A stretch of DNA of 64,000 nt from Comamonadaceae bacterium. GTDB taxonomy: Bacteria; Pseudomonadota; Gammaproteobacteria; Burkholderiales; Burkholderiaceae_C. The position numbers and the translations under genes are program-made. Shown here one piece after another: positions 1-64,000 of this stretch; the stretch's first letter is position 1, and every line of letters starts with the position of its first letter. Below the pieces are notes generated by a model. That model saw only the letters and a program-made list of their open reading frames with translations, did no database searches and had not been told where the DNA came from. The stretch is from assembly GCA_027484105.1 (NCBI GenBank), contig JAIXUG010000002.1:1-64000 (forward strand), read 5' to 3'.

Positions 1-1
1 C

Positions 2-121
2 GAGTTGCCTTATGCGCTGCTCAAGAAAGTGTCCGGACGCATCATCAACGAGGTGCGGGGCATCAACCGGGTGACTTACGACGTGAGTTCAAAACCGCCT
101 GCCACGATCGAGTGGGAGTGA
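2..121 (+). CDS. guaA: GMP synthase (glutamine-hydrolysing), C-terminal fragment
   Basis: Only the last 39 codons are inside the window; the gene begins upstream. The visible peptide starts [14 protein letters not shown] and ends with an ATIEWE tail. That is the C-terminal dimerisation region of GuaA, and the final TIEWE is a hallmark of the family. GuaA converts XMP to GMP in the cytosol using glutamine and ATP. A strong hairpin terminator follows a few bases after the TGA stop. The fragment is short, but the ending is very characteristic. Confidence 0.9.
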
Positions 122-124
122 TAC

Positions 125-151
125 AAAGGCACCTTAGGGTGCCTTTGTTTT
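125..151 (+). terminator. Rho-independent terminator of guaA
   Basis: A perfect 9-bp stem (AAAGGCACC at 125-133, GGTGCCTTT at 138-146) with a 4-nt TTAG loop is followed by a T-rich run. It starts 3 nt after the guaA stop codon. Confidence 0.9.
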
Positions 152-305
152 GGTACATTCAGATTGAATGTTCCTCCTCCAACCCTTGCTCCACATCGAT
201 CCGCAGGCGGTAGAACGTACCAAGTTCGATGGTGCTTTTGCCTCTGTCGTATCCGTGGGTCGTGACGGGCGCCGGTGCGGAACCCAAGTCCAAGGATGAA
301 ACACC

Positions 306-2023
<1,718 letters not shown>

Positions 2024-2038
2024 AGACGAACACAGCAC

Positions 2039-2950
2039 ATGGCCCACATCTACATTTTTTCTCCCTCCAGTGCGGTACGCGACAAGGCTGCATTTCGCCG
2101 TGGCCTCAAGCGTTTGCAAGCCCAAGGGCACCAGGTCGAGGTGGACGAAGCGGCTTTGGCCAGCCACATGCGCTTTGCGGGTGATGATGCGACTCGCGTT
2201 GCGGCCATCAGCCGCGCAGCCGCCAGCGGCGCCGACGTGGCGCTGATCTCGCGAGGCGGCTATGGCCTCACGCGCATCCTGCCCGCCTTGCCCTACAAGC
2301 AGATCGCCAAAGCGATCGATGGCGGCATGCAGTTTGTGGGCTTGAGCGATTTCACCGCTTTCAACCAGGCCGTGTTCGCCAAAACCGGACGGATCAGCTG
2401 GCAAGGCCCGGCATTGGGTGAAGACTTTGGCCCCGAACAGGCGCCGGACGACATCATGCAAGCCTGTTTTGACGATTTGCTGCTGGAGCAAGGGGAGGGC
2501 ACTGGCTGGCAGTTGCCCAAAGCCGAGGCTGAACGCCGCGTGCGGGTCAAAGACGCGCCGTTGTGGGGTGGCAACCTGACGGTGCTGACCTCGCTGCTGG
2601 GCACACCGTACTTCCCACAAGTCAAAGGCGGCGTGCTCTTTCTGGAAGACGTGGGTGAGCACCCTTACCGTGTCGAGCGCATGCTCACCCAACTGCTGCA
2701 TGCCGGTGTGTTGGCCCAGCAAAAGGCGGTGCTGTTCGGTCAGTTCACCCATTACAAACTGGTGCCTGCGCACGACAAAGGCTTCAAGCTGACCACCGTG
2801 ATCGACTGGCTGCGCGGCCAGATCAAGGCCCAGGTGCTCACTGGCTTGCCATTTGGCCATGTGGAAACCAAGGTGCTGCTGCCTGTGGGCGCCAAGGTGG
2901 ACCTTGTCACCGAAGGGCGTGACGCACTGATGGTTTGGGGCCACATTTAA
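2039..2950 (+). CDS. ldcA: Muramoyltetrapeptide L,D-carboxypeptidase (family S66)
   Basis: A 303-residue protein of the usual LdcA length. It opens with IYIFSPSS, the conserved first strand of S66 peptidases. SRGGYG lies at about residues 71-76, the nucleophile is in GLSDFT (Ser103), WGGNLT carries the loop before the catalytic Glu, and PFGH near residue 275 supplies the catalytic His. LdcA removes the terminal D-Ala from cytoplasmic murein tetrapeptides during cell-wall recycling. Its start lies 15 nt after the TadA-fusion stop, suggesting co-transcription with tadA. No signal peptide is seen, in agreement with a cytoplasmic enzyme. Confidence 0.9.
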   Translation: MAHIYIFSPSSAVRDKAAFRRGLKRLQAQGHQVEVDEAALASHMRFAGDDATRVAAISRAAASGADVALISRGGYGLTRILPALPYKQIAKAIDGGMQFVGLSDFTAFNQAVFAKTGRISWQGPALGEDFGPEQAPDDIMQACFDDLLLEQGEGTGWQLPKAEAERRVRVKDAPLWGGNLTVLTSLLGTPYFPQVKGGVLFLEDVGEHPYRVERMLTQLLHAGVLAQQKAVLFGQFTHYKLVPAHDKGFKLTTVIDWLRGQIKAQVLTGLPFGHVETKVLLPVGAKVDLVTEGRDALMVWGHI

Positions 2951-3025
2951 GCCTCTAAATGGCCTTGAAGCGAGGTCTGAGCAAGCCACCCCAGAGGCGA
3001 TTCCAACGCCCACACGGAGACACCC

Positions 3026-5503
3026 ATGAAATGGATCGGACGACTTGTTTTGTTGCTGCTGGCCGCTGTGCTGGTGCTGGGTGGCGTATTGGCCGTGCAC
3101 TTGCTGCGCAGCATGCCGCAACTGGATGGTCAGCTCAAGTTGGCAGGCTTGAATAGCCAAGTCACCATCACCCGTGACGCCGCAGATGTGACGCACATTG
3201 AAGGTGCCACCGCCCTGGACACCTGGCGCGCACTGGGCTTTGTGCACGCGCAAGAGCGCGGCTGGCAACTCGAATTCAACCGCCGCTTGATGCGCGGTGA
3301 ACTGTCCGAAATTTTGGGTGCGGCCACGCTGGACACCGACAAACTCATGCGCACGCTGGGCATCATCGGCATGGCGCACAAACAGTTGAAGGGTTTATCG
3401 CCCGCCACGCAAGCGGCCCTGCAGGCCTACAGCGAGGGCATTCAAAACGCTTGGGCCAGTGGCGCTGTGCGGCCATCGCCCGAATTCAAAATCCTCGGCA
3501 CCGTGGCCGGTGGCTCCAAGGGGCAGGCCTGGTCGCCCGAAGACAGCCTGGGCTGGGCGCTGATGATGGCCCTCGATTTGGGCGGCAACTGGGGGCAAGA
3601 ATTCGCCCGTTTGTCGGCCTCACAGGTGCTGAATCAGGAGCAACTGTGGCAACTCATGCCGCCTTACCCAGGTGAAAAGCCCGCCACATCCGTTGACTTG
3701 CCAGCCTTGTATGCCGAGCTGGGCGTCTACGCCCCCAAGGACAAGACCGCTTCAGCGACCCACACCGCCCCCAGCGGCCTGGCCCAATGGTCGGCCGATT
3801 GGGTGCGCGATGTCGGCATTTTGGAAGGCAAGGGCAGCAACAACTGGGTGGTGCCCGGCAGCCGCACCGTCAGCGGCAAGCCCCTGCTGGCCAACGACCC
3901 GCACTTGGCCCTGAGTTCGCCCGCCATCTGGTATTTCGCCCGCCTCAAGGCACCTGCCGGTGAATTGCCCGGTGGGCACAAGCACCCCGCGCTGGATGTG
4001 ATCGGCGCCACCTTGCCCGGTTTGCCTTTTGTGGTGCTGGGCCGCACACCAGGCGTTGCTTGGGGGTTCACCAACACCGGACCGGACGTTCAGGATTTGT
4101 ACCTGGAGCAACTGGACGCCTCCAAACCCGGCCAATACCGCACACCCACCGGCTGGGCTGCATTTGATGAACGGACCGAAACCATCCGGGTCAAAGGGCA
4201 GGGCGATGTGAGCCTGCAAGTGCGCAACACCCGCCACGGACCCGTCATCAGCGATGTGCAAGCGCAATACCGCCAACTGATCAACCCAGAGCGCTACGCC
4301 GTCAGCCTGCGCTGGTCAGCCTTGACCGAGGACAACAAAACCGTCGAATCGGGCATGTTGATCAATTGGGCGCAAACCGTGCCCGAACTGCAAAAGGCCT
4401 TCACCGACAACCATGCGCCCATGCAAAGCGTGGTCATGGCCGACACCTTGGGTGAAGTGGCGTTTCAGGCTGTGGGCAAACTGCCGACGCGTTCACCACA
4501 CAACGACATCCGTGGCGTGGCACCGGCTCCCGGCTGGTTGGCCCAATACGACTGGACCGGTTGGTTGCCTGCAAACCAAAACCCTGCATTGGGCCGCGCC
4601 GCCATCGAAGCCAAAGGCTGGCACGCCACCGCCAACCAAAACATCTTGCCACCGGGCTATGCACATTTTGTTGGAGGAGACTGGACCACGCCGGAGCGTT
4701 TTGAGCGCATTGAGCAATTGCTGGCAGCAGCACCCAAACACAGCCGCGAAAGCCTGCAAGCCATCCAAAACGATGTTTTGTCTCTGGGCGCCAAGGCGCT
4801 GCTGCCGGTTGCGCTGACCGCCAAGCCTCAACACCCGCTGGGTGATCAGGCTTTGAAAATGCTCAGCACTTTTGATGGTCAGATGAAGGCCGACAGTGCC
4901 GCTGCGCTGGTGTTCAATGTCTGGGCCGACGAATTGACGCGGGGATTGCTGGTGCCGCATCTGGGCGCCGAGCGTTTCCAGGCGCTGTACGGCAAACGAC
5001 ATTTCCGCGCGGCGGTGGAAGGCATCCTGAAACGCTCTGACGCTTTTTGGTGTGGCGCCGCAGGTTGTCCAGCGCAAGTGTCTGCAGCGCTGGACCGTGC
5101 CTTGACCCGCATTGCGGCCAAAGAAGGCCATGACATGCGCCGCTGGCGATGGGGTGCTTGGCACCCGGCCATCAGCAGTCACAAACCTTTTGGCAAAGTG
5201 CCTTGGCTGAACAGACTGTTTGATGTGCGGACCGAAAGTGCAGGGGACTTGTTCACCGTGAATGTGGGTCAGTATTGGGCCAACGACCTCAAGGAACCCT
5301 TTGCCAACCGCCATGCCGCGTCGATGCGCGCGGTGTATGACCTGTCCGATGCTGAACAATCGGTCTTCATTTACCAAACCGGTCAATCTGGCCATGTTTT
5401 CGACCCGCGCAGTCGCTCGATGGCCGGCGCTTGGGTTGCGGGCCAATACCGACCGCTGCAAGCCCCAAACAAAGCAGTTCACCGCTTGCGCTTGACCCCT
5501 TGA
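3026..5503 (+). CDS. Penicillin acylase-family Ntn hydrolase (periplasmic)
   Basis: An 825-residue precursor. Residues 1-25 form a basic, hydrophobic signal/anchor (MKWIGRLVLLLLAAVLVLGG). The alpha-chain region includes DVTHIEG and the helix with HAQERGWQLEFNRR. The autocatalytic junction is at GKG|SNNWV, making Ser271 the predicted N-terminal nucleophile of the beta chain; GKPLLANDPHL follows, as in penicillin G acylase and AHL acylases. A late conserved block, TVNVG near position 745, is also seen. The family hydrolyses amide-linked acyl groups such as penicillins or acyl-homoserine lactones; the substrate cannot be read from the sequence. An 8-nt-spaced GGAGA ribosome site precedes the ATG. 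It stands downstream of ldcA, 75 nt away. Confidence 0.88.
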   Translation: MKWIGRLVLLLLAAVLVLGGVLAVHLLRSMPQLDGQLKLAGLNSQVTITRDAADVTHIEGATALDTWRALGFVHAQERGWQLEFNRRLMRGELSEILGAATLDTDKLMRTLGIIGMAHKQLKGLSPATQAALQAYSEGIQNAWASGAVRPSPEFKILGTVAGGSKGQAWSPEDSLGWALMMALDLGGNWGQEFARLSASQVLNQEQLWQLMPPYPGEKPATSVDLPALYAELGVYAPKDKTASATHTAPSGLAQWSADWVRDVGILEGKGSNNWVVPGSRTVSGKPLLANDPHLALSSPAIWYFARLKAPAGELPGGHKHPALDVIGATLPGLPFVVLGRTPGVAWGFTNTGPDVQDLYLEQLDASKPGQYRTPTGWAAFDERTETIRVKGQGDVSLQVRNTRHGPVISDVQAQYRQLINPERYAVSLRWSALTEDNKTVESGMLINWAQTVPELQKAFTDNHAPMQSVVMADTLGEVAFQAVGKLPTRSPHNDIRGVAPAPGWLAQYDWTGWLPANQNPALGRAAIEAKGWHATANQNILPPGYAHFVGGDWTTPERFERIEQLLAAAPKHSRESLQAIQNDVLSLGAKALLPVALTAKPQHPLGDQALKMLSTFDGQMKADSAAALVFNVWADELTRGLLVPHLGAERFQALYGKRHFRAAVEGILKRSDAFWCGAAGCPAQVSAALDRALTRIAAKEGHDMRRWRWGAWHPAISSHKPFGKVPWLNRLFDVRTESAGDLFTVNVGQYWANDLKEPFANRHAASMRAVYDLSDAEQSVFIYQTGQSGHVFDPRSRSMAGAWVAGQYRPLQAPNKAVHRLRLTP

Positions 5504-5707
5504 GCCACACCCGTTCACAGAACATCTCATCTGCTGGACGACTGCTTAAGTGCTGCAGTCTGTTCATCACCGCCACTTGCATGTGTGTTGTGATGCGATG
5601 TGGTGTGCTACGCTTGTTACTTTACATAATACACATCGTGAGCAATTACATGCAACACAAAGCAGGTCAAAGATGTCTCAAAAAAGGACCTTGAATGTGT
5701 CCATGGT
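5504..5707. other. Intergenic region between convergent genes
   Basis: This 204-nt stretch lies between the acylase stop and the ankyrin-gene stop and is more AT-rich than its surroundings. It holds one 6-bp inverted repeat (GACTGC at 5540-5545, GCAGTC at 5555-5560, 9-nt loop) without a U-tract, so it is at best a weak terminator. A TACATAATACAC stretch near 5620 could be a fortuitous -10 element. I see no convincing gene. Confidence 0.4.
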
Positions 5708-6424
5708 CTAACGCTGTGCCGGACGATCAGCCTGCGCATCACGACCTTGCTCATTCATGCGCTTTTGACGATCAGCCAATCGGGACAAGCCGGTTTCAAT
5801 CAATTCACGGGCATTGGGCCGCTGACCCCTGATGGCGAAATCAAGGGCTGTCATACCCAGGTGATTTTTCAAGGTCAAATCTGCACCCGCCTGAATCAGA
5901 ACCTTCACCGCTTCAGGACTGCCATACATGGCGGCCATCATCAAAGGCGTGGTGCCGTTGGGCGACTCGGCATCGATGTAGGCGCTTTCTTCGAGCAAAA
6001 ACTCAACGATGGGCACGTGGCCGCCCGTCGCCGCGTAATGCAAAGGGGTCCAGCCGGGCTTGTTCACATCGGCGTCATTGGCCACCAATTTTTTGACCAA
6101 GGGCAAATATCCCTTCAGAGCCGCCAGCATGAGCGGACTTTCATCGTGGGCATTGCGGACCTCGGTCTTGGTTTGAGGCCAACTGGCCAGAAGCTCCGCC
6201 ACTTTGAGTGAGGGCTCTCGAACTGCCAGCATCAATGCGGGTACGCCCTCCGGATTGACCGTGTTGGGGTCAAAACCTCTTTGTAAAAGTGATTGAACCG
6301 TGCGCACATTGTCAAACTGAACGGCTTTGAAGAAGTCTTCGTAGGAGCCCGCATTGGCTTTGATCTGAAAAGAAAAAAGTCCAATTAAAACAATGCACTT
6401 TATAGCTTTATTAAAGTTATACAT
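5708..6424 (-). CDS. Exported ankyrin-repeat protein
   Basis: About 238 residues from the ATG at 6424 (a TTG at 6436 would add four codons and overlap the tatD stop). An N-terminal hydrophobic stretch (CIVLIGLFSF...ANA) looks like a signal peptide with an ANA cleavage site, so the protein is probably periplasmic. About five ankyrin repeats follow, recognisable by GVPALMLAV, DESPLMLAALKGYLPLVKKL, GWTPLHYAATGGHVPIVEFL, GTTPLMMAAMYGSPEAVKVL and GMTALDFAI. The C-terminal tail is charged and hydrophilic. It starts 8 nt after tatD and probably shares its transcript. Ankyrin repeats bind partner proteins; the partner is unknown. The upstream sequence has no clear Shine-Dalgarno, so translational coupling is likely. 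Confidence 0.85.
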   Translation of the reverse strand: MYNFNKAIKCIVLIGLFSFQIKANAGSYEDFFKAVQFDNVRTVQSLLQRGFDPNTVNPEGVPALMLAVREPSLKVAELLASWPQTKTEVRNAHDESPLMLAALKGYLPLVKKLVANDADVNKPGWTPLHYAATGGHVPIVEFLLEESAYIDAESPNGTTPLMMAAMYGSPEAVKVLIQAGADLTLKNHLGMTALDFAIRGQRPNARELIETGLSRLADRQKRMNEQGRDAQADRPAQR

Positions 6425-6432
6425 GATGTAAA

Positions 6433-7236
6433 TCAATGGGTTTGATCAAACAAAGTCAAGAAATTCCGGGTGGTCAAACGGCCCATTTCCTCGGCTGTAC
6501 CGCCTCTCAGGCTGGCCAGCAGCTCTGCCACATACGGAACATAGGAAGGGTTGTTGGTCTTGCCACGGAAAGGCACAGGGGCCAAATAAGGGCTGTCGGT
6601 TTCAATCAAAAGGCGGTCGTCCGGGACAAATTTGGCCACTTCGCGCAAATCAGCCGCCGTTTTGAAGGTCAAGATGCCTGAAAACGAGATGTAAAACCCC
6701 AAATCCAGAGCCGCACGGGCAACTTGCTGGCTTTCGGTGAAGCAATGAAACACGCCGCCCGCACACCCTGCTCCGCCCGTTTCGCCCTCTTCTTTCAAGA
6801 TGGCGATGGTGTCATCCGATGCCTCGCGGGTGTGAATCACCAAGGGCAGGCCCGTCTGACGCGCTGCACGGATGTGGGTGCGAAAGCGCTCTCGCTGCCA
6901 TTCCATGTCCGCCACCGTGCGCCCGCCTTTGCGTTCGTCCATTTGGTAATAGTCCAGCCCCGTCTCGCCAATGGCCACCACTTTGGGGCGCGCTGCGCCG
7001 TCCAGCAAATCCTGCAAACTGGGTTCCTGCACGCCCTCGTTGTCCGGGTGCACACCCACCGTGGCCCACATGTTGTCGTTGTCCATGGCCAGCTTGTGGA
7101 CCTCGTCAAACTTTTCCATCGTGGTGCAAATGACCAAGGCGCGGGTCACTTGGGCGGCCACCATGGCCTGCTGGATGCTGTCCAGCTGGCCCATCAGTTC
7201 CGGAAAATTCAAATGGCAATGGGAATCGGTGTACAT
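6433..7236 (-). CDS. tatD: TatD-family metal-dependent hydrolase (DNase)
   Basis: 267 residues, the family norm. The metal-binding signature DSHCHLNF is at residues 4-11. The central IGETGLDYY, the VIHTREA strand, GVFHCFTES, and the late ETDSPYLAP with its final catalytic Asp are all present. TatD-like amidohydrolases are 3'-5' exonucleases or DNases active on damaged or single-stranded DNA. The gene begins 3 nt after the holB stop, so it belongs to the mltG-tmk-holB-tatD operon. Assignment to the family is firm; the substrate in this organism is inferred. Confidence 0.92.
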   Translation of the reverse strand: MYTDSHCHLNFPELMGQLDSIQQAMVAAQVTRALVICTTMEKFDEVHKLAMDNDNMWATVGVHPDNEGVQEPSLQDLLDGAARPKVVAIGETGLDYYQMDERKGGRTVADMEWQRERFRTHIRAARQTGLPLVIHTREASDDTIAILKEEGETGGAGCAGGVFHCFTESQQVARAALDLGFYISFSGILTFKTAADLREVAKFVPDDRLLIETDSPYLAPVPFRGKTNNPSYVPYVAELLASLRGGTAEEMGRLTTRNFLTLFDQTH

Positions 7237-7239
7237 GGC

Positions 7240-8244
7240 TCAGCCCTTGGACATCAGGGTTTGTTGGGCATCAGCGGTCAAGGCTTCCAGCATCAGACCG
7301 GCATTGAAGGGGTGCTCGGCTGTGCGCGCCGTCTGCATCAGGCGCTTGAACCAGTCGGTCAGTACCGACACAGACGCTTGGGTCGCGGGCAATTGCTGGG
7401 CATCAAAAAAGCGCGGCTCAGCCCCCGACTGGCGCAACACCAAATCGTGGCAAAGCTTTTGCAAGGCGTCGATGGCTTGCGCCGGGCTCAAATCGGCCAG
7501 GTGGCGGGCATCGCCCCCGCGCATGGCCTTGGGCAAAGCGGCCCACCATTCGGGCGACAAACCGGCTTGGGCTTGGCGCAACACATCGGTGGGGCGGCCG
7601 CCTGCGCTGCGGAGCAAGGCCTGCGCCACGGTCCCAGGTACGCCCTGCCCGCTTAGCCACGTCAAAGCTTCATCGGCCTCGGGCCACTTCATGGTGTGGG
7701 CCAAGCAGCGGCTGCGGATGGTGGGCAGCAGCATGTGCGACGCCTCGGTGGCCAGCACAAAGCGCACATCGCCCGGCGGTTCTTCCAGGGTCTTGAGCAG
7801 GGCATTGGCCGTGATGGTGTTCATGCGCTCGGCCGGAAACACCAGCACCGCCTTGCCGCGCCCCCGCGCATTGGTGCGCTGCGAAAACTCCACCGCGTCG
7901 CGCATGGCATCCACCCGGATTTCCTTGCTGGGCTTGCGCGTCTTCTTGTCGATCTCGTCCTGGGCTTTTTCCGACAAAGGCCAGCCCAGCTCGAGCATCA
8001 CCGTCTCTGGCATCAACACCTCCAGGTCGGCGTGTGTGCGCACGGCCACCGCATGGCAACTCGGGCAGTCGCCGCAAGCACCTTGGGGTGTGGGCTTTTC
8101 GCACAGCCAGGCCGACACCAGGGCCAGGGCCAGGTCGTACTGACCCAAACCTGAAGGACCTTGCAACAACCAGGCGTGACCACGCTGGGCCAGCAAATCG
8201 GTGGCCTGGCGCGCAATCCAGGGGGCGTTCAAACCCGTGCTCAT
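7240..8244 (-). CDS. holB: DNA polymerase III subunit delta'
   Basis: About 334 residues from the ATG at 8244, chosen because it overlaps the tmk stop as ATGA and leaves the conserved N-terminus MSTGLNAPW. It is a clamp-loader AAA+ fold. The P-loop is degenerate ([11 protein letters not shown], with Gln for the usual Lys), as expected for delta', which does not hydrolyse ATP. A four-cysteine zinc module ([10 protein letters not shown] region) follows. Then come [10 protein letters not shown] and the SRC sensor region (TIRSRCLAH). It works with delta and the DnaX subunits to open and load the beta sliding clamp. The operon position between tmk and tatD is classic. Confidence 0.93.
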
Positions 8245-8882
8245 GCGGCCATCCGCTTGAGCCATTCGCTCACCACGCGGCCCACATCTGCGCCCACGGC
8301 CTCCATGCTTTGGGCGGCGTCGATGCGGGCAAAACGCGCGGGCATTTCAGCCTGGCGTTTGGCATAGCCAGCACGTACAGCGGCAAAAAAGTCGGCTGTC
8401 TGCGATTCAAATTTGTCCGGCACGCGGGCCGAAGCCAGTCGCTGTGCGGCGATGTGCGGGTCGAGATCGAACCACACGGTCAGATCGGGTTGGCGCAAAG
8501 CGCCATCGGGCAGGGCCTGGACCATGCGCTCCAACTGGGCCAGCACCTGCCATTCAAAACCACGGCCACCGCCCTGATAGGCAAACGTGGCGTCGGTGAA
8601 ACGGTCGCACAGCACCACATCGCTCCGCGCCAGTGCGGGCTCGATCACCTGCACCAAGTGCTCACGGCGGGCGGCGAACATCAACAGCGCTTCGGTCAGC
8701 GCATCCATGGGCTCGTGCAGCACCAGTTCGCGCAGTTTTTCCGACAGCGGTGTGCCGCCTGGCTCGCGGGTCAGCACGACCGCCCTGCCCGCTTGGCGAA
8801 ACAGTTCGGCCACGCGGGCGATGTGCGTGGACTTGCCCGCACCGTCGATGCCTTCAAAACTGATGAACAAACCGCGTGTCAT
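8241..8882 (-). CDS. tmk: Thymidylate kinase (dTMP kinase)
   Basis: 213 residues from the ATG at 8882 ([14 protein letters not shown]); an in-frame TTG at 8900 is less likely. The Walker A motif is [10 protein letters not shown]. The DRX motif with the substrate loop is at [17 protein letters not shown], and [11 protein letters not shown] is the dTMP-binding segment. It phosphorylates dTMP to dTDP using ATP and is essential for DNA synthesis. It lies between mltG upstream (48-nt gap) and holB (4-nt overlap), a standard arrangement in proteobacteria. Confidence 0.95.
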
Positions 8883-8930
8883 GGTGTGTGAAATGAGCAA
8901 AACCCGATTGTCGCAGGCTCACGCCTGACC

Positions 8931-10004
8931 TCAATCCTTGGCCGTTTGAATGCCGCGCTGGTAGCGGTTGACCGCACGGTTATGCTCGTCGAGCGTGGCA
9001 CTGAAGTGGCTGCTGCCGTCGCCCTTGGCCACAAAGTACAGCGCCTGTGTCTTGGCGGGCTGCACCGCCGCCAACAAAGCCGCCTTGCCGGGCATGGCAA
9101 TCGGGGTGGGCGGCAAGCCGCCCCGGGTGTAGGTGTTCCAGGGGTTGTCGGTTTGCAAGTGGATGCGGCGAAGGTTGCCGTCAAAGGCCTCGCCCAAGCC
9201 ATAAATCACCGTCGGGTCGGTCTGCAAACGCATGCCAATGCGCATGCGGTTGTGGAACACGCCAGAAATCAGCGGGCGGTCTGCACCCTGGCCAGTTTCC
9301 TTTTCCACAATGCTCGCCAATACCAAAGCCTCTTCAGGCGATTTGAGCGACACACCGGGCAAGCGGGCTTGCCAGGCGGCTTGCAGGTGCTTGTCCATGG
9401 CGCTGAGCGCGCGTTTGAGAACCGCCAAATCGCTGGCGCCTTTGGCATAGGTGTAGGTATCGGGATAAAAGCGGCCTTCCGGGTTGATGCCGGGGCGGCC
9501 CAGTTGGGCCATCAAGGCCGCGTCGTCCAGAGCCCGGCTGTCGGGCTTGAGCAATTCGGCCTTGGCCAAGGCCTGGCGCACTTGCCGCCAGTTCCAGCCC
9601 TCCACAATCGTCACGGTGCGCAGGCTTTCCTCGCCCCGCACCAGCATGTTCAGCAAGCGCTTGGGCGATGTGCCAGGGGGAATTTCATAACTGCCGGCGC
9701 GCATTTGGCGCGACTGACCCGACAGGCGAAACCAAGCGAAAAGCAAGGTGGGTGATGTGTCCACACCCGCATCGACCACGGCCTGCGCGATGGCTTTGGC
9801 CGATGTGCCCGGCTCGATCGACACATCAACCGGGCTGGCCCCTGGTGAACGCAGCGACATGGGGCCTTGCACCCAAAAATACGCCGCACTGGCCAGCGCC
9901 AAGGCCAGCACGACCAAACTGACCAAGCCCTTGAACAAACCTTTGATCACCCGCAACCCTTGAAAATGTCCGCACAGAACCGATTGACTCTGGCGGCTGA
10001 TCAT
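8931..10004 (-). CDS. mltG: Endolytic murein transglycosylase MltG (YceG-like)
   Basis: About 357 residues from the ATG at 10004, which has a GGAAGG ribosome site 8 nt upstream. One N-terminal transmembrane helix (GLFKGLVSLVVLALALASAA) anchors the enzyme in the inner membrane. The LysM-like subdomain has SIEPGTSAKAIA. The catalytic domain carries EGRFYPDTYTY, ASIVEKET (the family's catalytic Glu), FHNRMRIGMRLQTDPTVIYG and YNT-type motif WNTYTRGGLPPTPIAMPG. MltG cleaves nascent glycan strands internally and sets their length. It is the first gene of the minus-strand tmk-holB-tatD operon and is divergent from ygfZ, with a 94-nt shared promoter region. Confidence 0.93.
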   Translation of the reverse strand: MISRQSQSVLCGHFQGLRVIKGLFKGLVSLVVLALALASAAYFWVQGPMSLRSPGASPVDVSIEPGTSAKAIAQAVVDAGVDTSPTLLFAWFRLSGQSRQMRAGSYEIPPGTSPKRLLNMLVRGEESLRTVTIVEGWNWRQVRQALAKAELLKPDSRALDDAALMAQLGRPGINPEGRFYPDTYTYAKGASDLAVLKRALSAMDKHLQAAWQARLPGVSLKSPEEALVLASIVEKETGQGADRPLISGVFHNRMRIGMRLQTDPTVIYGLGEAFDGNLRRIHLQTDNPWNTYTRGGLPPTPIAMPGKAALLAAVQPAKTQALYFVAKGDGSSHFSATLDEHNRAVNRYQRGIQTAKD

Positions 10005-10098
10005 AATTGAGGCCTTCCAGCCTTTGCTCTGAGGCCCCATTCGGCCACCATTGAATTGGATGGGCCCTGCCAGCGGGGCTCACCTCACACACTTTGCC

Positions 10099-11058
10099 AT
10101 GACCAACCCTTCCACCGCCCCCATCGACCACTTCGCTGCCCAGTTGCAAGGCCTTGCCGCCCTGCCCCATCTGGGTGTGATCCAGGCCCAAGGCGAAGAT
10201 GCGGCCAATTTTTTGCACAACCAACTGAGCAACGACGTGCTGCTCTTGCCCGTGGGCCAGGCCCGTCTGGCCGCTTTTTGTTCGGCCAAGGGCCGCATGC
10301 AAGCCAGTTTTGTGGTCATCAAAACCGCGCCGGACACTGTCTTGCTGGTCATGAGCCTCGATTTGCTGGCCCAAACGCTCAAGCGCTTGTCCATGTTTGT
10401 GCTGCGTGCAAAAGTGAAGATGAGCGACGCCACGGGCCAATGGCAGCTGCGCGGCTTGTTGGGCGAAAGCGCCCGCGCCGTTGTGCCTCAGGGCTCGCCC
10501 TGGCAAACCGCCAGTGCCGATGTAGCCCACGCTGTGGCGCTGTATCCCGCCGTGCTGGGCGACACCCCAGTGCCCCGCGCCCTGTGGCTCGGTGCGCCAT
10601 CTCAAACACCGCCCGCTGGGGCGGAGCTGTCCACCGACCTTTGGGATTGGGCCGAAGTCATGAGCGGCGTGACCCTGGTGACCCAGCCGCTGTTTGAGGC
10701 TTTTGTCCCTCAAATGCTCAACTATGAATCGGTCGGTGGCGTGAACTTCAAAAAAGGCTGCTACCCCGGCCAGGAAGTTGTGGCCCGCAGCCAGTTTCGC
10801 GGCACGCTCAAGCGCCGCATGGCGCGGGTTTTCAGCCCTGTGGCACTCAGGGCTGGGCAAGACGTGTTCACCCCCGCAGACCCCGAGCAGCCTTGCGCCA
10901 CCGTGGTGCTGAGCTCGGCCAGGCCCGATGGGCAGGGTTTTGATGCGCTGGTCAGCGGTACGCTGGAGAGCCAGCAAAGCGGCTGGCGTGTAGAAAGCGC
11001 CCAAGGGCAGACGCTCGAGTTGCTGCCACTGCCTTACGCCCTGCTGGCTGATGTCTGA
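10099..11058 (+). CDS. ygfZ: Folate-binding Fe-S cluster repair protein YgfZ
   Basis: 319 residues starting MTNPSTAPIDHF; the upstream in-frame TTG at 10051 is rejected. It is related to the glycine-cleavage T-protein. The diagnostic motif KGCYPGQEVVARSQFRG appears near residue 235, with the Cys required for function. YgfZ uses tetrahydrofolate to help assemble or repair particular [4Fe-4S] enzymes such as MiaB. The gene is divergent from mltG and convergent with the next gene, with only 3 nt between the two stop codons. Confidence 0.93.
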   Translation: MTNPSTAPIDHFAAQLQGLAALPHLGVIQAQGEDAANFLHNQLSNDVLLLPVGQARLAAFCSAKGRMQASFVVIKTAPDTVLLVMSLDLLAQTLKRLSMFVLRAKVKMSDATGQWQLRGLLGESARAVVPQGSPWQTASADVAHAVALYPAVLGDTPVPRALWLGAPSQTPPAGAELSTDLWDWAEVMSGVTLVTQPLFEAFVPQMLNYESVGGVNFKKGCYPGQEVVARSQFRGTLKRRMARVFSPVALRAGQDVFTPADPEQPCATVVLSSARPDGQGFDALVSGTLESQQSGWRVESAQGQTLELLPLPYALLADV

Positions 11059-11061
11059 ATT

Positions 11062-11919
11062 TCAAAGCTTGCGCACCATCTCGATGTGCGCAATCCCCGC
11101 GTCGTCAAAAACACCGCCATGTGCCTCAAAGCCTGAGCGCTTGTAAAAGCCTTCGGCACTGCATTGGGCGTGCAGGATGACCTGGTTGTCCCCCCGGTGC
11201 TGCGCAGCGTCCATCAGGGCGTGCAGCACGCGGCGGCCCAGGTCGCTGCCGCGCATCTGTTTTTTAACGGCCATGCGCCCGATGCGCGCCACACCGGGCG
11301 CGTGCTGAATCAAGCGGCCTGTGGCCAGGCACAGGCCCATGCGGTTCAAGGCCACCGCGTGCAAGGCGGTCTCGTCCTCATGGTCCAGCTCCAAGGCCAC
11401 AGGCACTTTTTGTTCATCCACAAACACCTCATGGCGCAGCGGACTGGCCAATTTCTGGAAGTCGTGCCACGAACCCACATGCACCTGCACCATGTCTTCG
11501 CCGCGTTCAAAGCCTTCGAGCATGTCGCGCAAGGGCGCAGGGATGGCTTGGCTCTTTTTGGCCACCGGATCGGCGTACACATAAACCAGCTCGCTCGTGA
11601 TCAGCAATTCATCGCCCCGAAAAATCGCGCCTGCAAAAGTCATGGACGAGTTACCGATGCGGTCGCAGCGCATGCACACCTCCAGAAAATCGTCCATTTC
11701 GGCGCTGGCGTGGTACTCGACGCTGGCCTTTTTGACGAACAAGTCACCGCCCAGTTGGTGCATGGTCTCGGCGTACGGCATGGCCAGGTTGCGCCAATAG
11801 TCGGTCACGGCGGTGTCGAAGTACATCAGGTAATGGCCGTTGAAGACGATTTTCTGCATGTCCACTTCGACCCAGCGCACGCGCATGCGGTGAGAAAAAC
11901 GGAAGTCCTGGCGTTTCAT
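11062..11919 (-). CDS. Fusion: YbgC-type thioesterase + GNAT acetyltransferase
   Basis: 285 residues from the ATG at 11919, which follows the upstream stop by 4 nt. Residues 1-about 135 are a single hot-dog domain (RMRVRWVEVDMQKIVFNGHYLMYFD), the signature of YbgC/4-hydroxybenzoyl-CoA thioesterases that hydrolyse acyl-CoA. Residues about 150-285 are an ElaA/GNAT-like N-acetyltransferase: RHEVFVDEQKVP, then the acetyl-CoA-binding loop VKKQMRGSDLGRRVL and the late FYKRSGF motif. Domain order is thioesterase then GNAT, joined by a short charged linker. The upstream gene is an esterase in the same transcript. Substrates are unknown. Confidence 0.85.
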   Translation of the reverse strand: MKRQDFRFSHRMRVRWVEVDMQKIVFNGHYLMYFDTAVTDYWRNLAMPYAETMHQLGGDLFVKKASVEYHASAEMDDFLEVCMRCDRIGNSSMTFAGAIFRGDELLITSELVYVYADPVAKKSQAIPAPLRDMLEGFERGEDMVQVHVGSWHDFQKLASPLRHEVFVDEQKVPVALELDHEDETALHAVALNRMGLCLATGRLIQHAPGVARIGRMAVKKQMRGSDLGRRVLHALMDAAQHRGDNQVILHAQCSAEGFYKRSGFEAHGGVFDDAGIAHIEMVRKL

Positions 11920-11923
11920 GGGT

Positions 11924-12886
11924 TCAACTTTCAAAAGCGTGTTGCAAGGCCTTGCCTGCATCGGCGTGGGCTTGCAGGGCGTCGGGAATGGCACGGCCCA
12001 TGGTAATGAAGCCGTGAATCACACCCCGGTAAATTTCAAGCTCCACCTGGACACCCGCCATGCGCAGGGTGTCGGCGTAGCGCACGCCCTCGTCCACCAG
12101 CGGGTCACATTCGGCCAAACCGATCCAGGCAGGGGCCAGACCGCTGTGGTCTGGGGCGTTGCCGGGGGCAAAGCGCCAATCGTCCCGGTCGTTCGCGTCG
12201 ATGTAGCCGTCAAAAAACCAGTCGATGGTGGCTTTGTCAAGCATGAAGCCCTGGCCAAAGGTGTGGTGCGAAGCGGTGTCTTGGCGAGCACCGCAACCGG
12301 GGTAAAACAACAGCTGCAAAGCCAGTGTCAAACCCGCATCTCTTGCCATCAAGGCGCACACGGCGCTGAGCGTGCCACCTGCGCTGTCGCCACCCACCGC
12401 CAAACGGCGGCTGTCCAGCCCCAAGGTCTGCCCGTTCTGGTGCAGCCAGTTCAGCGCGTCCCAGCTGTCATGCACGGCGGTCGGAAAGCGGTGCTCGGGC
12501 GCAAGGCGGTAGTCCAGCGACACCACGGCACAGCGGCCTTGGCGAGAGAGCTGGCGACACAGCACGTCGTGGGTGGTGAGGCTGCCCACGGTGAAACCGC
12601 CGCCATGGATGTACAGCAGCACCGGCAAAGGCTGATCGCTGTGAGGTGCGTACAGGCGGGCGGGCATGGCGTGGCCGTCGCGCGCGGGAATGGTGAAGTC
12701 GTGCACACGGTCCACATGCGGCGCAGGCTGCAGGTCCAGCATGGGACCGCCAATGTCGTAAAACTCCCGCGCTTGGGCAGGCGTCATCGCAGCCATCGGA
12801 GGGCGGCCTGCACGTTCAACACGGTCGATCAGGCTGCGTGCGGCGGTGTTCAACAAGGACCGGGGGTTGGTGTGGTGGCTGCTCAT
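11924..12886 (-). CDS. Alpha/beta hydrolase of the hormone-sensitive lipase family (esterase)
   Basis: 320 residues from the ATG at 12886; longer in-frame starts run through the divergent promoter and are not believed. The HGGG oxyanion motif (YIHGGGFTVGS), the nucleophile elbow GDSAGG, the acid region AECDPLVDEG and the catalytic His in VIHGF are all present. These define bacterial family IV carboxylesterases. DYRLAPEHRFP, between HGGG and GDSAGG, is also family-typical. The product probably hydrolyses short-chain esters in the cytosol; no signal peptide is seen. It is divergent from the iron-containing dehydrogenase at 13042 and lies just upstream of the thioesterase-GNAT fusion. Confidence 0.9.
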   Translation of the reverse strand: MSSHHTNPRSLLNTAARSLIDRVERAGRPPMAAMTPAQAREFYDIGGPMLDLQPAPHVDRVHDFTIPARDGHAMPARLYAPHSDQPLPVLLYIHGGGFTVGSLTTHDVLCRQLSRQGRCAVVSLDYRLAPEHRFPTAVHDSWDALNWLHQNGQTLGLDSRRLAVGGDSAGGTLSAVCALMARDAGLTLALQLLFYPGCGARQDTASHHTFGQGFMLDKATIDWFFDGYIDANDRDDWRFAPGNAPDHSGLAPAWIGLAECDPLVDEGVRYADTLRMAGVQVELEIYRGVIHGFITMGRAIPDALQAHADAGKALQHAFES

Positions 12887-13041
12887 GAATGCTCGAAGGG
12901 TTGGTGTCTGGGTGTTACCAACGTGACGGCTGGAGGGTCGGGCCGGATGGACAAGGGCACTTCCTGAATCAAAATGGACATCAATCGTACAACGCCCCAA
13001 ACACAGGGTCTGATACCTGCTCAAACACCGGAGAACTTGGC

Positions 13042-14178
13042 ATGTCTTTCATCAACTACGTCACCCAGATCCAGATCGACTTTGGCGCCGTGAAGCTGCT
13101 GCAAGCTGAATGTGAGCGCGTGGGCATCCGCAAACCGCTGATCGTGACCGACGCGGGGGTCAAAGCTGCAGGGGTGCTGCAAAAAGCCTTGGATGCCCTC
13201 CCCGGCTTGCCCGTCACCGTGTTTGACCAGACCCCGTCGAATCCGACCGAGTCGGCCGTGCGTGCCGCGGCAGCCCTTTACAAGGCGCAGGGTTGCGACG
13301 GTCTGATCGCGGTCGGAGGCGGCTCGGCCATTGACTGCGCCAAGGGCGTGGCGATCGCCGTCAGCCATGAGGGCCCGCTCAAAACCTACGCCACCATCGA
13401 AGGCGGCTCCCTCAAGATCACCGACCGGGTGGCCCCCATCATCGCCGTGCCCACCACCAGCGGCACCGGCAGCGAAGTGGCCCGCGGCGCGATTTTGATT
13501 CTGGACGACGGCCGCAAAGTCGGCTTTCACAGCTGGTTCATCGTGCCCAAAGCCGCCATTTGTGACCCCGAACTGACCTTGGGCCTGCCCTCCCTGCTGA
13601 CTGCTGCCACCGGCATGGACGCGGTGGCACATTGCATGGAAACCTTCATGGCCGCGCCCTTCAACCCGCCTGCCGACGGCATTGCGCTCGACGGCCTCGC
13701 CCGTGGCTGGGCCAACATCGAGCGCGCCACCACGAACGGCCAAGACCGCGAAGCGCGCCTGAACATGATGAGCGCCAGCATGCAAGGCGCGATGGCCTTT
13801 CAAAAGGGCCTGGGCTGCGTGCATTCACTCAGCCACAGCCTGGGCGGTGTCAACCCGCGCCTGCACCACGGCACCTTGAACGCCATGTTTTTGCCAGCGG
13901 TGGTGCGCTTCAATGCTTCGGCTGAAAGCGTGCAAAAAGAAAACCGCCTGAACCGCATGGCCCAGGCCATGGGTTTGCAAAGCGGAACGGACATTCCCGA
14001 CGCCATCCGAGACATGTGCGCCCGTCTGGGCCTGCCCAAGGGGCTGGGGGCCATGGGCGTCACCGAAAGCCTGTTTGATGCCGTGATCACCGGGGCCTTG
14101 GCCGACCATTGCCACAAAACCAACCCGCGCATCGCCTCGGCCGAGGAATACCGGGACATGCTGCTGACCAGCCTTTGA
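13042..14178 (+). CDS. Iron-containing alcohol dehydrogenase
   Basis: 378 residues from an ATG with GGAGAA at 13030-13035. It belongs to the Fe-ADH (group III) superfamily: IAVGGGSAIDCAKG is the NAD-binding glycine loop and VPTTSGTGSEV is the family signature. Metal ligands are supplied by GMDAVAHCME, GCVHSLSHSLGG and HHGTLNA. Members interconvert alcohols and aldehydes or reduce maleylacetate; 4-hydroxybutyrate or lactaldehyde-type activity is possible, but the substrate cannot be assigned. It is divergently transcribed from the esterase at 12886, which may be functionally linked (an ester giving an alcohol). Confidence 0.9.
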   Translation: MSFINYVTQIQIDFGAVKLLQAECERVGIRKPLIVTDAGVKAAGVLQKALDALPGLPVTVFDQTPSNPTESAVRAAAALYKAQGCDGLIAVGGGSAIDCAKGVAIAVSHEGPLKTYATIEGGSLKITDRVAPIIAVPTTSGTGSEVARGAILILDDGRKVGFHSWFIVPKAAICDPELTLGLPSLLTAATGMDAVAHCMETFMAAPFNPPADGIALDGLARGWANIERATTNGQDREARLNMMSASMQGAMAFQKGLGCVHSLSHSLGGVNPRLHHGTLNAMFLPAVVRFNASAESVQKENRLNRMAQAMGLQSGTDIPDAIRDMCARLGLPKGLGAMGVTESLFDAVITGALADHCHKTNPRIASAEEYRDMLLTSL

Positions 14179-14215
14179 GTCTGGGCAGGTTCGTCGCGCT
14201 TGATCGCTTCGGACT

Positions 14216-15169
14216 TCAGGTCATTTCATGGCTGGGCATTTTGGCGCCCACATGCACCTCTCCCCGCGCTTCGGCCAGCTCGACCTGGCGCTGGCGCTCG
14301 GCCATTTTTTCCTTTTGCTCGGGCGTGCGCTGGTCGTGGCAGTGGGCGCAGCTCACGCCCAGCACATAGTGCGGAGACTGCTTGTCTTGCGCACTCAAGG
14401 GCCAGCGGCAAGAGCGGCACAACTCATGGTGCCCCATGCCCAGCCCGTGGCCCACGCTCACGCGCTCGTCAAACACAAAGCATTCACCTTCCCAGACGCT
14501 TTGCTCGGGCGGGATTTCTTCGAGGTACTTGAGGATGCCGCCTTCGAGGTGGTACACCTCTTCAAAGCCGCGCATTTTCATGAGCGCGGTCGACTTTTCA
14601 CAGCGGATGCCACCGGTGCAGAACATGGCCACTTTGGTCTTTTTGCCGGCTTCGCCTTGCAGGTTTTCCTGCGCGTCCAGCCAGGCAGGCAGTTGCACAA
14701 AGTTCTTGATGTTGGGGTTGACGGCGCCTTTGAAGGTGCCAATCGCCACCTCGTAGTCGTTGCGGGTGTCGATGACCACCACCTCCGGGTCGGCCAGCAA
14801 AGCGTTCCAGTCGGCGGGTTTGACGTATTGGCCCACGGTTTTGTTGGGGTCCAGCTCGGGCACGCGCAAGGTGACGATCTCTTTTTTGAGCTTGACCTTC
14901 ATGCGGGTGAACGGTGGCTTGGGGCTCCAGGACTCTTTGGGGGCCAGACTGGCCAGGCGCGGATCGGCCCGCAAAAACGCCAGCACGGCGCGGATGCCCG
15001 CTTCAGGCCCGGCAATCGTGCCGTTGATGCCCTCATGCGCGAGCAGCAGCGTGCCTTTCACATCGTTGGCCTCGCAGCAGGCTTGCAAAGGGGCTTGAAG
15101 GTCAACGAAGTCGGGCAAATCGACGAATTTGTAGAGCGCAGCGGTGAGGAAAGGGGTATCGGTCAACAT
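14216..15169 (-). CDS. trhO: tRNA uridine(34) hydroxylase (rhodanese family)
   Basis: 317 residues from the ATG at 15169 ([15 protein letters not shown]). An N-terminal acylphosphatase-like domain ([17 protein letters not shown]) precedes a rhodanese domain. The latter has [20 protein letters not shown] and the active-site loop [14 protein letters not shown] Cys-rich C-terminal zinc-like module (CRSC and CAHC) follows. This is the YceA/TrhO family, which makes 5-hydroxyuridine at the tRNA wobble position with oxygen. It is convergent with the iron dehydrogenase and lies 28 nt downstream of the DUF1330 gene. Confidence 0.92.
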
Positions 15170-15197
15170 GCCGTGATTATCCACTTTGCCATCGGGG

Positions 15198-15485
15198 TTA
15201 TGCCGCATAAGTGGTCAAAACAACGTCAGCCGCTTCATTGCGCAATGGAATCAAGGCTTGGTAAGTGGCAGAGGCGTGCCAGTTCTGCGCATCGGCCAAA
15301 GAAGGGAAACGGATCACCACGATGTCAGGGTGTGGGTTCACGCCTGAAAAAGATTGAACCTGTTCACCCCGAAACACGAGCTCTCCACCAAAAGGGACCA
15401 AGGTGGCCAAGACTTGTGATCGGTATTGGGCCCATTTTTCTGGGTTTTTCACAGTCATTTGACCGACAACAAAGGCTTGAGACAT
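15198..15485 (-). CDS. DUF1330 family protein
   Basis: 95 residues; the ATG at 15485 is preferred over GTG 15491 because AAGGAG sits 5 nt before it. The pattern [20 protein letters not shown]...[10 protein letters not shown]...[27 protein letters not shown] matches the small alpha/beta ferredoxin-like DUF1330 family of dimeric, probably enzymatic or ligand-binding proteins with no agreed function. It lies 9 nt after the patatin gene and before trhO, likely in the same transcript. Confidence 0.85.
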
Positions 15486-15494
15486 GCGCACTCC

Positions 15495-16580
15495 TTACAA
15501 AGGCTGAACCATGGAGGCGTTGGGCTTGTGTAACCACTGGCTGAACTCCTCCGCCAATTGCTGGCTGGCACGGGCCGCCGCATTCCACACCTTGACCCGC
15601 CCCGCCAGATCGCGGTCATAGGTCATGAAATCCTTGCGGTCGGGCAGTTTACCGTTCGGCAGGGTTTTGACCCAGTCGGGGTTGGGGGCCAACACGATGG
15701 TGTGGTCCAGAAAAGGGGTGGCGCCATGCCGCCACTTGAGCGCTTTGTCGAGCCAACCCGGCACCACGCTTTTCTGAAAATGCGGGTAGAGCACAATGGA
15801 CCGATCCGGCCCCTGAGTTGGCGCGGTCCAGTTCAGGTGCAAGTGGTAGTCGGTGATGCCGCCATCCCAATACGCGCCGCTCGGAGCGCCAGGAATGTCG
15901 TGCACGGCTTTGAGCGCGAACGGAATAGAGCAGCTCGCTTGCAGCGCGGGCATGAAATTGCCTTCCGTCAGGCCCACCATTCGGGTGCGGAAGTCTTGTG
16001 CGTCAAAAGGCAAAGTCGCGCCCTGCCCTGAAAACACCACCCGCTCCAGCCAGCCCCCCAAGGCACGGCGGTGCACGGCGTTGCTCAAGAAAGCCCCGGC
16101 ATAGCCCAGCGGTGTGCCCAAGGGGTGTTCTCGGTGCAGGATGTGCCGCCCACGCGAGGTGACGATGTGCAGTTTGTAACGCGGGTGGCTCAGCACCTCG
16201 GCGATCCGGCCGCCATAGAAAGCTTGCAGGCTGTGGCCAAAGGCCTCGCTGACCTGCTCGGCGCTCACGCGCTTTTGACCCGGCAGCGGTTCGTAATGCT
16301 GGTGGATGTAGTCGTGCTCCAGCCGCTCAAACGCCATCACCGAATTGTTCAGGCACGCCGTGGCCATGCGCCATGCACCAATGGACGCCCCCACCAAGTC
16401 CACTTCCTGCTGGCTTTGTGTCAACCACTCACCAAAGATGAAACGGTCCAGAGGACCAAGGATCAGCCCTTTGGGTCCACCCGCCGCACCCGGAATGACG
16501 CCAATGTGCTCGGGCCGCAAACCGTGTTCGCGCATATGGGCCAGGGCCTTGGAGCCAGCGTGGATGTGGAGGGCTTGCAT
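15495..16580 (-). CDS. Patatin-like phospholipase
   Basis: 361 residues. Patatin catalytic-dyad motifs are present: oxyanion loop GAAGGPKG (31-38), nucleophile motif GASIGAW (Ser at about 67) and DGGITD near residue 240 carrying the catalytic Asp. Such enzymes hydrolyse acyl chains from phospholipids or other lipids. No signal peptide or transmembrane helix is evident, suggesting a cytosolic or peripheral membrane enzyme. The start is 5 nt after the tex stop, so it is probably co-transcribed with tex. The exact lipid substrate is unknown. Confidence 0.87.
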   Translation of the reverse strand: MQALHIHAGSKALAHMREHGLRPEHIGVIPGAAGGPKGLILGPLDRFIFGEWLTQSQQEVDLVGASIGAWRMATACLNNSVMAFERLEHDYIHQHYEPLPGQKRVSAEQVSEAFGHSLQAFYGGRIAEVLSHPRYKLHIVTSRGRHILHREHPLGTPLGYAGAFLSNAVHRRALGGWLERVVFSGQGATLPFDAQDFRTRMVGLTEGNFMPALQASCSIPFALKAVHDIPGAPSGAYWDGGITDYHLHLNWTAPTQGPDRSIVLYPHFQKSVVPGWLDKALKWRHGATPFLDHTIVLAPNPDWVKTLPNGKLPDRKDFMTYDRDLAGRVKVWNAAARASQQLAEEFSQWLHKPNASMVQPL

Positions 16581-16585
16581 GGCTT

Positions 16586-18964
<2,379 letters not shown>

Positions 18965-19146
18965 GTTTCAGATCGCAAGGGTGAAAGAAAGGTGGCGAGT
19001 TTGCCACATGGACAAGGACCTTGAGAGACGTCTCCCCGCCAGGAGAACTCCTCTGAAATATTCAAAATGTTAAATTTATCAAAATGAATGATTTTTGGGT
19101 GATTTGACGCCCCACCCGCATTGCAAAACTGTAAACTTCATCGGAA

Positions 19147-19173
19147 TTGATAAAACAATCAAGTTAATTGATT
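19147..19173. promoter_or_regulatory. Cluster of TTGAT/ATCAA inverted repeats
   Basis: In an AT-rich upstream region, TTGAT (19147-19151) and ATCAA (19158-19162) form one inverted repeat. AATCAA (19157-19162) and TTGATT (19168-19173) form another with a 5-nt spacer. The cluster lies 34-60 nt before the lipoprotein gene start. It could be an operator or UP-like element; no regulator is identified. Confidence 0.35.
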
Positions 19174-19206
19174 TTGATGTTTACATGGATGAAGGGCAGG
19201 TGCAAG

Positions 19207-19569
19207 ATGATCCCGAAATCATGCCATCGGCTGTGCTTTTGGTTTGTGCTGACTTTGTTGACAGGGTGCCAAACCATGGATGGCGGTGTCATCGCCGCGT
19301 CCGAATTTGAAAAATTCACGCCCAAATCGGTCGACAAACGCATCATGAAAGAAGTGAAACTGCGTTGGGAGGTGCGTGAAGATGTCGCCCAGTTTTGCGC
19401 CAAGTCCATTGGCATGGGCCGTGAGCAAGCCTTCATCACCCCCCCAGTGGCCTGTGCGGTCTGGCATGTGGCCAGCAAAGAGTGTGTGATCGTCACGGGC
19501 ACCCGAACCACCCATGTGGCTTTGGGCCATGAAGTGCGTCACTGCTTTGAAGGCCACTTTCACAAGTGA
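19207..19569 (+). CDS. Small lipoprotein with HExxH motif
   Basis: 120 residues from the ATG at 19207, preceded by GGCAGGTG. Earlier in-frame codons (TTG 19168, ATG 19189) are possible but spoil the signal-peptide start. The N-terminus is a lipoprotein signal: basic residues, FWFVLTLLTG, then Cys21 in LLTGC. The mature part has five further cysteines and ends with LGHEVRHCFEGHFH. HEVRH (108-112) fits the HExxH zinc-metalloprotease motif, with His117 or His119 as possible third ligands. I do not recognise a named family; protease activity is inference only. It is divergent from tex and convergent with the SDR gene. Confidence 0.75.
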   Translation: MIPKSCHRLCFWFVLTLLTGCQTMDGGVIAASEFEKFTPKSVDKRIMKEVKLRWEVREDVAQFCAKSIGMGREQAFITPPVACAVWHVASKECVIVTGTRTTHVALGHEVRHCFEGHFHK

Positions 19570-19602
19570 GTTTTGTCACTCACCCGCAAAAGCGCAAGCC
19601 GA

Positions 19603-20508
19603 TCAAGCAGATCGCAAAGCTTGCCTCAAGCCTTGACCGAGTTCAGGCTTGGCGGCAAAGGGATCAGGGGGGTTGACGCCCATGACAATGGCTTCCATAC
19701 GGCTTTGCACATTGCCCAAAGCTTGCGGGTGGCTGTAAATGTAAAACTGGCCACTGGCCACAGCGTCAAACACCTTTTGAGCGACGTCCGCAGCAGACAC
19801 TTTGCCACTGCCCACAGCTTTGTCACTTTGCGCTTGTCCGATCAACTGGCTGGCCGTGGGTTTTTCGGCAGGCAAGTCTGCCGGGCGGTTTCGGTGACTT
19901 TGGCTGATGCCGGTAGGCACGAAATAGGGGCACAAGACACTGGCGCTGACTTGATCACTCACCAACTGCAAGTCCTGGTACAAGGTTTCGGTCAATGACA
20001 CCACAGCGTGCTTGCTCACGTTGTAAATGCCCATGTTGGGGGGCGTGAGCAAACCGGCCATGCTGGCGGTGTTCACGATGTGGCCCTGGTAAGCCGGATC
20101 GGCTTTGGCCGCTTCGAGCATCATGGGCGTGAACAGGCGAACGCCATGCACAACACCCCACAGGTTGACACCCAGCACCCACTCCCAATCGGCCACCGAG
20201 TTTTCCCACACCAGGCCCCCTGCTCCCACGCCCGCGTTGTTGAACACCAAGTGCGGTGCGCCAAAGCGTGCTTTGACATCGGCCGCCAATTGCGCCATGG
20301 CTTGCGCATTCGACACGTCGACCTTGCGGGCCAGCACCTGAGCGCCCTGCGCGGTCATTTCGGCTTCGGCTTTGTCCAAGGCATCTTGCTGCACATCGAC
20401 CAACACCAGGTTCATGCCCAGTTTTGCACCGATGCGGGCGCATTCCAGGCCAAAGCCGGAACCGGCACCTGTGAGCACGGCGGTTTTGCCTTTGTAGTTC
20501 TCGATCAT
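19603..20508 (-). CDS. Short-chain dehydrogenase/reductase (SDR)
   Basis: 301 residues, a classical SDR with a long C-terminus. The NAD(P)-binding TGAGSGFG motif is at about 13-20 and the NNAG motif is FNNAGVGAGG. The active site is Ser in NTASMAGL and YNVSK (Tyr and Lys). An acidic residue after strand 2 (LVDV) favours NAD(H). The substrate is not deducible, but the gene is the last in a long CoA-ester catabolic block and overlaps the GST-like gene upstream by 4 nt, so it probably oxidises a hydroxy intermediate. Confidence 0.9.
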   Translation of the reverse strand: MIENYKGKTAVLTGAGSGFGLECARIGAKLGMNLVLVDVQQDALDKAEAEMTAQGAQVLARKVDVSNAQAMAQLAADVKARFGAPHLVFNNAGVGAGGLVWENSVADWEWVLGVNLWGVVHGVRLFTPMMLEAAKADPAYQGHIVNTASMAGLLTPPNMGIYNVSKHAVVSLTETLYQDLQLVSDQVSASVLCPYFVPTGISQSHRNRPADLPAEKPTASQLIGQAQSDKAVGSGKVSAADVAQKVFDAVASGQFYIYSHPQALGNVQSRMEAIVMGVNPPDPFAAKPELGQGLRQALRSA

Positions 20509-21440
20509 GGGGAAACCTTTTTCAATGTGAACCCGACGCGCGGGAAATGGACGTGGACGGTGCCCGCGCGTTCGTCGTTGCGGCGCAGGGTGTAACGGGT
20601 GCGGGTGGCTGCCACCAACTCACCCTCGGATGGCTCGAGGCCAAAGTGGTCGGCTGCGATCGCCACCTGACTGCCCAAGGCGATGCCATGCTCGTCTTGG
20701 AAGACCTCGCCTTGCACAGACGCAGGGGTTGACCGGTGGGCAGCTTGCAAGGCTTCTTCAGCGCTGCATGGGTCGGGTGTGCCGTGACCGATGGCTTTCA
20801 TGCGGGCCATCCAGCTTTTGACATCGGGGGTGGCGTCCAAAATGCCCGCCAAAGCAGGCGTGCGCTCTTGGGTGAACCACAGCGGGTGGTAAGCCGCAAA
20901 GTCGGCCACACAGGGCTGTGCGCCAAACAGGAAATCCTGACTGCCCAGGAGGCTGGCGATGCGCTGCAGGTAAATTTTGTAAGTGGCACCCGCATCGGCC
21001 GATGCCATGCGCGGCGCACCTGCCCGCATGGCGGCGCGATCGGCCACAAAGGCCTGCACGCCTTCGGCGGGTGCCCCCGCAAAAACCTGCGCCACGCCCG
21101 CAGGCTGGAAATTCCAGGCCATGGACGCGGTAAACAAGGCGCTGTCGGCCCACTGCGCCACGATGGGTGCAGCACCTTTGACCTCTTCTGGCGCGATGGA
21201 GGGTGTGGGTGCCCGCTGCTCCAAAATTTCACAGATGAGTGCCGTATCACAGTAAATGTCCGCGCCGATTTGCAACACCGGGGTTTTGCGGTAACCGCCT
21301 GTGAGCGCCGTGAGGTCTGGCTTGGGCATGATCATCGGGATGAACACGCTCTTCCAGGCCAATTGCTTGTAGCCCAGAATCAGGCGCACCTTCTCGGCAA
21401 AAGGCGAGCTCGGGTAGTGGTGCAGGATCAACTCAGACAT
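20505..21440 (-). CDS. Glutathione S-transferase family protein
   Basis: 311 residues. The N-terminal thioredoxin-like GST domain reads LILHHYPSSPFAEKVRLILG, with YRKTPVLQIG (cis-Pro loop) and CDTALICEILEQ contacting glutathione in family members. A helical GST C-domain follows (about 90-215, QPCVADFAAYHPLW). An extra C-terminal segment of about 90 residues (VQGEVFQDEHGIALGS onward) is unusual for simple GSTs and contains strand-like text. The start is 8 nt after the MDR reductase stop, and the stop overlaps the SDR start. The role is probably detoxification or isomerisation of a pathway intermediate. Confidence 0.88.
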   Translation of the reverse strand: MSELILHHYPSSPFAEKVRLILGYKQLAWKSVFIPMIMPKPDLTALTGGYRKTPVLQIGADIYCDTALICEILEQRAPTPSIAPEEVKGAAPIVAQWADSALFTASMAWNFQPAGVAQVFAGAPAEGVQAFVADRAAMRAGAPRMASADAGATYKIYLQRIASLLGSQDFLFGAQPCVADFAAYHPLWFTQERTPALAGILDATPDVKSWMARMKAIGHGTPDPCSAEEALQAAHRSTPASVQGEVFQDEHGIALGSQVAIAADHFGLEPSEGELVAATRTRYTLRRNDERAGTVHVHFPRVGFTLKKVSP

Positions 21441-21448
21441 GCAGGACT

Positions 21449-22465
21449 TCAGATCAGCTTCACCAGTTGCTTGCCAAAGTTTTTGCCTTTGAGCAGGCCC
21501 AGAAAAGCTTCGGGCGCGGCGGCCAGACCCTGGGCCACGGTTTCTCGGGGCCTCAGCTTGCCGGTGCCCACCAGGGTGCCGAGTTCCTGCAGGGCCTCGG
21601 GCCAGACTTCCATGTGCTCACTGACAATGAAACCTTCGATCTTCATGCGGTTGACCAGAATCAGGGCCGGGTTGGCCATGGGCAAAGGCGCGCCGTCGTA
21701 GCCTGCGATCATCCCGCACACCGCGATGCGGGCAAAGGCATTGGTGCGCAGCATCACCGCATCGAGCACCATGCCACCCACGTTTTCAAAATGGCCGTCA
21801 ATGCCGTTCGGACAAGCCTCACGCAATGCTTTGGACAGCGAGAGGTAGTCCTTGTGCTCCTTGTAGTCAATGCAGGCATCAAAGCCCAACTCTTTGACCA
21901 CGTAGTCGCATTTGTCTTTGCCCCCGGCAATACCGACCACGCGGCAGCCGCGGGCCTTGGCCAATGCACCGAAAGCGCTGCCGACCGCACCGCTGGCGGC
22001 ACTCACCGTGACGGTTTCGCCTGCTTTGGGGGCGATGATCTTGACCAAGCCATACCACGCCGTGACACCAGGCATGCCCACCGCGCCCAAGTAATGCGAC
22101 AGGGGCACATGGGTGGTATCGACCTTGCGCAAGGCACCGATGCCGGTGGCATCGACCACGCTGTACTCTTGCCAGCCGCCCATGCCAACGACCTGGTCAC
22201 CCGCCTTGAATTTGGGGTGACGGCTGTCTACCACCTCACCCACGGTACCGCCGATCATGACTTCACCCAGTGGCTGTGGAACAGCGTAACTTTTGCTTTC
22301 GTTCATGCGGCCACGCATATAAGGGTCCAGGCTCAGGTAATGGTGACAGACCAGAACTTGGCCGTCCTGCAAATCGGGCAAGGCCAATTCCACCATTTTG
22401 AAATTGGCTGCTGTGGCCTCCCCCTGAGGACGGTTGTCGAGAACAATGCGGTGGTTGATGGGCAT
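21449..22465 (-). CDS. NADP-dependent MDR oxidoreductase (zinc-independent)
   Basis: 338 residues from the ATG at 22465 (MPINHRIVLDNRP). It belongs to the medium-chain reductase family of leukotriene B4 12-hydroxydehydrogenase/CurA-like enzymes. LSLDPYMRGRM and VGMPGVTAWYGL are typical, the Rossmann motif is VSAASGAVGS, and GRARGCRVVGIAGG-like text (KARGCRVVGIAGGKDKC) contacts NADPH. No zinc-ligand set is present. Members reduce alpha,beta-unsaturated ketones or act on related double bonds. It sits between the thioesterase and the GST-like gene in the minus-strand catabolic block. Confidence 0.9.
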   Translation of the reverse strand: MPINHRIVLDNRPQGEATAANFKMVELALPDLQDGQVLVCHHYLSLDPYMRGRMNESKSYAVPQPLGEVMIGGTVGEVVDSRHPKFKAGDQVVGMGGWQEYSVVDATGIGALRKVDTTHVPLSHYLGAVGMPGVTAWYGLVKIIAPKAGETVTVSAASGAVGSAFGALAKARGCRVVGIAGGKDKCDYVVKELGFDACIDYKEHKDYLSLSKALREACPNGIDGHFENVGGMVLDAVMLRTNAFARIAVCGMIAGYDGAPLPMANPALILVNRMKIEGFIVSEHMEVWPEALQELGTLVGTGKLRPRETVAQGLAAAPEAFLGLLKGKNFGKQLVKLI

Positions 22466-22502
22466 GAATGGCTCCGTGTCAATGAATAAAAGGTTGAGAA
22501 AA

Positions 22503-22925
22503 TCAGTCGGTCGCAGGTGACGATGAGGCCCGCCTGGCCACGTATTTGAAGGTGCCCGTGGCATGCGCGCAAAGCTGTCCGTCGCTGTCGAAAACCTTGC
22601 CTTCGGTGAATGCCATGCTGCGTGTGCGGTGCAGCAGCTGCCCCTTGGCCTGAAGTGCCTGCCCTGCAGGCACTTTGGCTGGGCGCATGAAACTGGTTTT
22701 CATCTCGATGGTGACAACGCCCATGTCTTGCTCAACGCTGCGTGCTGCAGTGGCCATGACCACATCCAGCAGGGTCATCACCGCGCCACCGTGGGTCACG
22801 TCAAAAGAGTTCAGGTGGTGGGCCAAAGGCACATAGCGCAGTTCAGAATGGCCGCCCTCGAACTTCTCCAAGGTGAAGCCCAAGTGGTCCACAAACGGGA
22901 TCACGGCGCCAAAAGGGATGCTCAT
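22503..22925 (-). CDS. PaaI-family thioesterase (hot-dog fold)
   Basis: 140 residues from the ATG at 22925 (MSIPFGAVIPFVDHLG), 19 nt after the SDR stop; an ATG at 22970 would overlap that gene and is less likely. The core motif THGGAVMTLLDVVMATAA is the hot-dog helix with the catalytic loop, and FMRPAKVPAGQ follows, as in PaaI and YbdB-like acyl-CoA thioesterases. It probably releases CoA from an acyl intermediate of the neighbouring pathway. Family firm, substrate unknown. Confidence 0.85.
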   Translation of the reverse strand: MSIPFGAVIPFVDHLGFTLEKFEGGHSELRYVPLAHHLNSFDVTHGGAVMTLLDVVMATAARSVEQDMGVVTIEMKTSFMRPAKVPAGQALQAKGQLLHRTRSMAFTEGKVFDSDGQLCAHATGTFKYVARRASSSPATD

Positions 22926-22944
22926 GGTAGGGCCTTGGCGTTGA

Positions 22945-23736
22945 TCAGCCGCCGATGATGGCACTGACACCGCCGTCCACAGCCAGCCACTGGCCAGTGA
23001 TGTGCTTCCCGGCGTCAGACGCGAACAACAGGGTCAGTCCCTTGAGGTCCTCGTCGTCGCCCAAACGGCGAAGGGGGGCACCTTGAGCCATTTTGTCGGC
23101 CCCCAGTTGGGCCAGCAGGCCGTGCGTCATTTTGCTGGGAAAAAAGCCTGGGCAAATGGCGTTGACGGTGATGCCGTATTCGCCCCACTCACCCGCCAGC
23201 GCGCGGGTGAAGTTGACCACCGCGCCCTTGGAGGTGTTGTACGCGATGGTCTTCATCGCAGAGGGGTTGCCCGCCAAACCGGCGATCGAGGCGATGTTGA
23301 CGATGCGGCCTTTGCCACGCGGAATCATGCACAACTTGGCCACTTCTTGAGCCAGAATGAAATAGCCTCGCACATTGAGGTTCATCACCTTGTCCCAAGC
23401 GGTCAATGGGTGGTCTTCGGCAGGCGCCCCCCAAGTGGCACCGGCATTGTTGACCAGGATGTCGATGGGGCCCATGCGCTCGACAGTCTCCGCGGCCAGA
23501 CGACGGATGTCTTCTTCTTTGGCGCAGTCTGCAGCGATCCAGCGTGCGTCGATGCCAGCAGCTTGCAACTCGGCTGCGGCTTCTTCCAGGTCATCGGCTT
23601 TGCGCGAGCTGAGCATGATCTTGGCCCCGGCCTCACCCAGCGCGTGTGCCATTTGAAGACCCAGGCCGCGTGAGCCGCCGGTCACCAGGGCCACTTGGCC
23701 CGTCAAATCAAAAAGTTGTTGGATGGTGCGAGGCAT
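22945..23736 (-). CDS. Short-chain dehydrogenase/reductase (SDR)
   Basis: 263 residues. The Rossmann motif is TGGSRGLG (about 18-25) and SSRKADDLEE after strand 2 suggests NADP preference. NNAGATWG, the catalytic Ser in NIASIAGL and YNTSK follow. The C-terminal GQWLAVDGGVSAI is typical of 3-oxoacyl-ACP reductase- and gluconate-dehydrogenase-like SDRs. It starts 3 nt after the Dabb gene stop, within the catabolic block, so it likely handles a hydroxyacyl or keto intermediate. Confidence 0.9.
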   Translation of the reverse strand: MPRTIQQLFDLTGQVALVTGGSRGLGLQMAHALGEAGAKIMLSSRKADDLEEAAAELQAAGIDARWIAADCAKEEDIRRLAAETVERMGPIDILVNNAGATWGAPAEDHPLTAWDKVMNLNVRGYFILAQEVAKLCMIPRGKGRIVNIASIAGLAGNPSAMKTIAYNTSKGAVVNFTRALAGEWGEYGITVNAICPGFFPSKMTHGLLAQLGADKMAQGAPLRRLGDDEDLKGLTLLFASDAGKHITGQWLAVDGGVSAIIGG

Positions 23737-23739
23737 CTG

Positions 23740-24054
23740 TCAGTCCTTGGGTTCGATGATGAAATCCATGCAGCGGCGTTCTTTGACCACCGCTTTCATG
23801 AAGGGTTTGATCGCCACATGATCGGGGTGTTGCTGGTAAGACGCTAGCACCTGCGCGTCATCGACCAACATTTGCAGCACGAGGTCATTGGTGCAGTCCA
23901 TGCCCGGTGTGGACGTGGCCACTTCAAAAACGCGGATGCCGGGCACCACTTGGGCGCATGACAAAAGCAAAGCCTGCGCCTTGGCCAGGTTGGTGGCTTT
24001 GTCAGCGCCTTCGGCATGGTCGTGCAAGGACCACATGACAATGTGTCTGAGCAT
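23740..24054 (-). CDS. Dabb-family (stress-responsive A/B barrel) protein
   Basis: 104 residues from the ATG at 24054, which overlaps the acyl-CoA dehydrogenase stop as ATGA. The opening MLRHIVMWSLHD is the hallmark first strand of Dabb dimeric ferredoxin-like proteins, and HPDHVAIKPFMKAV is the conserved late helix. Some relatives are cyclases or oxygenases for polyketide-like substrates, but most are uncharacterised. Tight coupling to the dehydrogenase suggests an accessory or catalytic role in the same pathway. Confidence 0.85.
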   Translation of the reverse strand: MLRHIVMWSLHDHAEGADKATNLAKAQALLLSCAQVVPGIRVFEVATSTPGMDCTNDLVLQMLVDDAQVLASYQQHPDHVAIKPFMKAVVKERRCMDFIIEPKD

Positions 24055-25868
24055 CAAAAGGCTTCCTCGGACAAGTCAGCGCAGGTGCTGTCGCGGCTGC
24101 GCACCACATTGAGCCAGGCACCGATCTTGGGCAATTCATAGCGGTAAAAAAACCGGCACGCTGCTTTGCGGCCTTGTGCCGCGGGGCTGTTGTCATCGCC
24201 CTGGCTGTGCGCCACATCGAGCCAAATCCAGGCGATCACCGTGTGACCAAAGGCCTGCAGATAGGGCACGGCGTTGGCCAAGGCCTGGGCGGGCTCGGCG
24301 CCGTCCCACGCCAGCTGTGTCGCTTGGCCAATTTGCTTCAAGGCATCGCGCAAAGCTGCGGATTCGGGCCCCCAAGCAGCTTGTGCCTGGGTGGCCGTGG
24401 CCAGCATTCGGTCTGCCAACAGCTGCAGACCTCGGCCTTTTTCCATCAACACCTTGCGCCCCAGCAGGTCCATGGCCTGGATGCCGTGGGTGCCTTCATG
24501 GATCATGTTCAGGCGGTTGTCGCGCCAAAATTGCTCCACCGGAAAGTCCCGGGTGTAGCCGTAGCCACCGTGGATCTGGATCGCCAGGCTGTTGGCCTCC
24601 AGACACCACTCGCTGGGGAAACTCTTGACGATGGGCGTCAGCACTTCCAGCAGCAATCGTGCAACATCGGCATCTTCGGGCGCGCCAGTGTGCTGTTCGT
24701 CCACCAAGCGTGCACAGTACAAGGCCAAGGCCAGGGCGCCTTCGCTGTAGGCTTTTTGCGCGAGCAGCATGCGCTTGATGTCCGCATGCTCGATGATGCG
24801 CACCTGAGGTTGACTGGCGTCTTTGCCCCCCGCCCCCGTGGGCCTGCCTTGCGGGCGGTTCTTGGCGTAATCCAGGCTGGCGTAGTAACCCGCCATGCCC
24901 AACATGGTGGCCGCCATGCCCACACCGATGCGGGCTTCGTTCATCATGTGGAACATGCACTTAAGGCCCTCCCCTGCTTGGCCGACAAGGTAGCCTATGG
25001 CACCGGACTGCCCACGCACCGGGTACTTGCCTTCACCAAAGTTCAGCAAGGTGTTGGTCGTGCCCCGCCAACCACACTTGTGGTTCAGGCCCGCCAGGGT
25101 AACATCGTTGCGCTCTCCGGTCAGCTGGCCTTGTGTGTCAACCAGTTTCTTGGGCACGATGAACAGGGAAATGCCCCGCACGCCAGGCACCAATTGGCCC
25201 TTGGCATCTGGAATTTTGGCCAATACCAGGTGGATGATGTTCTCCGACAGTTCGTGCTCGCCCGAAGAAATCCACATCTTGTTGCCCTTCAGGCGGTAAC
25301 GCGCCCCCAAAGGATCGGATTCAAAGTCAGCGCCATCGGGCGTGGCGCGCGTGGTGACATCGCTGAGCGAGGAGCCTGCCTGGGGCTCACTCAGGCACAT
25401 GGTGCCCGAAAATCGCCCATTGAATTCATTGACAGCAAAGACTTGTTTTTGCAGGTCTGTGCCATGCACCATCAACAAATTGGCGTTGCCGCTGGTCAGC
25501 ATGCCCGAACCAATGCTGACCGAGGCCATGGCAAAAAAAGCATTGGCTGCGGCTTCGACCGTGTAGGGCAATTGCATGCCACCGATCTCGTAATCTTGCG
25601 CCGCACTGAGCATGCCGGATTCGGCATAGGCCTTGTAGGCCTCGTGAGTGGCTTGGGGCAATATGACCTTTTCACCGTCAAAGTGGGGCTCTTGGGTGTC
25701 CACCAGGCGGTTGAAGGGGGCGTATTTTTCCCGTGCAATGCGTTCGCAGGTGTCCAGCACCGCGTCAAAGGTTTCACGCGAGTGGTCGGCAAAACGCGCA
25801 CGACCTTGGAGTGTCTCCACCTTCAGCCAATCGTGGAGCAGGAAATCAACGGTGGGGCGCAAGCTCAT
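24054..25868 (-). CDS. Acyl-CoA dehydrogenase of the large (DmdC-like) type
   Basis: 604 residues from the ATG at 25868, with GGAAGAG upstream. The length and N-terminus (SLRPTVDFLLHDWL) match the about 600-residue acyl-CoA dehydrogenases with an added C-terminal domain, the group containing 3-methylmercaptopropionyl-CoA dehydrogenase DmdC. FAD-binding motifs MCLSEPQAGSSLSD and KMWISSGEHE are present, as is the late QIHGGYGYTRDFPVEQFWRD. It introduces the 2,3-double bond in an acyl-CoA. The chain type is uncertain. It lies downstream of the thiolase gene with a gap of about 98 nt. Confidence 0.92.
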   Translation of the reverse strand: MSLRPTVDFLLHDWLKVETLQGRARFADHSRETFDAVLDTCERIAREKYAPFNRLVDTQEPHFDGEKVILPQATHEAYKAYAESGMLSAAQDYEIGGMQLPYTVEAAANAFFAMASVSIGSGMLTSGNANLLMVHGTDLQKQVFAVNEFNGRFSGTMCLSEPQAGSSLSDVTTRATPDGADFESDPLGARYRLKGNKMWISSGEHELSENIIHLVLAKIPDAKGQLVPGVRGISLFIVPKKLVDTQGQLTGERNDVTLAGLNHKCGWRGTTNTLLNFGEGKYPVRGQSGAIGYLVGQAGEGLKCMFHMMNEARIGVGMAATMLGMAGYYASLDYAKNRPQGRPTGAGGKDASQPQVRIIEHADIKRMLLAQKAYSEGALALALYCARLVDEQHTGAPEDADVARLLLEVLTPIVKSFPSEWCLEANSLAIQIHGGYGYTRDFPVEQFWRDNRLNMIHEGTHGIQAMDLLGRKVLMEKGRGLQLLADRMLATATQAQAAWGPESAALRDALKQIGQATQLAWDGAEPAQALANAVPYLQAFGHTVIAWIWLDVAHSQGDDNSPAAQGRKAACRFFYRYELPKIGAWLNVVRSRDSTCADLSEEAF

Positions 25869-25966
25869 GACAATCAGTCTCTTCCAATTGAAAAAGGGCA
25901 AGAGACATCATGCCCCCTGCCCCTGTTCGCATCAGCCATCCAGGCGACAGCCAATACCGTTCACAC

Positions 25967-27142
25967 TCACAGCACTTCAAAAATACCGCAAGCGCCCATG
26001 CCGCCGCCGATGCACATGGTCACGGCCACACGTTTCGCGCCACGGCGTTTGCCTTCGATCAGTGCATGGCCTGTCAGGCGTTGGCCCGACACGCCGTAGG
26101 GGTGGCCCACCGCAATCGCGCCACCGTTCACGTTCAAACGGTCCGCGGGGATGCCCAGCTTGTCGCGGCAATACAGCACCTGCACAGCAAAGGCCTCGTT
26201 CAGCTCCCACAAATCGATGTCATTGACAGTCAGTCCCAACCGGGCCAGCGCTTTGGGCACGGCATAAACCGGGCCGATGCCCATTTCATCGGGTTCGCAG
26301 CCCGCTACCGCAAAGCCGAGGAATCGGCCCAGTGGCTTGAGACCGCGTTGTTCGGCCAGCTTTTCATCCATCAGCACACACGCACCCGCGCCGTCCGAAA
26401 ACTGGCTGGCGTTGCCTGCAGAGACCAAACCGCCAGGCAGCGCTGAACGCAGGCCGCTGATGGCTTCCAGGGTGGTGCCCTCTCGCAAACCTTCGTCTTT
26501 GCTCACCGTCACTTGTTTGGTGGTCATGCCCATGACCTTGTCCGCCACACCGGCGGTCACGGTGATGGGGGCGATTTCAGCGTCAAACAAGCCAGCTGCT
26601 GCGGCTGCACAGGCTTTTTGCTGGCTGGCGGCGCCGTATTCGTCCATGCGATCGCGACCGATTTTGTAGCGCTTGGCCACCTGCTCGGCAGTTTGCAGCA
26701 TGTTCCAGTAAATTTCGGGCTTCATCTTGGCCAGCGCCAAATCCTGCAGCATGTGGGTATTCATCTCCTGCTGAACGCAAGAGATGCTTTCGACGCCACC
26801 CGCCACATAGACCTGTCCTTCTCCCGCGATGATGCGCTGAGCAGCCAAGGCAATGGTTTGAAGACCTGAAGAGCAAAACCGGTTGACGGTCATGCCCGAC
26901 ACGGAAATGGGCAAGCCAGCTTTGAGCGCGATCTGGCGGGCGATGTTGGCCCCGGTGGCGCCTTCGGGGTTGGCACAACCCATGATCACGTCTTCAACCT
27001 CGGCGGCATCGATGCCTGCGCGGGCCACAGCGTGTTGCACCGCATGGCCCCCAAGGGTGGCGCCATGGGTCATGTTGAAAGCGCCTTTCCAGCTCTTGGC
27101 CAAAGGGGTGCGCGCGGTAGAAACGATGACAGCATTTGTCAT
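25967..27142 (-). CDS. Acetyl-CoA C-acyltransferase (thiolase)
   Basis: 391 residues from the ATG at 27142, with AAAGG upstream. Thiolase catalytic residues are visible: Cys in [10 protein letters not shown] (about 88), His in [14 protein letters not shown] and Cys in [11 protein letters not shown]. It catalyses CoA-dependent cleavage of 3-ketoacyl-CoA, the last step of beta-oxidation. It stands 56 nt downstream of the FadB-type gene, the usual fadBA pairing. The N-terminus ([18 protein letters not shown]) is of the degradative FadA/FadI type. Confidence 0.93.
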
Positions 27143-27198
27143 GATGGAACCTTTCAAAATGGAAACCGGTCATCCACCAGTTTCCGGACACGGATGAA

Positions 27199-29310
27199 TC
27201 AGCTGAACGATTTGCCTTCGGCCACCAGGCGCGCCAGCAATGGAGCGGGTTGCCAGAATTGGGCGTCGTCGTGCGGGTTTTGGGCAAATCGCTTCATGGA
27301 TTCGGCCACGTTGAACAGGCCCACGGTGTCGGCGTAATTCATGGGTCCCCCGCGCCAGAACGGGAAACCGTAGCCGGTGATGTAGACCATGTCGATGTCA
27401 CTGGCCTTGCTGGCGATGCCCTCTTCCAGGATGTGGCACGCCTCGTTGACCAATGAATACACCAAGCGCTGGACGATTTCTTCGTCCGAAATCTTGCGCG
27501 GGGTGATGCCCAATGCAGCGCGGTGCTTTTCGATCATCTCAACCACCACGGTGCTGGGGATCGCATCACGCTTGCCCGCTTGGTAGTCGTACCAGCCTGC
27601 ACCGGTCTTTTGACCATAACGCCCCATTTCACACAGCAAATCCGCGGTTTTGCTGTATTTCATGTTGGGCTTTTCCTGGTAACGGCGTTTGCGGATGGCC
27701 CAGCCGATGTCATTGCCTGCCAAATCGCCCATGCGGAAAGGTCCCATGGCAAAACCGAATTTCTCGACCGCTTTGTCCACCTGAGCCGGTGTGCAACCTT
27801 CTTCGATCAGGAAGCCTGCCTGGCGGCTGTACTGCTCGATCATGCGGTTGCCGATGAAGCCATCGCAGACCCCTGACACCACCGAAGTTTTCTTGATCTT
27901 TTTGCCAATGGCCATCACGGTGGCCAAGACATCCTTGCCAGTTTTTTCACCGCGCACCACTTCCAGCAACTTCATCACATTGGCGGGGCTGAAGAAGTGC
28001 ATGCCAATCACATCTTGCGGGCGCTGGGTGAACGAGGCGATCTTGTTGACGTCCAGCGTCGAGGTGTTGGTGGCCAAAATGGCACCGTGCTTCATGACGG
28101 CGTCGAGTTTCTTGAACACCGCTTCTTTCACGCCCATTTCTTCGAAAACGGCTTCGATCACCAAATCGGCTTGGCCAATGTCGTCATAGCTCAGCGTGGC
28201 GGACAACAGCGCCATGCGCTCGTCGTATTTTTCCTGCTTGAGTTTGCCTTTTTTGACTTGGGCCTCATAGTTCTTGCGGATGGTGGCCACACCGCGATCG
28301 AGCGCATCTTGCTTCATCTCGAGCATCTTGACCGGGATGCCCGCATTGAGGAAGTTCATCGAGATGCCGCCGCCCATGGTGCCCGCGCCAATGACGGCAA
28401 CGGATTTGATGTCACGCTTGGGGGTGTCTTCCGGCACATCCGGGATCTTGGATGCTGCACGATCGGCCATGAAAATATGACGCAGTGCGCGGCATTCTGG
28501 GGTCCACATCAAATTGATGAAGATTTCACGCTCGAAGACCATGCCGTCTTCAAACTTCTTCTTGGTGGCGGCCTCCACCGCATCCACGCATTTGGCTGGC
28601 GCTGGCAGGTTTTTGGCCATGCCTTTGACCATGTTGCGGGCGAACTGAAAGTAAGCATCGCCTTGGGGGTGCTTGCACGGCAGGTTGCGCACCAAAGGCA
28701 AGGGTGAACCATCGGCGTGTGCCGCTGCCACTTTTTTGGCCATGGCCATCGCCTCGTCGGCCAGGGATTCTGCAGATTGGGCCATGGCATCGAACAGCTT
28801 TTGGCCAGGCAACATGGCCAGCATCTCGCTCTTGATGGCTTCGCCGCTGACGATCATGTTGAGCGCTGGCTCAACCCCAATGACGCGGGGCAAACGCTGC
28901 GTGCCACCGGCACCGGGGATCAGACCCAGTTTGACTTCGGGCAATGCAATGGAAGTTCCCGGCGCTGCAATGCGGTAATGGCAGCCCAAAGCCAATTCCA
29001 AGCCTCCCCCCATGGCCACCGAATGGATGGCGGCAACCACAGGCTTGGACGAGTTTTCGCATGTTCGGATCACGCTGAGCAAATTCGGCTCTTGCAGGGC
29101 CTTGGGCGAGCCGAATTCACGGATATCAGCACCGCCCGAAAATGCTTTGCCTGCACCGGTGATGACGATGGCTTTGACCGAGGGGTCAAGGTTGGCTTTT
29201 TCCAAGCCACTGGTGATGCCCACGCGTGTGGACAACCCCAAACCGTTGACTGGCGGATTCATCAATGTGATCACCGCAACATCACCGTGGACTTTGTATT
29301 CAGCTGTCAT
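27199..29310 (-). CDS. Bifunctional enoyl-CoA hydratase / 3-hydroxyacyl-CoA dehydrogenase
   Basis: 703 residues. Residues 1-about 190 are a crotonase domain with GAGKAFSGGADIREF and the oxyanion loop SVAMGGGLELALGCHYR. The 3-hydroxyacyl-CoA dehydrogenase begins near residue 300 with VIGAGTMGGGISMNF (NAD site). It continues with ATNTSTLDVN, the catalytic His of IGMHFFSPANVM, and a duplicated C-terminal domain (ETYRNLPRIGR-type region, here near 500-700). It carries out hydration and oxidation in beta-oxidation and is equivalent to FadB/FadJ. Its promoter contains a TetR-type palindrome, so it is probably acyl-CoA-inducible. Confidence 0.93.
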   Translation of the reverse strand: MTAEYKVHGDVAVITLMNPPVNGLGLSTRVGITSGLEKANLDPSVKAIVITGAGKAFSGGADIREFGSPKALQEPNLLSVIRTCENSSKPVVAAIHSVAMGGGLELALGCHYRIAAPGTSIALPEVKLGLIPGAGGTQRLPRVIGVEPALNMIVSGEAIKSEMLAMLPGQKLFDAMAQSAESLADEAMAMAKKVAAAHADGSPLPLVRNLPCKHPQGDAYFQFARNMVKGMAKNLPAPAKCVDAVEAATKKKFEDGMVFEREIFINLMWTPECRALRHIFMADRAASKIPDVPEDTPKRDIKSVAVIGAGTMGGGISMNFLNAGIPVKMLEMKQDALDRGVATIRKNYEAQVKKGKLKQEKYDERMALLSATLSYDDIGQADLVIEAVFEEMGVKEAVFKKLDAVMKHGAILATNTSTLDVNKIASFTQRPQDVIGMHFFSPANVMKLLEVVRGEKTGKDVLATVMAIGKKIKKTSVVSGVCDGFIGNRMIEQYSRQAGFLIEEGCTPAQVDKAVEKFGFAMGPFRMGDLAGNDIGWAIRKRRYQEKPNMKYSKTADLLCEMGRYGQKTGAGWYDYQAGKRDAIPSTVVVEMIEKHRAALGITPRKISDEEIVQRLVYSLVNEACHILEEGIASKASDIDMVYITGYGFPFWRGGPMNYADTVGLFNVAESMKRFAQNPHDDAQFWQPAPLLARLVAEGKSFS

Positions 29311-29343
29311 GCTGGAGTTCCTTAGAGAGATAAATTAAAAAAG

Positions 29344-29357
29344 AACGACCGTTCGTT
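29344..29357 (-). promoter_or_regulatory. TetR-type operator in the fadB-like promoter
   Basis: AACGA (29344-29348) and TCGTT (29353-29357) form an inverted repeat with a 4-nt spacer, 34 nt upstream of the gene start. On the minus strand it is followed by TAATTT, a possible -10 box, and then an AAGGA ribosome site. The shape resembles operators of TetR-family fatty-acid-degradation repressors. No TetR gene lies in the window. Confidence 0.55.
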
Positions 29358-29434
29358 TTTTGCATTGTAGACAGAAATCAAGGGCGCGCCAAAAAAAATT
29401 TTGTCGCCCCTGAGACCCCAACTGGCTGAGGCGG

Positions 29435-30130
29435 TCAAACCTCGAGCCACTCCTTGCGGATGTAGCTGTTGGCGCGCAATTCGTCGGGTGTCCCCTCGAA
29501 AACGATGCTGCCATGACCCATGACCAATGCACGGTCCGAAATGTTCATGGCGATCGTCAGTTTTTGTTCGATCAACAAAACGGACACCCCCCGCGACTTC
29601 AAGCTTTGGAAGAATTGGCCCACCAATTCGACAATTTTGGGCGCCAAACCTTCGGTCGGCTCATCAATGATGATGAGATCGGGGTCGCCCATCAGGGTTC
29701 GACACAAGGTGAGCATTTGTTGCTCACCTCCAGAAAGCACACCCGCTTCGGTGTGCTCTCGCTCTTTCAAACGCGGAAACATGTTGAACATGTCGTCAAA
29801 TGACCATCGGCCATTTTGACCGCTGCGCTTTTGCCCGAGCTGCAGGTTCTGATGCACGGTCAATTTGGGAAAAATCTCCCGGTTTTCGGGCACATACCCC
29901 AAACCTTCATGGGCAATCTCAAAAGCCTTTTTGCCTTGAATCGACTGACCTTTCCAGTCGATACGGCCCTGGCATTCAACCAAGCCCATGATGGCCTTGG
30001 CGGTGGTGGACCGCCCCGAACCATTGCGGCCCAGCAAGGCCACAATCTCACCGGGTGCCACCTCAAAATTGACGCCATGCAAAACATGGCTCTTGCCGTA
30101 GTAAGCGTGCAGGTTTTCAATCTTCAACAT
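29435..30130 (-). CDS. livF: Branched-chain-type ABC transporter ATPase LivF
   Basis: 231 residues, the LivF size. It shows the Walker A position GRNGSGRSTT (35-44), signature LSGGEQQML, and Walker B LIIIDEPTEGLAP followed by an H-loop replaced by Gln in LLIEQK, as usual for LivF. Arg40 replaces the normally invariant Walker A lysine. With LivG it powers the LivHM permease. The start overlaps the livG stop (ATGA). The fadB-type gene lies 124 nt downstream behind its own promoter. Confidence 0.92.
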   Translation of the reverse strand: MLKIENLHAYYGKSHVLHGVNFEVAPGEIVALLGRNGSGRSTTAKAIMGLVECQGRIDWKGQSIQGKKAFEIAHEGLGYVPENREIFPKLTVHQNLQLGQKRSGQNGRWSFDDMFNMFPRLKEREHTEAGVLSGGEQQMLTLCRTLMGDPDLIIIDEPTEGLAPKIVELVGQFFQSLKSRGVSVLLIEQKLTIAMNISDRALVMGHGSIVFEGTPDELRANSYIRKEWLEV

Positions 30131-30900
30131 CAGTGAGCTCCTGCTTGACTGTCAGCCACAGGTGAACCCAAGTAGGCTTCCTGGACTTTGGGGTTGGCTC
30201 GGACCGCTTCGGGTGTGTCAAATGCGATCACCTCACCGTAAACCACCACCGCGATTTTGTCGGCCAAGCCAAACACCACCCCCATATCGTGCTCAACCGT
30301 CAACAGGGTTTTGCCCACGGTGACTTCCTTGATGAGTTGGATGAAACGAGAGGTTTCGCTTTTGCTCATGCCGGCAGTGGGTTCGTCCAGCAAAATCACA
30401 TCGGCACCACCCGCAATCGTCACGCCAATTTCGAGTGCCCTTTGTTCGGCATACGTCAGATTCATGGCCAAGACATCGCGTTTTTTGTCCAGGTGGATCA
30501 TGTCTAGCAGCTCATCCGTGCGGTCATTGGCATCCTTGAGGCCGGACAGAAACTTCATGAAGGTGTACTTGTAGCCCAGACTCCACAGCACAGCACAACG
30601 CAAATTTTCAAAAACACTCAACTTGGGAAAGATGTTCGTGATCTGAAAACTGCGCGACAAACCCATGCGGTTGATCTCGTAGGGCGTCTTGTTTTGGATG
30701 CGTTGTCCGTTGAGCAAAATATCGCCGGAGGTAGGTCCAAAACGACCACTGATCAAATTGAACAAGGTCGATTTGCCTGCCCCATTGGGGCCGATGACCG
30801 CGACGCGCTCTCCCGCGTTGACCGCCAAATCCACACCTCGGATGATTTCGGTCTTGCCGAAATTTTTGCGTACATCCTTGAGTTCAAGGGCGTAACTCAT
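30130..30900 (-). CDS. livG: Branched-chain-type ABC transporter ATPase LivG
   Basis: 256 residues. Walker A is GPNGAGKST (about 37-45), followed by the Liv-specific FQITNIFPKLSVFENL. The signature is LTYAEQRALEIG, Walker B is DVILLDEPTAGMS and the H-loop is VEHDMGVVFGLAD. It is the larger ATPase of a LivFGHM importer for amino acids or carboxylates. Start and stop overlap livM and livF respectively by 4 nt, so all are translationally coupled. Confidence 0.93.
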   Translation of the reverse strand: MSYALELKDVRKNFGKTEIIRGVDLAVNAGERVAVIGPNGAGKSTLFNLISGRFGPTSGDILLNGQRIQNKTPYEINRMGLSRSFQITNIFPKLSVFENLRCAVLWSLGYKYTFMKFLSGLKDANDRTDELLDMIHLDKKRDVLAMNLTYAEQRALEIGVTIAGGADVILLDEPTAGMSKSETSRFIQLIKEVTVGKTLLTVEHDMGVVFGLADKIAVVVYGEVIAFDTPEAVRANPKVQEAYLGSPVADSQAGAH

Positions 30901-32189
30901 ACAGCGGTCTCCCTGCGTTTGATTTCTTTTTCAATTTCGGTCTGGATCTCACCCCAATCACGTGCAAATTGGCGTCGGGCCAGCTCAAACAGACCCAATC
31001 CGGTGAGCATCACAAAGGCCGAACCGAACCAACTGTCCAGACCTTTGGCGTTCAAGGTGGTGCCCATGAATTTCACCGTGTCGCCCAGCGCGGAATTGAG
31101 CTGCAGGTGGTAAACCATTTCGATCATGGCCCCGGCGCCCGCCAACATGACCAAGGCCGTCAAGCCCAAGGCCAGGTAACTGGTCCAGATTTGACGAAGC
31201 TTGCCAAATTTGGCGACGCGCAAATTCATCATGATCAAACTGGCAATGCCACCTGGGGCATACATCACCATGAACAAGAAGATCAAACCCAGGTAAAGCA
31301 GCCAGGCCTTGGTCAACTCAGACAACAACACAAAGGCAATGATCATCAAAATGCCGCCGATGATGGGTCCGAAAAAGAACGTCGCGCCACCCAAAAATGT
31401 GAACAGCAAGTAGGCACCGGATCGGGCCGCACCCACCACCTCAGCGGTCACGATTTCAAAGTTGAGCGCACCCAAACCGCCCGCAATGCCGGCGAAAAAG
31501 CCCGAGATGATGAAGGCGGTGTAACGAACACGCTGCGTGTTGTATCCAATGAATTCCACGCGCTCGGGGTTGTCGCGCACGGCATTGAGGATGCGACCCA
31601 AGGGTGTCTGGGTGAACGCGTACATCAGCGCGACACACACAAAGGTGTAAACCGCAATCAGGTAATAAACCTGGATTTGCTGAGCGAAGGTGATGCCAAA
31701 AAATGGCTCCCCTGTCACGCGGTTTCCTGAAACCCCGGCCTCTCCGCCAAAGAACTCTGAAAACATCAGCGACATGGCAAACACCAACTCGGCCACACCC
31801 AAAGTGATCATGGCAAAGGGGGTGCCCGACTTGCGGGTGGTCACCCAACCGAGCAAGATCGCAAAACCCATTCCGGCCAAGCCCCCGACGATGGGAATCA
31901 AACTCACCGGAATATGGAGTTTGCCGCCCGTGACGGCATTCAGGGCATGAATGGCCATGTAAGAGCCCAGGCCTGTGTAGACCGCATGGCCAAAACTGAG
32001 CATACCGCCCTGACCCAGCAGCATGTTGTAGGACAGACAGGCAATGATGGCGATGCCCATTTGGGCCAACATGGTGATGGACAAATTGCTGGTGAACATC
32101 AAAGGAGCGAACACCAGCAGCAATGCAAATGTGCTCCAGATGACCCAGCGGCCAACGTTGTAAGGTTTGAATTTGTAAACAGCAGCCAT
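30897..32189 (-). CDS. livM: Branched-chain-type ABC transporter permease LivM
   Basis: 430 residues with about ten hydrophobic segments. The family-typical YNMLLGQGGMLSFGHAVYTGLGSYMA near residue 55 and GYNTQRVRYTAFIISGFFAGIAGGLGA near 205 are the conserved LivM text. A C-terminal cytoplasmic tail is charged (WGEIQTEIEKEIKRRE). It forms the inner-membrane channel with LivH. It starts 3 nt after livH. The protein is longer than E. coli-like minimal LivM at the C-terminal end because of two extra membrane helices. Confidence 0.92.
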   Translation of the reverse strand: MAAVYKFKPYNVGRWVIWSTFALLLVFAPLMFTSNLSITMLAQMGIAIIACLSYNMLLGQGGMLSFGHAVYTGLGSYMAIHALNAVTGGKLHIPVSLIPIVGGLAGMGFAILLGWVTTRKSGTPFAMITLGVAELVFAMSLMFSEFFGGEAGVSGNRVTGEPFFGITFAQQIQVYYLIAVYTFVCVALMYAFTQTPLGRILNAVRDNPERVEFIGYNTQRVRYTAFIISGFFAGIAGGLGALNFEIVTAEVVGAARSGAYLLFTFLGGATFFFGPIIGGILMIIAFVLLSELTKAWLLYLGLIFLFMVMYAPGGIASLIMMNLRVAKFGKLRQIWTSYLALGLTALVMLAGAGAMIEMVYHLQLNSALGDTVKFMGTTLNAKGLDSWFGSAFVMLTGLGLFELARRQFARDWGEIQTEIEKEIKRRETAV

Positions 32190-32192
32190 GTC

Positions 32193-33227
32193 TTATCCCT
32201 CGCGCGTACCCAAGAGGCCCTTGGGCCGGAAAATCAGGATCAAGACCAGGAACAGATAGGGCAAGATGGGTGCCACCTGCGAAATGGTGAGTTTTGCGAA
32301 AGAGTTTTCCTGGGTGGCGGCTGACAAAGCCCAGCCCATGTCTTTGGCCAAAGTCAGGAACGAGTAGTCAATGGCAACGGCAAAGGTCTGGATCACACCG
32401 ATCAAAATCGAGGCCAGAAAAGCCCCGGACAGCGAACCCATTCCCCCCACCACCACCACCACGAAAATCACCGAACCGACGGTGGCGGCCATGGCAGGCT
32501 CAGTGACAAAGGTGCTTCCGCCGATGACGCCGGCCAATCCGGCCAAACCAGTACCCGCACCAAACACCAACATGAACACGCGGGGCACGTTGTGTCCTAA
32601 AGCCTCCACCATTTCGGGGTGCGTCAATGCCGCTTGAATCACCAGACCAATGCGGGTGCGGGTCAAGAGCAACCACAAGGACAACAGCATCAAGATCGCC
32701 ACCAGCATCATGAAACCGCGTGTGGCAGGAAACGGTGAACAAATCAGGCGAACAGATGCATCGGCAGCCGTGCAGGCTTCAGCAGGCGCCGCGCCCCATA
32801 CAAAACTGAGACCATCGACCGAATGGTTGATCAGGGTGAAAGCCGAGCTGCGCAAAATTTCTGGCGGGGGAAATTCCACGGCCGTGCGCCCCCACACCAG
32901 TTGCACCAGTTCCAACAACACATAGGACAAGCCGAACGTCACCAACAACTCGGGGACATGGCCAAAGGGATGGACCTTGCGCAAAGTCAGGCGTTCAAAG
33001 ACGGCGCCAAGCCCCCCTACGAGCAAAGGAGCGATCAACAGCGCCGGCCAAAAACCAATCCAGCCAGACAGCGTGTAGCCAAAATAGGCACCCACCATGT
33101 AGAAACTGGCATGGGCAAAATTGAGAACCCCCATCATGCTGAAAATCAGCGTCAGACCGGAGCTGAGCATGAAGAGCAACAGTCCGTAACTGAGACCGTT
33201 GAGCATGGAGATGATGAAAAACTCCAT
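32193..33227 (-). CDS. livH: Branched-chain-type ABC transporter permease LivH
   Basis: 344 residues. The opening LNGLSYGLLLFMLSSGLTLIFSMMGVLNFAHASFYM is the LivH hallmark. RTRIGLVIQAALTHPEMVEALGHN and the glycine-rich VVVGGMGSLSGAFLASILIGV are also family-conserved. A central insert of about 40 residues with two cysteines (AEACTAADASVRLICSPF) lies between helices and faces the periplasm. The gene follows a terminator hairpin that separates it from livK, suggesting lower expression than the binding protein. Confidence 0.92.
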   Translation of the reverse strand: MEFFIISMLNGLSYGLLLFMLSSGLTLIFSMMGVLNFAHASFYMVGAYFGYTLSGWIGFWPALLIAPLLVGGLGAVFERLTLRKVHPFGHVPELLVTFGLSYVLLELVQLVWGRTAVEFPPPEILRSSAFTLINHSVDGLSFVWGAAPAEACTAADASVRLICSPFPATRGFMMLVAILMLLSLWLLLTRTRIGLVIQAALTHPEMVEALGHNVPRVFMLVFGAGTGLAGLAGVIGGSTFVTEPAMAATVGSVIFVVVVVGGMGSLSGAFLASILIGVIQTFAVAIDYSFLTLAKDMGWALSAATQENSFAKLTISQVAPILPYLFLVLILIFRPKGLLGTREG

Positions 33228-33305
33228 AACAAACTTTCCAGACCTTCGAGGGTCTAACTGCGTTACCGAAAGTGGGTCATGACAGGCCAGACCCGGTGAA
33301 GCAAC

Positions 33306-33350
33306 AAAAAATCAAAAAAAAGACCCGATGAACAGCCGTTGATCGGGTCT
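33306..33350 (-). terminator. Terminator between livK and livH
   Basis: On the minus strand AGACCCGAT, a 12-nt loop and ATCGGGTCT form a perfect 9-bp stem (arms at 33342-33350 and 33321-33329), followed by a run of seven T and a second T-rich stretch. It sits between the livK stop and livH. Confidence 0.88.
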
Positions 33351-33419
33351 CGACCCGGCTGGCAAGGCGCTGACGCGCGGTCAGCACCTGTCCCAGCCGA
33401 ATGTTGAGGGCGCTCCGAA

Positions 33420-34652
33420 TCAGCCAGGACGCTTCATCTGGCAGCTGGTGGGCGTGCTGGAGATGAAGGAGGGGAATTCGCGTACGGGCGCCAAGGTCAT
33501 GCCGGTGTTTTCAGGGCTGTAGGGAAACTTCTTGTCCGCTTTTTGCCAGACCGTCATCCACAGCGGTTGCTGCAATTGATGGTCCAGTCTGCGCATCTGA
33601 ACTTCACCGTGGTAGCTTTTGAAGGTCAAACCAGACAATGCCGCTGCCACTTTGACCGGGTCGGTCGATTTGGCCTTGGCCATGGCCTCACCCAGAGCGC
33701 TGTAGATTGAAATCACAGAGCCTGTGTAGAAGTCGTCGTTGAACTTTTGCTTGAACTCGGCCATCCACTTGCCCATGTCACCACCCATGTTGTAGTGGTT
33801 GTAGGAAATTTGGAACACACGGCCTGCACCGCCTTGTCCCAGGGCAGTTGGCGTGCCCGTCACACCGGTGTAATAGGTGTAGAACTTGCCGTTGTAACCG
33901 CCTTCGTTGGCCGCCTTGATCAGCAAAGCCAGGTCAGAGCCCCAGTTGCCGGTGATGACGGTGTCGGCTCCAGAGGCCTTGATCTTGGCGATGTAGGGTG
34001 CGAAATCGCGAACTTGGGCCAAAGGATGGAGGTCTTCGCCCACAATTTTCACGTCGGGCATCTTGCGTGCAAGGTTTTCCTTGGCAAAACGCACCATTTG
34101 ATGGCCGTGGGAGTAGTTCTGGTTGAGCAGATAGACGTTCTTGATGTCTTTCTGGTCTTTCATGAAGGTGGTCATGGCTTCCATCTTCATGGACGTATCG
34201 GCATCAAAACGGAAGTGCCAGTAGCTGCACTTGCTGTTGGTGAAGTCCGGGTCCACCGCCGAGTGGTTCAGGAAGATGATTTCCTTGCCGGGGTTGCGCT
34301 CATTGTGCTTGTTCACAGCTTCGATCAGGGCACCGGCCACAGAGGAGCCGTTGCCTTGCGTGATGTAGCGAACACCCTGGTCCATGGCCGCCTTGAGCGC
34401 ATTCAAGCTCTCTGCAGGGCTGAGTTTGTTGTCGATGCCGATGACTTCAAACTTGACGCCGGCCGGATTGATTTTGCTGAATTTTTCGGCAAAAAACTGG
34501 AAGCTCTTGAGTTGGTTGCTGCCCACAGGGGCCATCAAACCTGACAACGGGTCAATCCAGGCAATTTTGACAGTTTCACCCTTCTGGGCATAAGCACCCA
34601 TGGCCGAGGCGGCCAAAGCAGTTGCAGCGATCAAACGGATGGTGGTTTTCAT
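33420..34652 (-). CDS. livK: Periplasmic substrate-binding protein of the Liv-type ABC transporter
   Basis: 410 residues from the ATG at 34652, with GGAGA at good spacing. A signal peptide is clear: MKTTIRLIAATALAASAMGAYA, cleaved after AYA. The mature chain begins with the type I periplasmic-binding fold (VKIAWIDPLSGLMAPVG, QGNGSSVAGALIEAVNKHN, NYSHGHQMV and ADTVITGNWGSDL). It delivers the ligand to LivHM; amino-acid, urea or aromatic/aliphatic acid ligands all occur in this family. Its location next to an acyl-CoA synthetase favours a carboxylic acid (inference). A terminator follows it. Confidence 0.92.
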   Translation of the reverse strand: MKTTIRLIAATALAASAMGAYAQKGETVKIAWIDPLSGLMAPVGSNQLKSFQFFAEKFSKINPAGVKFEVIGIDNKLSPAESLNALKAAMDQGVRYITQGNGSSVAGALIEAVNKHNERNPGKEIIFLNHSAVDPDFTNSKCSYWHFRFDADTSMKMEAMTTFMKDQKDIKNVYLLNQNYSHGHQMVRFAKENLARKMPDVKIVGEDLHPLAQVRDFAPYIAKIKASGADTVITGNWGSDLALLIKAANEGGYNGKFYTYYTGVTGTPTALGQGGAGRVFQISYNHYNMGGDMGKWMAEFKQKFNDDFYTGSVISIYSALGEAMAKAKSTDPVKVAAALSGLTFKSYHGEVQMRRLDHQLQQPLWMTVWQKADKKFPYSPENTGMTLAPVREFPSFISSTPTSCQMKRPG

Positions 34653-34685
34653 TTCAAGGTCTCCTGCGTTGTGAATCAAACATGT

Positions 34686-34701
34686 CCAGCGTAACCGCTG
34701 G
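34686..34701 (-). other. Small inverted repeat in the livK leader
   Basis: CCAGCG (34686-34691) and CGCTGG (34696-34701) enclose TAAC, 34 nt upstream of the livK start. It could fold as a 6-bp hairpin in the leader mRNA or act as an operator. There is no U-tract, so it is not a terminator. Confidence 0.35.
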
Positions 34702-34778
34702 TTAAATTAATGCGCTCGGGGTTTGCACCTAATGGATATCACTCGCGCGACTCCCGACTGACATGTGCCTAAAAAAAA

Positions 34779-36407
34779 TCACAAGCCAGGCAACACGTAG
34801 TCAGCCAGCTGTTCTCTCAATTTTGTCTTGAGCATCTTTCCAGTGCCACCCAAGGGAATAGCCGCCACAAACACCACGTCGTCGGGAATTTGCCATTTGG
34901 CGGTCTTGCCCTCGTAGAAGGCCAGCAGCTCTTCGCGACTCACTTGCGCTCCGGGTTTCTTGACCACACAGACAATTGGCCGCTCGTCCCACTTGGGGTG
35001 GCGCATGCCGATGCAGGCGGCCATGGCCACAGCCGGATGCGCCATGGCGATGTTTTCCACATCGATCGAACTGATCCACTCGCCACCCGACTTGATGACG
35101 TCTTTGCTGCGGTCGGTGATTTGCATGAAGCCATCGGCATCGATGGTGGCAACATCCCCAGTGGGGAACCAGCCGTCCGCCAAGGGATTGCCGCCTTCTT
35201 GCTTGAAATAAGAGGCAATGACCCATGGACCTTTGACCAGCAAGTCACCGGTCGATTTGCCATCGTGCGGCAAGGTTTTTCCCTCGGCATCCACGATCTT
35301 CATGTCGATACCGTAGATGCAGCGGCCTTGCTTCATGCGCAGTTTCATCTGCTGCTCGGCCGGCAAACTCAGGTGCTTGTTTTTCAAAGTACACACGGTG
35401 CCCAAGGGGCTCAGCTCGGTCATGCCCCAAGCATGCAGCACATCCACGCCGTAGTCCTGTCGGAAGGCGTCGATCATGGCAGGCGGACAGGCTGAGCCAC
35501 CGATCACGGTGCGACCCAGGGTGCTGAACTTCAAGCCTGCGGGCTTCATGTGACCGAGCAGCATTTGCCATACGGTGGGCACGCCCGCAGCGAAGGTCAC
35601 GCCCTCGGCTTCGATCAACCCATACACCGATTGACCATCCAGTGCCGGACCAGGAAACACCAGCTTGGCCCCCGCCATGGCCGCGCTGTAGGGGATGCCC
35701 CAGGCGTTGACGTGAAACATGGGCACCACCGGCAAAATGGCATCGCGTGCCGAAATGCACATCGAATCGGGCAAGGCCGCAGCGTATGCATGCAAAACAG
35801 TGGAGCGGTGGCTGTACAAGGCCCCTTTGGGATTGCCCGTGGTGCCACTGGTGTAGCACAGGCTGCAGGCGGTGTTTTCGTCCAATTGCGGCCAGCTGTA
35901 ATGGCTCGGTTGATGGGCAATCCAGTCCTCGTAACTCACCAGGTTGGGGATGCCGGTGTCCGCTGGCAGCATGTCGGCGTCGCACAAAGCCACAAAATGG
36001 GTGATGGTTTTGCAATGGCTGTGCATCGCCTGCACCAAAGGCAAAAACGTCATGTCAAAGCACAGCACCAGGTCTTCGGCATGGTTGGCAATCCAGGCCA
36101 ATTGATCGGGGTGCAGGCGCGGGTTCATGGTGTGCAGCACACGACCCGATCCGCTCACCCCAAAATACAACTCCAGGTGGCGATAACCGTTCCAGGCCAG
36201 GGTGGCAATGCGTGCACCCTGTGGCAGGCTTTGCGCATCCAGCGCATTGGCCACCTGGCGCGAGCGGCGGGCCACCTGCGCCCAATCACTGCGGTGAATG
36301 TCACCTTCCACCCGGCGCGAGACAACTTCGCTGTCGCCATGGTGTTTATCAGCAAAGTCAATCAAGGAAGAAATCAGCAGCGATTGCTGTTGCATCAGTC
36401 CCAGCAT
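34779..36407 (-). CDS. Acyl-CoA synthetase (AMP-forming fatty-acid-CoA ligase type)
   Basis: 542 residues from the ATG at 36407, with GGAGA upstream. The AMP-binding P-loop is [18 protein letters not shown] near residue 175. [14 protein letters not shown] (A5 motif), [30 protein letters not shown] (A7-A8) and the catalytic Lys region [12 protein letters not shown] (A10) are intact. The family member resembles medium- or long-chain fatty-acid-CoA ligases (3-(methylthio)propionyl-CoA ligase DmdB is also in this clade). It activates an acid to its CoA thioester. It lies upstream of livK on the same strand and probably feeds the downstream beta-oxidation genes. Confidence 0.92.
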
Positions 36408-36528
36408 GGGGGGTCTCCTGTCAGGTTGGTGGTTCTCAACCGTTTCATTGTGCACCCGAGTTCAGCGCTGTCTGGGGGTAAAACCCGCCAAACTGCGGGT
36501 GCTTGTCAAGGGCGTGACAATCAGAACC

Positions 36529-38073
36529 ATGCCATCAGCCCCACCGGACTCCCCCGCCACCGGCCAAGAACTGCCCGTGCTCCACTGGACCCATCGCCTG
36601 AACCAACTGGGTCCCCGTTTTTTCACGCCCTTGCAACCCACCCCCGTGGCCGCGCCGCGCTGGGCTGCCCGCAACGAAGATTTACGCGCCGAGTTGGGCT
36701 GGCCCCGCGCGCTTTTTGACGACGAACACCTGCTGGCCTTGGCGGGCAATGCGCTGATGGCCGGATCTAAACCCCTGGCAACGGTCTACAGCGGCCACCA
36801 ATTTGGCCAGTGGGCAGGGCAGCTGGGCGATGGACGCGCCATCTGGTTGGGCGAGGCCGAATCGACCCAAGGCCCGCAAGAAATCCAGCTCAAAGGCTCG
36901 GGGCGCACGCCCTATTCTCGCGGTGGCGACGGGCGGGCGGTGCTGCGCTCGAGCATCCGCGAATATTTGTGCAGCGAAGCCATGCACGGCCTGGGCATTC
37001 CCACCACACGGGCACTGAGCCTGGTGGCTTCGCCTGAGCCGGTCCGGCGCGAGACGGTGGAAAGCGCCGCTGTGGTGGCCCGGGTGGCGCCCAGCTTTTT
37101 GCGCTTTGGGCACTTCGAGCATTTTGCGGCCCAAGGTGACACCGACAGCTTGCGCACTTTGGCCGACCACGCCATGGCGCACCACCTGCCCGAGTGCCGA
37201 GCGCGCGCCGCGCTGTGGCAGGGCAATGTGTACGCGGCCTTGCTGGACGAGGTCCAAGACCGCACGGCCAAATTGTTGGCGCAGTGGCAAGCGGTGGGCT
37301 TTTGCCACGGGGTGATGAACACCGACAACATGAGCCTCTTGGGCCTGACCATCGACTATGGCCCCTTCCAGTTCATGGACGGCTTTGATCCGGGACACAT
37401 TTGCAACCACTCCGACCACCAAGGGCGATATGCCTATGGCCGTCAGCCCAATGTGGCTTACTGGAATTTGTACTGCCTGGCCCAGGCCTTGGCCCCTTTG
37501 ATCGACGACCAGGAGATGACGCTGCAGGTGCTGGAGGGCTATAAAACCCTGTTCCCCCGTTACCTGGGCGATGCCATGCGGGCCAAACTGGGCCTGGTCG
37601 GCGACTTGGCCCCCGAATCCGAACGCGAAACCGACTGGACCCTGGTCGAAGACGTGATGCAGCTCATGGCTGCCGAACAAGTGGACTTCACCATGTTCTG
37701 GCGGCAACTGAGCCAAGCGGTGGTTCAACAATCAAAAGCCACCACTTTGACCGATTCGGGCTGGAGCGCCGTGACCGATCTGGTGCTGGACCGCCCTCGC
37801 CTGCTGGATTGGCTGGCGCGCTACACCGAGCGCGCAGGCCAAACCGACTGGGCGGCCATGGGTCGGCAGATGCTGCGCACCAACCCCAAGTTCGTGCTGC
37901 GCAACCACTTGGCCGAAATCGCCATCCGTCAAGCCAAGGCCGGTGATTTCTCCGAAATCGACACCCTGCACAACTTGTTAAAGTCACCCTTCGAAGAGCA
38001 TCCCGGCTTTGAAGCCTTTGCCGACTTGCCCCCCGATTGGGCGGGCCAACTGGAAATCAGCTGTTCATCATGA
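36529..38073 (+). CDS. selO: SelO-family protein AMPylase (YdiU)
   Basis: 514 residues from the ATG at 36529; in-frame codons further upstream overlap the divergent ligase gene and are rejected. Pseudokinase-fold SelO motifs: [46 protein letters not shown] and [24 protein letters not shown] (metal-binding Asn and Asp). The C-terminal EISCSS carries the Cys that replaces selenocysteine of eukaryotic SelO. SelO transfers AMP to Ser/Thr/Tyr of proteins under oxidative stress. The stop overlaps msrB by 4 nt; pairing an AMPylase with a methionine sulfoxide reductase fits a redox role. Confidence 0.95.
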
Positions 38074-38477
38074 GCTCTATTCAAAAAACCGAACGCGAAT
38101 GGCGTGACCTGCTGGCAGCCAAAAATGCCGAGCCCATGGCTTTTGCGGTGACCCGACAGGCCGCCACCGAGCGCCCCTTCACGGGCAAATACGAGGGCCA
38201 CTGGGCCAAAGGCATTTACCGCTGCATTTGCTGCGACGCCGAATTGTTCTCCTCCGACACCAAATTTGACGCGGGCTGCGGTTGGCCCAGTTTTTTTCAA
38301 GCGTCCACATCGGGTGCCATAGAAGAGCGCGTCGACCTGAGCCACGGCATGCGCCGGGTAGAAACCGTGTGCGCCCAATGTGGCGCGCACCTGGGCCATG
38401 TGTTTGAAGACGGGCCTGCTCCCACGGGCTTGCGCTACTGCATGAACTCCGCTTCGCTAGACTTCGAGCCTTCCTGA
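38070..38477 (+). CDS. msrB: Peptide-methionine (R)-S-oxide reductase
   Basis: 135 residues from the ATG at 38070, which overlaps the selO stop. Zinc ligands are two CxxC pairs (CICCDAEL and [10 protein letters not shown]). [10 protein letters not shown] and the catalytic Cys in [12 protein letters not shown] complete the family pattern. It reduces methionine-R-sulfoxide in proteins with thioredoxin. No signal peptide is present, so it is cytosolic. The expression link with selO is clear from the overlap. Confidence 0.94.
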
Positions 38478-38520
38478 TCCCAACCGGCTGTGCTTTTGGC
38501 GCCAGCAAAACCACCATTTC

Positions 38521-39063
38521 ATGAAATTCATCCTCGACTTTTTCCCCATCCTGCTGTTTTTTGGCGCGTACAAGATGGCCGACATCTACACCGCCACAGC
38601 GGTGCTGATGGGCGCCACCGTTTTGCAAACGGCCATCATCTACAAGATGGACGGCAAGTTGCAGACCATGCACAAGATCACATTGGTGCTGGTGCTGGGC
38701 TTTGGCGCCCTGACTTTGAGCTTGCACGACGAACGCTTCATCAAGTGGAAGCCCACCTTGCTGTATTCGGGTTTGGCCATTGCGTTGGCCGTGGCCCACT
38801 GGTTTTTGAAGAAAAACTTTTTACACATGCTGCTGGGCACGCAATTGCAGCTACCGCAGGCCGTTTGGCACCGCTTGAACCTGTCGTGGATGCTCTACTG
38901 TCTGTTCATGGCGGCCATCAACGCTTATGTGGCGCATTACTTCAGCACCGAAGCCTGGGTCAACTTCAAACTTTGGGGTTATGTCTTTCCCTTGGTCTTT
39001 ATCCTTGGGCAGGGCCTGTACATTGCGCGTCATTTGCCCAAAGACGAGGTGAGCAAAGAATGA
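38521..39063 (+). CDS. yciB: YciB/IspZ-family septation protein
   Basis: 180 residues with five predicted membrane helices. The N-terminus [18 protein letters not shown] is diagnostic. [19 protein letters not shown] and [20 protein letters not shown] are other conserved parts, and it ends with the short cytoplasmic tail [10 protein letters not shown]. YciB is an inner-membrane protein linked to cell division and envelope synthesis. The stop overlaps the bolA start as ATGA. Confidence 0.94.
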
Positions 39064-39332
39064 ACACCCCAGTCCTTCCTCTCAGTGCGCAGATCCACCA
39101 ACGCTTGACCGAACGCCTGACCCCCACCGAACTTCGCGTCATCGATGAAAGCGCAGCGCACGCCGGGCATGTGGGTGCCAATGACAGCCTTCAAGGGACA
39201 CACATGCGGGTGTGCATCGCTTCTCCCCGGTTCCATGGGATCAGCCGAGTGCAGCGTCACCGCCTTGTGTATGATGCGCTGCAAGATTTCATTGACCAGG
39301 GTCTGCACGCTCTGGCCATCGAGCTGATCTGA
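39060..39332 (+). CDS. BolA-family protein
   Basis: 90 residues from the ATG at 39060, which overlaps the yciB stop. [18 protein letters not shown] and [18 protein letters not shown] are the BolA fold signature, including the conserved His used for [2Fe-2S] binding with monothiol glutaredoxins. BolA-like proteins act in iron-sulfur trafficking or as regulators. The yciB-bolA-parvulin order is common in related bacteria. A strong terminator follows 5 nt after the stop. Confidence 0.9.
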
Positions 39333-39336
39333 ACCC

Positions 39337-39370
39337 GGGCCGTCACCCATTGGTGACAGCCCCTTTTTTT
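39337..39370 (+). terminator. Terminator after yciB-bolA
   Basis: GGGC-C-GTCACC (39337-39347), a CATT loop, and GGTGAC-A-GCCC (39352-39362) form a 10-bp stem with one C/A mismatch, followed by T at 39363-39370. It lies 47 nt before the parvulin start. Confidence 0.85.
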
Positions 39371-39416
39371 GAACCCTTTACTGCACATCTGACTTAAGGT
39401 CTTTGAGGAAATTACG

Positions 39417-40190
39417 ATGAAAAAGCAAATGCTCAGCGCCGCCCTGGTGGCCATGTTGGTGGCGCCGGCCATGGCGCAAAACCTGGCCGTTGTGAATGGC
39501 AAGCCCGTGCCCTCTTCGCGCGTCAAGGCACTGCAACAGCAACTCGAAGCTTCCGGGCGCCCGGTGACACCCGAAATCATGGTCCAAATCAAGGAAGAGC
39601 TGATTGCCCGCGAAGTCTTCATGCAAGAAGCCAAAAAGCGTGGACTGGATGCCAGCGATGACTACAAAAACCAGCTGGAGCTGGCGCGCCAAACCATCCT
39701 GATCCGTCAGCTGTTTGCCGACTTCCAAAAGAAGAACCCTGTCACTGACGCCGACATCAAGGCCGAATACGACAAGTTCGTCAAAGAAAACAGCGGCAAG
39801 GAATACCGTGCCCGTCACATCTTGGTGGAAAAGGAAGACGAGGCCAAGGCCTTGATCGCTGACATCAAGAAAGGGGCCAAATTTGAAGACTTGGCCAGGA
39901 AGGTTTCAAAAGACCCAGGTTCTGGTGCCAATGGCGGCGACTTGGATTGGGCGGCTGCCGGCAGCTATGTGGCCGAGTTCTCGGACGCCATGGTCAAGCT
40001 CAACAAGGGTCAGATGACCGATGTGCCCGTCAAGAGCCAGTTTGGCTTTCACATCATCCGTGTGGACGATGTGCGTGATGCAGAGTTGCCCAAATTGAGC
40101 GATGTCAAACCCCAGATTGCCCAGCAACTGCAGCAGCAAAAACTCAGCAGTTTCCAAGAAGGTCTGCGCAGCAAAGCCAAGATCCAGTGA
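39417..40190 (+). CDS. Periplasmic parvulin-type peptidyl-prolyl isomerase
   Basis: 257 residues. A signal peptide (MKKQMLSAALVAMLVAPAMA, cleaved at AMA|QN) exports it. A SurA_N-like helical region (residues about 30-125) precedes a parvulin domain with RARHILVEKEDEA, DPGSGANGGDLDW and FGFHIIRVDD. The C-terminal helix (IAQQLQQQKLSSFQEGLRSKAKIQ) completes the PpiC/Cbf2 layout. It isomerises X-Pro bonds in folding envelope proteins. GAGGAAA precedes the ATG. It is followed by its own terminator, so it forms a single-gene unit. Confidence 0.93.
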   Translation: MKKQMLSAALVAMLVAPAMAQNLAVVNGKPVPSSRVKALQQQLEASGRPVTPEIMVQIKEELIAREVFMQEAKKRGLDASDDYKNQLELARQTILIRQLFADFQKKNPVTDADIKAEYDKFVKENSGKEYRARHILVEKEDEAKALIADIKKGAKFEDLARKVSKDPGSGANGGDLDWAAAGSYVAEFSDAMVKLNKGQMTDVPVKSQFGFHIIRVDDVRDAELPKLSDVKPQIAQQLQQQKLSSFQEGLRSKAKIQ

Positions 40191-40211
40191 TCTGGTATTT
40201 GCTGACCTGAG

Positions 40212-40240
40212 AAACGCGACTTCGGTCGCGTTTTTGTTTT
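40212..40240 (+). terminator. Terminator of the parvulin gene
   Basis: AAACGCGAC (40212-40220), a TTCG tetraloop and GTCGCGTTT (40225-40233) form a perfect 9-bp stem. TTGTTTT follows. It begins 21 nt after the stop codon. Confidence 0.93.
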
Positions 40241-40256
40241 CTGAGGTTCTGCGGTC

Positions 40257-40332
40257 AAAAGGCTTGGGCGCGGGCTGGGGTTCAGAGGCGCTTCGCTTTG
40301 CCACATCACCCCATCCCGCGCCCAAGCCTTTT
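40257..40332 (+). repeat. Long hairpin element 1 with conserved 26-nt loop
   Basis: Arms 40257-40281 and 40308-40332 pair over 25 bp with one C/T mismatch. The loop is 40282-40307, beginning TCAGAGGCGCTTCGC and ending GCCACATC. The same loop occurs, reverse-complemented and with no mismatch, in element 2 at 40491-40516. The arms of the two elements are unrelated except for GGGG-pyrimidine / purine-CCCC next to the loop. Element 1 ends in a short T-run and could also act as a bidirectional terminator. It is intergenic, between the parvulin gene and rlhA. Confidence 0.88.
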
Positions 40333-40461
40333 TCGGGGCGTCTCTGGAGGGCGTCTCCCAAACTGTCCGAGCCTTCAGCCCCGCCATGTCTTGGCTAACC
40401 ACCAGCCGAAGGCGGCGCTAAATTTCACACCTGCACCAAAACCGGAACCCCGAATGTCCAC
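40333..40461. other. Spacer between the two hairpin elements
   Basis: 129 nt without a convincing gene. It contains a direct repeat GGGCGTCTC at 40336-40344 and 40349-40357. The rest shows no clear promoter or open frame. Confidence 0.5.
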
Positions 40462-40545
40462 GCCCTGAAGCGGTGGGCACTGGCCGGGGCGATGTGGCAA
40501 AGCGAAGCGCCTCTGAGCCCCGGCCAGTGCCCGCCGCTTCAGGGC
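40462..40545 (-). repeat. Long hairpin element 2 with the same 26-nt loop, inverted
   Basis: Arms 40462-40490 and 40517-40545 pair over 29 bp with a single G/T wobble. Loop 40491-40516 is the exact reverse complement of the loop of element 1. The arm sequence (GCCCTGAAGCGG...GGCCGGGGC) does not match element 1 outside the four G and the pyrimidine next to the loop. It sits 61 nt upstream of rlhA and just before its promoter. Confidence 0.88.
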
Positions 40546-40589
40546 TCCCCCAGTACCAAAGGGCTCCGGCATGCCCAAAAGACACAAGC

Positions 40590-40606
40590 TGGGATAATCC
40601 CAGCCC
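40590..40606 (+). promoter_or_regulatory. Extended -10 promoter of rlhA, probably leaderless
   Basis: TGG followed by GATAAT (40593-40598) forms an extended -10 element. The ATG lies 8 nt beyond, where transcription would start, and no Shine-Dalgarno lies between. The same 11-mer GGGATAATCCC appears before map. Confidence 0.55.
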
Positions 40607-42577
40607 ATGCAGCCTCACCACCTCGAACTTCTTGCCCCCGCCCGCACCTTTGACATCGGCATCGAAGCCATCAACCATGGCGCCGACGCGGTCTACATTG
40701 GCGGACCGTCTTTTGGGGCACGCTCCACGGCGGACAACTCGGTGCAAGACATCGCCAAGCTGGTGCAATACGCCCACCGCTTTCACAGCCGCATCTTTGT
40801 CACGCTCAACACCATCTTGCGTGACGACGAACTCGAAGCCGCGCGTCAACTGGCCTGGCAGTTGTATGACGCAGGCGTGGACGCGCTGATCATTCAGGAC
40901 ATGGGCCTGCTCGAAATCGACATGCCGCCCATCCAACTGCACGCCAGCACCCAGACCGACATCCGCACGCCCGAAAAAGCCAAATTCTTGCAAGACGCCG
41001 GTTTGAGCCAGATCGTGCTGGCCCGAGAACTCACGCTGCCGCAGATCAGTGCCATCCGTGACGTGATCGACACCGAGCGCACCGTGATCGAGTTTTTTGT
41101 GCACGGCGCTTTGTGTGTCGCCTACAGCGGCCAGTGTTTCATCAGCCACGCCCACACCGGCCGCAGCGCCAACCGGGGTGACTGCTCGCAGGCTTGCCGT
41201 TTGCCTTACGAAGTGAAAGACGCACAAGGCCGCATCGTCGCGCACGACAAGCATGTGCTGAGCATGAAGGACAACAACCAGAGCGAGAACCTGCGTGACC
41301 TGGTGGATGCAGGCATCCGCAGCTTCAAGATCGAAGGCCGCTACAAGGACATGGCCTATGTGAAGAACATCACGGCCCATTACCGCAAGCTGTTTGACGA
41401 AGTGCTGACCGAGCGCCCCGAGCTGGCTGCCGCCTCGCATGGCCGCGCCACCTTCAGCTTTGTGCCCGATCCGAACCAAAACTTCAACCGCGAGTTCACC
41501 GACTACTTTGTGCAAGGCCGCAAGGAAGACATCGGCGCTTTTGACACCCCCAAAAACCCCGGCCAGCCGATTGGTTGGGTCAGCAAGGTCACGCCTGAGC
41601 ACGTCGAGATCACCACCGACGACCCGGCCACCAAGCTGCACAACGGCGATGGCCTGTGCTACTACGACCTGCAAAAAGAGCTGGTTGGCTTGCAGATCAA
41701 CCGCGCCGAAGCGGCCAAAGTCAAAGGCGCTTGGAAGCTCTTTCCCAAAGACCCGATGAGCAGCTTCAAGGACTTGCGCCAAGGCGTGCAGGTCAACCGC
41801 AACCGCGACATGAGCTGGGTGCGCACGCTGGACAAAAAATCGTCCGAGCGCCGCATGAGCGTGTGGATGCAACTCGCGGAAATCGAAAGCGGTTTGCAAC
41901 TGACCCTGACCGACGAAGCCGGTCACACCGGAACGGCCGAGCTGGCCATCGCCTGGCAAGCCCCCAAAGACACGGGCCAAGCCGAGGACAAACTCAAAAC
42001 CGCTTTGGGCAAATTGGGCGACACCCTGTTTGAACCGCTGGATGTTCAACTGGCGCTGCAGCGCCCCTGGTTCGTGCCGCCCTCACAGCTCAACGCCCTG
42101 CGCCGAGACGCGGTGCAGGCGCTCGAAAATGCCCGCGCACAAGGCCTGCACCGCCTGCCGCGTGCGGTCCCGGTGCATCCGCCTGTCGCCTATCCCGAAG
42201 ACACCCTCAGCTATCTGGCCAATGTGTTCAACCAAAAGGCACGTGACTTTTATGCCAAGCATGGCGTGAAGGTCATTGCCGCTGCCTACGAAGCGCAAGA
42301 GGAGCTGGGCGAAGTCAGCCTGATGATCACCAAACACTGTGTTCGCTTCAGTTTGAGCCTGTGCCCCAAGCAAGCCAAAGGCGTGACAGGTGTGCAAGGC
42401 ACGGTGAAAGCCGAGCCCATGCAATTGATCAACGGCAAGGAAAAACTCACCCTGCGCTTTGACTGCAAGCCCTGCGAAATGCACGTGGTTGGCAAAATCA
42501 AGAAGTCGGTGCTCAACGCCGTGCCGGAAAGCCCGGTGCAGTTTTACAAATCACGGCCCGTACAAGGCCTGCACTGA
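40607..42577 (+). CDS. rlhA: 23S rRNA C2501 hydroxylation protein RlhA (U32 peptidase family)
   Basis: 656 residues, close to E. coli RlhA/YdcP (653). U32 motifs: LELLAPARTFDIGIEAINHGADAVYIGGPSFGAR at the start and EFFVHGALCVAYSGQCFISHAHTGRSANRGDCSQACRLPY, with the Cys cluster (four conserved cysteines) that may bind an Fe-S cluster. FKIEGRYKDMAYV is also conserved. The C-terminal domain includes FSLSLCPKQAKG and RFDCKPCEMHV. RlhA makes 5-hydroxycytidine at position 2501 of 23S rRNA. It is monocistronic; a probable extended -10 promoter abuts the start codon. Confidence 0.92.
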   Translation: MQPHHLELLAPARTFDIGIEAINHGADAVYIGGPSFGARSTADNSVQDIAKLVQYAHRFHSRIFVTLNTILRDDELEAARQLAWQLYDAGVDALIIQDMGLLEIDMPPIQLHASTQTDIRTPEKAKFLQDAGLSQIVLARELTLPQISAIRDVIDTERTVIEFFVHGALCVAYSGQCFISHAHTGRSANRGDCSQACRLPYEVKDAQGRIVAHDKHVLSMKDNNQSENLRDLVDAGIRSFKIEGRYKDMAYVKNITAHYRKLFDEVLTERPELAAASHGRATFSFVPDPNQNFNREFTDYFVQGRKEDIGAFDTPKNPGQPIGWVSKVTPEHVEITTDDPATKLHNGDGLCYYDLQKELVGLQINRAEAAKVKGAWKLFPKDPMSSFKDLRQGVQVNRNRDMSWVRTLDKKSSERRMSVWMQLAEIESGLQLTLTDEAGHTGTAELAIAWQAPKDTGQAEDKLKTALGKLGDTLFEPLDVQLALQRPWFVPPSQLNALRRDAVQALENARAQGLHRLPRAVPVHPPVAYPEDTLSYLANVFNQKARDFYAKHGVKVIAAAYEAQEELGEVSLMITKHCVRFSLSLCPKQAKGVTGVQGTVKAEPMQLINGKEKLTLRFDCKPCEMHVVGKIKKSVLNAVPESPVQFYKSRPVQGLH

Positions 42578-42587
42578 TTCAACAGCA

Positions 42588-42992
42588 TCACACCAGCCAG
42601 TCCCAAGCCTGCAGCTTGAAAGTTCCGTCCAGCTGCCGCCAAACCACGGCTTGACTGGTTCGGGTGGTACCGTCCAACGTCACTTCCAGGCGCAGTTCAA
42701 ACTGGGTCCCCGCCACCACTTGCTGTCGGGCCAGAATCACCTCTTTGAAGAGCACCCGCGCCTTGTTTTGCACCGCAAAAGTCTGCACCGCAAAACGAGC
42801 GGCCTCTTGGACTTCTGGCGCGTAGGGGTCCGCCTGGGACCAGGCCCCTGCCCGGGTCACTTCACCGGCAGGTGGTGAAGACGATGGCGCAGCAGATGGC
42901 GATGCGGGGCTTGCGGCAGGTTTGCAGGCCAGCATCGGTGCGCTGAGCACCACAACAACCAAGCCAAAACGCAAATGCCCCAGCATGCCCAT
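42588..42992 (-). CDS. Lipoprotein with a cystatin-like domain
   Basis: 134 residues from the ATG at 42992, 4 nt after the helicase stop (ATG 42986 is an alternative). A lipoprotein signal ends at Cys23 (APMLAC). A Pro/Ser/Ala-rich linker (24-45) follows. Residues about 58-134 look like a cystatin fold: helix EVQEAARFAVQTFAVQ, then strand LARQQVVAGTQFELRLEV with the canonical QxVxG loop (QQVVAG, 90-95), and a late tryptophan-bearing hairpin (Trp130, Trp132). Cystatins inhibit papain-type cysteine proteases; in bacteria this fold is rarely studied. It is translationally close to the SNF2 helicase gene, though the functional link is unclear. Confidence 0.75.
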   Translation of the reverse strand: MGMLGHLRFGLVVVVLSAPMLACKPAASPASPSAAPSSSPPAGEVTRAGAWSQADPYAPEVQEAARFAVQTFAVQNKARVLFKEVILARQQVVAGTQFELRLEVTLDGTTRTSQAVVWRQLDGTFKLQAWDWLV

Positions 42993-42996
42993 GGAC

Positions 42997-45900
42997 TCAA
43001 CCCAAGGGCTTGAGCAGCTCGTCCAGATCAGACTCACCAAACAGCGGCTCCTGGCGTTTGACGGCGCCTTCGTACATGTCTTGTGCCAACTGGGCTTTGC
43101 GCTCTTGCAGGGCCAGCATGCGTTCTTCGATGGTGCCCTGGGCCACCAGCTTGACGACCCAGACGTTTTTGGTTTGGCCTATGCGATGGGCTCGGTCGGT
43201 GGCCTGGTTTTCCACCGCCGGGTTCCACCAAGGGTCGTAATGGATCACCGTGTCGGCTTGCGGCAGGTTCAGACCCAAGCCACCGGCTTTGAGGCTGATC
43301 AGGAACAGCGGCACTTGGCCGCTGGTGAATTGGTCAATGATCTTGTCGCGGTTTTTGCTTTGGCCCGTGAGCTTGACCCAAGGGACACCCAAAGATGGCA
43401 AGGCTTTTTCGATCAAGCCCAACATTTCGGTGAACTGTGAGAACAGCAAAATCTTGCGCCCTTCGGCCACCATCTCGGGCAACATGTCCAGCAGTTGTTC
43501 CAGTTTGGCCGATTCACGCACCTGACTGGCGGCACTCAATTTGAGCAAGCGCGGATCGCAGCAAACTTGGCGCAGCTTCAGCAAGGCATCCAGGATGGTG
43601 ATTTGCGACTTGGCCAGACCTTGCGTCTGGAGCGCATCGCGCACGGTTTTTTCCATGCCCAGACGAATGGTTTCATACAAGTCGGCTTGTTGGCCCTGCA
43701 GCGACACAGGCATCAAGGTTTCGATCTTGGGGGGCAATTCGCTGGCCACCAGATCCTTGGTGCGGCGCAGCATGAAGGGCGTGATGCGGGCACGCAGCAG
43801 GGCCATTTTTTCGGCACTGCCTTGGCGCTCAATCGGGTTGCGAAACAACTCGGTAAAACGGCGCTGGCTGCCCAGAAAGCCCGGCATCAAAAAGTGAAAC
43901 TGGCTCCACAATTCACCCAGATGGTTTTCAATCGGCGTGCCTGACAAGCAAAGACGGTGCACCGCCGGGATTTCGGAGACCACCTGCGCCGCGTTGGTGT
44001 TGGCATTTTTGATGTTCTGCGCTTCATCCAGCACCAGCAGGTGCCAAGGCACTTCCAGCCACATGTCGCGGTCGCGCGAGAGCAAGGAATAGGCGGTGAT
44101 GACCACATCAAACCCGCTCAGTTCCTGCGACGACGCATGGCGCGACAGGCCGTGGTGGATGTGGGTGCTCAGATCCGGACAAAATCGGGCCGCTTCACGC
44201 TGCCAGTTGCCCAAAAGGCTGACCGGCGCCACGATCAAAGCGGGTTGGGTCAATCGACCAGCCAGCTTTTCGGTGAGGATGTGGGCCAGGGTTTGCAAGG
44301 TTTTCCCAAGACCCATGTCGTCGGCCAAGATACCCGCCAAGCGGTGTGCCCGCAAGAACTGGAGCCAATTCAAGCCCTGCTGCTGGTAGGGGCGCAAGGT
44401 GGCCAGCAGGCCGTCGGGCGGCGGCACTGTGGCCAGCGCCGTCTGGCCGCGCATTTGCTGCACCAGCTGCTGCAGACTGCTCGCACCTTGCCACACCGCA
44501 CCTTCACCCAGGGATGCGGCCGTGCGCAGCGCATCGAGGCGCGACAGGCGCAATGCCTCGCCATGCCAATCGTGACCACGTTCGCCATGCAGCTCCATCA
44601 GCATGGCCAACCAAGGCTTGATCTTGGCTGTGGGCAGCTTCACATAGGCAGGCCCTTGCAGGTCAGGCAGGTACAAATGCTCCGGTACACGATCGGCGTA
44701 TTCGGCATCGGTGACCGAAACGCCGGAGCGGGCCAGGGCCTTGAGGATCTCGGGCACCCAAGGCAGGATGTTGAGCCTCTGGCCATCGATGTCCATGCCC
44801 AAGGACAAATTGAACCAGGGCGAGGTGTCTTCAGAACCACCCTCAGCCCCCTCGCCGTTCATGCGCACATGCACATCCTGAACCAATCTCAGCCAATGGT
44901 TCAAACCTTCGGGTGGACGGACTTCAAAACCAGCTTCACGCAAGGGCGTGAAGTCGGTGTCCAGCCAGGCCAGCCATGAGGTCTGCCCCTCTGCACCAGG
45001 CATGCCCAGCACATTGTGGTCCCAAAGTGTGAAGCCCAGGTCTTCGAGCCGATCCCAAAAGACACGCTCCTGTGCGACGTCGCGCACCAGCAAAACAGAC
45101 TGATCGCCTTGGCTCACCACCACACGGGCCTGGTGTTCAGGCCAATAGCCTGCACAATCGGCGTAGCGGAACTTCAGTTCGGCCTGAAACAGGCCTTGCT
45201 CATCACGCAGATGCGTGGGCACTTGCAAGATCCGCAGCACGGGCACGGGCGGAACGCCACGGATTTCGGGCAGCTGATCGATCACGGGTGGCAGTGGCAA
45301 GTTGCCCATGAGGTCCATCAGCTTTTGCTGGAATTTCAGCGCCACTTTTTCAGGCATGACAGGGGCCTGCGTCAGCAGCAAAACCTGTTCAGTGCTCATG
45401 CCCTGGGTGTCCAGCAAACCACAGGTGCCGTGTTGCAAATCAACAAACAAAGCGGGGTCGTTCAAGCCGAACAACACCCCCGCTTGATCCGATTGCATCT
45501 GGAGTTGCCAGCCCGCAGGCTGATGGCCCTGAGGGGGAACAGCCTGCCAATGGCCGCTGAACACCACGGTCTGGTCGGTCCACTGCAATGCTTGAAGCTT
45601 CTTGCCATCTTCCCACACCAGGCGGCCGGTGCGGCTGCACAGGCGCAGCAGCCAATGCGCGGCCACTCCCTGCAACTTGACAGCGTTTTGAAAGCCATAA
45701 GCACTGAAACTGTTGGTCGCCGGACAGGCCTTCATCAGGTCAAAAATACCGGGCTCATCGGGCTCGCAACTGCGCCAAATGGGATCGCTGGGATAGGGCT
45801 GGTGCGTGACTTTTTTGGGCTTGCCCCAATCGCCATTGGGCTTGCGCGCAGCCTGCTTGATGGTCAGGTGGAACACCGGGCGAGGCCCCACAGATGCGGG

Positions 45901-46401
45901 GGAGAGGCAATACAAAAAACGCTCATGGCCTTTGCCCGGCACGTTGAAAGCAGAGGGCACATGGGCCGATTGCAAGCGGCCCAGCCATTCGCGCACCTGG
46001 TATTCCGCTTGCTGCAGCGCTTTTTCCTCGCGCCAGCGCGAGAGTTGCTCGGTGTCTTGGGGTGCATCGAGGTGGTCCAGTGCCTCGCGCATGGCCAAGC
46101 CCTGCATGGCCGCCTGGATTCCCAGCGCAGCGCCATGCTTGCACAAGCGCCCGACCGTGCAGCTGCACGTGGAGCGCCAGCCTTGCAAATTTCCCCCATC
46201 CGAGACGCGCACATGCGCCGTGACGCGGTAAGGCTCTGAAGAGCTGCCCTCCACCTGTGCTTCGATGCGCCAGTCCTCACCGTCTGGCGTCAAGCGCGCC
46301 GACAGCACCTCGTTTTTGAGGTACAGCGAAGTGCCTTTGGCCCAGGAATTGGAGTCAAAGTAAAACGCCAGCTGCGAAGGGGGAAACCACTGATCAGACA
46401 T
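42997..46401 (-). CDS. SNF2-family helicase with SWIM zinc finger
   Basis: 1134 residues from the ATG at 46401 (MSDQWFPPSQLAFYF). An N-terminal SWIM finger reads CSCTVGRLCKHGA (Cys-x-Cys...Cys-x-His). After a long middle region the helicase core starts near residue 690: Walker A DDMGLGKTLQT, motif II DEAQ, LSGTPIENHLGELWSQFHF, and in the second lobe LISLKAGGLGLNLPQADTVIHYDPWWNPAVENQATDRAHRIGQTK. These are all Snf2/Rad54-type motifs. Such proteins translocate on double-stranded DNA and remodel protein-DNA complexes. Substrates in bacteria are unclear. It lies 40 nt downstream of purL on the same strand. Confidence 0.93.
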   Translation of the reverse strand: MSDQWFPPSQLAFYFDSNSWAKGTSLYLKNEVLSARLTPDGEDWRIEAQVEGSSSEPYRVTAHVRVSDGGNLQGWRSTCSCTVGRLCKHGAALGIQAAMQGLAMREALDHLDAPQDTEQLSRWREEKALQQAEYQVREWLGRLQSAHVPSAFNVPGKGHERFLYCLSPASVGPRPVFHLTIKQAARKPNGDWGKPKKVTHQPYPSDPIWRSCEPDEPGIFDLMKACPATNSFSAYGFQNAVKLQGVAAHWLLRLCSRTGRLVWEDGKKLQALQWTDQTVVFSGHWQAVPPQGHQPAGWQLQMQSDQAGVLFGLNDPALFVDLQHGTCGLLDTQGMSTEQVLLLTQAPVMPEKVALKFQQKLMDLMGNLPLPPVIDQLPEIRGVPPVPVLRILQVPTHLRDEQGLFQAELKFRYADCAGYWPEHQARVVVSQGDQSVLLVRDVAQERVFWDRLEDLGFTLWDHNVLGMPGAEGQTSWLAWLDTDFTPLREAGFEVRPPEGLNHWLRLVQDVHVRMNGEGAEGGSEDTSPWFNLSLGMDIDGQRLNILPWVPEILKALARSGVSVTDAEYADRVPEHLYLPDLQGPAYVKLPTAKIKPWLAMLMELHGERGHDWHGEALRLSRLDALRTAASLGEGAVWQGASSLQQLVQQMRGQTALATVPPPDGLLATLRPYQQQGLNWLQFLRAHRLAGILADDMGLGKTLQTLAHILTEKLAGRLTQPALIVAPVSLLGNWQREAARFCPDLSTHIHHGLSRHASSQELSGFDVVITAYSLLSRDRDMWLEVPWHLLVLDEAQNIKNANTNAAQVVSEIPAVHRLCLSGTPIENHLGELWSQFHFLMPGFLGSQRRFTELFRNPIERQGSAEKMALLRARITPFMLRRTKDLVASELPPKIETLMPVSLQGQQADLYETIRLGMEKTVRDALQTQGLAKSQITILDALLKLRQVCCDPRLLKLSAASQVRESAKLEQLLDMLPEMVAEGRKILLFSQFTEMLGLIEKALPSLGVPWVKLTGQSKNRDKIIDQFTSGQVPLFLISLKAGGLGLNLPQADTVIHYDPWWNPAVENQATDRAHRIGQTKNVWVVKLVAQGTIEERMLALQERKAQLAQDMYEGAVKRQEPLFGESDLDELLKPLG

Positions 46402-46440
46402 GCAGGCATTCCAGTGCAAACAGCACGCCCATCCGCCGCA

Positions 46441-49400
46441 TCAAGCCACCCACTTGCGGGCGTTTTGCCACACGCGCAGCCAAGGGCTGGTGGAGGAAAT
46501 GTCACCGCTCGTCCAGCTCATCTGCACGTTGCGGAACACGCGTTCGGGGTGCGGCATCATGGCCGTGAAACGCCCATCGGCCGTGGTCACGGCCGTGAGG
46601 CCGCCCGCGCTGCCGTTGGGGTTGAAGGGGTACTGCTCGGTGGCTTGGCCGTGGTGGTCCACAAAGCGCATCGCGGCAATGGCCAGCGCTGCGTTGCCCC
46701 GGTGCTTGAAGTTGGCAAAACCTTCGCCGTGCGCCACGGCAATCGGCAAGCGGCTGCCTGCCATGCCTTGCAAAAACAGGCTGGGCGATTCCAGCACTTC
46801 GACCATCGACAGGCGCGCTTCAAAGCGCTCACTCTGGTTGGTGGTGAAGCGCGGCCAATCTTGCGCGCCGGGGATGATGTCGGCAAGTTCCGCAAACATC
46901 TGGCAGCCATTGCACACACCCAGACCAAAAGTGTTGCTGCGGCCAAAGAAACCTTTGAACTGATCGGAGAGCAAGGGGTTGAAGGTGATGCTGCGCGCCC
47001 AGCCGATGCCAGCGCCTAAAGTGTCGCCATAGCTGAAACCGCCACAAGCCACCAGGCCCTGGAAGTCGGCCAGATTGGCACGGCCCGATTGCAGGTCGGT
47101 CATGTGCACGTCGTGTGACTCGAAGCCCGCTTTGTGGAAGGCGTAGGCCATTTCCACATGCGAGTTGACACCTTGCTCGCGCAGGATCGCCACTTTGGGG
47201 CGGGACAGGTTCAGAAAAGGCGCGGCCACGTTTTCGGCCGGGTCAAAGCTCAGCGCCACATGCATGCCGGGGTCGCTGGCCTGGCCTGCAGCGGCATGTT
47301 CGGCGTCGGCACAAGCGGGGTTGTCGCGCTGCTGGCAAATCTTCCAGCTCACGCTGTCCCACACCTGGTGCAGGTCTTCGAGCTTGGCGGCAAACACCTC
47401 TTTGGTGTCCCGCCAGATGCTCAGTTCGCCCACGCCTTTGGGGATGGTCGATTGCACAGGCCGGGTCTTGCCAATGACATGCGTGTGTTTGGACAAACCG
47501 TGCTCGCGCAGGGTTTGCAGCACCGCGTTGCGCTCGGACGTGCGCACTTGCAGCACCACCCCCAGCTCTTCGTTGAACAAGGCTTTGAGCGTGAGTTCTT
47601 CGCGGCGGGCACTGACCTGGCCTGCCCAATTCTTGGCGTCGCCGTGGTCAGCGCGGCTGTCAGAAATGCCGTCGCCTTCGGTGACCAGCATGTCCACATT
47701 GAGCGCCACGCCCACGTGGCCAGCAAATGCCATCTCGGCCACAGCCGCCAGCAAGCCACCGTCGCTGCGGTCGTGGTAAGCGAGGATCTGGCCTTTGGCG
47801 CGCAGGGCGTTGACGGCCTTGACCAGGTTGACCAAGCTTTGCGGGTCTTCCAAATCGGGCACGCTGTCGCCAAACTGGCCCAGCACCTGACCCAGCACGC
47901 TGCCGCCCATGCGGTTGCGGCCTTGGCCCAGGTCGATCAGCAGCAAGCTGGTGTCATCGGTTTGCGCGTCCAGCTGCGGGGTCAGCGTGCCGCGCACGTC
48001 GGGCAAACTGGCAAAGGCGGTGATGATCAGGCTCACGGGCGAGGTGACTTGGCGGGTCTGGCCATCAGACTGCCACTGTGTGCGCATCGACAAGCTGTCT
48101 TTGCCCACGGGGATCGAGATGCCCAGCGCCGGGCACAGCACCATGCCCACGGCCTTGACGGTTTCGTACAGCGCGGCGTCTTCGCCCGGCTCGCCGCAAG
48201 CGGCCATCCAGTTGGCGGACATCTTGACGCGGGGCAGCTCGATGGGCGCGGCCAACAAATTGGTGATGGCCTCGGCCACAGCCATGCGGCCAGACGCTGC
48301 GGCGTTGAGCGAGGCCAGCGGCGTGCGCTCGCCCATGCTCATCGCCTCCCCGGCAAAGCCTGCGTAGTCGGCCAGGGTTACGGCCACATCGGCCACAGGC
48401 ACTTGCCAGGGGCCCACCATCTGGTCGCGGTGCGTGAGGCCCCCCACGGCGCGGTCGCCGATGGTGATCAAAAAGCGCTTGGACGCGACAGTGGGGTGAC
48501 TCAGCACGTCGATGATGGCTTGTTGCAAAGAAACGCCCGTCAAATCCATCGCGGGCGACTGGCGCGCCACGGTCTTCACATCGCGGTGCATTTTGGGCGG
48601 CTTGCCCAGCAGCACGTCCATGGGCATGTCGACGGCGACTCCCACGCTCCCCACTTCGTTTGGTTCGCTGCCCCCCGAGGGGGGTGTGCTGGCTTGGGAC
48701 GGCCCGGCGCTGCGCACAGTTGATTCACTGCCCCTGTCTTCCAGCACCAACTGGCGCTCTTCGGTCGCGACACCAATGACAGCATACGGGCAACGCTCGC
48801 GCTCGCAAAAGGCGGTGAACTGGTCCAGCGATTCGGGTGCGATCGCCATCACATAGCGTTCCTGGCTCTCGTTACACCAGATTTCTTTGGGCGACAGACC
48901 GGATTCTTCGAGCTTGACGGCGCGCAGGTCAAAGCGTGCGCCACGACCGGCATCGTTGGTCAATTCAGGGAAGGCGTTGGACAAGCCACCTGCGCCCACG
49001 TCATGGATGGCCAAGATGGGGTTGTTCGCGCCCTGCGCCCAGCAGTGGTTGATGACTTCTTGCGCACGGCGCTCGATCTCGGGGTTGCCACGCTGGACCG
49101 AATCAAAGTCGAGGTCGGCCGCGTTGGTGCCGGTCGCCATGGAGCTGGCCGCGCTGCCGCCCATGCCAATGCGCATGCCGGGGCCGCCCAATTGAATCAA
49201 CAAGCTGCCCGCAGGGAATTCGATCTTTTGGGTTTGCTCGGCGTCGATCTGGCCCAGACCGCCCGCGATCATGATGGGCTTGTGGTAACCGCGCACCACA
49301 CCGTCCACGGTCTGTTCGAATTCGCGGAAATAACCCAACAAGTTCGGGCGTCCAAACTCGTTGTTGAACGCCGCGCCGCCCAAAGGGCCTTCGGTCATGA

Positions 49401-50511
49401 TTTGCAAAGGGCTGGCGATGTGCTCGGGCTTGCCGCCCGCTTGGTCGGACAGGCCACCCCAGAGTTTGGACACGGTGAAGCCCGACAAACCCGCCTTGGG
49501 CTTGGAGCCGCGGCCGGTGGCGCCCTCGTCGCGGATTTCGCCGCCTGCACCCGTGGAGGCGCCGGGAAAGGGCGAAATCGCGGTCGGGTGGTTGTGGGTT
49601 TCGACCTTCATCAGCACATGGTGCAGGGCTTGTTCGGCTTGGTAAGCCGCGCCCTGCCCTGAATTTCTGGCGACAAAGCGCTCAATGTTGTAGCCTTCCA
49701 TCACCGAGGCGTTGTCCGAATACGCCACCACCGTGTGCTGGGGGCTGATTTGGTGCGTGTTGCGGATCATGCCGAACAGGCTCTTGGGCTGGGCCACGCC
49801 GTCGATGGTGAACTCGGCGTTGAAAATCTTGTGGCGGCAATGCTCGCTGTTGGCCTGCGCGAACATCATCAGCTCCACATCGGTGGGGTTGCGCTTGAGA
49901 CCCGTGAAGGCTTTGACCAAGTATTCAATTTCGTCATCGGCCAAGGCCAGGCCCCAGGCTTTGTTGGCGGCTTCCAATGCAGTGCGCCCACCGCCTAGCA
50001 CGTCCACATGGTCCATCGGTGCGGGGTCGAGTGCGGTGAACAAGGCCGCTGCTGACTCTCGGCTGGGCATGGCCGATTCGGTCATGCGGTCGTGCAGCGC
50101 AGCGGCCACTTGACCCAACTGCTCGGCGCTCAGCTTGGCTGTGCTGAGCAAACCAGATTTCATCGTCAGGCGGAATTCGGTCAGGCGCTCGATGCGGCGC
50201 ACCGCCAAACCGCAGTTGTGGGCGATGTCGGTGGCTTTGGACGCCCAGGGCGACACGGTGCCGATGCGAGGGCTGACCACGACCATGGGGCCGTCCACCG
50301 GTCCGGCATAGGGCTCACCGTAAGTCAAAAGTGCGGAAAGTGTTTGCTTGTCGGTATCGACCAAAGGCGTGGCCGTGGCGACCAGGTGGACAAAACGGGC
50401 TGAAATCCCCTGAATCTGAGGCGAAATGACGGCCAATCGAGGCAAAAGTTGGGCAATGCGAAAGTCGCTGAGGGCGCTGCCGCCTTCAAAAGTCGTGATG
50501 TGCAGGGACAC
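46441..50511 (-). CDS. purL: Phosphoribosylformylglycinamidine synthase, with an in-frame repeat insertion
   Basis: 1356 residues with a GTG start (50511), AAGG 7 nt upstream. It is the large single-chain type: N-terminal PurS-like part, tandem AIRS-like halves ([58 protein letters not shown]) and a C-terminal glutaminase ([16 protein letters not shown]; Cys in GVCNGCQMF; His in PHPERVFRN). It makes FGAM from FGAR in purine synthesis. Between EDR593 and VDMPMDVLL (627) lies a 33-residue segment where relatives have about 6 residues. It is encoded by an extragenic-type repeat with CCCCCC-GA-GGGGGG. The frame is open throughout, so the enzyme is presumably functional. Confidence 0.95.
48634..48732 (-). 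repeat. Intragenic palindromic repeat inserted in purL
   Basis: These 99 nt encode residues 594-626, absent from PurL relatives I know (for example E. coli has EDRHFDNQPIDLPLD here). The DNA contains CCCCCC at 48671-48676 and GGGGGG at 48679-48684, plus GCAGCGAACCAAACGAAGTG on the coding strand. This resembles a Comamonadaceae extragenic palindromic repeat I recall. It has no stop in the purL frame. Confidence 0.7.
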
Positions 50512-50645
50512 GGGGTGGCCTTGTAAAGAGACAGAAAACCGTCAATCCGGGGCCGCTGACTGGGGCTGACCGGCAAAGGGGCTATTTTAAGGGGGGAAAC
50601 ACTGATCTGGCGCCGAGATGGACAGATCCATGACCGTCTTTTTCA

Positions 50646-50681
50646 AGAAGCAAAAAGCCGTGCAGCCCTTGCACGGCTTTT
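50646..50681 (-). terminator. Terminator after the GntR-PhyH-oxidoreductase operon
   Basis: AAAAGCCGTGCA (50653-50664) and TGCACGGCTTTT (50670-50681) form a perfect 12-bp stem with a 5-nt loop. On the minus strand a further T follows the stem (TTTTT). It is 24 nt past the stop at 50705 and separates this operon from purL. Confidence 0.88.
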
Positions 50682-50704
50682 CGGGATATCCGGGAAATGA
50701 CCGC

Positions 50705-52048
50705 TCAACCCAGCACCGAAGTCGCCTCCATCTCGCGCCGGATTTTGTAAGCGTGGGTGCTGGTGTCCATGGCCACGTCGTCCCAGGTCAGGCTTTGGCC
50801 TTTGGCCACCGGACGCAGCACTTTGACTCCGTGCGCCAGGCCCAAGGGCACGCCACCCATGCGTTTGGAAGTCGCCGCAGGCAGCAGCTTGCCCCAAACG
50901 GTGTACCCGCCCTCGCCGTCCAGCATGGCGCCGGGCTTCAAGTCGCGTTTGGCGGTGGCCACCACATCGGCATTCCAGCCGGTGGCCACACCGGTGGGCT
51001 CGTTGCGCAGGGCGACGCTGGCCACGCTCACACCCACTTCCAAGCCAATCAGGTGCCAGCGTTTGTAGAGGGTGAAGTAACGGCCCGAGGGGTCGGTGTG
51101 GGCGTTGTACTCTTCAAAGCAATTCTTGATGTAGTCGGTCTCGGCTTCGACCGTGACCCACACGCCCATGCGGATGTCGTAGGGAATTTTACGGCCGTCG
51201 GTCTCCAGGCTGGAGATCACCTCAACCATGCCCTTGCGCTCCAGGACGCCGCCTTCCGAGATGGGTCGGGTGACATAAGGGATGTCTTCCACGCTGGCCG
51301 GTGGGTAAAGCAAGCCATTGCTGGGCACGCCCAAACCGGTGGCGTTGGACACCGCCGTGCTTTCGATCGAGGGCTTGGAGCCATCCAAAAAGCTGTTGAA
51401 CATTTTGGGGTTCAGCCCGCCTCGCTCGGCTTGCTCGGGCGTGAGGCCGTAGTAGCCCCAGACGGTTTCTGGCGTGGATTCGCTGAAATGCGGCAACCAT
51501 TTGTGGCCCCGGCCCGCCGCCACCACCGGAAAGCCGCAGGTGCGCGCCCAGTCCACCAAATCGCAAATGAGCGCGGGTTGGTCGCCAAAGGCCAGAGAAT
51601 AGACGACCCCTGCGGTCTGTGCACGCGTGGCGAGCAAGGGGCCGCAGAACGCGTCGGCTTCCACGGTGACGTTGACCACATGCTTGCGGTTCGCGAAAGC
51701 TTCCAGGATGTGGTCCACCGCGTGCAGGGGTGACCCGGTGCACTCGACGACCACATCCACCGCCGGGTGGCGCACCAGGCTTTGCCAGTCGTCGCCGACA
51801 TGGGTGGTGCCTTTTTTCACCGCCTCGTCCAGGCTGCTGGCCATGAGGCGCTCGGGGTTCCAGCCCACCCGGGCCAGGTTGGCGCGGGCGCCATCTGGAG
51901 ACAGATCGGCAATGCCCACCAAATGCACACCGGGGGTGCGCGGAATTTGCGCGAGGTACATGGAGCCGAATTTGCCCGCGCCGATCAGGCCGATGCGGAT
52001 GGGGCGGTTTTCTGCCGCACGTTGCAGGAGTTTGGCGTGCAGGTTCAT
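50705..52048 (-). CDS. NAD(P)-dependent oxidoreductase with C-terminal SAF domain
   Basis: 447 residues. The N-terminal Rossmann domain has IRIGLIGAGKFGSMYLAQI (19-37) and the homoserine-dehydrogenase/Gfo-Idh-like texts VVECTGSPLHAV and VVNVTVEADAFCGPLL. A middle catalytic domain contains GRGHKWLPHFSESTPETVWGYYGL. The C-terminal 110 residues (ATAKRDLKPGAMLDGEGGYTVWGKLLP...LAHGVKVLRPVAKGQSLTWDDVAMD) form an SAF/antifreeze-like domain. Databases often call such proteins homoserine dehydrogenase- or FlgA-like; the substrate is unknown. Start and phyH stop overlap by 4 nt. A terminator follows. Confidence 0.85.
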   Translation of the reverse strand: MNLHAKLLQRAAENRPIRIGLIGAGKFGSMYLAQIPRTPGVHLVGIADLSPDGARANLARVGWNPERLMASSLDEAVKKGTTHVGDDWQSLVRHPAVDVVVECTGSPLHAVDHILEAFANRKHVVNVTVEADAFCGPLLATRAQTAGVVYSLAFGDQPALICDLVDWARTCGFPVVAAGRGHKWLPHFSESTPETVWGYYGLTPEQAERGGLNPKMFNSFLDGSKPSIESTAVSNATGLGVPSNGLLYPPASVEDIPYVTRPISEGGVLERKGMVEVISSLETDGRKIPYDIRMGVWVTVEAETDYIKNCFEEYNAHTDPSGRYFTLYKRWHLIGLEVGVSVASVALRNEPTGVATGWNADVVATAKRDLKPGAMLDGEGGYTVWGKLLPAATSKRMGGVPLGLAHGVKVLRPVAKGQSLTWDDVAMDTSTHAYKIRREMEATSVLG

Positions 52049-52917
52049 GCAGCTTCTTTCAGTGTTTCAAGAGAGGTGTGCAAAGCGCTTTCGGGCATGC
52101 CATCTTTCCAGGGCAAATCCACGGGATAGTGCTTCACCAGGCAATCGTCGGGCAGACAGCGGATGGGCGTGAAGTCGCGGTGGGCGATGTATTCGGGGCG
52201 CTTGTGGCGGCGAATGTGGTTGGACACGGCGCACAGGCTCAGGTACACACTCACCCGGTTCCAGGGCGAGAGGTTGCTGGTGGAGGCGTGCACCAGGCAG
52301 CTGTGGAACAAGATCATGGAGCCGGCAGGGCCGGTGGGGCTGACGATGCCGCCGTCCTTGTCACCTGCGCGTTGCACCAATTGGCGGATCAGGTCGTTGT
52401 CGACTGTCCACAGCGGGTAGCTGGTGGTGGACAGATCGTGTTTGGCCTCGACCACGCCTTTTTTGTGGCTGCCGGGGATGAACATGAGCGGGCCGTTGAA
52501 GGGGTTCACGTCGTCCAGAAAAATCGCCACGTTCATGGCCCGCTCGGTGGGCATCAGGTCGTCGTTGAGCCAGGTGCCGTAGTCCTGGTGCCACTGCCAA
52601 ACATCGCCTTCAAAGGCCATCTTGCCGTTGATCTTGAACTGGTGCATGTACAGCGCTTCGCCAAACAGGTCTTCCACCGGTTCGATCATGCGGGGGTGGC
52701 GTGCCAGCTTGGCAAAAGGCTCGCTGTACATGTGGGCCGCAAAGTTGGTGCGCACGGCGTCGCTGCCTTTTTCGCGCACGTTGTAGGCCTCGCGGCGGCT
52801 GTACAGCTCCGGTACGGCATCGGTGAGGTTTTTGGTTTCTTCGGGCGTGAACAGGCCGGGGAAAAACAAATAACCATCGCGGTCAAATTGTTCCAGTTGC
52901 TCGGGGGTCAGTCTCAT
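52045..52917 (-). CDS. Phytanoyl-CoA dioxygenase (PhyH) family Fe(II)/2-oxoglutarate oxygenase
   Basis: 290 residues. The iron-binding HxD is in WQWHQDYGTW (about 107-112), the distal His in LFHSCLVHAS, and a downstream Arg follows in PWNRVSVYLS. MFIPGSHKKG is another PhyH/EctD hallmark. These oxygenases hydroxylate small molecules such as phytanoyl-CoA, ectoine or phosphonates, with 2-oxoglutarate decarboxylation. The gene overlaps both GntR upstream and the oxidoreductase downstream by 4 nt, forming a tight three-gene catabolic unit. Hydroxylation followed by dehydrogenation of the alcohol would make sense biochemically (inference). Confidence 0.9.
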   Translation of the reverse strand: MRLTPEQLEQFDRDGYLFFPGLFTPEETKNLTDAVPELYSRREAYNVREKGSDAVRTNFAAHMYSEPFAKLARHPRMIEPVEDLFGEALYMHQFKINGKMAFEGDVWQWHQDYGTWLNDDLMPTERAMNVAIFLDDVNPFNGPLMFIPGSHKKGVVEAKHDLSTTSYPLWTVDNDLIRQLVQRAGDKDGGIVSPTGPAGSMILFHSCLVHASTSNLSPWNRVSVYLSLCAVSNHIRRHKRPEYIAHRDFTPIRCLPDDCLVKHYPVDLPWKDGMPESALHTSLETLKEAA

Positions 52918-53612
52918 GCTTGTGCTCCTTGTGTGGCGGGAATAACGGTCATGGCCAACTGTTCGGCCAATCGCTGGGTCAATTGAATGCTTGCTGCTTC
53001 GGCATGGCCTTGCACCAGGCTCACCGCCCGCTGGCTGTCGCCTGCAGCAATCGCTTGGGCGATGGCCTCGTGTTCATCCCAAACAGATTGGCGCTGCTGG
53101 GAAGACTGGAGCACTGCGCCCATGACACGTTTGAGGTGGTGCCAATGCAGCTGAATGCATTGCCCGATCAAGGGATTGCCCGAAGCCTCATAAATCGCCT
53201 TGTGAAAAGCCAGATCGGCTTGAATCATGGCTTGCACGTTGCGGCTGGATTCGGCCATTCGCCCTTGGGCCATGACCTGTTGGGGCAACACAGCGCTTTT
53301 CTGGGCTGCCAACTGAACCGCCAAACCGTCCAATGCCACACGCACTTGGTAGACCTTGGCAATCCAATTCACATCCAGAGGCGTGACCTGTACGCCACGG
53401 CCGGGTGCGTCTTCGACAAAACCGTCTTTTTTAAGCAGGCGCAAGGCTTGCAGGACAGGTTGCCGAGAGACGGCAAAGCTTTTGGCCAGATCTTCCTGAT
53501 TCAAACGTGTTCCCGGCTGCAAGGCCCCTTCGCTGATGGCATCGAGCAAACGGGCATACACCTGTTCGACCAGATCAGGCACTGTTTCGAGATGGATGGG
53601 TTGAAGTGTCAT
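52914..53612 (-). CDS. GntR-family (FCD) transcriptional regulator
   Basis: 232 residues from the ATG at 53612. The winged helix-turn-helix is in QVYARLLDAISEGALQPGTRLNQEDLAKSFAVSRQPVLQALRLLKKDGFVEDAPGRGVQV. An all-helical FCD effector domain follows (QADLAFHKAIYEASGNPLIGQCIQLHWHHLKRV), with typical metal-binding His positions. No Shine-Dalgarno precedes the ATG; a -10-like TATTCT and the palindrome TGTATACA lie immediately upstream, so a leaderless, self-regulated transcript is likely. It controls the downstream phyH-oxidoreductase genes, to which it is fused by a 4-nt overlap. Confidence 0.9.
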   Translation of the reverse strand: MTLQPIHLETVPDLVEQVYARLLDAISEGALQPGTRLNQEDLAKSFAVSRQPVLQALRLLKKDGFVEDAPGRGVQVTPLDVNWIAKVYQVRVALDGLAVQLAAQKSAVLPQQVMAQGRMAESSRNVQAMIQADLAFHKAIYEASGNPLIGQCIQLHWHHLKRVMGAVLQSSQQRQSVWDEHEAIAQAIAAGDSQRAVSLVQGHAEAASIQLTQRLAEQLAMTVIPATQGAQA

Positions 53613-53615
53613 ATT

Positions 53616-53630
53616 TGTATACAGAATACA
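53616..53630 (-). promoter_or_regulatory. Probable GntR operator overlapping the -10 region
   Basis: TGTAT (53616-53620) and ATACA (53626-53630) form an inverted repeat, and TGTATACA (53616-53623) is itself a perfect 8-nt palindrome. It lies 4 nt before the regulator start codon, overlapping the likely -10 element. Confidence 0.5.
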
Positions 53631-53754
53631 TCCATGTTTGTGGCAGCGAGCATGGTGTTTACCCGAGCAAGCATAAACCGGGGCGACATCAAGCCCGCTG
53701 CCTTCTGGGCCACAGGGGTCTTGTCCTGGAATGGACATTCACAGGCAAACCGAA

Positions 53755-53770
53755 TGGGATAATCCCAAGC
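53755..53770 (+). promoter_or_regulatory. Extended -10 promoter of map, probably leaderless
   Basis: TGG directly followed by GATAAT (53758-53763), then 7 nt, then the ATG at 53771. No Shine-Dalgarno is present. A TGGACA at 53732-53737 could be a -35 but the spacing (20 nt) is long, so the extended -10 probably carries the promoter. Confidence 0.55.
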
Positions 53771-54586
53771 ATGAGCATCACCATCAAAAACGCTGAAGAC
53801 ATCGTCGGCATGCGCGTGGCGGGTCGTCTGGCCTCTGAAGTCCTCGACTACATCACCCCTTATGTCAAACCAGGCGTCACCACCAACGAACTTGACCGCC
53901 TGTGCCATGACTACATCGTGCATGTGCAAAAAGCCATTCCAGCGCCACTCAATTACGCGCCAGGGGGCTACAAGCCTTACCCCAAATCGATCTGTACCTC
54001 GGTCAATCACCAGGTGTGTCACGGCATCCCCAATGACAAACCCTTGAAAAAGGGGGATTCGGTCAACATCGACATCACCGTGATCAAGGATGGCTGGCAT
54101 GGCGACACCAGCCGCATGTTCATGGTGGGCGAAGGCTCAATTGCCGCCAAGCGATTGGCCGCCCTCACCTACGACGCCATGTGGAAAGGCATTGAACAGG
54201 TCAAACCCGGCGCCCATTTGGGGGACATTGGCCACGCCATCCAGAAATTTGCCGAAGGGCATGGTTTTTCGGTGGTGCGGGAGTTTTGCGGACACGGCAT
54301 TGGCCGTGTGTTCCACGAAGAGCCGCAAGTGCTGCATTACGGCAAACCTGGCACCTTGACCCAACTGGTTGCAGGCATGGTCTTCACCATTGAACCCATG
54401 ATCAACGCCGGCAAACGCGACATCAAGGAAATGGGAGATGGCTGGACCATTGTCACCAAGGACCATTCCCTGTCAGCCCAATGGGAACACACGGTGCTGG
54501 TCACCGAGACTGGCTACGAGGTGCTGACGGTTTCCGCGGGGTCTCCTGAGGTGCCGACTTTTGTGAACGCTCAAGCCATCGCCTGA
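53771..54586 (+). CDS. map: Type I methionine aminopeptidase
   Basis: 271 residues. Metal ligands: Asp and Asp in VNIDITVIKDGWHGDTSRMF, His in CGHGIGRVFHEEP, Glu in FTIEPMINAG and the final Glu in WEHTVLV. The N-terminus ITIKNAEDIVGMRVAGRLASEVLDYI is typical. It removes the initiator Met from nascent proteins. The longer frame from 53606 is rejected because the conserved protein begins at 53771 and the promoter sits between. It is followed by glnD after 1 nt. Confidence 0.95.
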   Translation: MSITIKNAEDIVGMRVAGRLASEVLDYITPYVKPGVTTNELDRLCHDYIVHVQKAIPAPLNYAPGGYKPYPKSICTSVNHQVCHGIPNDKPLKKGDSVNIDITVIKDGWHGDTSRMFMVGEGSIAAKRLAALTYDAMWKGIEQVKPGAHLGDIGHAIQKFAEGHGFSVVREFCGHGIGRVFHEEPQVLHYGKPGTLTQLVAGMVFTIEPMINAGKRDIKEMGDGWTIVTKDHSLSAQWEHTVLVTETGYEVLTVSAGSPEVPTFVNAQAIA

Positions 54587-54587
54587 C

Positions 54588-57227
54588 ATGTCAGCCTCAC
54601 TTTTGCAGGCCGACCTGGTCTCGCTGCGCGAGACCTACAAAAGGGACAAAGCCAAGGTGATGTCCTCTTTGGCAGACAGTGCGTATGCCGCGCGAGGCCT
54701 GAAACAAAGCTTGAGGCAGCTGTCCATTTTGGCCGATGGTTTGTTGATTGAGCTGTGGAAACAGGCGGGCATGCCGCCCGAGCTCTGCCTGGTGGCCGTC
54801 GGAGGCTTTGGCCGCGCCGAGTTGTTTCCGCATTCCGACGTGGACGTGCTGGTGTTGCTGCCAGATGGCCAGTCGCCCGAACAAAGCCCCGAGCTCCAAG
54901 CCCAGATTGAACGTTTCATTGGCAGCTGTTGGGATGCGGGCCTGGACATTGGCTCCAGTGTTCGCACGCTGAGCGACTGTCTGGCTGAAGCCAGCAAAGA
55001 CATCACGGTACAAACCTCTTTGCTGGAATCTCGACGCGTCACCGGCAACACCGCATTATTTTTGAACTTCCAGACCCGCTTCCAGCAAGCCATGGACCCA
55101 CAGGCCTTTTGGGTGGCCAAAACACTGGAAATGCGCCAGCGCCATACCAAGTTTGAAAACACGCCCTATGCTTTGGAGCCCAACTGCAAAGAGTCGCCCG
55201 GTGGCTTGCGTGATCTGCAGGTCATCTTGTGGGTGGCGCGAGCAGCCGGACTGGGCAACAGTTGGGATGACTTGGCCCGCAAAGGATTGGCCACCCCGCT
55301 GGAAGCGCGACAAATCAAACGAAACGAAGCCTTGCTGGGGCTGATCCGCGCCCGCTTGCACCTGAAAGCCAAACGACGAGAAGACCGATTGGTGTTTGAC
55401 TTGCAAACCAGCGTGGCGGAAACCTTTGGATTCGACTCGGATGTCACGCCCGAGGGGCGCTTGGCACTGCGCGCCAGTGAGAAACTGATGCGGCAATACT
55501 ATTGGGCCGCCAAGGCGGTGACGCAGCTCAACCAGATCCTGCTGCTCAACATCGAAGACCGGCTCAAGACCGAGCGCGGTGAAAGCATCGACCAGTTTCG
55601 TCCTCTGAACGAACGCTTTTTTGAAAAAGCCGGTCTGATCGAAGTGGCCAGTGACGATCTTTACCAAAAACACCCTCACGCCATTCTGGAAACCTTTTTG
55701 CTTTACCAGGCCACGCCAGGGCTCAAAGGCCTCTCGGCGCGGACCCTGCGGGCGCTGTACAACGTGCGCTCGGTCATGAATGCACGCTTTCGCGCCGCCC
55801 CGGTCAATCGGCAGACCTTCCTGAAAATTTTGCAACAACCGCAAGGCATCACGCAGGCATTGCGCTTGATGAACGACACGTCGGTGTTGGGGCGTTACCT
55901 CTGGGTTTTCCGGCGCATCGTCGGGCAAATGCAGCACGACCTGTTTCACGCCTACACGGTGGACCAGCACATCCTGATGGTGCTGCGCAATGTGCGCCGG
56001 TTTTTCATGGCAGAACACACCCATGAATACCCCCTGTGCTCTCAACTGGCCACGGGCTGGGACAAGCCCTGGATTTTGTACACGGCCGCCTTGTTCCATG
56101 ACATCGCCAAGGGTCGCGGTGGCGATCACTCCCAGCTAGGTTGCGCAGAAGTTCGAACCTTTTGCCGACAACACGGTGTCGACAAAGAAGATGCCCATTT
56201 GGTGGAATTTTTGGTCAGCGAACACCTGACCATGAGCCATGTAGCGCAAAAAGAAGATTTGGGCAACCCTGAAGTGATCCAGAAATTTGCGCTGCGCGTG
56301 CGCGACGAGCGTCACCTCACAGCCCTGTATTTGCTGACGGTGGCCGACATTCGCGGCACCAGCCCCAAAGTCTGGAATGCCTGGAAAGGCAAGTTGCTGG
56401 AAGACCTGTACAAGGCCACCTTGCGCGTTTTGGGTGGCAGTGCCCCCGATGCCAATACCGAGGTCCAGGCACGCAAACGGGAAGCCCTGATCGAGCTGGC
56501 GCGCCAAGCCCAGCCACACGAGGGCCAAAAGGCCTTGTGGGACACGCTGGACGTGAGCTACTTCATGCGACACGATGCCTCGGACATCGCTTGGCACGCC
56601 CGTCAACTGTCACGTCATGTGGCCATGCCAGACCCCGCCCACAGCCGCACCATCGTGCGAGCGCGCCCTTCGCCTGTGGGTGAGGGCCTTCAGGTCTTGG
56701 TCTTCACGCCAGACCAGCCCGACTTGTTTGCGCGCATCTGTGGCCACTTTGACCAATCGGGCTTCAGCATTCTGGACGCCCGCATTCACACCACCCTCAA
56801 GGGCTGGGCTTTGGACACTTTCCAGATCGTCACGCCGATGTTGCCCGAGCATTACCGCGAACTCATGAGCATGGTGGAATCTGGTTTGACCCAAATCCTG
56901 GAAAAACAAGGCCCCTTGCCCTCCCCTTCCCGTGGCCGAATTTCCAGACGTGTCAAAAGCTTCCCGGTCACACCACGCGTCAGCCTCAGTCCAGACGACA
57001 AGGCCCAAAAATGGCTGCTGAGCATTTCGGCCAGCGACCGGATTGGTCTGCTCTACAGCATTGCCACGGTGCTGGCCAAACACGGGGTTCACTTGCACCT
57101 GGCCAAAATCAGCACCTTGGGTGAGCGGGTGGAAGACAATTTCCTAATCAGTGGGCCGGAGCTCCAGCACAACCGGGCACAAATCGAAATCGAAACCGAG
57201 ATATTGCAAGCCCTGCAGCCCACCTGA
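54588..57227 (+). CDS. glnD: [Protein-PII] uridylyltransferase/uridylyl-removing enzyme
   Basis: 879 residues, usual for GlnD. The nucleotidyltransferase motif GGFGRAELFPHSDVDVLVL (72-90) holds catalytic Asp84 and Asp86. The HD hydrolase domain has LFHDIAKGRGGDHSQLG, with His504-Asp505. Two C-terminal ACT domains start at about 693 (LQVLVFTPDQPDLFARICGHFDQSGFSILDARIHTT) and 805 (LLSISASDRIGLLYSIATVLAKHGVHLHLAKISTLGERVED). GlnD uridylylates PII in low glutamine and reverses it in high glutamine, controlling nitrogen metabolism. It begins 1 nt after map and ends directly at the next start. Confidence 0.96.
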   Translation: MSASLLQADLVSLRETYKRDKAKVMSSLADSAYAARGLKQSLRQLSILADGLLIELWKQAGMPPELCLVAVGGFGRAELFPHSDVDVLVLLPDGQSPEQSPELQAQIERFIGSCWDAGLDIGSSVRTLSDCLAEASKDITVQTSLLESRRVTGNTALFLNFQTRFQQAMDPQAFWVAKTLEMRQRHTKFENTPYALEPNCKESPGGLRDLQVILWVARAAGLGNSWDDLARKGLATPLEARQIKRNEALLGLIRARLHLKAKRREDRLVFDLQTSVAETFGFDSDVTPEGRLALRASEKLMRQYYWAAKAVTQLNQILLLNIEDRLKTERGESIDQFRPLNERFFEKAGLIEVASDDLYQKHPHAILETFLLYQATPGLKGLSARTLRALYNVRSVMNARFRAAPVNRQTFLKILQQPQGITQALRLMNDTSVLGRYLWVFRRIVGQMQHDLFHAYTVDQHILMVLRNVRRFFMAEHTHEYPLCSQLATGWDKPWILYTAALFHDIAKGRGGDHSQLGCAEVRTFCRQHGVDKEDAHLVEFLVSEHLTMSHVAQKEDLGNPEVIQKFALRVRDERHLTALYLLTVADIRGTSPKVWNAWKGKLLEDLYKATLRVLGGSAPDANTEVQARKREALIELARQAQPHEGQKALWDTLDVSYFMRHDASDIAWHARQLSRHVAMPDPAHSRTIVRARPSPVGEGLQVLVFTPDQPDLFARICGHFDQSGFSILDARIHTTLKGWALDTFQIVTPMLPEHYRELMSMVESGLTQILEKQGPLPSPSRGRISRRVKSFPVTPRVSLSPDDKAQKWLLSISASDRIGLLYSIATVLAKHGVHLHLAKISTLGERVEDNFLISGPELQHNRAQIEIETEILQALQPT

Positions 57228-57797
57228 ATGTCCCTTATGAATCCGTCCAGCCTCAAGTCCTCTCATCTCTTGACCACAGATCCTTTTGCCGCCGACCGCG
57301 ACAACCCACCAGGGCGCCCTGAAAACACGGGCGATTACAAAAAAGCCCTGGCCTGTTTTGGCACCGGGGTCACGGTGATCACCGCTTACCACGACTGGCA
57401 AGATGTGGGCATGACCTGCAACTCGTTCAGCTCGGTTTCGCTCAACCCGGCACTTGTGTTGTGGAGCATCCGTAAAGCGGCCAGCAGTTTGATCGCTTTC
57501 ACCGAGTCCAATGGTTTCATGGTGAATGTGCTGGCGCACGACCAGCAAGCTTTGGCGATGCAATTTGCCAGTGGCAACATGACGGAACGGTTCATGGGGG
57601 TCCCTGCCGAACGCCACCACAGTGACCGCCTGTGCCTAGCGGGCACCTCAGCCTGGTTTGACTGCGATTTGCACCAACTGGTGGATGCTGGCGACCACCT
57701 GATCGTGCTGGGCAAGGTGCGCGATTACGGTTGGAACGACACCCCCGCACTGGCTTACAGCGCCAGTCAATTTGGCCAATTCACGCCGTTGCCGTGA
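57228..57797 (+). CDS. Flavin reductase family protein
   Basis: 189 residues; the ATG follows the glnD TGA with no gap. The FMN-binding split barrel is recognisable: YKKALACFGTGVTVITAYHD, VGMTCNSFSSVSLNPALVLWSIRKAASSL and FMVNVLAHDQQALAMQFASG. Such proteins reduce FMN or FAD with NAD(P)H and often serve a separate monooxygenase. No partner oxygenase is nearby, so its role is open. It converges on the large TpsA gene, with 31 nt between. Confidence 0.9.
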   Translation: MSLMNPSSLKSSHLLTTDPFAADRDNPPGRPENTGDYKKALACFGTGVTVITAYHDWQDVGMTCNSFSSVSLNPALVLWSIRKAASSLIAFTESNGFMVNVLAHDQQALAMQFASGNMTERFMGVPAERHHSDRLCLAGTSAWFDCDLHQLVDAGDHLIVLGKVRDYGWNDTPALAYSASQFGQFTPLP

Positions 57798-57828
57798 ATA
57801 CTGACACCTCGGAATACACGTAATGTGG

Positions 57829-60800
57829 TTACTCAACCTGAATTACGACCCCCTTGACATTAGCAGGTTGAACATCAAGCCTCGCTTTAGCAGTTGCCAT
57901 GCCGATCAAAGCAAGACTTCGATCATCCGATGCAGCTTTCATGGCAGGTGGCACTTTAACAACCAAAACACCATCAGATGAAACGCCGACTGACATCTGA
58001 TTTTTGCCACCTGAAGGCAAGCTGTAATCGACATTAACAAATCGCATTCCCGTGAGGTTGATATCACTGGAAGATGGTGTTGTCGTTGATACATTGGAAG
58101 CGCTTATGCTTCGACCTTGCTCAACAATGCTCAGGGCACCGCCAGATGCAATAGTGGACCCAGTTTGGTTAAATAATCCTACCGTATTGGATTTAACCTC
58201 TGCATCTTCTTTAGAAGCACTTTCGCTTGATGTGCTTTGAGCCAAAGTCAATGAAGAAGAATTCGGTGAAACCAAAAGATCCATACCCACATCTGCTTCA
58301 CCAAAGTTCAAAACGGCTGCAAGCTTGATCTGAGGGGCCGGTGAAGTAGACACCGCAGACACTGCCACTCGTGCAGCAATCAACACATTTTCTTTTCTCG
58401 ATTCAATGGTCTGGCTGCTCGTCGCAGTGGTCGCTGTGGTAGATGCAGTAGATGACTGAACAAGTGCGGGGAAAAACAGAGGCTGCTGAATAATTTTTGC
58501 AGAGACAAGATTTTCTGTTGAATCCAAACGGTAATCCGTAGGCACTGACCCATTTGCTCCATCAATCCGACTTATCGCCAATGAAGACACCACAACGGCA
58601 TTGGCAGTTTGTGGATCGGCCGTGTTGAAAGATGCAGTTCCACTTAGTCTTGCGAAAGTGTCACCAGCAATCAATCCGGAAACAACAAATTGAGGTTCAA
58701 AACCTGACGGTGTTGATACGGTGCCATCAAATGGTTTACTCACGTTCGTGTTGGTTAAAGATGAAACCAACAACTTGGGCGTGATCGTGCCCGCTGCATC
58801 CGCTATCACCGGAGCGGTGAAGCTGTAGTCAGATGGCAAACTGCCGGCGCTAGAGCTGCTGATCACTAAACTTGGTATACCCGATGCACTGATGGTGCTA
58901 GATCCTGCACGTGGACTGCTGTATGACAGGGTCATGCCACTGGCCCCCAAATTTAAAACGTCACCTGCAATGCCACCAGTCACCGTTCCCGAAACCGAAG
59001 CACCTGTGGCAGAGGTTGTCCCATCGTAAGTTTTGGACAATGTCCCGCCAATGGAAGCCGATGAAACCGTGACCGCCACTGGTGTGATGGTGGCAGGCAC
59101 AAAGGTGCTTGATGCACTCAAAACATAGTCGCTGGGCAATGAACCGTTGCTGCCCGTGATCCCTGTGATCGCCAATCCTGAAACGGTCACCTTGTCGGCT
59201 GCAAGGACGTGAGCATCATTGAAGGCAGATCCGGTGTTTGACAGCGTTGCAGCCGTATCGTTTGCGATCAAACCAGATACCGACAGAGTGGGTGAGAAAC
59301 CAGCGGGCGCCGAATTGCTGCCATCGTAGGCCTTCGTAACACCTGAGTTGGTCATTGAGACTGTCAGGACGGCTGGGTTTATGGTGAAGTTGGCTGGAAC
59401 GTAAGTCACGGCATAGTTACTGCCATAAGACAAGCTGTTCAGACCGATGACATATGTCCCTGCTCGAATGCCGGCAGCCCTGCTCAAAGCACCAGAAACT
59501 GCATCGTTGTTCACCACCGAGCCGGCGGTAATCTGGTGGGACAAGGCAGGGGCCGTTCCGCCATAGGTCATTGACTTGGCATCCGCTGTGATCGTGATGG
59601 GCCTGGGCGTGATGGTCAGGGCATTCACGAATGTCAGCGAATAGTTAGCAGCACAGCCCGAAACCGCACACGCGAAAGTTGGAGCCAGTAAGTTGGCTGT
59701 GCTGTAGGCATAAGTGCCTTGGGCTTTGAAGGCCGTAGCGGCTGTCCCCCACGCGATAGAAGAGATTGAATCACCGGTGTTGAAGGCACCACCAGTCAAC
59801 GTGAACGTTGGCATGGTCGGATATGAATCACCATAAACCATGGTGGTGTTATCCAATGTGATCGTCAAGGGAATCATGTTCTGCCTGAAGAAAGCATAGA
59901 TACCACTCGAAACACCCGAAGATGGCATGTTGGCTGGATCAACGTTGTTAAACGATCTAGCGGCTGTGGCCAAAGTCCCAACACCCGTACTTGCGCTGGG
60001 GTTACCGGAAAAAAGACTGACACGACCACCTACCCCTGTAGTCATCGTCCTGGTTCCGGAAATCACGATATTCCCACCGGTGTCAACCGGTGCAGAAAAA
60101 GCCGTACCCGCAATCAATTTGATGGCATTGGCCGTTGTATTGGTGGTTGCGATATTTCCAGAAACGTTGATGTCTCCATCTCGAGTCGAAACCAGCACTG
60201 TTCCCAAGGCTGATATGGCGCCATTGAGAATCACCTTTTTGCCGGACGTTGGACCATCGTTGATGACTTCCACGTTACTCGCGGTTCCCATGGTCGATGA
60301 AATTCTTGCAATGGTGATGTCGCCCGATACTGGAGTAGTTCCCGTCAAGCCGGTCCCATCCATCAGTTTAATGCTGATTTCAGAGTTATTGGATCGAATC
60401 CCATTGAAAGAATAACCAGTTGTGATAGCTGCAGCGCCCGTCAGTCGAGTAGAACTAACGCCAGCGGCTGCATCAAAATAGTTGGCTCTGATTGTCAAAG
60501 GGGAGTCACCAAGCATTAACTCAAGCCCGCCTGACAATGAAACAGATCTACCGGCGTAAAGCTGCGTGGCTCCAATGGCCGATGCACTGCCCATTCGGTT
60601 CAGTGTGTTCGCAGACAAACTGATGTCATCACGTGCACGTATGGTCACAGTGTTGCCGTCATTGCCTCTCATGATGAGTGTGCTTGTTGACGATGTAATG
60701 CCACCCTGATTTGCAGCGAGAACAAGACTCCCTGCACCCATTTGTCCACCGGCCGTATCAATAGTTGCAGCACTGACGTCTATGCCTGTTGCGGATGTCC

Positions 60801-62730
60801 CATCATGTCTGACGATGATATTTGCTGCTTGAGTAAATCCACCGGTTAAGGCAATGGCTCCAGTGTTGGCGCCAGATCGCATCCAAATATCAATCGTGCC
60901 AGTTCCAGCCTTCAACGTACCACCATTCAAATTGATCACAGCATTTCCAGCATCACGGTTCGCTGAAACAGCGCCCGGATCATTGGCCATGAGCGTCAAG
61001 TTGGCATCAACCAATTCAATCGTCCTGGGACTGCTCATGGTGATGCTTCTGCCTGCTTGCAAAGTCAAGTTGCCAGTGCCAGTGCTGATGATGTTGGATG
61101 AAACCGTGATGTCGTTGTTCGCCTGCAGCGTTAACGAAGTACCACTGCTCAATGTTGCAGCAATGTCGCTGGCCGCAATAGTACTGTTAGCTGATGGCGT
61201 TGTTGAAAATGTAGTGTCTGGATTGCCCCCCGTACCTGTTCCGCTTCCAATGGTGATGTTTTTAGGGTCCAGCAACAAACGACCGCTGAGTCCATTTGCC
61301 GCTGAAGCATTGACCCTCCCGGTGAAGCTCAATTGATCACGACTTGATACCTCCACCAAGCCCCCGTCACCTCGCAACGCGCCACCTTTTGCATTGGCGT
61401 TGCTGTTGAAAATGGTTTGTTGTTCGGACCACACAATGGCCGTTCCAGCATTGCCGTTTTGCGTGGCACTCACATCAAGCGTGCTGTCCAGCACCCGTGT
61501 TCGCAGTGCATTCACGATGTCGGTGTCTTTGCCCAGGTACCCGCCGCCGATGCGAACAGTTCCACCATCGCCCGCTTGTGCGCCCTGCCCCATGGTTTGC
61601 AGCGTTGCCGAAAGCACGGAGACTTCTGGTGCCGCCAAGGTGATATGTCCACCCACATTGCCGTTGGCTGAGACAAGACCAGACAACACAATGTCCGCAC
61701 CAGTATCCACACGCACTGTGCCCCCCTTGGAGGTCAAGTCACCGTCGGCATTCATCTGGCCAGTGGCTGTTTGTTCAAAGCGTCCGCTGGCACGAGCACT
61801 GATGGCGCTGGCTGCCAATGTGCCCGCTTGATTGACCGTTTGGCCTTCCAGAACAATCCGACCATCTCTGTTTTCCAACCGCTGTGCGCGCACCACCCCA
61901 CTGTTGTTCACAACGCCTTGAGTGATGTTGTCCACCGATTGGGCTGACAGCACTGCCATGCCACCATCTGCCCTGACAGTGCCTGTGTTCTCGACCAATG
62001 CGCTGGCAGCACCAGCGTTGACGCGGTACCTGATCAGACCGTCCCCCGCAAAGTCCACCGTGATGTCCTGCGCTGCACCCAGCAAGGTGCTTCCTTTGAG
62101 GGTGTTGATCTGTCCATCGTTTTTCACCACGGGTGCCAAGAACGCCACAGCACCGCCATTCGCGGTGGTGATTCGGCCTTGGTTGACGACAGCGCCCAAG
62201 GCATGCAGGCCACCTGCAGCGAAGCGGTAGTTGCCGTTCATGAAGTTGGCATCGCTGATGGCCAGGGTGGAGGCAACCAAACTGCCGACATCTACTTGGC
62301 TGCCTCGGCCAAAGACCACGCCAGCCGGGTTGACCAGCATGACTTGGCCATTGGCCGAAAGTCGACCCATGATTTGCGTCGGGTCTTGCGATTGGATACG
62401 GTTGAGCGCCACGGCCGACGCCGAGGGCTGCACAAAGTTCACGCTGGCATTGGCGCCAATGTTGAAGCTGCTCCAATTCGTGATCAAGCGGTCGGTGTTT
62501 TGATTCACCGTCATGGCTGCACCTTGTGCGCTGATGGCACCACTGCCTGACACGATTTGTCCACCCGTGGGCAATTGTTGGGTGCTCACGGTCTGTGCCA
62601 TGGCCACGCTGGCAACGGCAGTCAGCAACAACGCCCCTGCAGAGCGCTTGCCACGCGATTTGGCGTTTTCCGCCACAGCCACCCAGGTGTTGGCAACTTC
62701 ATTCCAGATGAGTCTGTAGGTATTGTTCAT
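57829..62730 (-). CDS. TpsA-type filamentous adhesin/exoprotein with MBG/YDG repeats
   Basis: 1633 residues. The N-terminus is an extended signal peptide (MNNTYRLIWNEVANTWVAVAE) followed by a normal signal region with AMA|QTV cleavage near residue 45. The TPS/haemagglutination domain follows with NFVQPSASAVALNRIQSQDPTQIMGRLSANGQVMLVNPAGVVFG. Residues about 300-900 are a Gly/Asn/Thr-rich beta-helix. Near 954-1110 lie MBG-type domains (MVYGDSYP; SMTYGGTAP). Then come YDG-type repeats near 1132 (KAYDGSNS), 1232 (KTYDGTTS) and 1329 (KPFDGTVS). The C-terminal about 200 residues are unrecognised. The 58-61 kb part is visibly more AT-rich than the neighbours, suggesting acquisition. It is exported by the adjacent TpsB. 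Confidence 0.9.
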   Translation of the reverse strand: MNNTYRLIWNEVANTWVAVAENAKSRGKRSAGALLLTAVASVAMAQTVSTQQLPTGGQIVSGSGAISAQGAAMTVNQNTDRLITNWSSFNIGANASVNFVQPSASAVALNRIQSQDPTQIMGRLSANGQVMLVNPAGVVFGRGSQVDVGSLVASTLAISDANFMNGNYRFAAGGLHALGAVVNQGRITTANGGAVAFLAPVVKNDGQINTLKGSTLLGAAQDITVDFAGDGLIRYRVNAGAASALVENTGTVRADGGMAVLSAQSVDNITQGVVNNSGVVRAQRLENRDGRIVLEGQTVNQAGTLAASAISARASGRFEQTATGQMNADGDLTSKGGTVRVDTGADIVLSGLVSANGNVGGHITLAAPEVSVLSATLQTMGQGAQAGDGGTVRIGGGYLGKDTDIVNALRTRVLDSTLDVSATQNGNAGTAIVWSEQQTIFNSNANAKGGALRGDGGLVEVSSRDQLSFTGRVNASAANGLSGRLLLDPKNITIGSGTGTGGNPDTTFSTTPSANSTIAASDIAATLSSGTSLTLQANNDITVSSNIISTGTGNLTLQAGRSITMSSPRTIELVDANLTLMANDPGAVSANRDAGNAVINLNGGTLKAGTGTIDIWMRSGANTGAIALTGGFTQAANIIVRHDGTSATGIDVSAATIDTAGGQMGAGSLVLAANQGGITSSTSTLIMRGNDGNTVTIRARDDISLSANTLNRMGSASAIGATQLYAGRSVSLSGGLELMLGDSPLTIRANYFDAAAGVSSTRLTGAAAITTGYSFNGIRSNNSEISIKLMDGTGLTGTTPVSGDITIARISSTMGTASNVEVINDGPTSGKKVILNGAISALGTVLVSTRDGDINVSGNIATTNTTANAIKLIAGTAFSAPVDTGGNIVISGTRTMTTGVGGRVSLFSGNPSASTGVGTLATAARSFNNVDPANMPSSGVSSGIYAFFRQNMIPLTITLDNTTMVYGDSYPTMPTFTLTGGAFNTGDSISSIAWGTAATAFKAQGTYAYSTANLLAPTFACAVSGCAANYSLTFVNALTITPRPITITADAKSMTYGGTAPALSHQITAGSVVNNDAVSGALSRAAGIRAGTYVIGLNSLSYGSNYAVTYVPANFTINPAVLTVSMTNSGVTKAYDGSNSAPAGFSPTLSVSGLIANDTAATLSNTGSAFNDAHVLAADKVTVSGLAITGITGSNGSLPSDYVLSASSTFVPATITPVAVTVSSASIGGTLSKTYDGTTSATGASVSGTVTGGIAGDVLNLGASGMTLSYSSPRAGSSTISASGIPSLVISSSSAGSLPSDYSFTAPVIADAAGTITPKLLVSSLTNTNVSKPFDGTVSTPSGFEPQFVVSGLIAGDTFARLSGTASFNTADPQTANAVVVSSLAISRIDGANGSVPTDYRLDSTENLVSAKIIQQPLFFPALVQSSTASTTATTATSSQTIESRKENVLIAARVAVSAVSTSPAPQIKLAAVLNFGEADVGMDLLVSPNSSSLTLAQSTSSESASKEDAEVKSNTVGLFNQTGSTIASGGALSIVEQGRSISASNVSTTTPSSSDINLTGMRFVNVDYSLPSGGKNQMSVGVSSDGVLVVKVPPAMKAASDDRSLALIGMATAKARLDVQPANVKGVVIQVE

Positions 62731-62773
62731 TTTTTAAATTGATCTGTGGATATTGATTGGCGAGTTCGATGGA

Positions 62774-64000
62774 TCAATAGAACCAATTGCCTTGAAATAG
62801 GAGGCGCGATGCGCTTGCGCGTCCATCCGAGTTCATGCCTTCAATCGTGCGACCCGGGTTCGATCCGATTTTTTGTGCCCACATCACCCTGATGCTGTGA
62901 CTTCCGGATTTGCTCAAATTAACGCCAAAGCCCCAACCCTCCAGGCCATAGTTGTTTCGACCTGTAGCAGTTGAAATCGGAAGGCCTTTGGTGTCTTTGT
63001 GAACGCTGATTCGGCCTGCGTCATGAAAAGCCACCAATTGCACCTGTCCCGCACTGGAGTTGAGGCTCTGCCAGTCATAACGCAGCTCAAGATTGGAGAC
63101 CCAACCTGCATCACCGGTGGCTTCACCTCGCACGTAGGCACGCACGCCACCCGGTCCACCCAGACTGAATTTTTCGGAAGAATCAAGGTTCTTGCCTGCA
63201 GCTTGGCCATAGAGTGTGGCCACCAAAGTGAAATGGCTGCCAAGCCTTTGCAGACGGTTCAGGCTGTAATTGAGTTTTTCAAAATGCCCCTGTGAGTTGT
63301 AGCCCGCAGCATCGGCATCCCTGTCCGCCGCTAACCGTGACAAGTCGATCTGGCCGACTGTGACCCCCAAGCTGAAGTTGCTCAGACCGCCACCCGCAAA
63401 ATTATCCAACTTGTCCGCAGACAAGTTGGCATTGAGCGTGTTGGCACGCTTGTCTTTCAAAAGACCGCTGCTGGAGTCATCTTGCATCGCTTTGTGGTTG
63501 AGCGAAAGACTGGTGTAAATGTTTTCAACCCGACTCCTTTGGATGGGGTAAGACAACATCACCGTGGCATTGTTCGAATTGCCCTTCAATCCTGCTGTTT
63601 GACCAACACCCTGAACAATCTTGTAGTTCATGGGACTCCAAATTGCACCCAGCTTGAGCCCATTGGCGCCAAGAGGAATGGTGTAACCCAAGCGAGCAAG
63701 ATTGAGACCCTCTGCATGTATGACATTGAGGGTGTATTGATCGCCGAAGCCTTTGGGGTCGTTGAGTTGCAAACCCGCATTGATTTGAGCCACACCAGTG
63801 AAGCGGCTTCCATGGTTGTCTGCCATAACAGAGCCAGACACCAGTGGGCCTTGCTCGACGTTAAGGACAATGCGTGTGGCACCGGGGTTCACGCCTGGTT
63901 CAAGTTGGGCACGTGCAGTCAAACCAGGCAGATCACCCGCTACCAGCAAGGTTCGCTCCAAATCGGCTTCATTGGCCAGAGATCCGGCCTTGAGGTTGTG
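62774..64000 (-). CDS. TpsB (ShlB/FhaC-type) outer-membrane transporter, 5' end outside window
   Basis: The frame is open to the window edge, so the N-terminus lies beyond base 64000 (the TTG at 63961 is internal). The first visible part, about 85 residues, belongs to a POTRA domain (ANEADLERTLLVAGDLPGL, then GATRIVLNVEQGPLVSG). The 16-strand barrel domain follows (NAGLQLNDPKGFGDQYTL, LARLGYTIPLGANGLKLGAIWSPMNYKIV). The family motif VRGY appears as VRAY in GGPGGVRAYVRGEA. The barrel ends with a C-terminal aromatic (NWFY). It secretes the TpsA encoded 43 nt downstream. Confidence 0.92.
   Translation of the reverse strand, partial: HNLKAGSLANEADLERTLLVAGDLPGLTARAQLEPGVNPGATRIVLNVEQGPLVSGSVMADNHGSRFTGVAQINAGLQLNDPKGFGDQYTLNVIHAEGLNLARLGYTIPLGANGLKLGAIWSPMNYKIVQGVGQTAGLKGNSNNATVMLSYPIQRSRVENIYTSLSLNHKAMQDDSSSGLLKDKRANTLNANLSADKLDNFAGGGLSNFSLGVTVGQIDLSRLAADRDADAAGYNSQGHFEKLNYSLNRLQRLGSHFTLVATLYGQAAGKNLDSSEKFSLGGPGGVRAYVRGEATGDAGWVSNLELRYDWQSLNSSAGQVQLVAFHDAGRISVHKDTKGLPISTATGRNNYGLEGWGFGVNLSKSGSHSIRVMWAQKIGSNPGRTIEGMNSDGRASASRLLFQGNWFY

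Follow-up and report, generated by a model that had tools for sequence, protein, structure and literature searches.

We confirm that both long hairpins lying between a ppiC-type and an rlhA-type gene in the window, by which we mean the whole stretch of 64,000 nucleotides that was analysed, belong to a family of dispersed palindromic repeats found in freshwater Limnohabitans bacteria and in other Burkholderiaceae related to them. In this family the tip of the hairpin is near-invariant while the two sides of the stem have been rewritten in matching pairs, and the tip is therefore likely to be a handle for a protein. The reading that we prefer, and to which we give slightly less than an even chance, is that the window hairpins are copies of this family in which a trans-acting protein recognises the tip of the folded strand, the DNA hairpin being extruded or single-stranded. 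The features of the locus are as follows, R1 being a covariance model made from 47 selected sequences read on the strand whose tip begins with GAT (the GAT strand).

39417..40190, plus: PpiC-type peptidyl-prolyl isomerase gene, flanking
40212..40240, plus: intrinsic-terminator-like hairpin and T run after the ppiC-type gene (by eye); the elements lie downstream
40257..40332, folded strand read from minus: element 1 hairpin, 25-bp stem; R1 match of 90.2 bits at 40258-40331, minus
40282..40307, minus: element 1 tip, 26 nt, reading GATGTGGCAAAGCGAAGCGCCTCTGA on the minus strand
40333..40461, no strand: spacer of 129 nt between the two inverted elements
40462..40545, folded strand read from plus: element 2 hairpin, 29-bp stem; R1 match of 94.2 bits at 40467-40540, plus
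40491..40516, plus: element 2 tip, 26 nt
40590..40598, plus: promoter-like box TGGGATAAT just before the rlhA-type start (by eye); the elements lie upstream
40607..42577, plus: U32/DUF3656 gene, flanking, assigned by its Pfam domains; the name rlhA is that of the sequence-only reading

That reading, made before any comparison with other genomes, had placed here two hairpins with stems of 25 and 29 bp and with 26-nt loops that are exact reverse complements of each other, and all of these positions and lengths proved accurate. The arms of element 1 (76 nt; 40257-40281/40308-40332) are paired to 96% over 25 bp, those of element 2 (84 nt; 40462-40490/40517-40545) to 97% over 29 bp, and the pair are the two best among four short-range inverted repeats listed for the window. 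Chance hairpins can be rejected: the 23-nt core of the loop occurs twice in the window and in 0 of 100 shuffles, and the folding z-scores (-7.6 to -11.0 as RNA, -7.8 to -10.1 as DNA) were equalled in 0 of 200 shuffles.

The genome to which the window belongs (3.10 Mb in 29 contigs) holds 10 matches to the 23-nt core, all exact in a search allowing up to 3 mismatches. They sit on 9 different stems and include 3 close inverted pairs; the copies at the ends of contigs C8 and C23 have identical arms and thus may be one locus. R1 finds 12 elements in this genome, two of them with another tip. Among 100 sampled genomes (60 of the genus, including the own genome, and 40 of other families) the loop core is present in 33, all within the genus, and among 399 genomes of the family it is present in 10, six of which are outside the genus and carry it with 1-3 mismatches. 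A scan of named genomes returned at least 114 stretches, with Limnohabitans in the title for 51 of 80 among the matches listed; since that scan took exact matches only, loop identity within this set is biased. The covariance model reaches further, with matches in 51 of 80 genomes of the genus (E 0.1) and in 24 of 299 genomes of the family (E 0.001), which represent 13 of the 141 sampled Burkholderiaceae genera, the own one included; over 200 order-level genomes (E 0.0001) the own genome is the sole match. Three loci with elements of Limnohabitans classes (L043, L068, L073) come from records titled Akkermansia muciniphila (isolate HRSG-E13-bin-26), a title that is probably wrong.

From Limnohabitans and its near relatives we collected 166 distinct element contexts, which flank clustering groups into 17 locus classes. 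Elements measure about 76-100 nt overall, with a GC content of 0.57-0.78 in the model matches. Their stems are mostly 25-32 bp long, 29 being the commonest length; they differ between classes and recur within a class across genomes. Most classes are found at one and the same place in different species, and Limnohabitans showed no recent insertion. Where two canonical copies (tips with at most 2 mismatches) are close together in the fetched loci, they are inverted in 47 of 47 cases, with 97-209 nt between the tip starts.

The loop thus occurs elsewhere on other arms that are again complementary. This was the outcome of the check that the sequence-only reading had proposed for its idea of a conserved loop on variable, compensated stems, namely a search with the loop and any flanks followed by a comparison of the arms: there are many copies, and the arms differ yet stay complementary. 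The 47 sequences of the model were read on the GAT strand. Both partners have changed in 25 of the 30 modelled pairs, in 410 cells altogether, and the set has a covariation score of 0.753, whereas controls with slid partners score 0.079-0.131. Standard pairs fill 97.0% of the cells, a flattering value because this set was hand-picked (stems of 20 bp or more, taken in order of increasing mismatches, two 25-nt tips left out). A broader count gives 3796 Watson-Crick cells among 4201, from which nine hybrid, broken or N-containing elements (by hand), stem-cut-off failures and duplicates are omitted.

We disagree with the earlier description on one point: the arms of the two window elements are not unrelated, given that over their inner 59 nt the elements show 85% complementarity. 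Across the family, 12 to 17 of the 17 class consensuses have G in the left arm at positions 2-4, 8, 14-17, 21 and 29, counted from the loop, and the stems therefore appear to descend, through compensated changes, from a single pattern. The suggestion that each copy builds its arms from flanking sequence does not agree with this shared positional G pattern, which points instead to common descent with compensated drift. Some genomes of class 4 have quite different arms, each pair of which is still self-matching, and there are hybrid elements that indicate recombination between neighbouring copies. The hybrid L034 looks by eye like a deletion through similar arms, and L068 and L025 resemble it. 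Site-specific inversion at the loops was considered and dropped, as L034 retains both outer arms and one loop. In the polA-thrB gap (L091:3680-3775, L060, L130) there is also a partial third element about 70 nt from an intact one and in the same direction, with its left half replaced and a tip starting TTATT or TTGTT.

For the constraint on the tip we sampled the rlhA locus by its protein in 38 element-bearing genomes; it was present in 36, and the best 30 of these 36 matches to the window's protein hold 27 elements in 17 loci. Of these 27 tips, 26 are exact, one has two mismatches and none has 3-8, so that at this one locus tips are, with few exceptions, either perfect or lost. Over the 166 contexts the tip is changed in 17, and in one genome (G055) all three loops are changed. 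In orthologous copies the arms differ by 10-35% and the tip by 0-4%, in a set partly chosen by loop.

These numbers bear on the possibility that the family has no present function, being an old mobile repeat whose stems are kept by template-switch quasi-palindrome correction and whose tip is conserved because the copies are young or have been homogenised by conversion. Such a history would suit the finding that copies can be lost (the element is absent from 12 of 29 assessable rlhA loci), as well as the self-matching arms of class 4 and the hybrids left by recombination between neighbours. However, correction between arms leaves a near-invariant tip unexplained, the protein-anchored rlhA sample agrees with the contrast between arms and tip in orthologues, and the strand asymmetry described below suggests selection on one folded strand. 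In our opinion the absence of function is distinctly improbable. If no reader of the tip exists, the family would nevertheless be a clean natural case of palindromes staying palindromic.

Other tips exist as well. Outside the genus, R1 has 38 matches in 27 loci, two places being counted twice through overlapping loci. Their tips, read without any rule, have GAT...TGA in 34 of 38 (27 in register, 7 shifted); the remaining four have a GAA start, a TAGGA end and, in two cases, GAC...TTGA. By eye, the apex GCGNAGC (N being A, C or T) is present in 33 of the 38. Two further tip scans had the GAT...TGA rule built in; in the loci examined, long stems capped by GAT...TGA came only from the hairpin family, and six control cap motifs gave none. 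The subfamily tips include GATTTCAAAAAGCGAAGCGTATGA, GATTTCGCAAAGCGAAGCGCGTATGA, GATTTCTGCGCATTTGGCAGTATGA, GATTTGGCGAGCGAAGCGAGTATGA and GATTTGCTGGCGCGAAGCGACTGATGA, and several subfamilies can co-occur in one Limnohabitans genome. Kissing of complementary loops as a requirement was dropped, since in L136 the partner of a canonical tip is a tip of another kind.

The tip is predicted to be structured in itself. It would comprise, in order, tandem G.A pairs, a T.T, one pair changing from G-C to T-A and a second T.T; a short helix (GGC/GCC, CGC/GCG or CTG/CAG) would follow, then an A bulge, and the apex would be a C(GNA)G mini-hairpin. Two of the covarying pairs lie within the tip, one changing from G-C to U-A and the other from G-C to C-G, each in a single sequence. 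Mini-hairpins of the d(GCGAAGC) type, with a C(GNA)G apex, are unusually stable in DNA.

Which of the two strands folds can be addressed from the mispairs in the stems. On the TCAG strand, the 4201 stem cells contain 224 A.C and 39 G.T, and the stem scoring used in extracting the 166 contexts leaned the opposite way to this A.C excess. With symmetric scoring on the GAT strand, 27 elements with other tips gave 69 G.T against 3 A.C, and 113 canonical-like elements 180 G.T against 25 A.C, both counts resting on elements found by a G.T-tolerant scan. An A.C on one strand is a G.T on the other, hence the strand with the GATGTGGCAAAGCGAAGCGCCTCTGA tip behaves as the folded one, and the wobble indicates that it is this strand that folds. 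Transversion mismatches show an asymmetry in the same direction, a weaker one; a mutational share is thus possible, and a mutational strand bias possibly contributes to the asymmetry of the wobble.

Strand-specific pairing favours a single folded strand, but it is equally expected if RNA folds. We consider action at the RNA level a serious rival, although somewhat unlikely: the GAT strand would be transcribed and the duplex and its tip bound or cut by an RNA-binding protein or a double-strand RNase. The G.U-tolerant pairing on one strand would follow from this, as would the covarying pairs within the tip; the RNA fold is very stable (-78.2 kcal/mol for element 2), and the class 7 element, lying between two genes of the same direction, is probably transcribed. 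Against it, the GAT strand can be either sense or antisense with respect to the neighbouring genes, class 7 being an antisense case. The window pair also has a terminator on one side and the next promoter-like box on the other. In the three classes that were aligned (5, 7 and 8), conservation is poor in the stretches adjacent to the element, and no promoter-like block accompanies it. A known Rfam family can be rejected for the regions scanned, for the window region gave 34 matches, all below gathering scores, and 10 variant loci gave none at gathering score. Pairing of the loop with another RNA of the own genome was also dropped: outside the 10 elements the 16-nt core has three matches with 2 mismatches, against five for the reversed pattern.

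The genes beside the elements have no common function. They include thrB/polA, ppiC>rlhA, a pcaF-type thiolase, fabI with a lysine/arginine-type decarboxylase, GAPDH, an acyl-CoA dehydrogenase, a DNA ligase domain and others, and the gaps are divergent, convergent or same-direction, with elements in either orientation. An orientation independent of transcription, the lack of a linked promoter and the copies inside genes together favour a DNA-level element.

The same arrangement invites the thought of bidirectional terminators, mRNA stabilisers or transcription insulators between genes. The stems are indeed GC-rich and sit in intergenic gaps, and on the plus strand a short T run comes after element 1. 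Yet a separate intrinsic terminator is conserved just upstream of the class 5 elements, as one precedes the window pair, where the terminator-like feature after the ppiC-type gene recurs in many related loci; in the alignments of classes 5, 7 and 8 no T run follows the stem. Termination has no need of a fixed 26-nt tip, and some copies lie inside open reading frames. We hold a role of this kind to be highly improbable, and by the same features the elements differ from ordinary intrinsic terminators.

A regulator specific to rlhA, as the sequence-only reading had also considered, finds no support in the gap itself. The window pair sits after the ppiC terminator and before the promoter-like box, and GGGATAAT or close variants precede rlhA in related loci with or without elements; other copies of the family lie beside unrelated genes. 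In the 12 assessable loci without an element (L308 ends too early to tell), the gap is filled in various ways. By eye, L290, L296, L301 and L303 hold old arm pieces joined by deletion, and L279, L291, L293 and L298 hold quite different repeats instead, which leads us to reject the rlhA regulator. L284 and L294 have other GC-rich repeats, and the gaps of L282 and L302 are short and element-free. Several repeats unrelated to one another have landed in the ppiC-rlhA gap, among them tandem copies that contain CGTAGGTC...GTCGGACCTGAAGGC, or GTCACCCCCGACCTGATCGGGGGTCC.

Twenty genomes of the genus without the canonical loop yielded 7 rlhA orthologues, six with element-free gaps and one (L155) with a deletion scar; several of these genomes carry variant-tip elements elsewhere. 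The six element-free gaps could be a sign of mobility, though a weaker one, since they could also reflect loss. Element-free rlhA gaps are too diverged to place the exact ends of the element.

The best sign of mobility comes from copies inside genes, which resemble those of RPE (see below). In MmeI-type methyltransferase genes, variant elements occur in frame at two sites, one ahead of the GNPPF motif and the other behind the target-recognition half, the two in inverted orientation. Five homologues without elements run straight through, and two aligned ones have the first element only; the tip-coded peptide HTLRFLK is found in 32 of 120 MmeI-type homologues among the matches listed. The trmJ gene of L255 holds another in-frame copy inside a stretch of 75 residues, compared with 25 residues between the two matched parts in the solved TrmJ. 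Given these in-frame copies in MmeI-type and TrmJ genes, the hairpins look like a family of mobile repeats rather than a regulator of rlhA, and in-gene copies of this kind are a source of new protein linkers. The trmJ gene (L255:863-1858) apparently contains coding traces of three small repeats, the HTLRFLK hairpin together with SVRPELVEG and HSREGGNPE, which we take to be such traces too.

In the MmeI-type genes (L267, L268/L250, L253 and proteins P0001-P0120) the inverted elements bracket the half made of GNPPF and the target-recognition part. Of the 120 homologues 47 could be segmented, 17 with the first insert and 30 without. Among pairs with N-terminal identity of at least 0.7, the recognition domains are less than 0.4 identical in 37 of 136 pairs with the insert versus 6 of 271 without, the pairs not being independent; this divergence hints at module exchange. 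One may go further and speculate that these are mobile DNA hairpins of a new class: the tip would be their conserved identity and the stem only a handle, lineage-specific tips would be read by matching proteins, copies would stay perfect or else be deleted, and pairs in inverted orientation would flank modules open to exchange, such as the MmeI-type target-recognition half. As a whole we regard this as unlikely.

It is worth asking whether such a family has been described before. Searching the literature on small dispersed and palindromic repeats, we found no description of an architecture with fixed tip and variable stem in the papers covered, none of which prints any of four tip strings. The palindromic repeats known from bacteria are, as a rule, defined by their conserved stems. 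REP repeats and REPINs, which go with the Y1 transposase RAYT, are dispersed palindromes, often in inverted pairs, of which one strand is recognised, and REP stems are conserved. The hairpin family likewise consists of dispersed palindromes that are often paired and inverted; unlike REP, it conserves the tips and varies the stems, and its elements do not track a Y1 gene.

The nearest described repeats are RPE and BRE. RPE, in the account given in PMC2229807, are palindromes of 105-146 bp in Rickettsia that occur in intergenic regions and in frame inside protein genes. The hairpin family too is found in frame inside unrelated genes (MmeI-type, TrmJ), but at about 76-100 nt, in Burkholderiaceae, and with a conserved tip and free arms. 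BRE are described in PMC3110155 as repeats of about 90 bp (75-91 bp) and about 69% GC in the gaps and some coding sequences of Comamonadaceae and Bordetella; their function is given there as not known, and they are defined by more than 70% identity and form tandem head-to-tail arrays of variable number. Compared by description, size, GC content, taxa and the presence of some in-gene copies are common to both, and part of the hairpin family may already bear the BRE name. What sets it apart from that description is that all 47 of its close canonical pairs are inverted and that the arms differ; only the degenerate third copies of the polA-thrB gap lie in the same direction. The same survey of repeats (PMC2229807) mentions NEMIS/Correia (107-155 bp) and ERIC (127 bp), small palindromic repeats in and between genes for which RNA-level roles have been proposed, with RNase III for NEMIS and RNase E for ERIC. 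By that account they are small palindromes like the hairpin family, but larger and of other taxa.

How the elements might act, in the reading that we prefer, can be outlined. The family would have spread as a non-autonomous mobile palindromic element. The GAT-strand hairpin would be extruded or single-stranded, the C(GNA)G apex helping extrusion, and its tip would be the candidate site bound by a trans-acting protein. If the stem is needed only as a duplex, it may drift in compensated steps, through selection and perhaps also through template switching between the arms, and copies would often be lost by deletion. A fixed, structured tip on drifting, compensated stems suggests a reader of the tip of one strand that acts at many places; if such a reader were identified, it would add a new protein to those that recognise hairpins, and each genome would offer it about ten ready-made sites.

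The earlier proposal of a structured single strand read by a protein at its loop thus survives as a possibility, through the strand-specific wobble; no partner protein was found, the single candidate tested being the Y1 (RAYT-type) transposase. This candidate is rejected, because its gene is present in all 27 genomes tested, element-free ones included, and 10 Y1 loci contain no R1 match. Carriage by phages or plasmids was dropped as well; viral contigs have no exact match to two tip patterns, and the best matches to phages and plasmids extend over no more than 34% of the query. The Y1 gene of the genus has short palindromes such as TTTAATTGGG-ATCTGAC-CCCAATTAAA nearby in 5 of 8 loci (L272, L273, L274, L277, L278), possibly its own REP.
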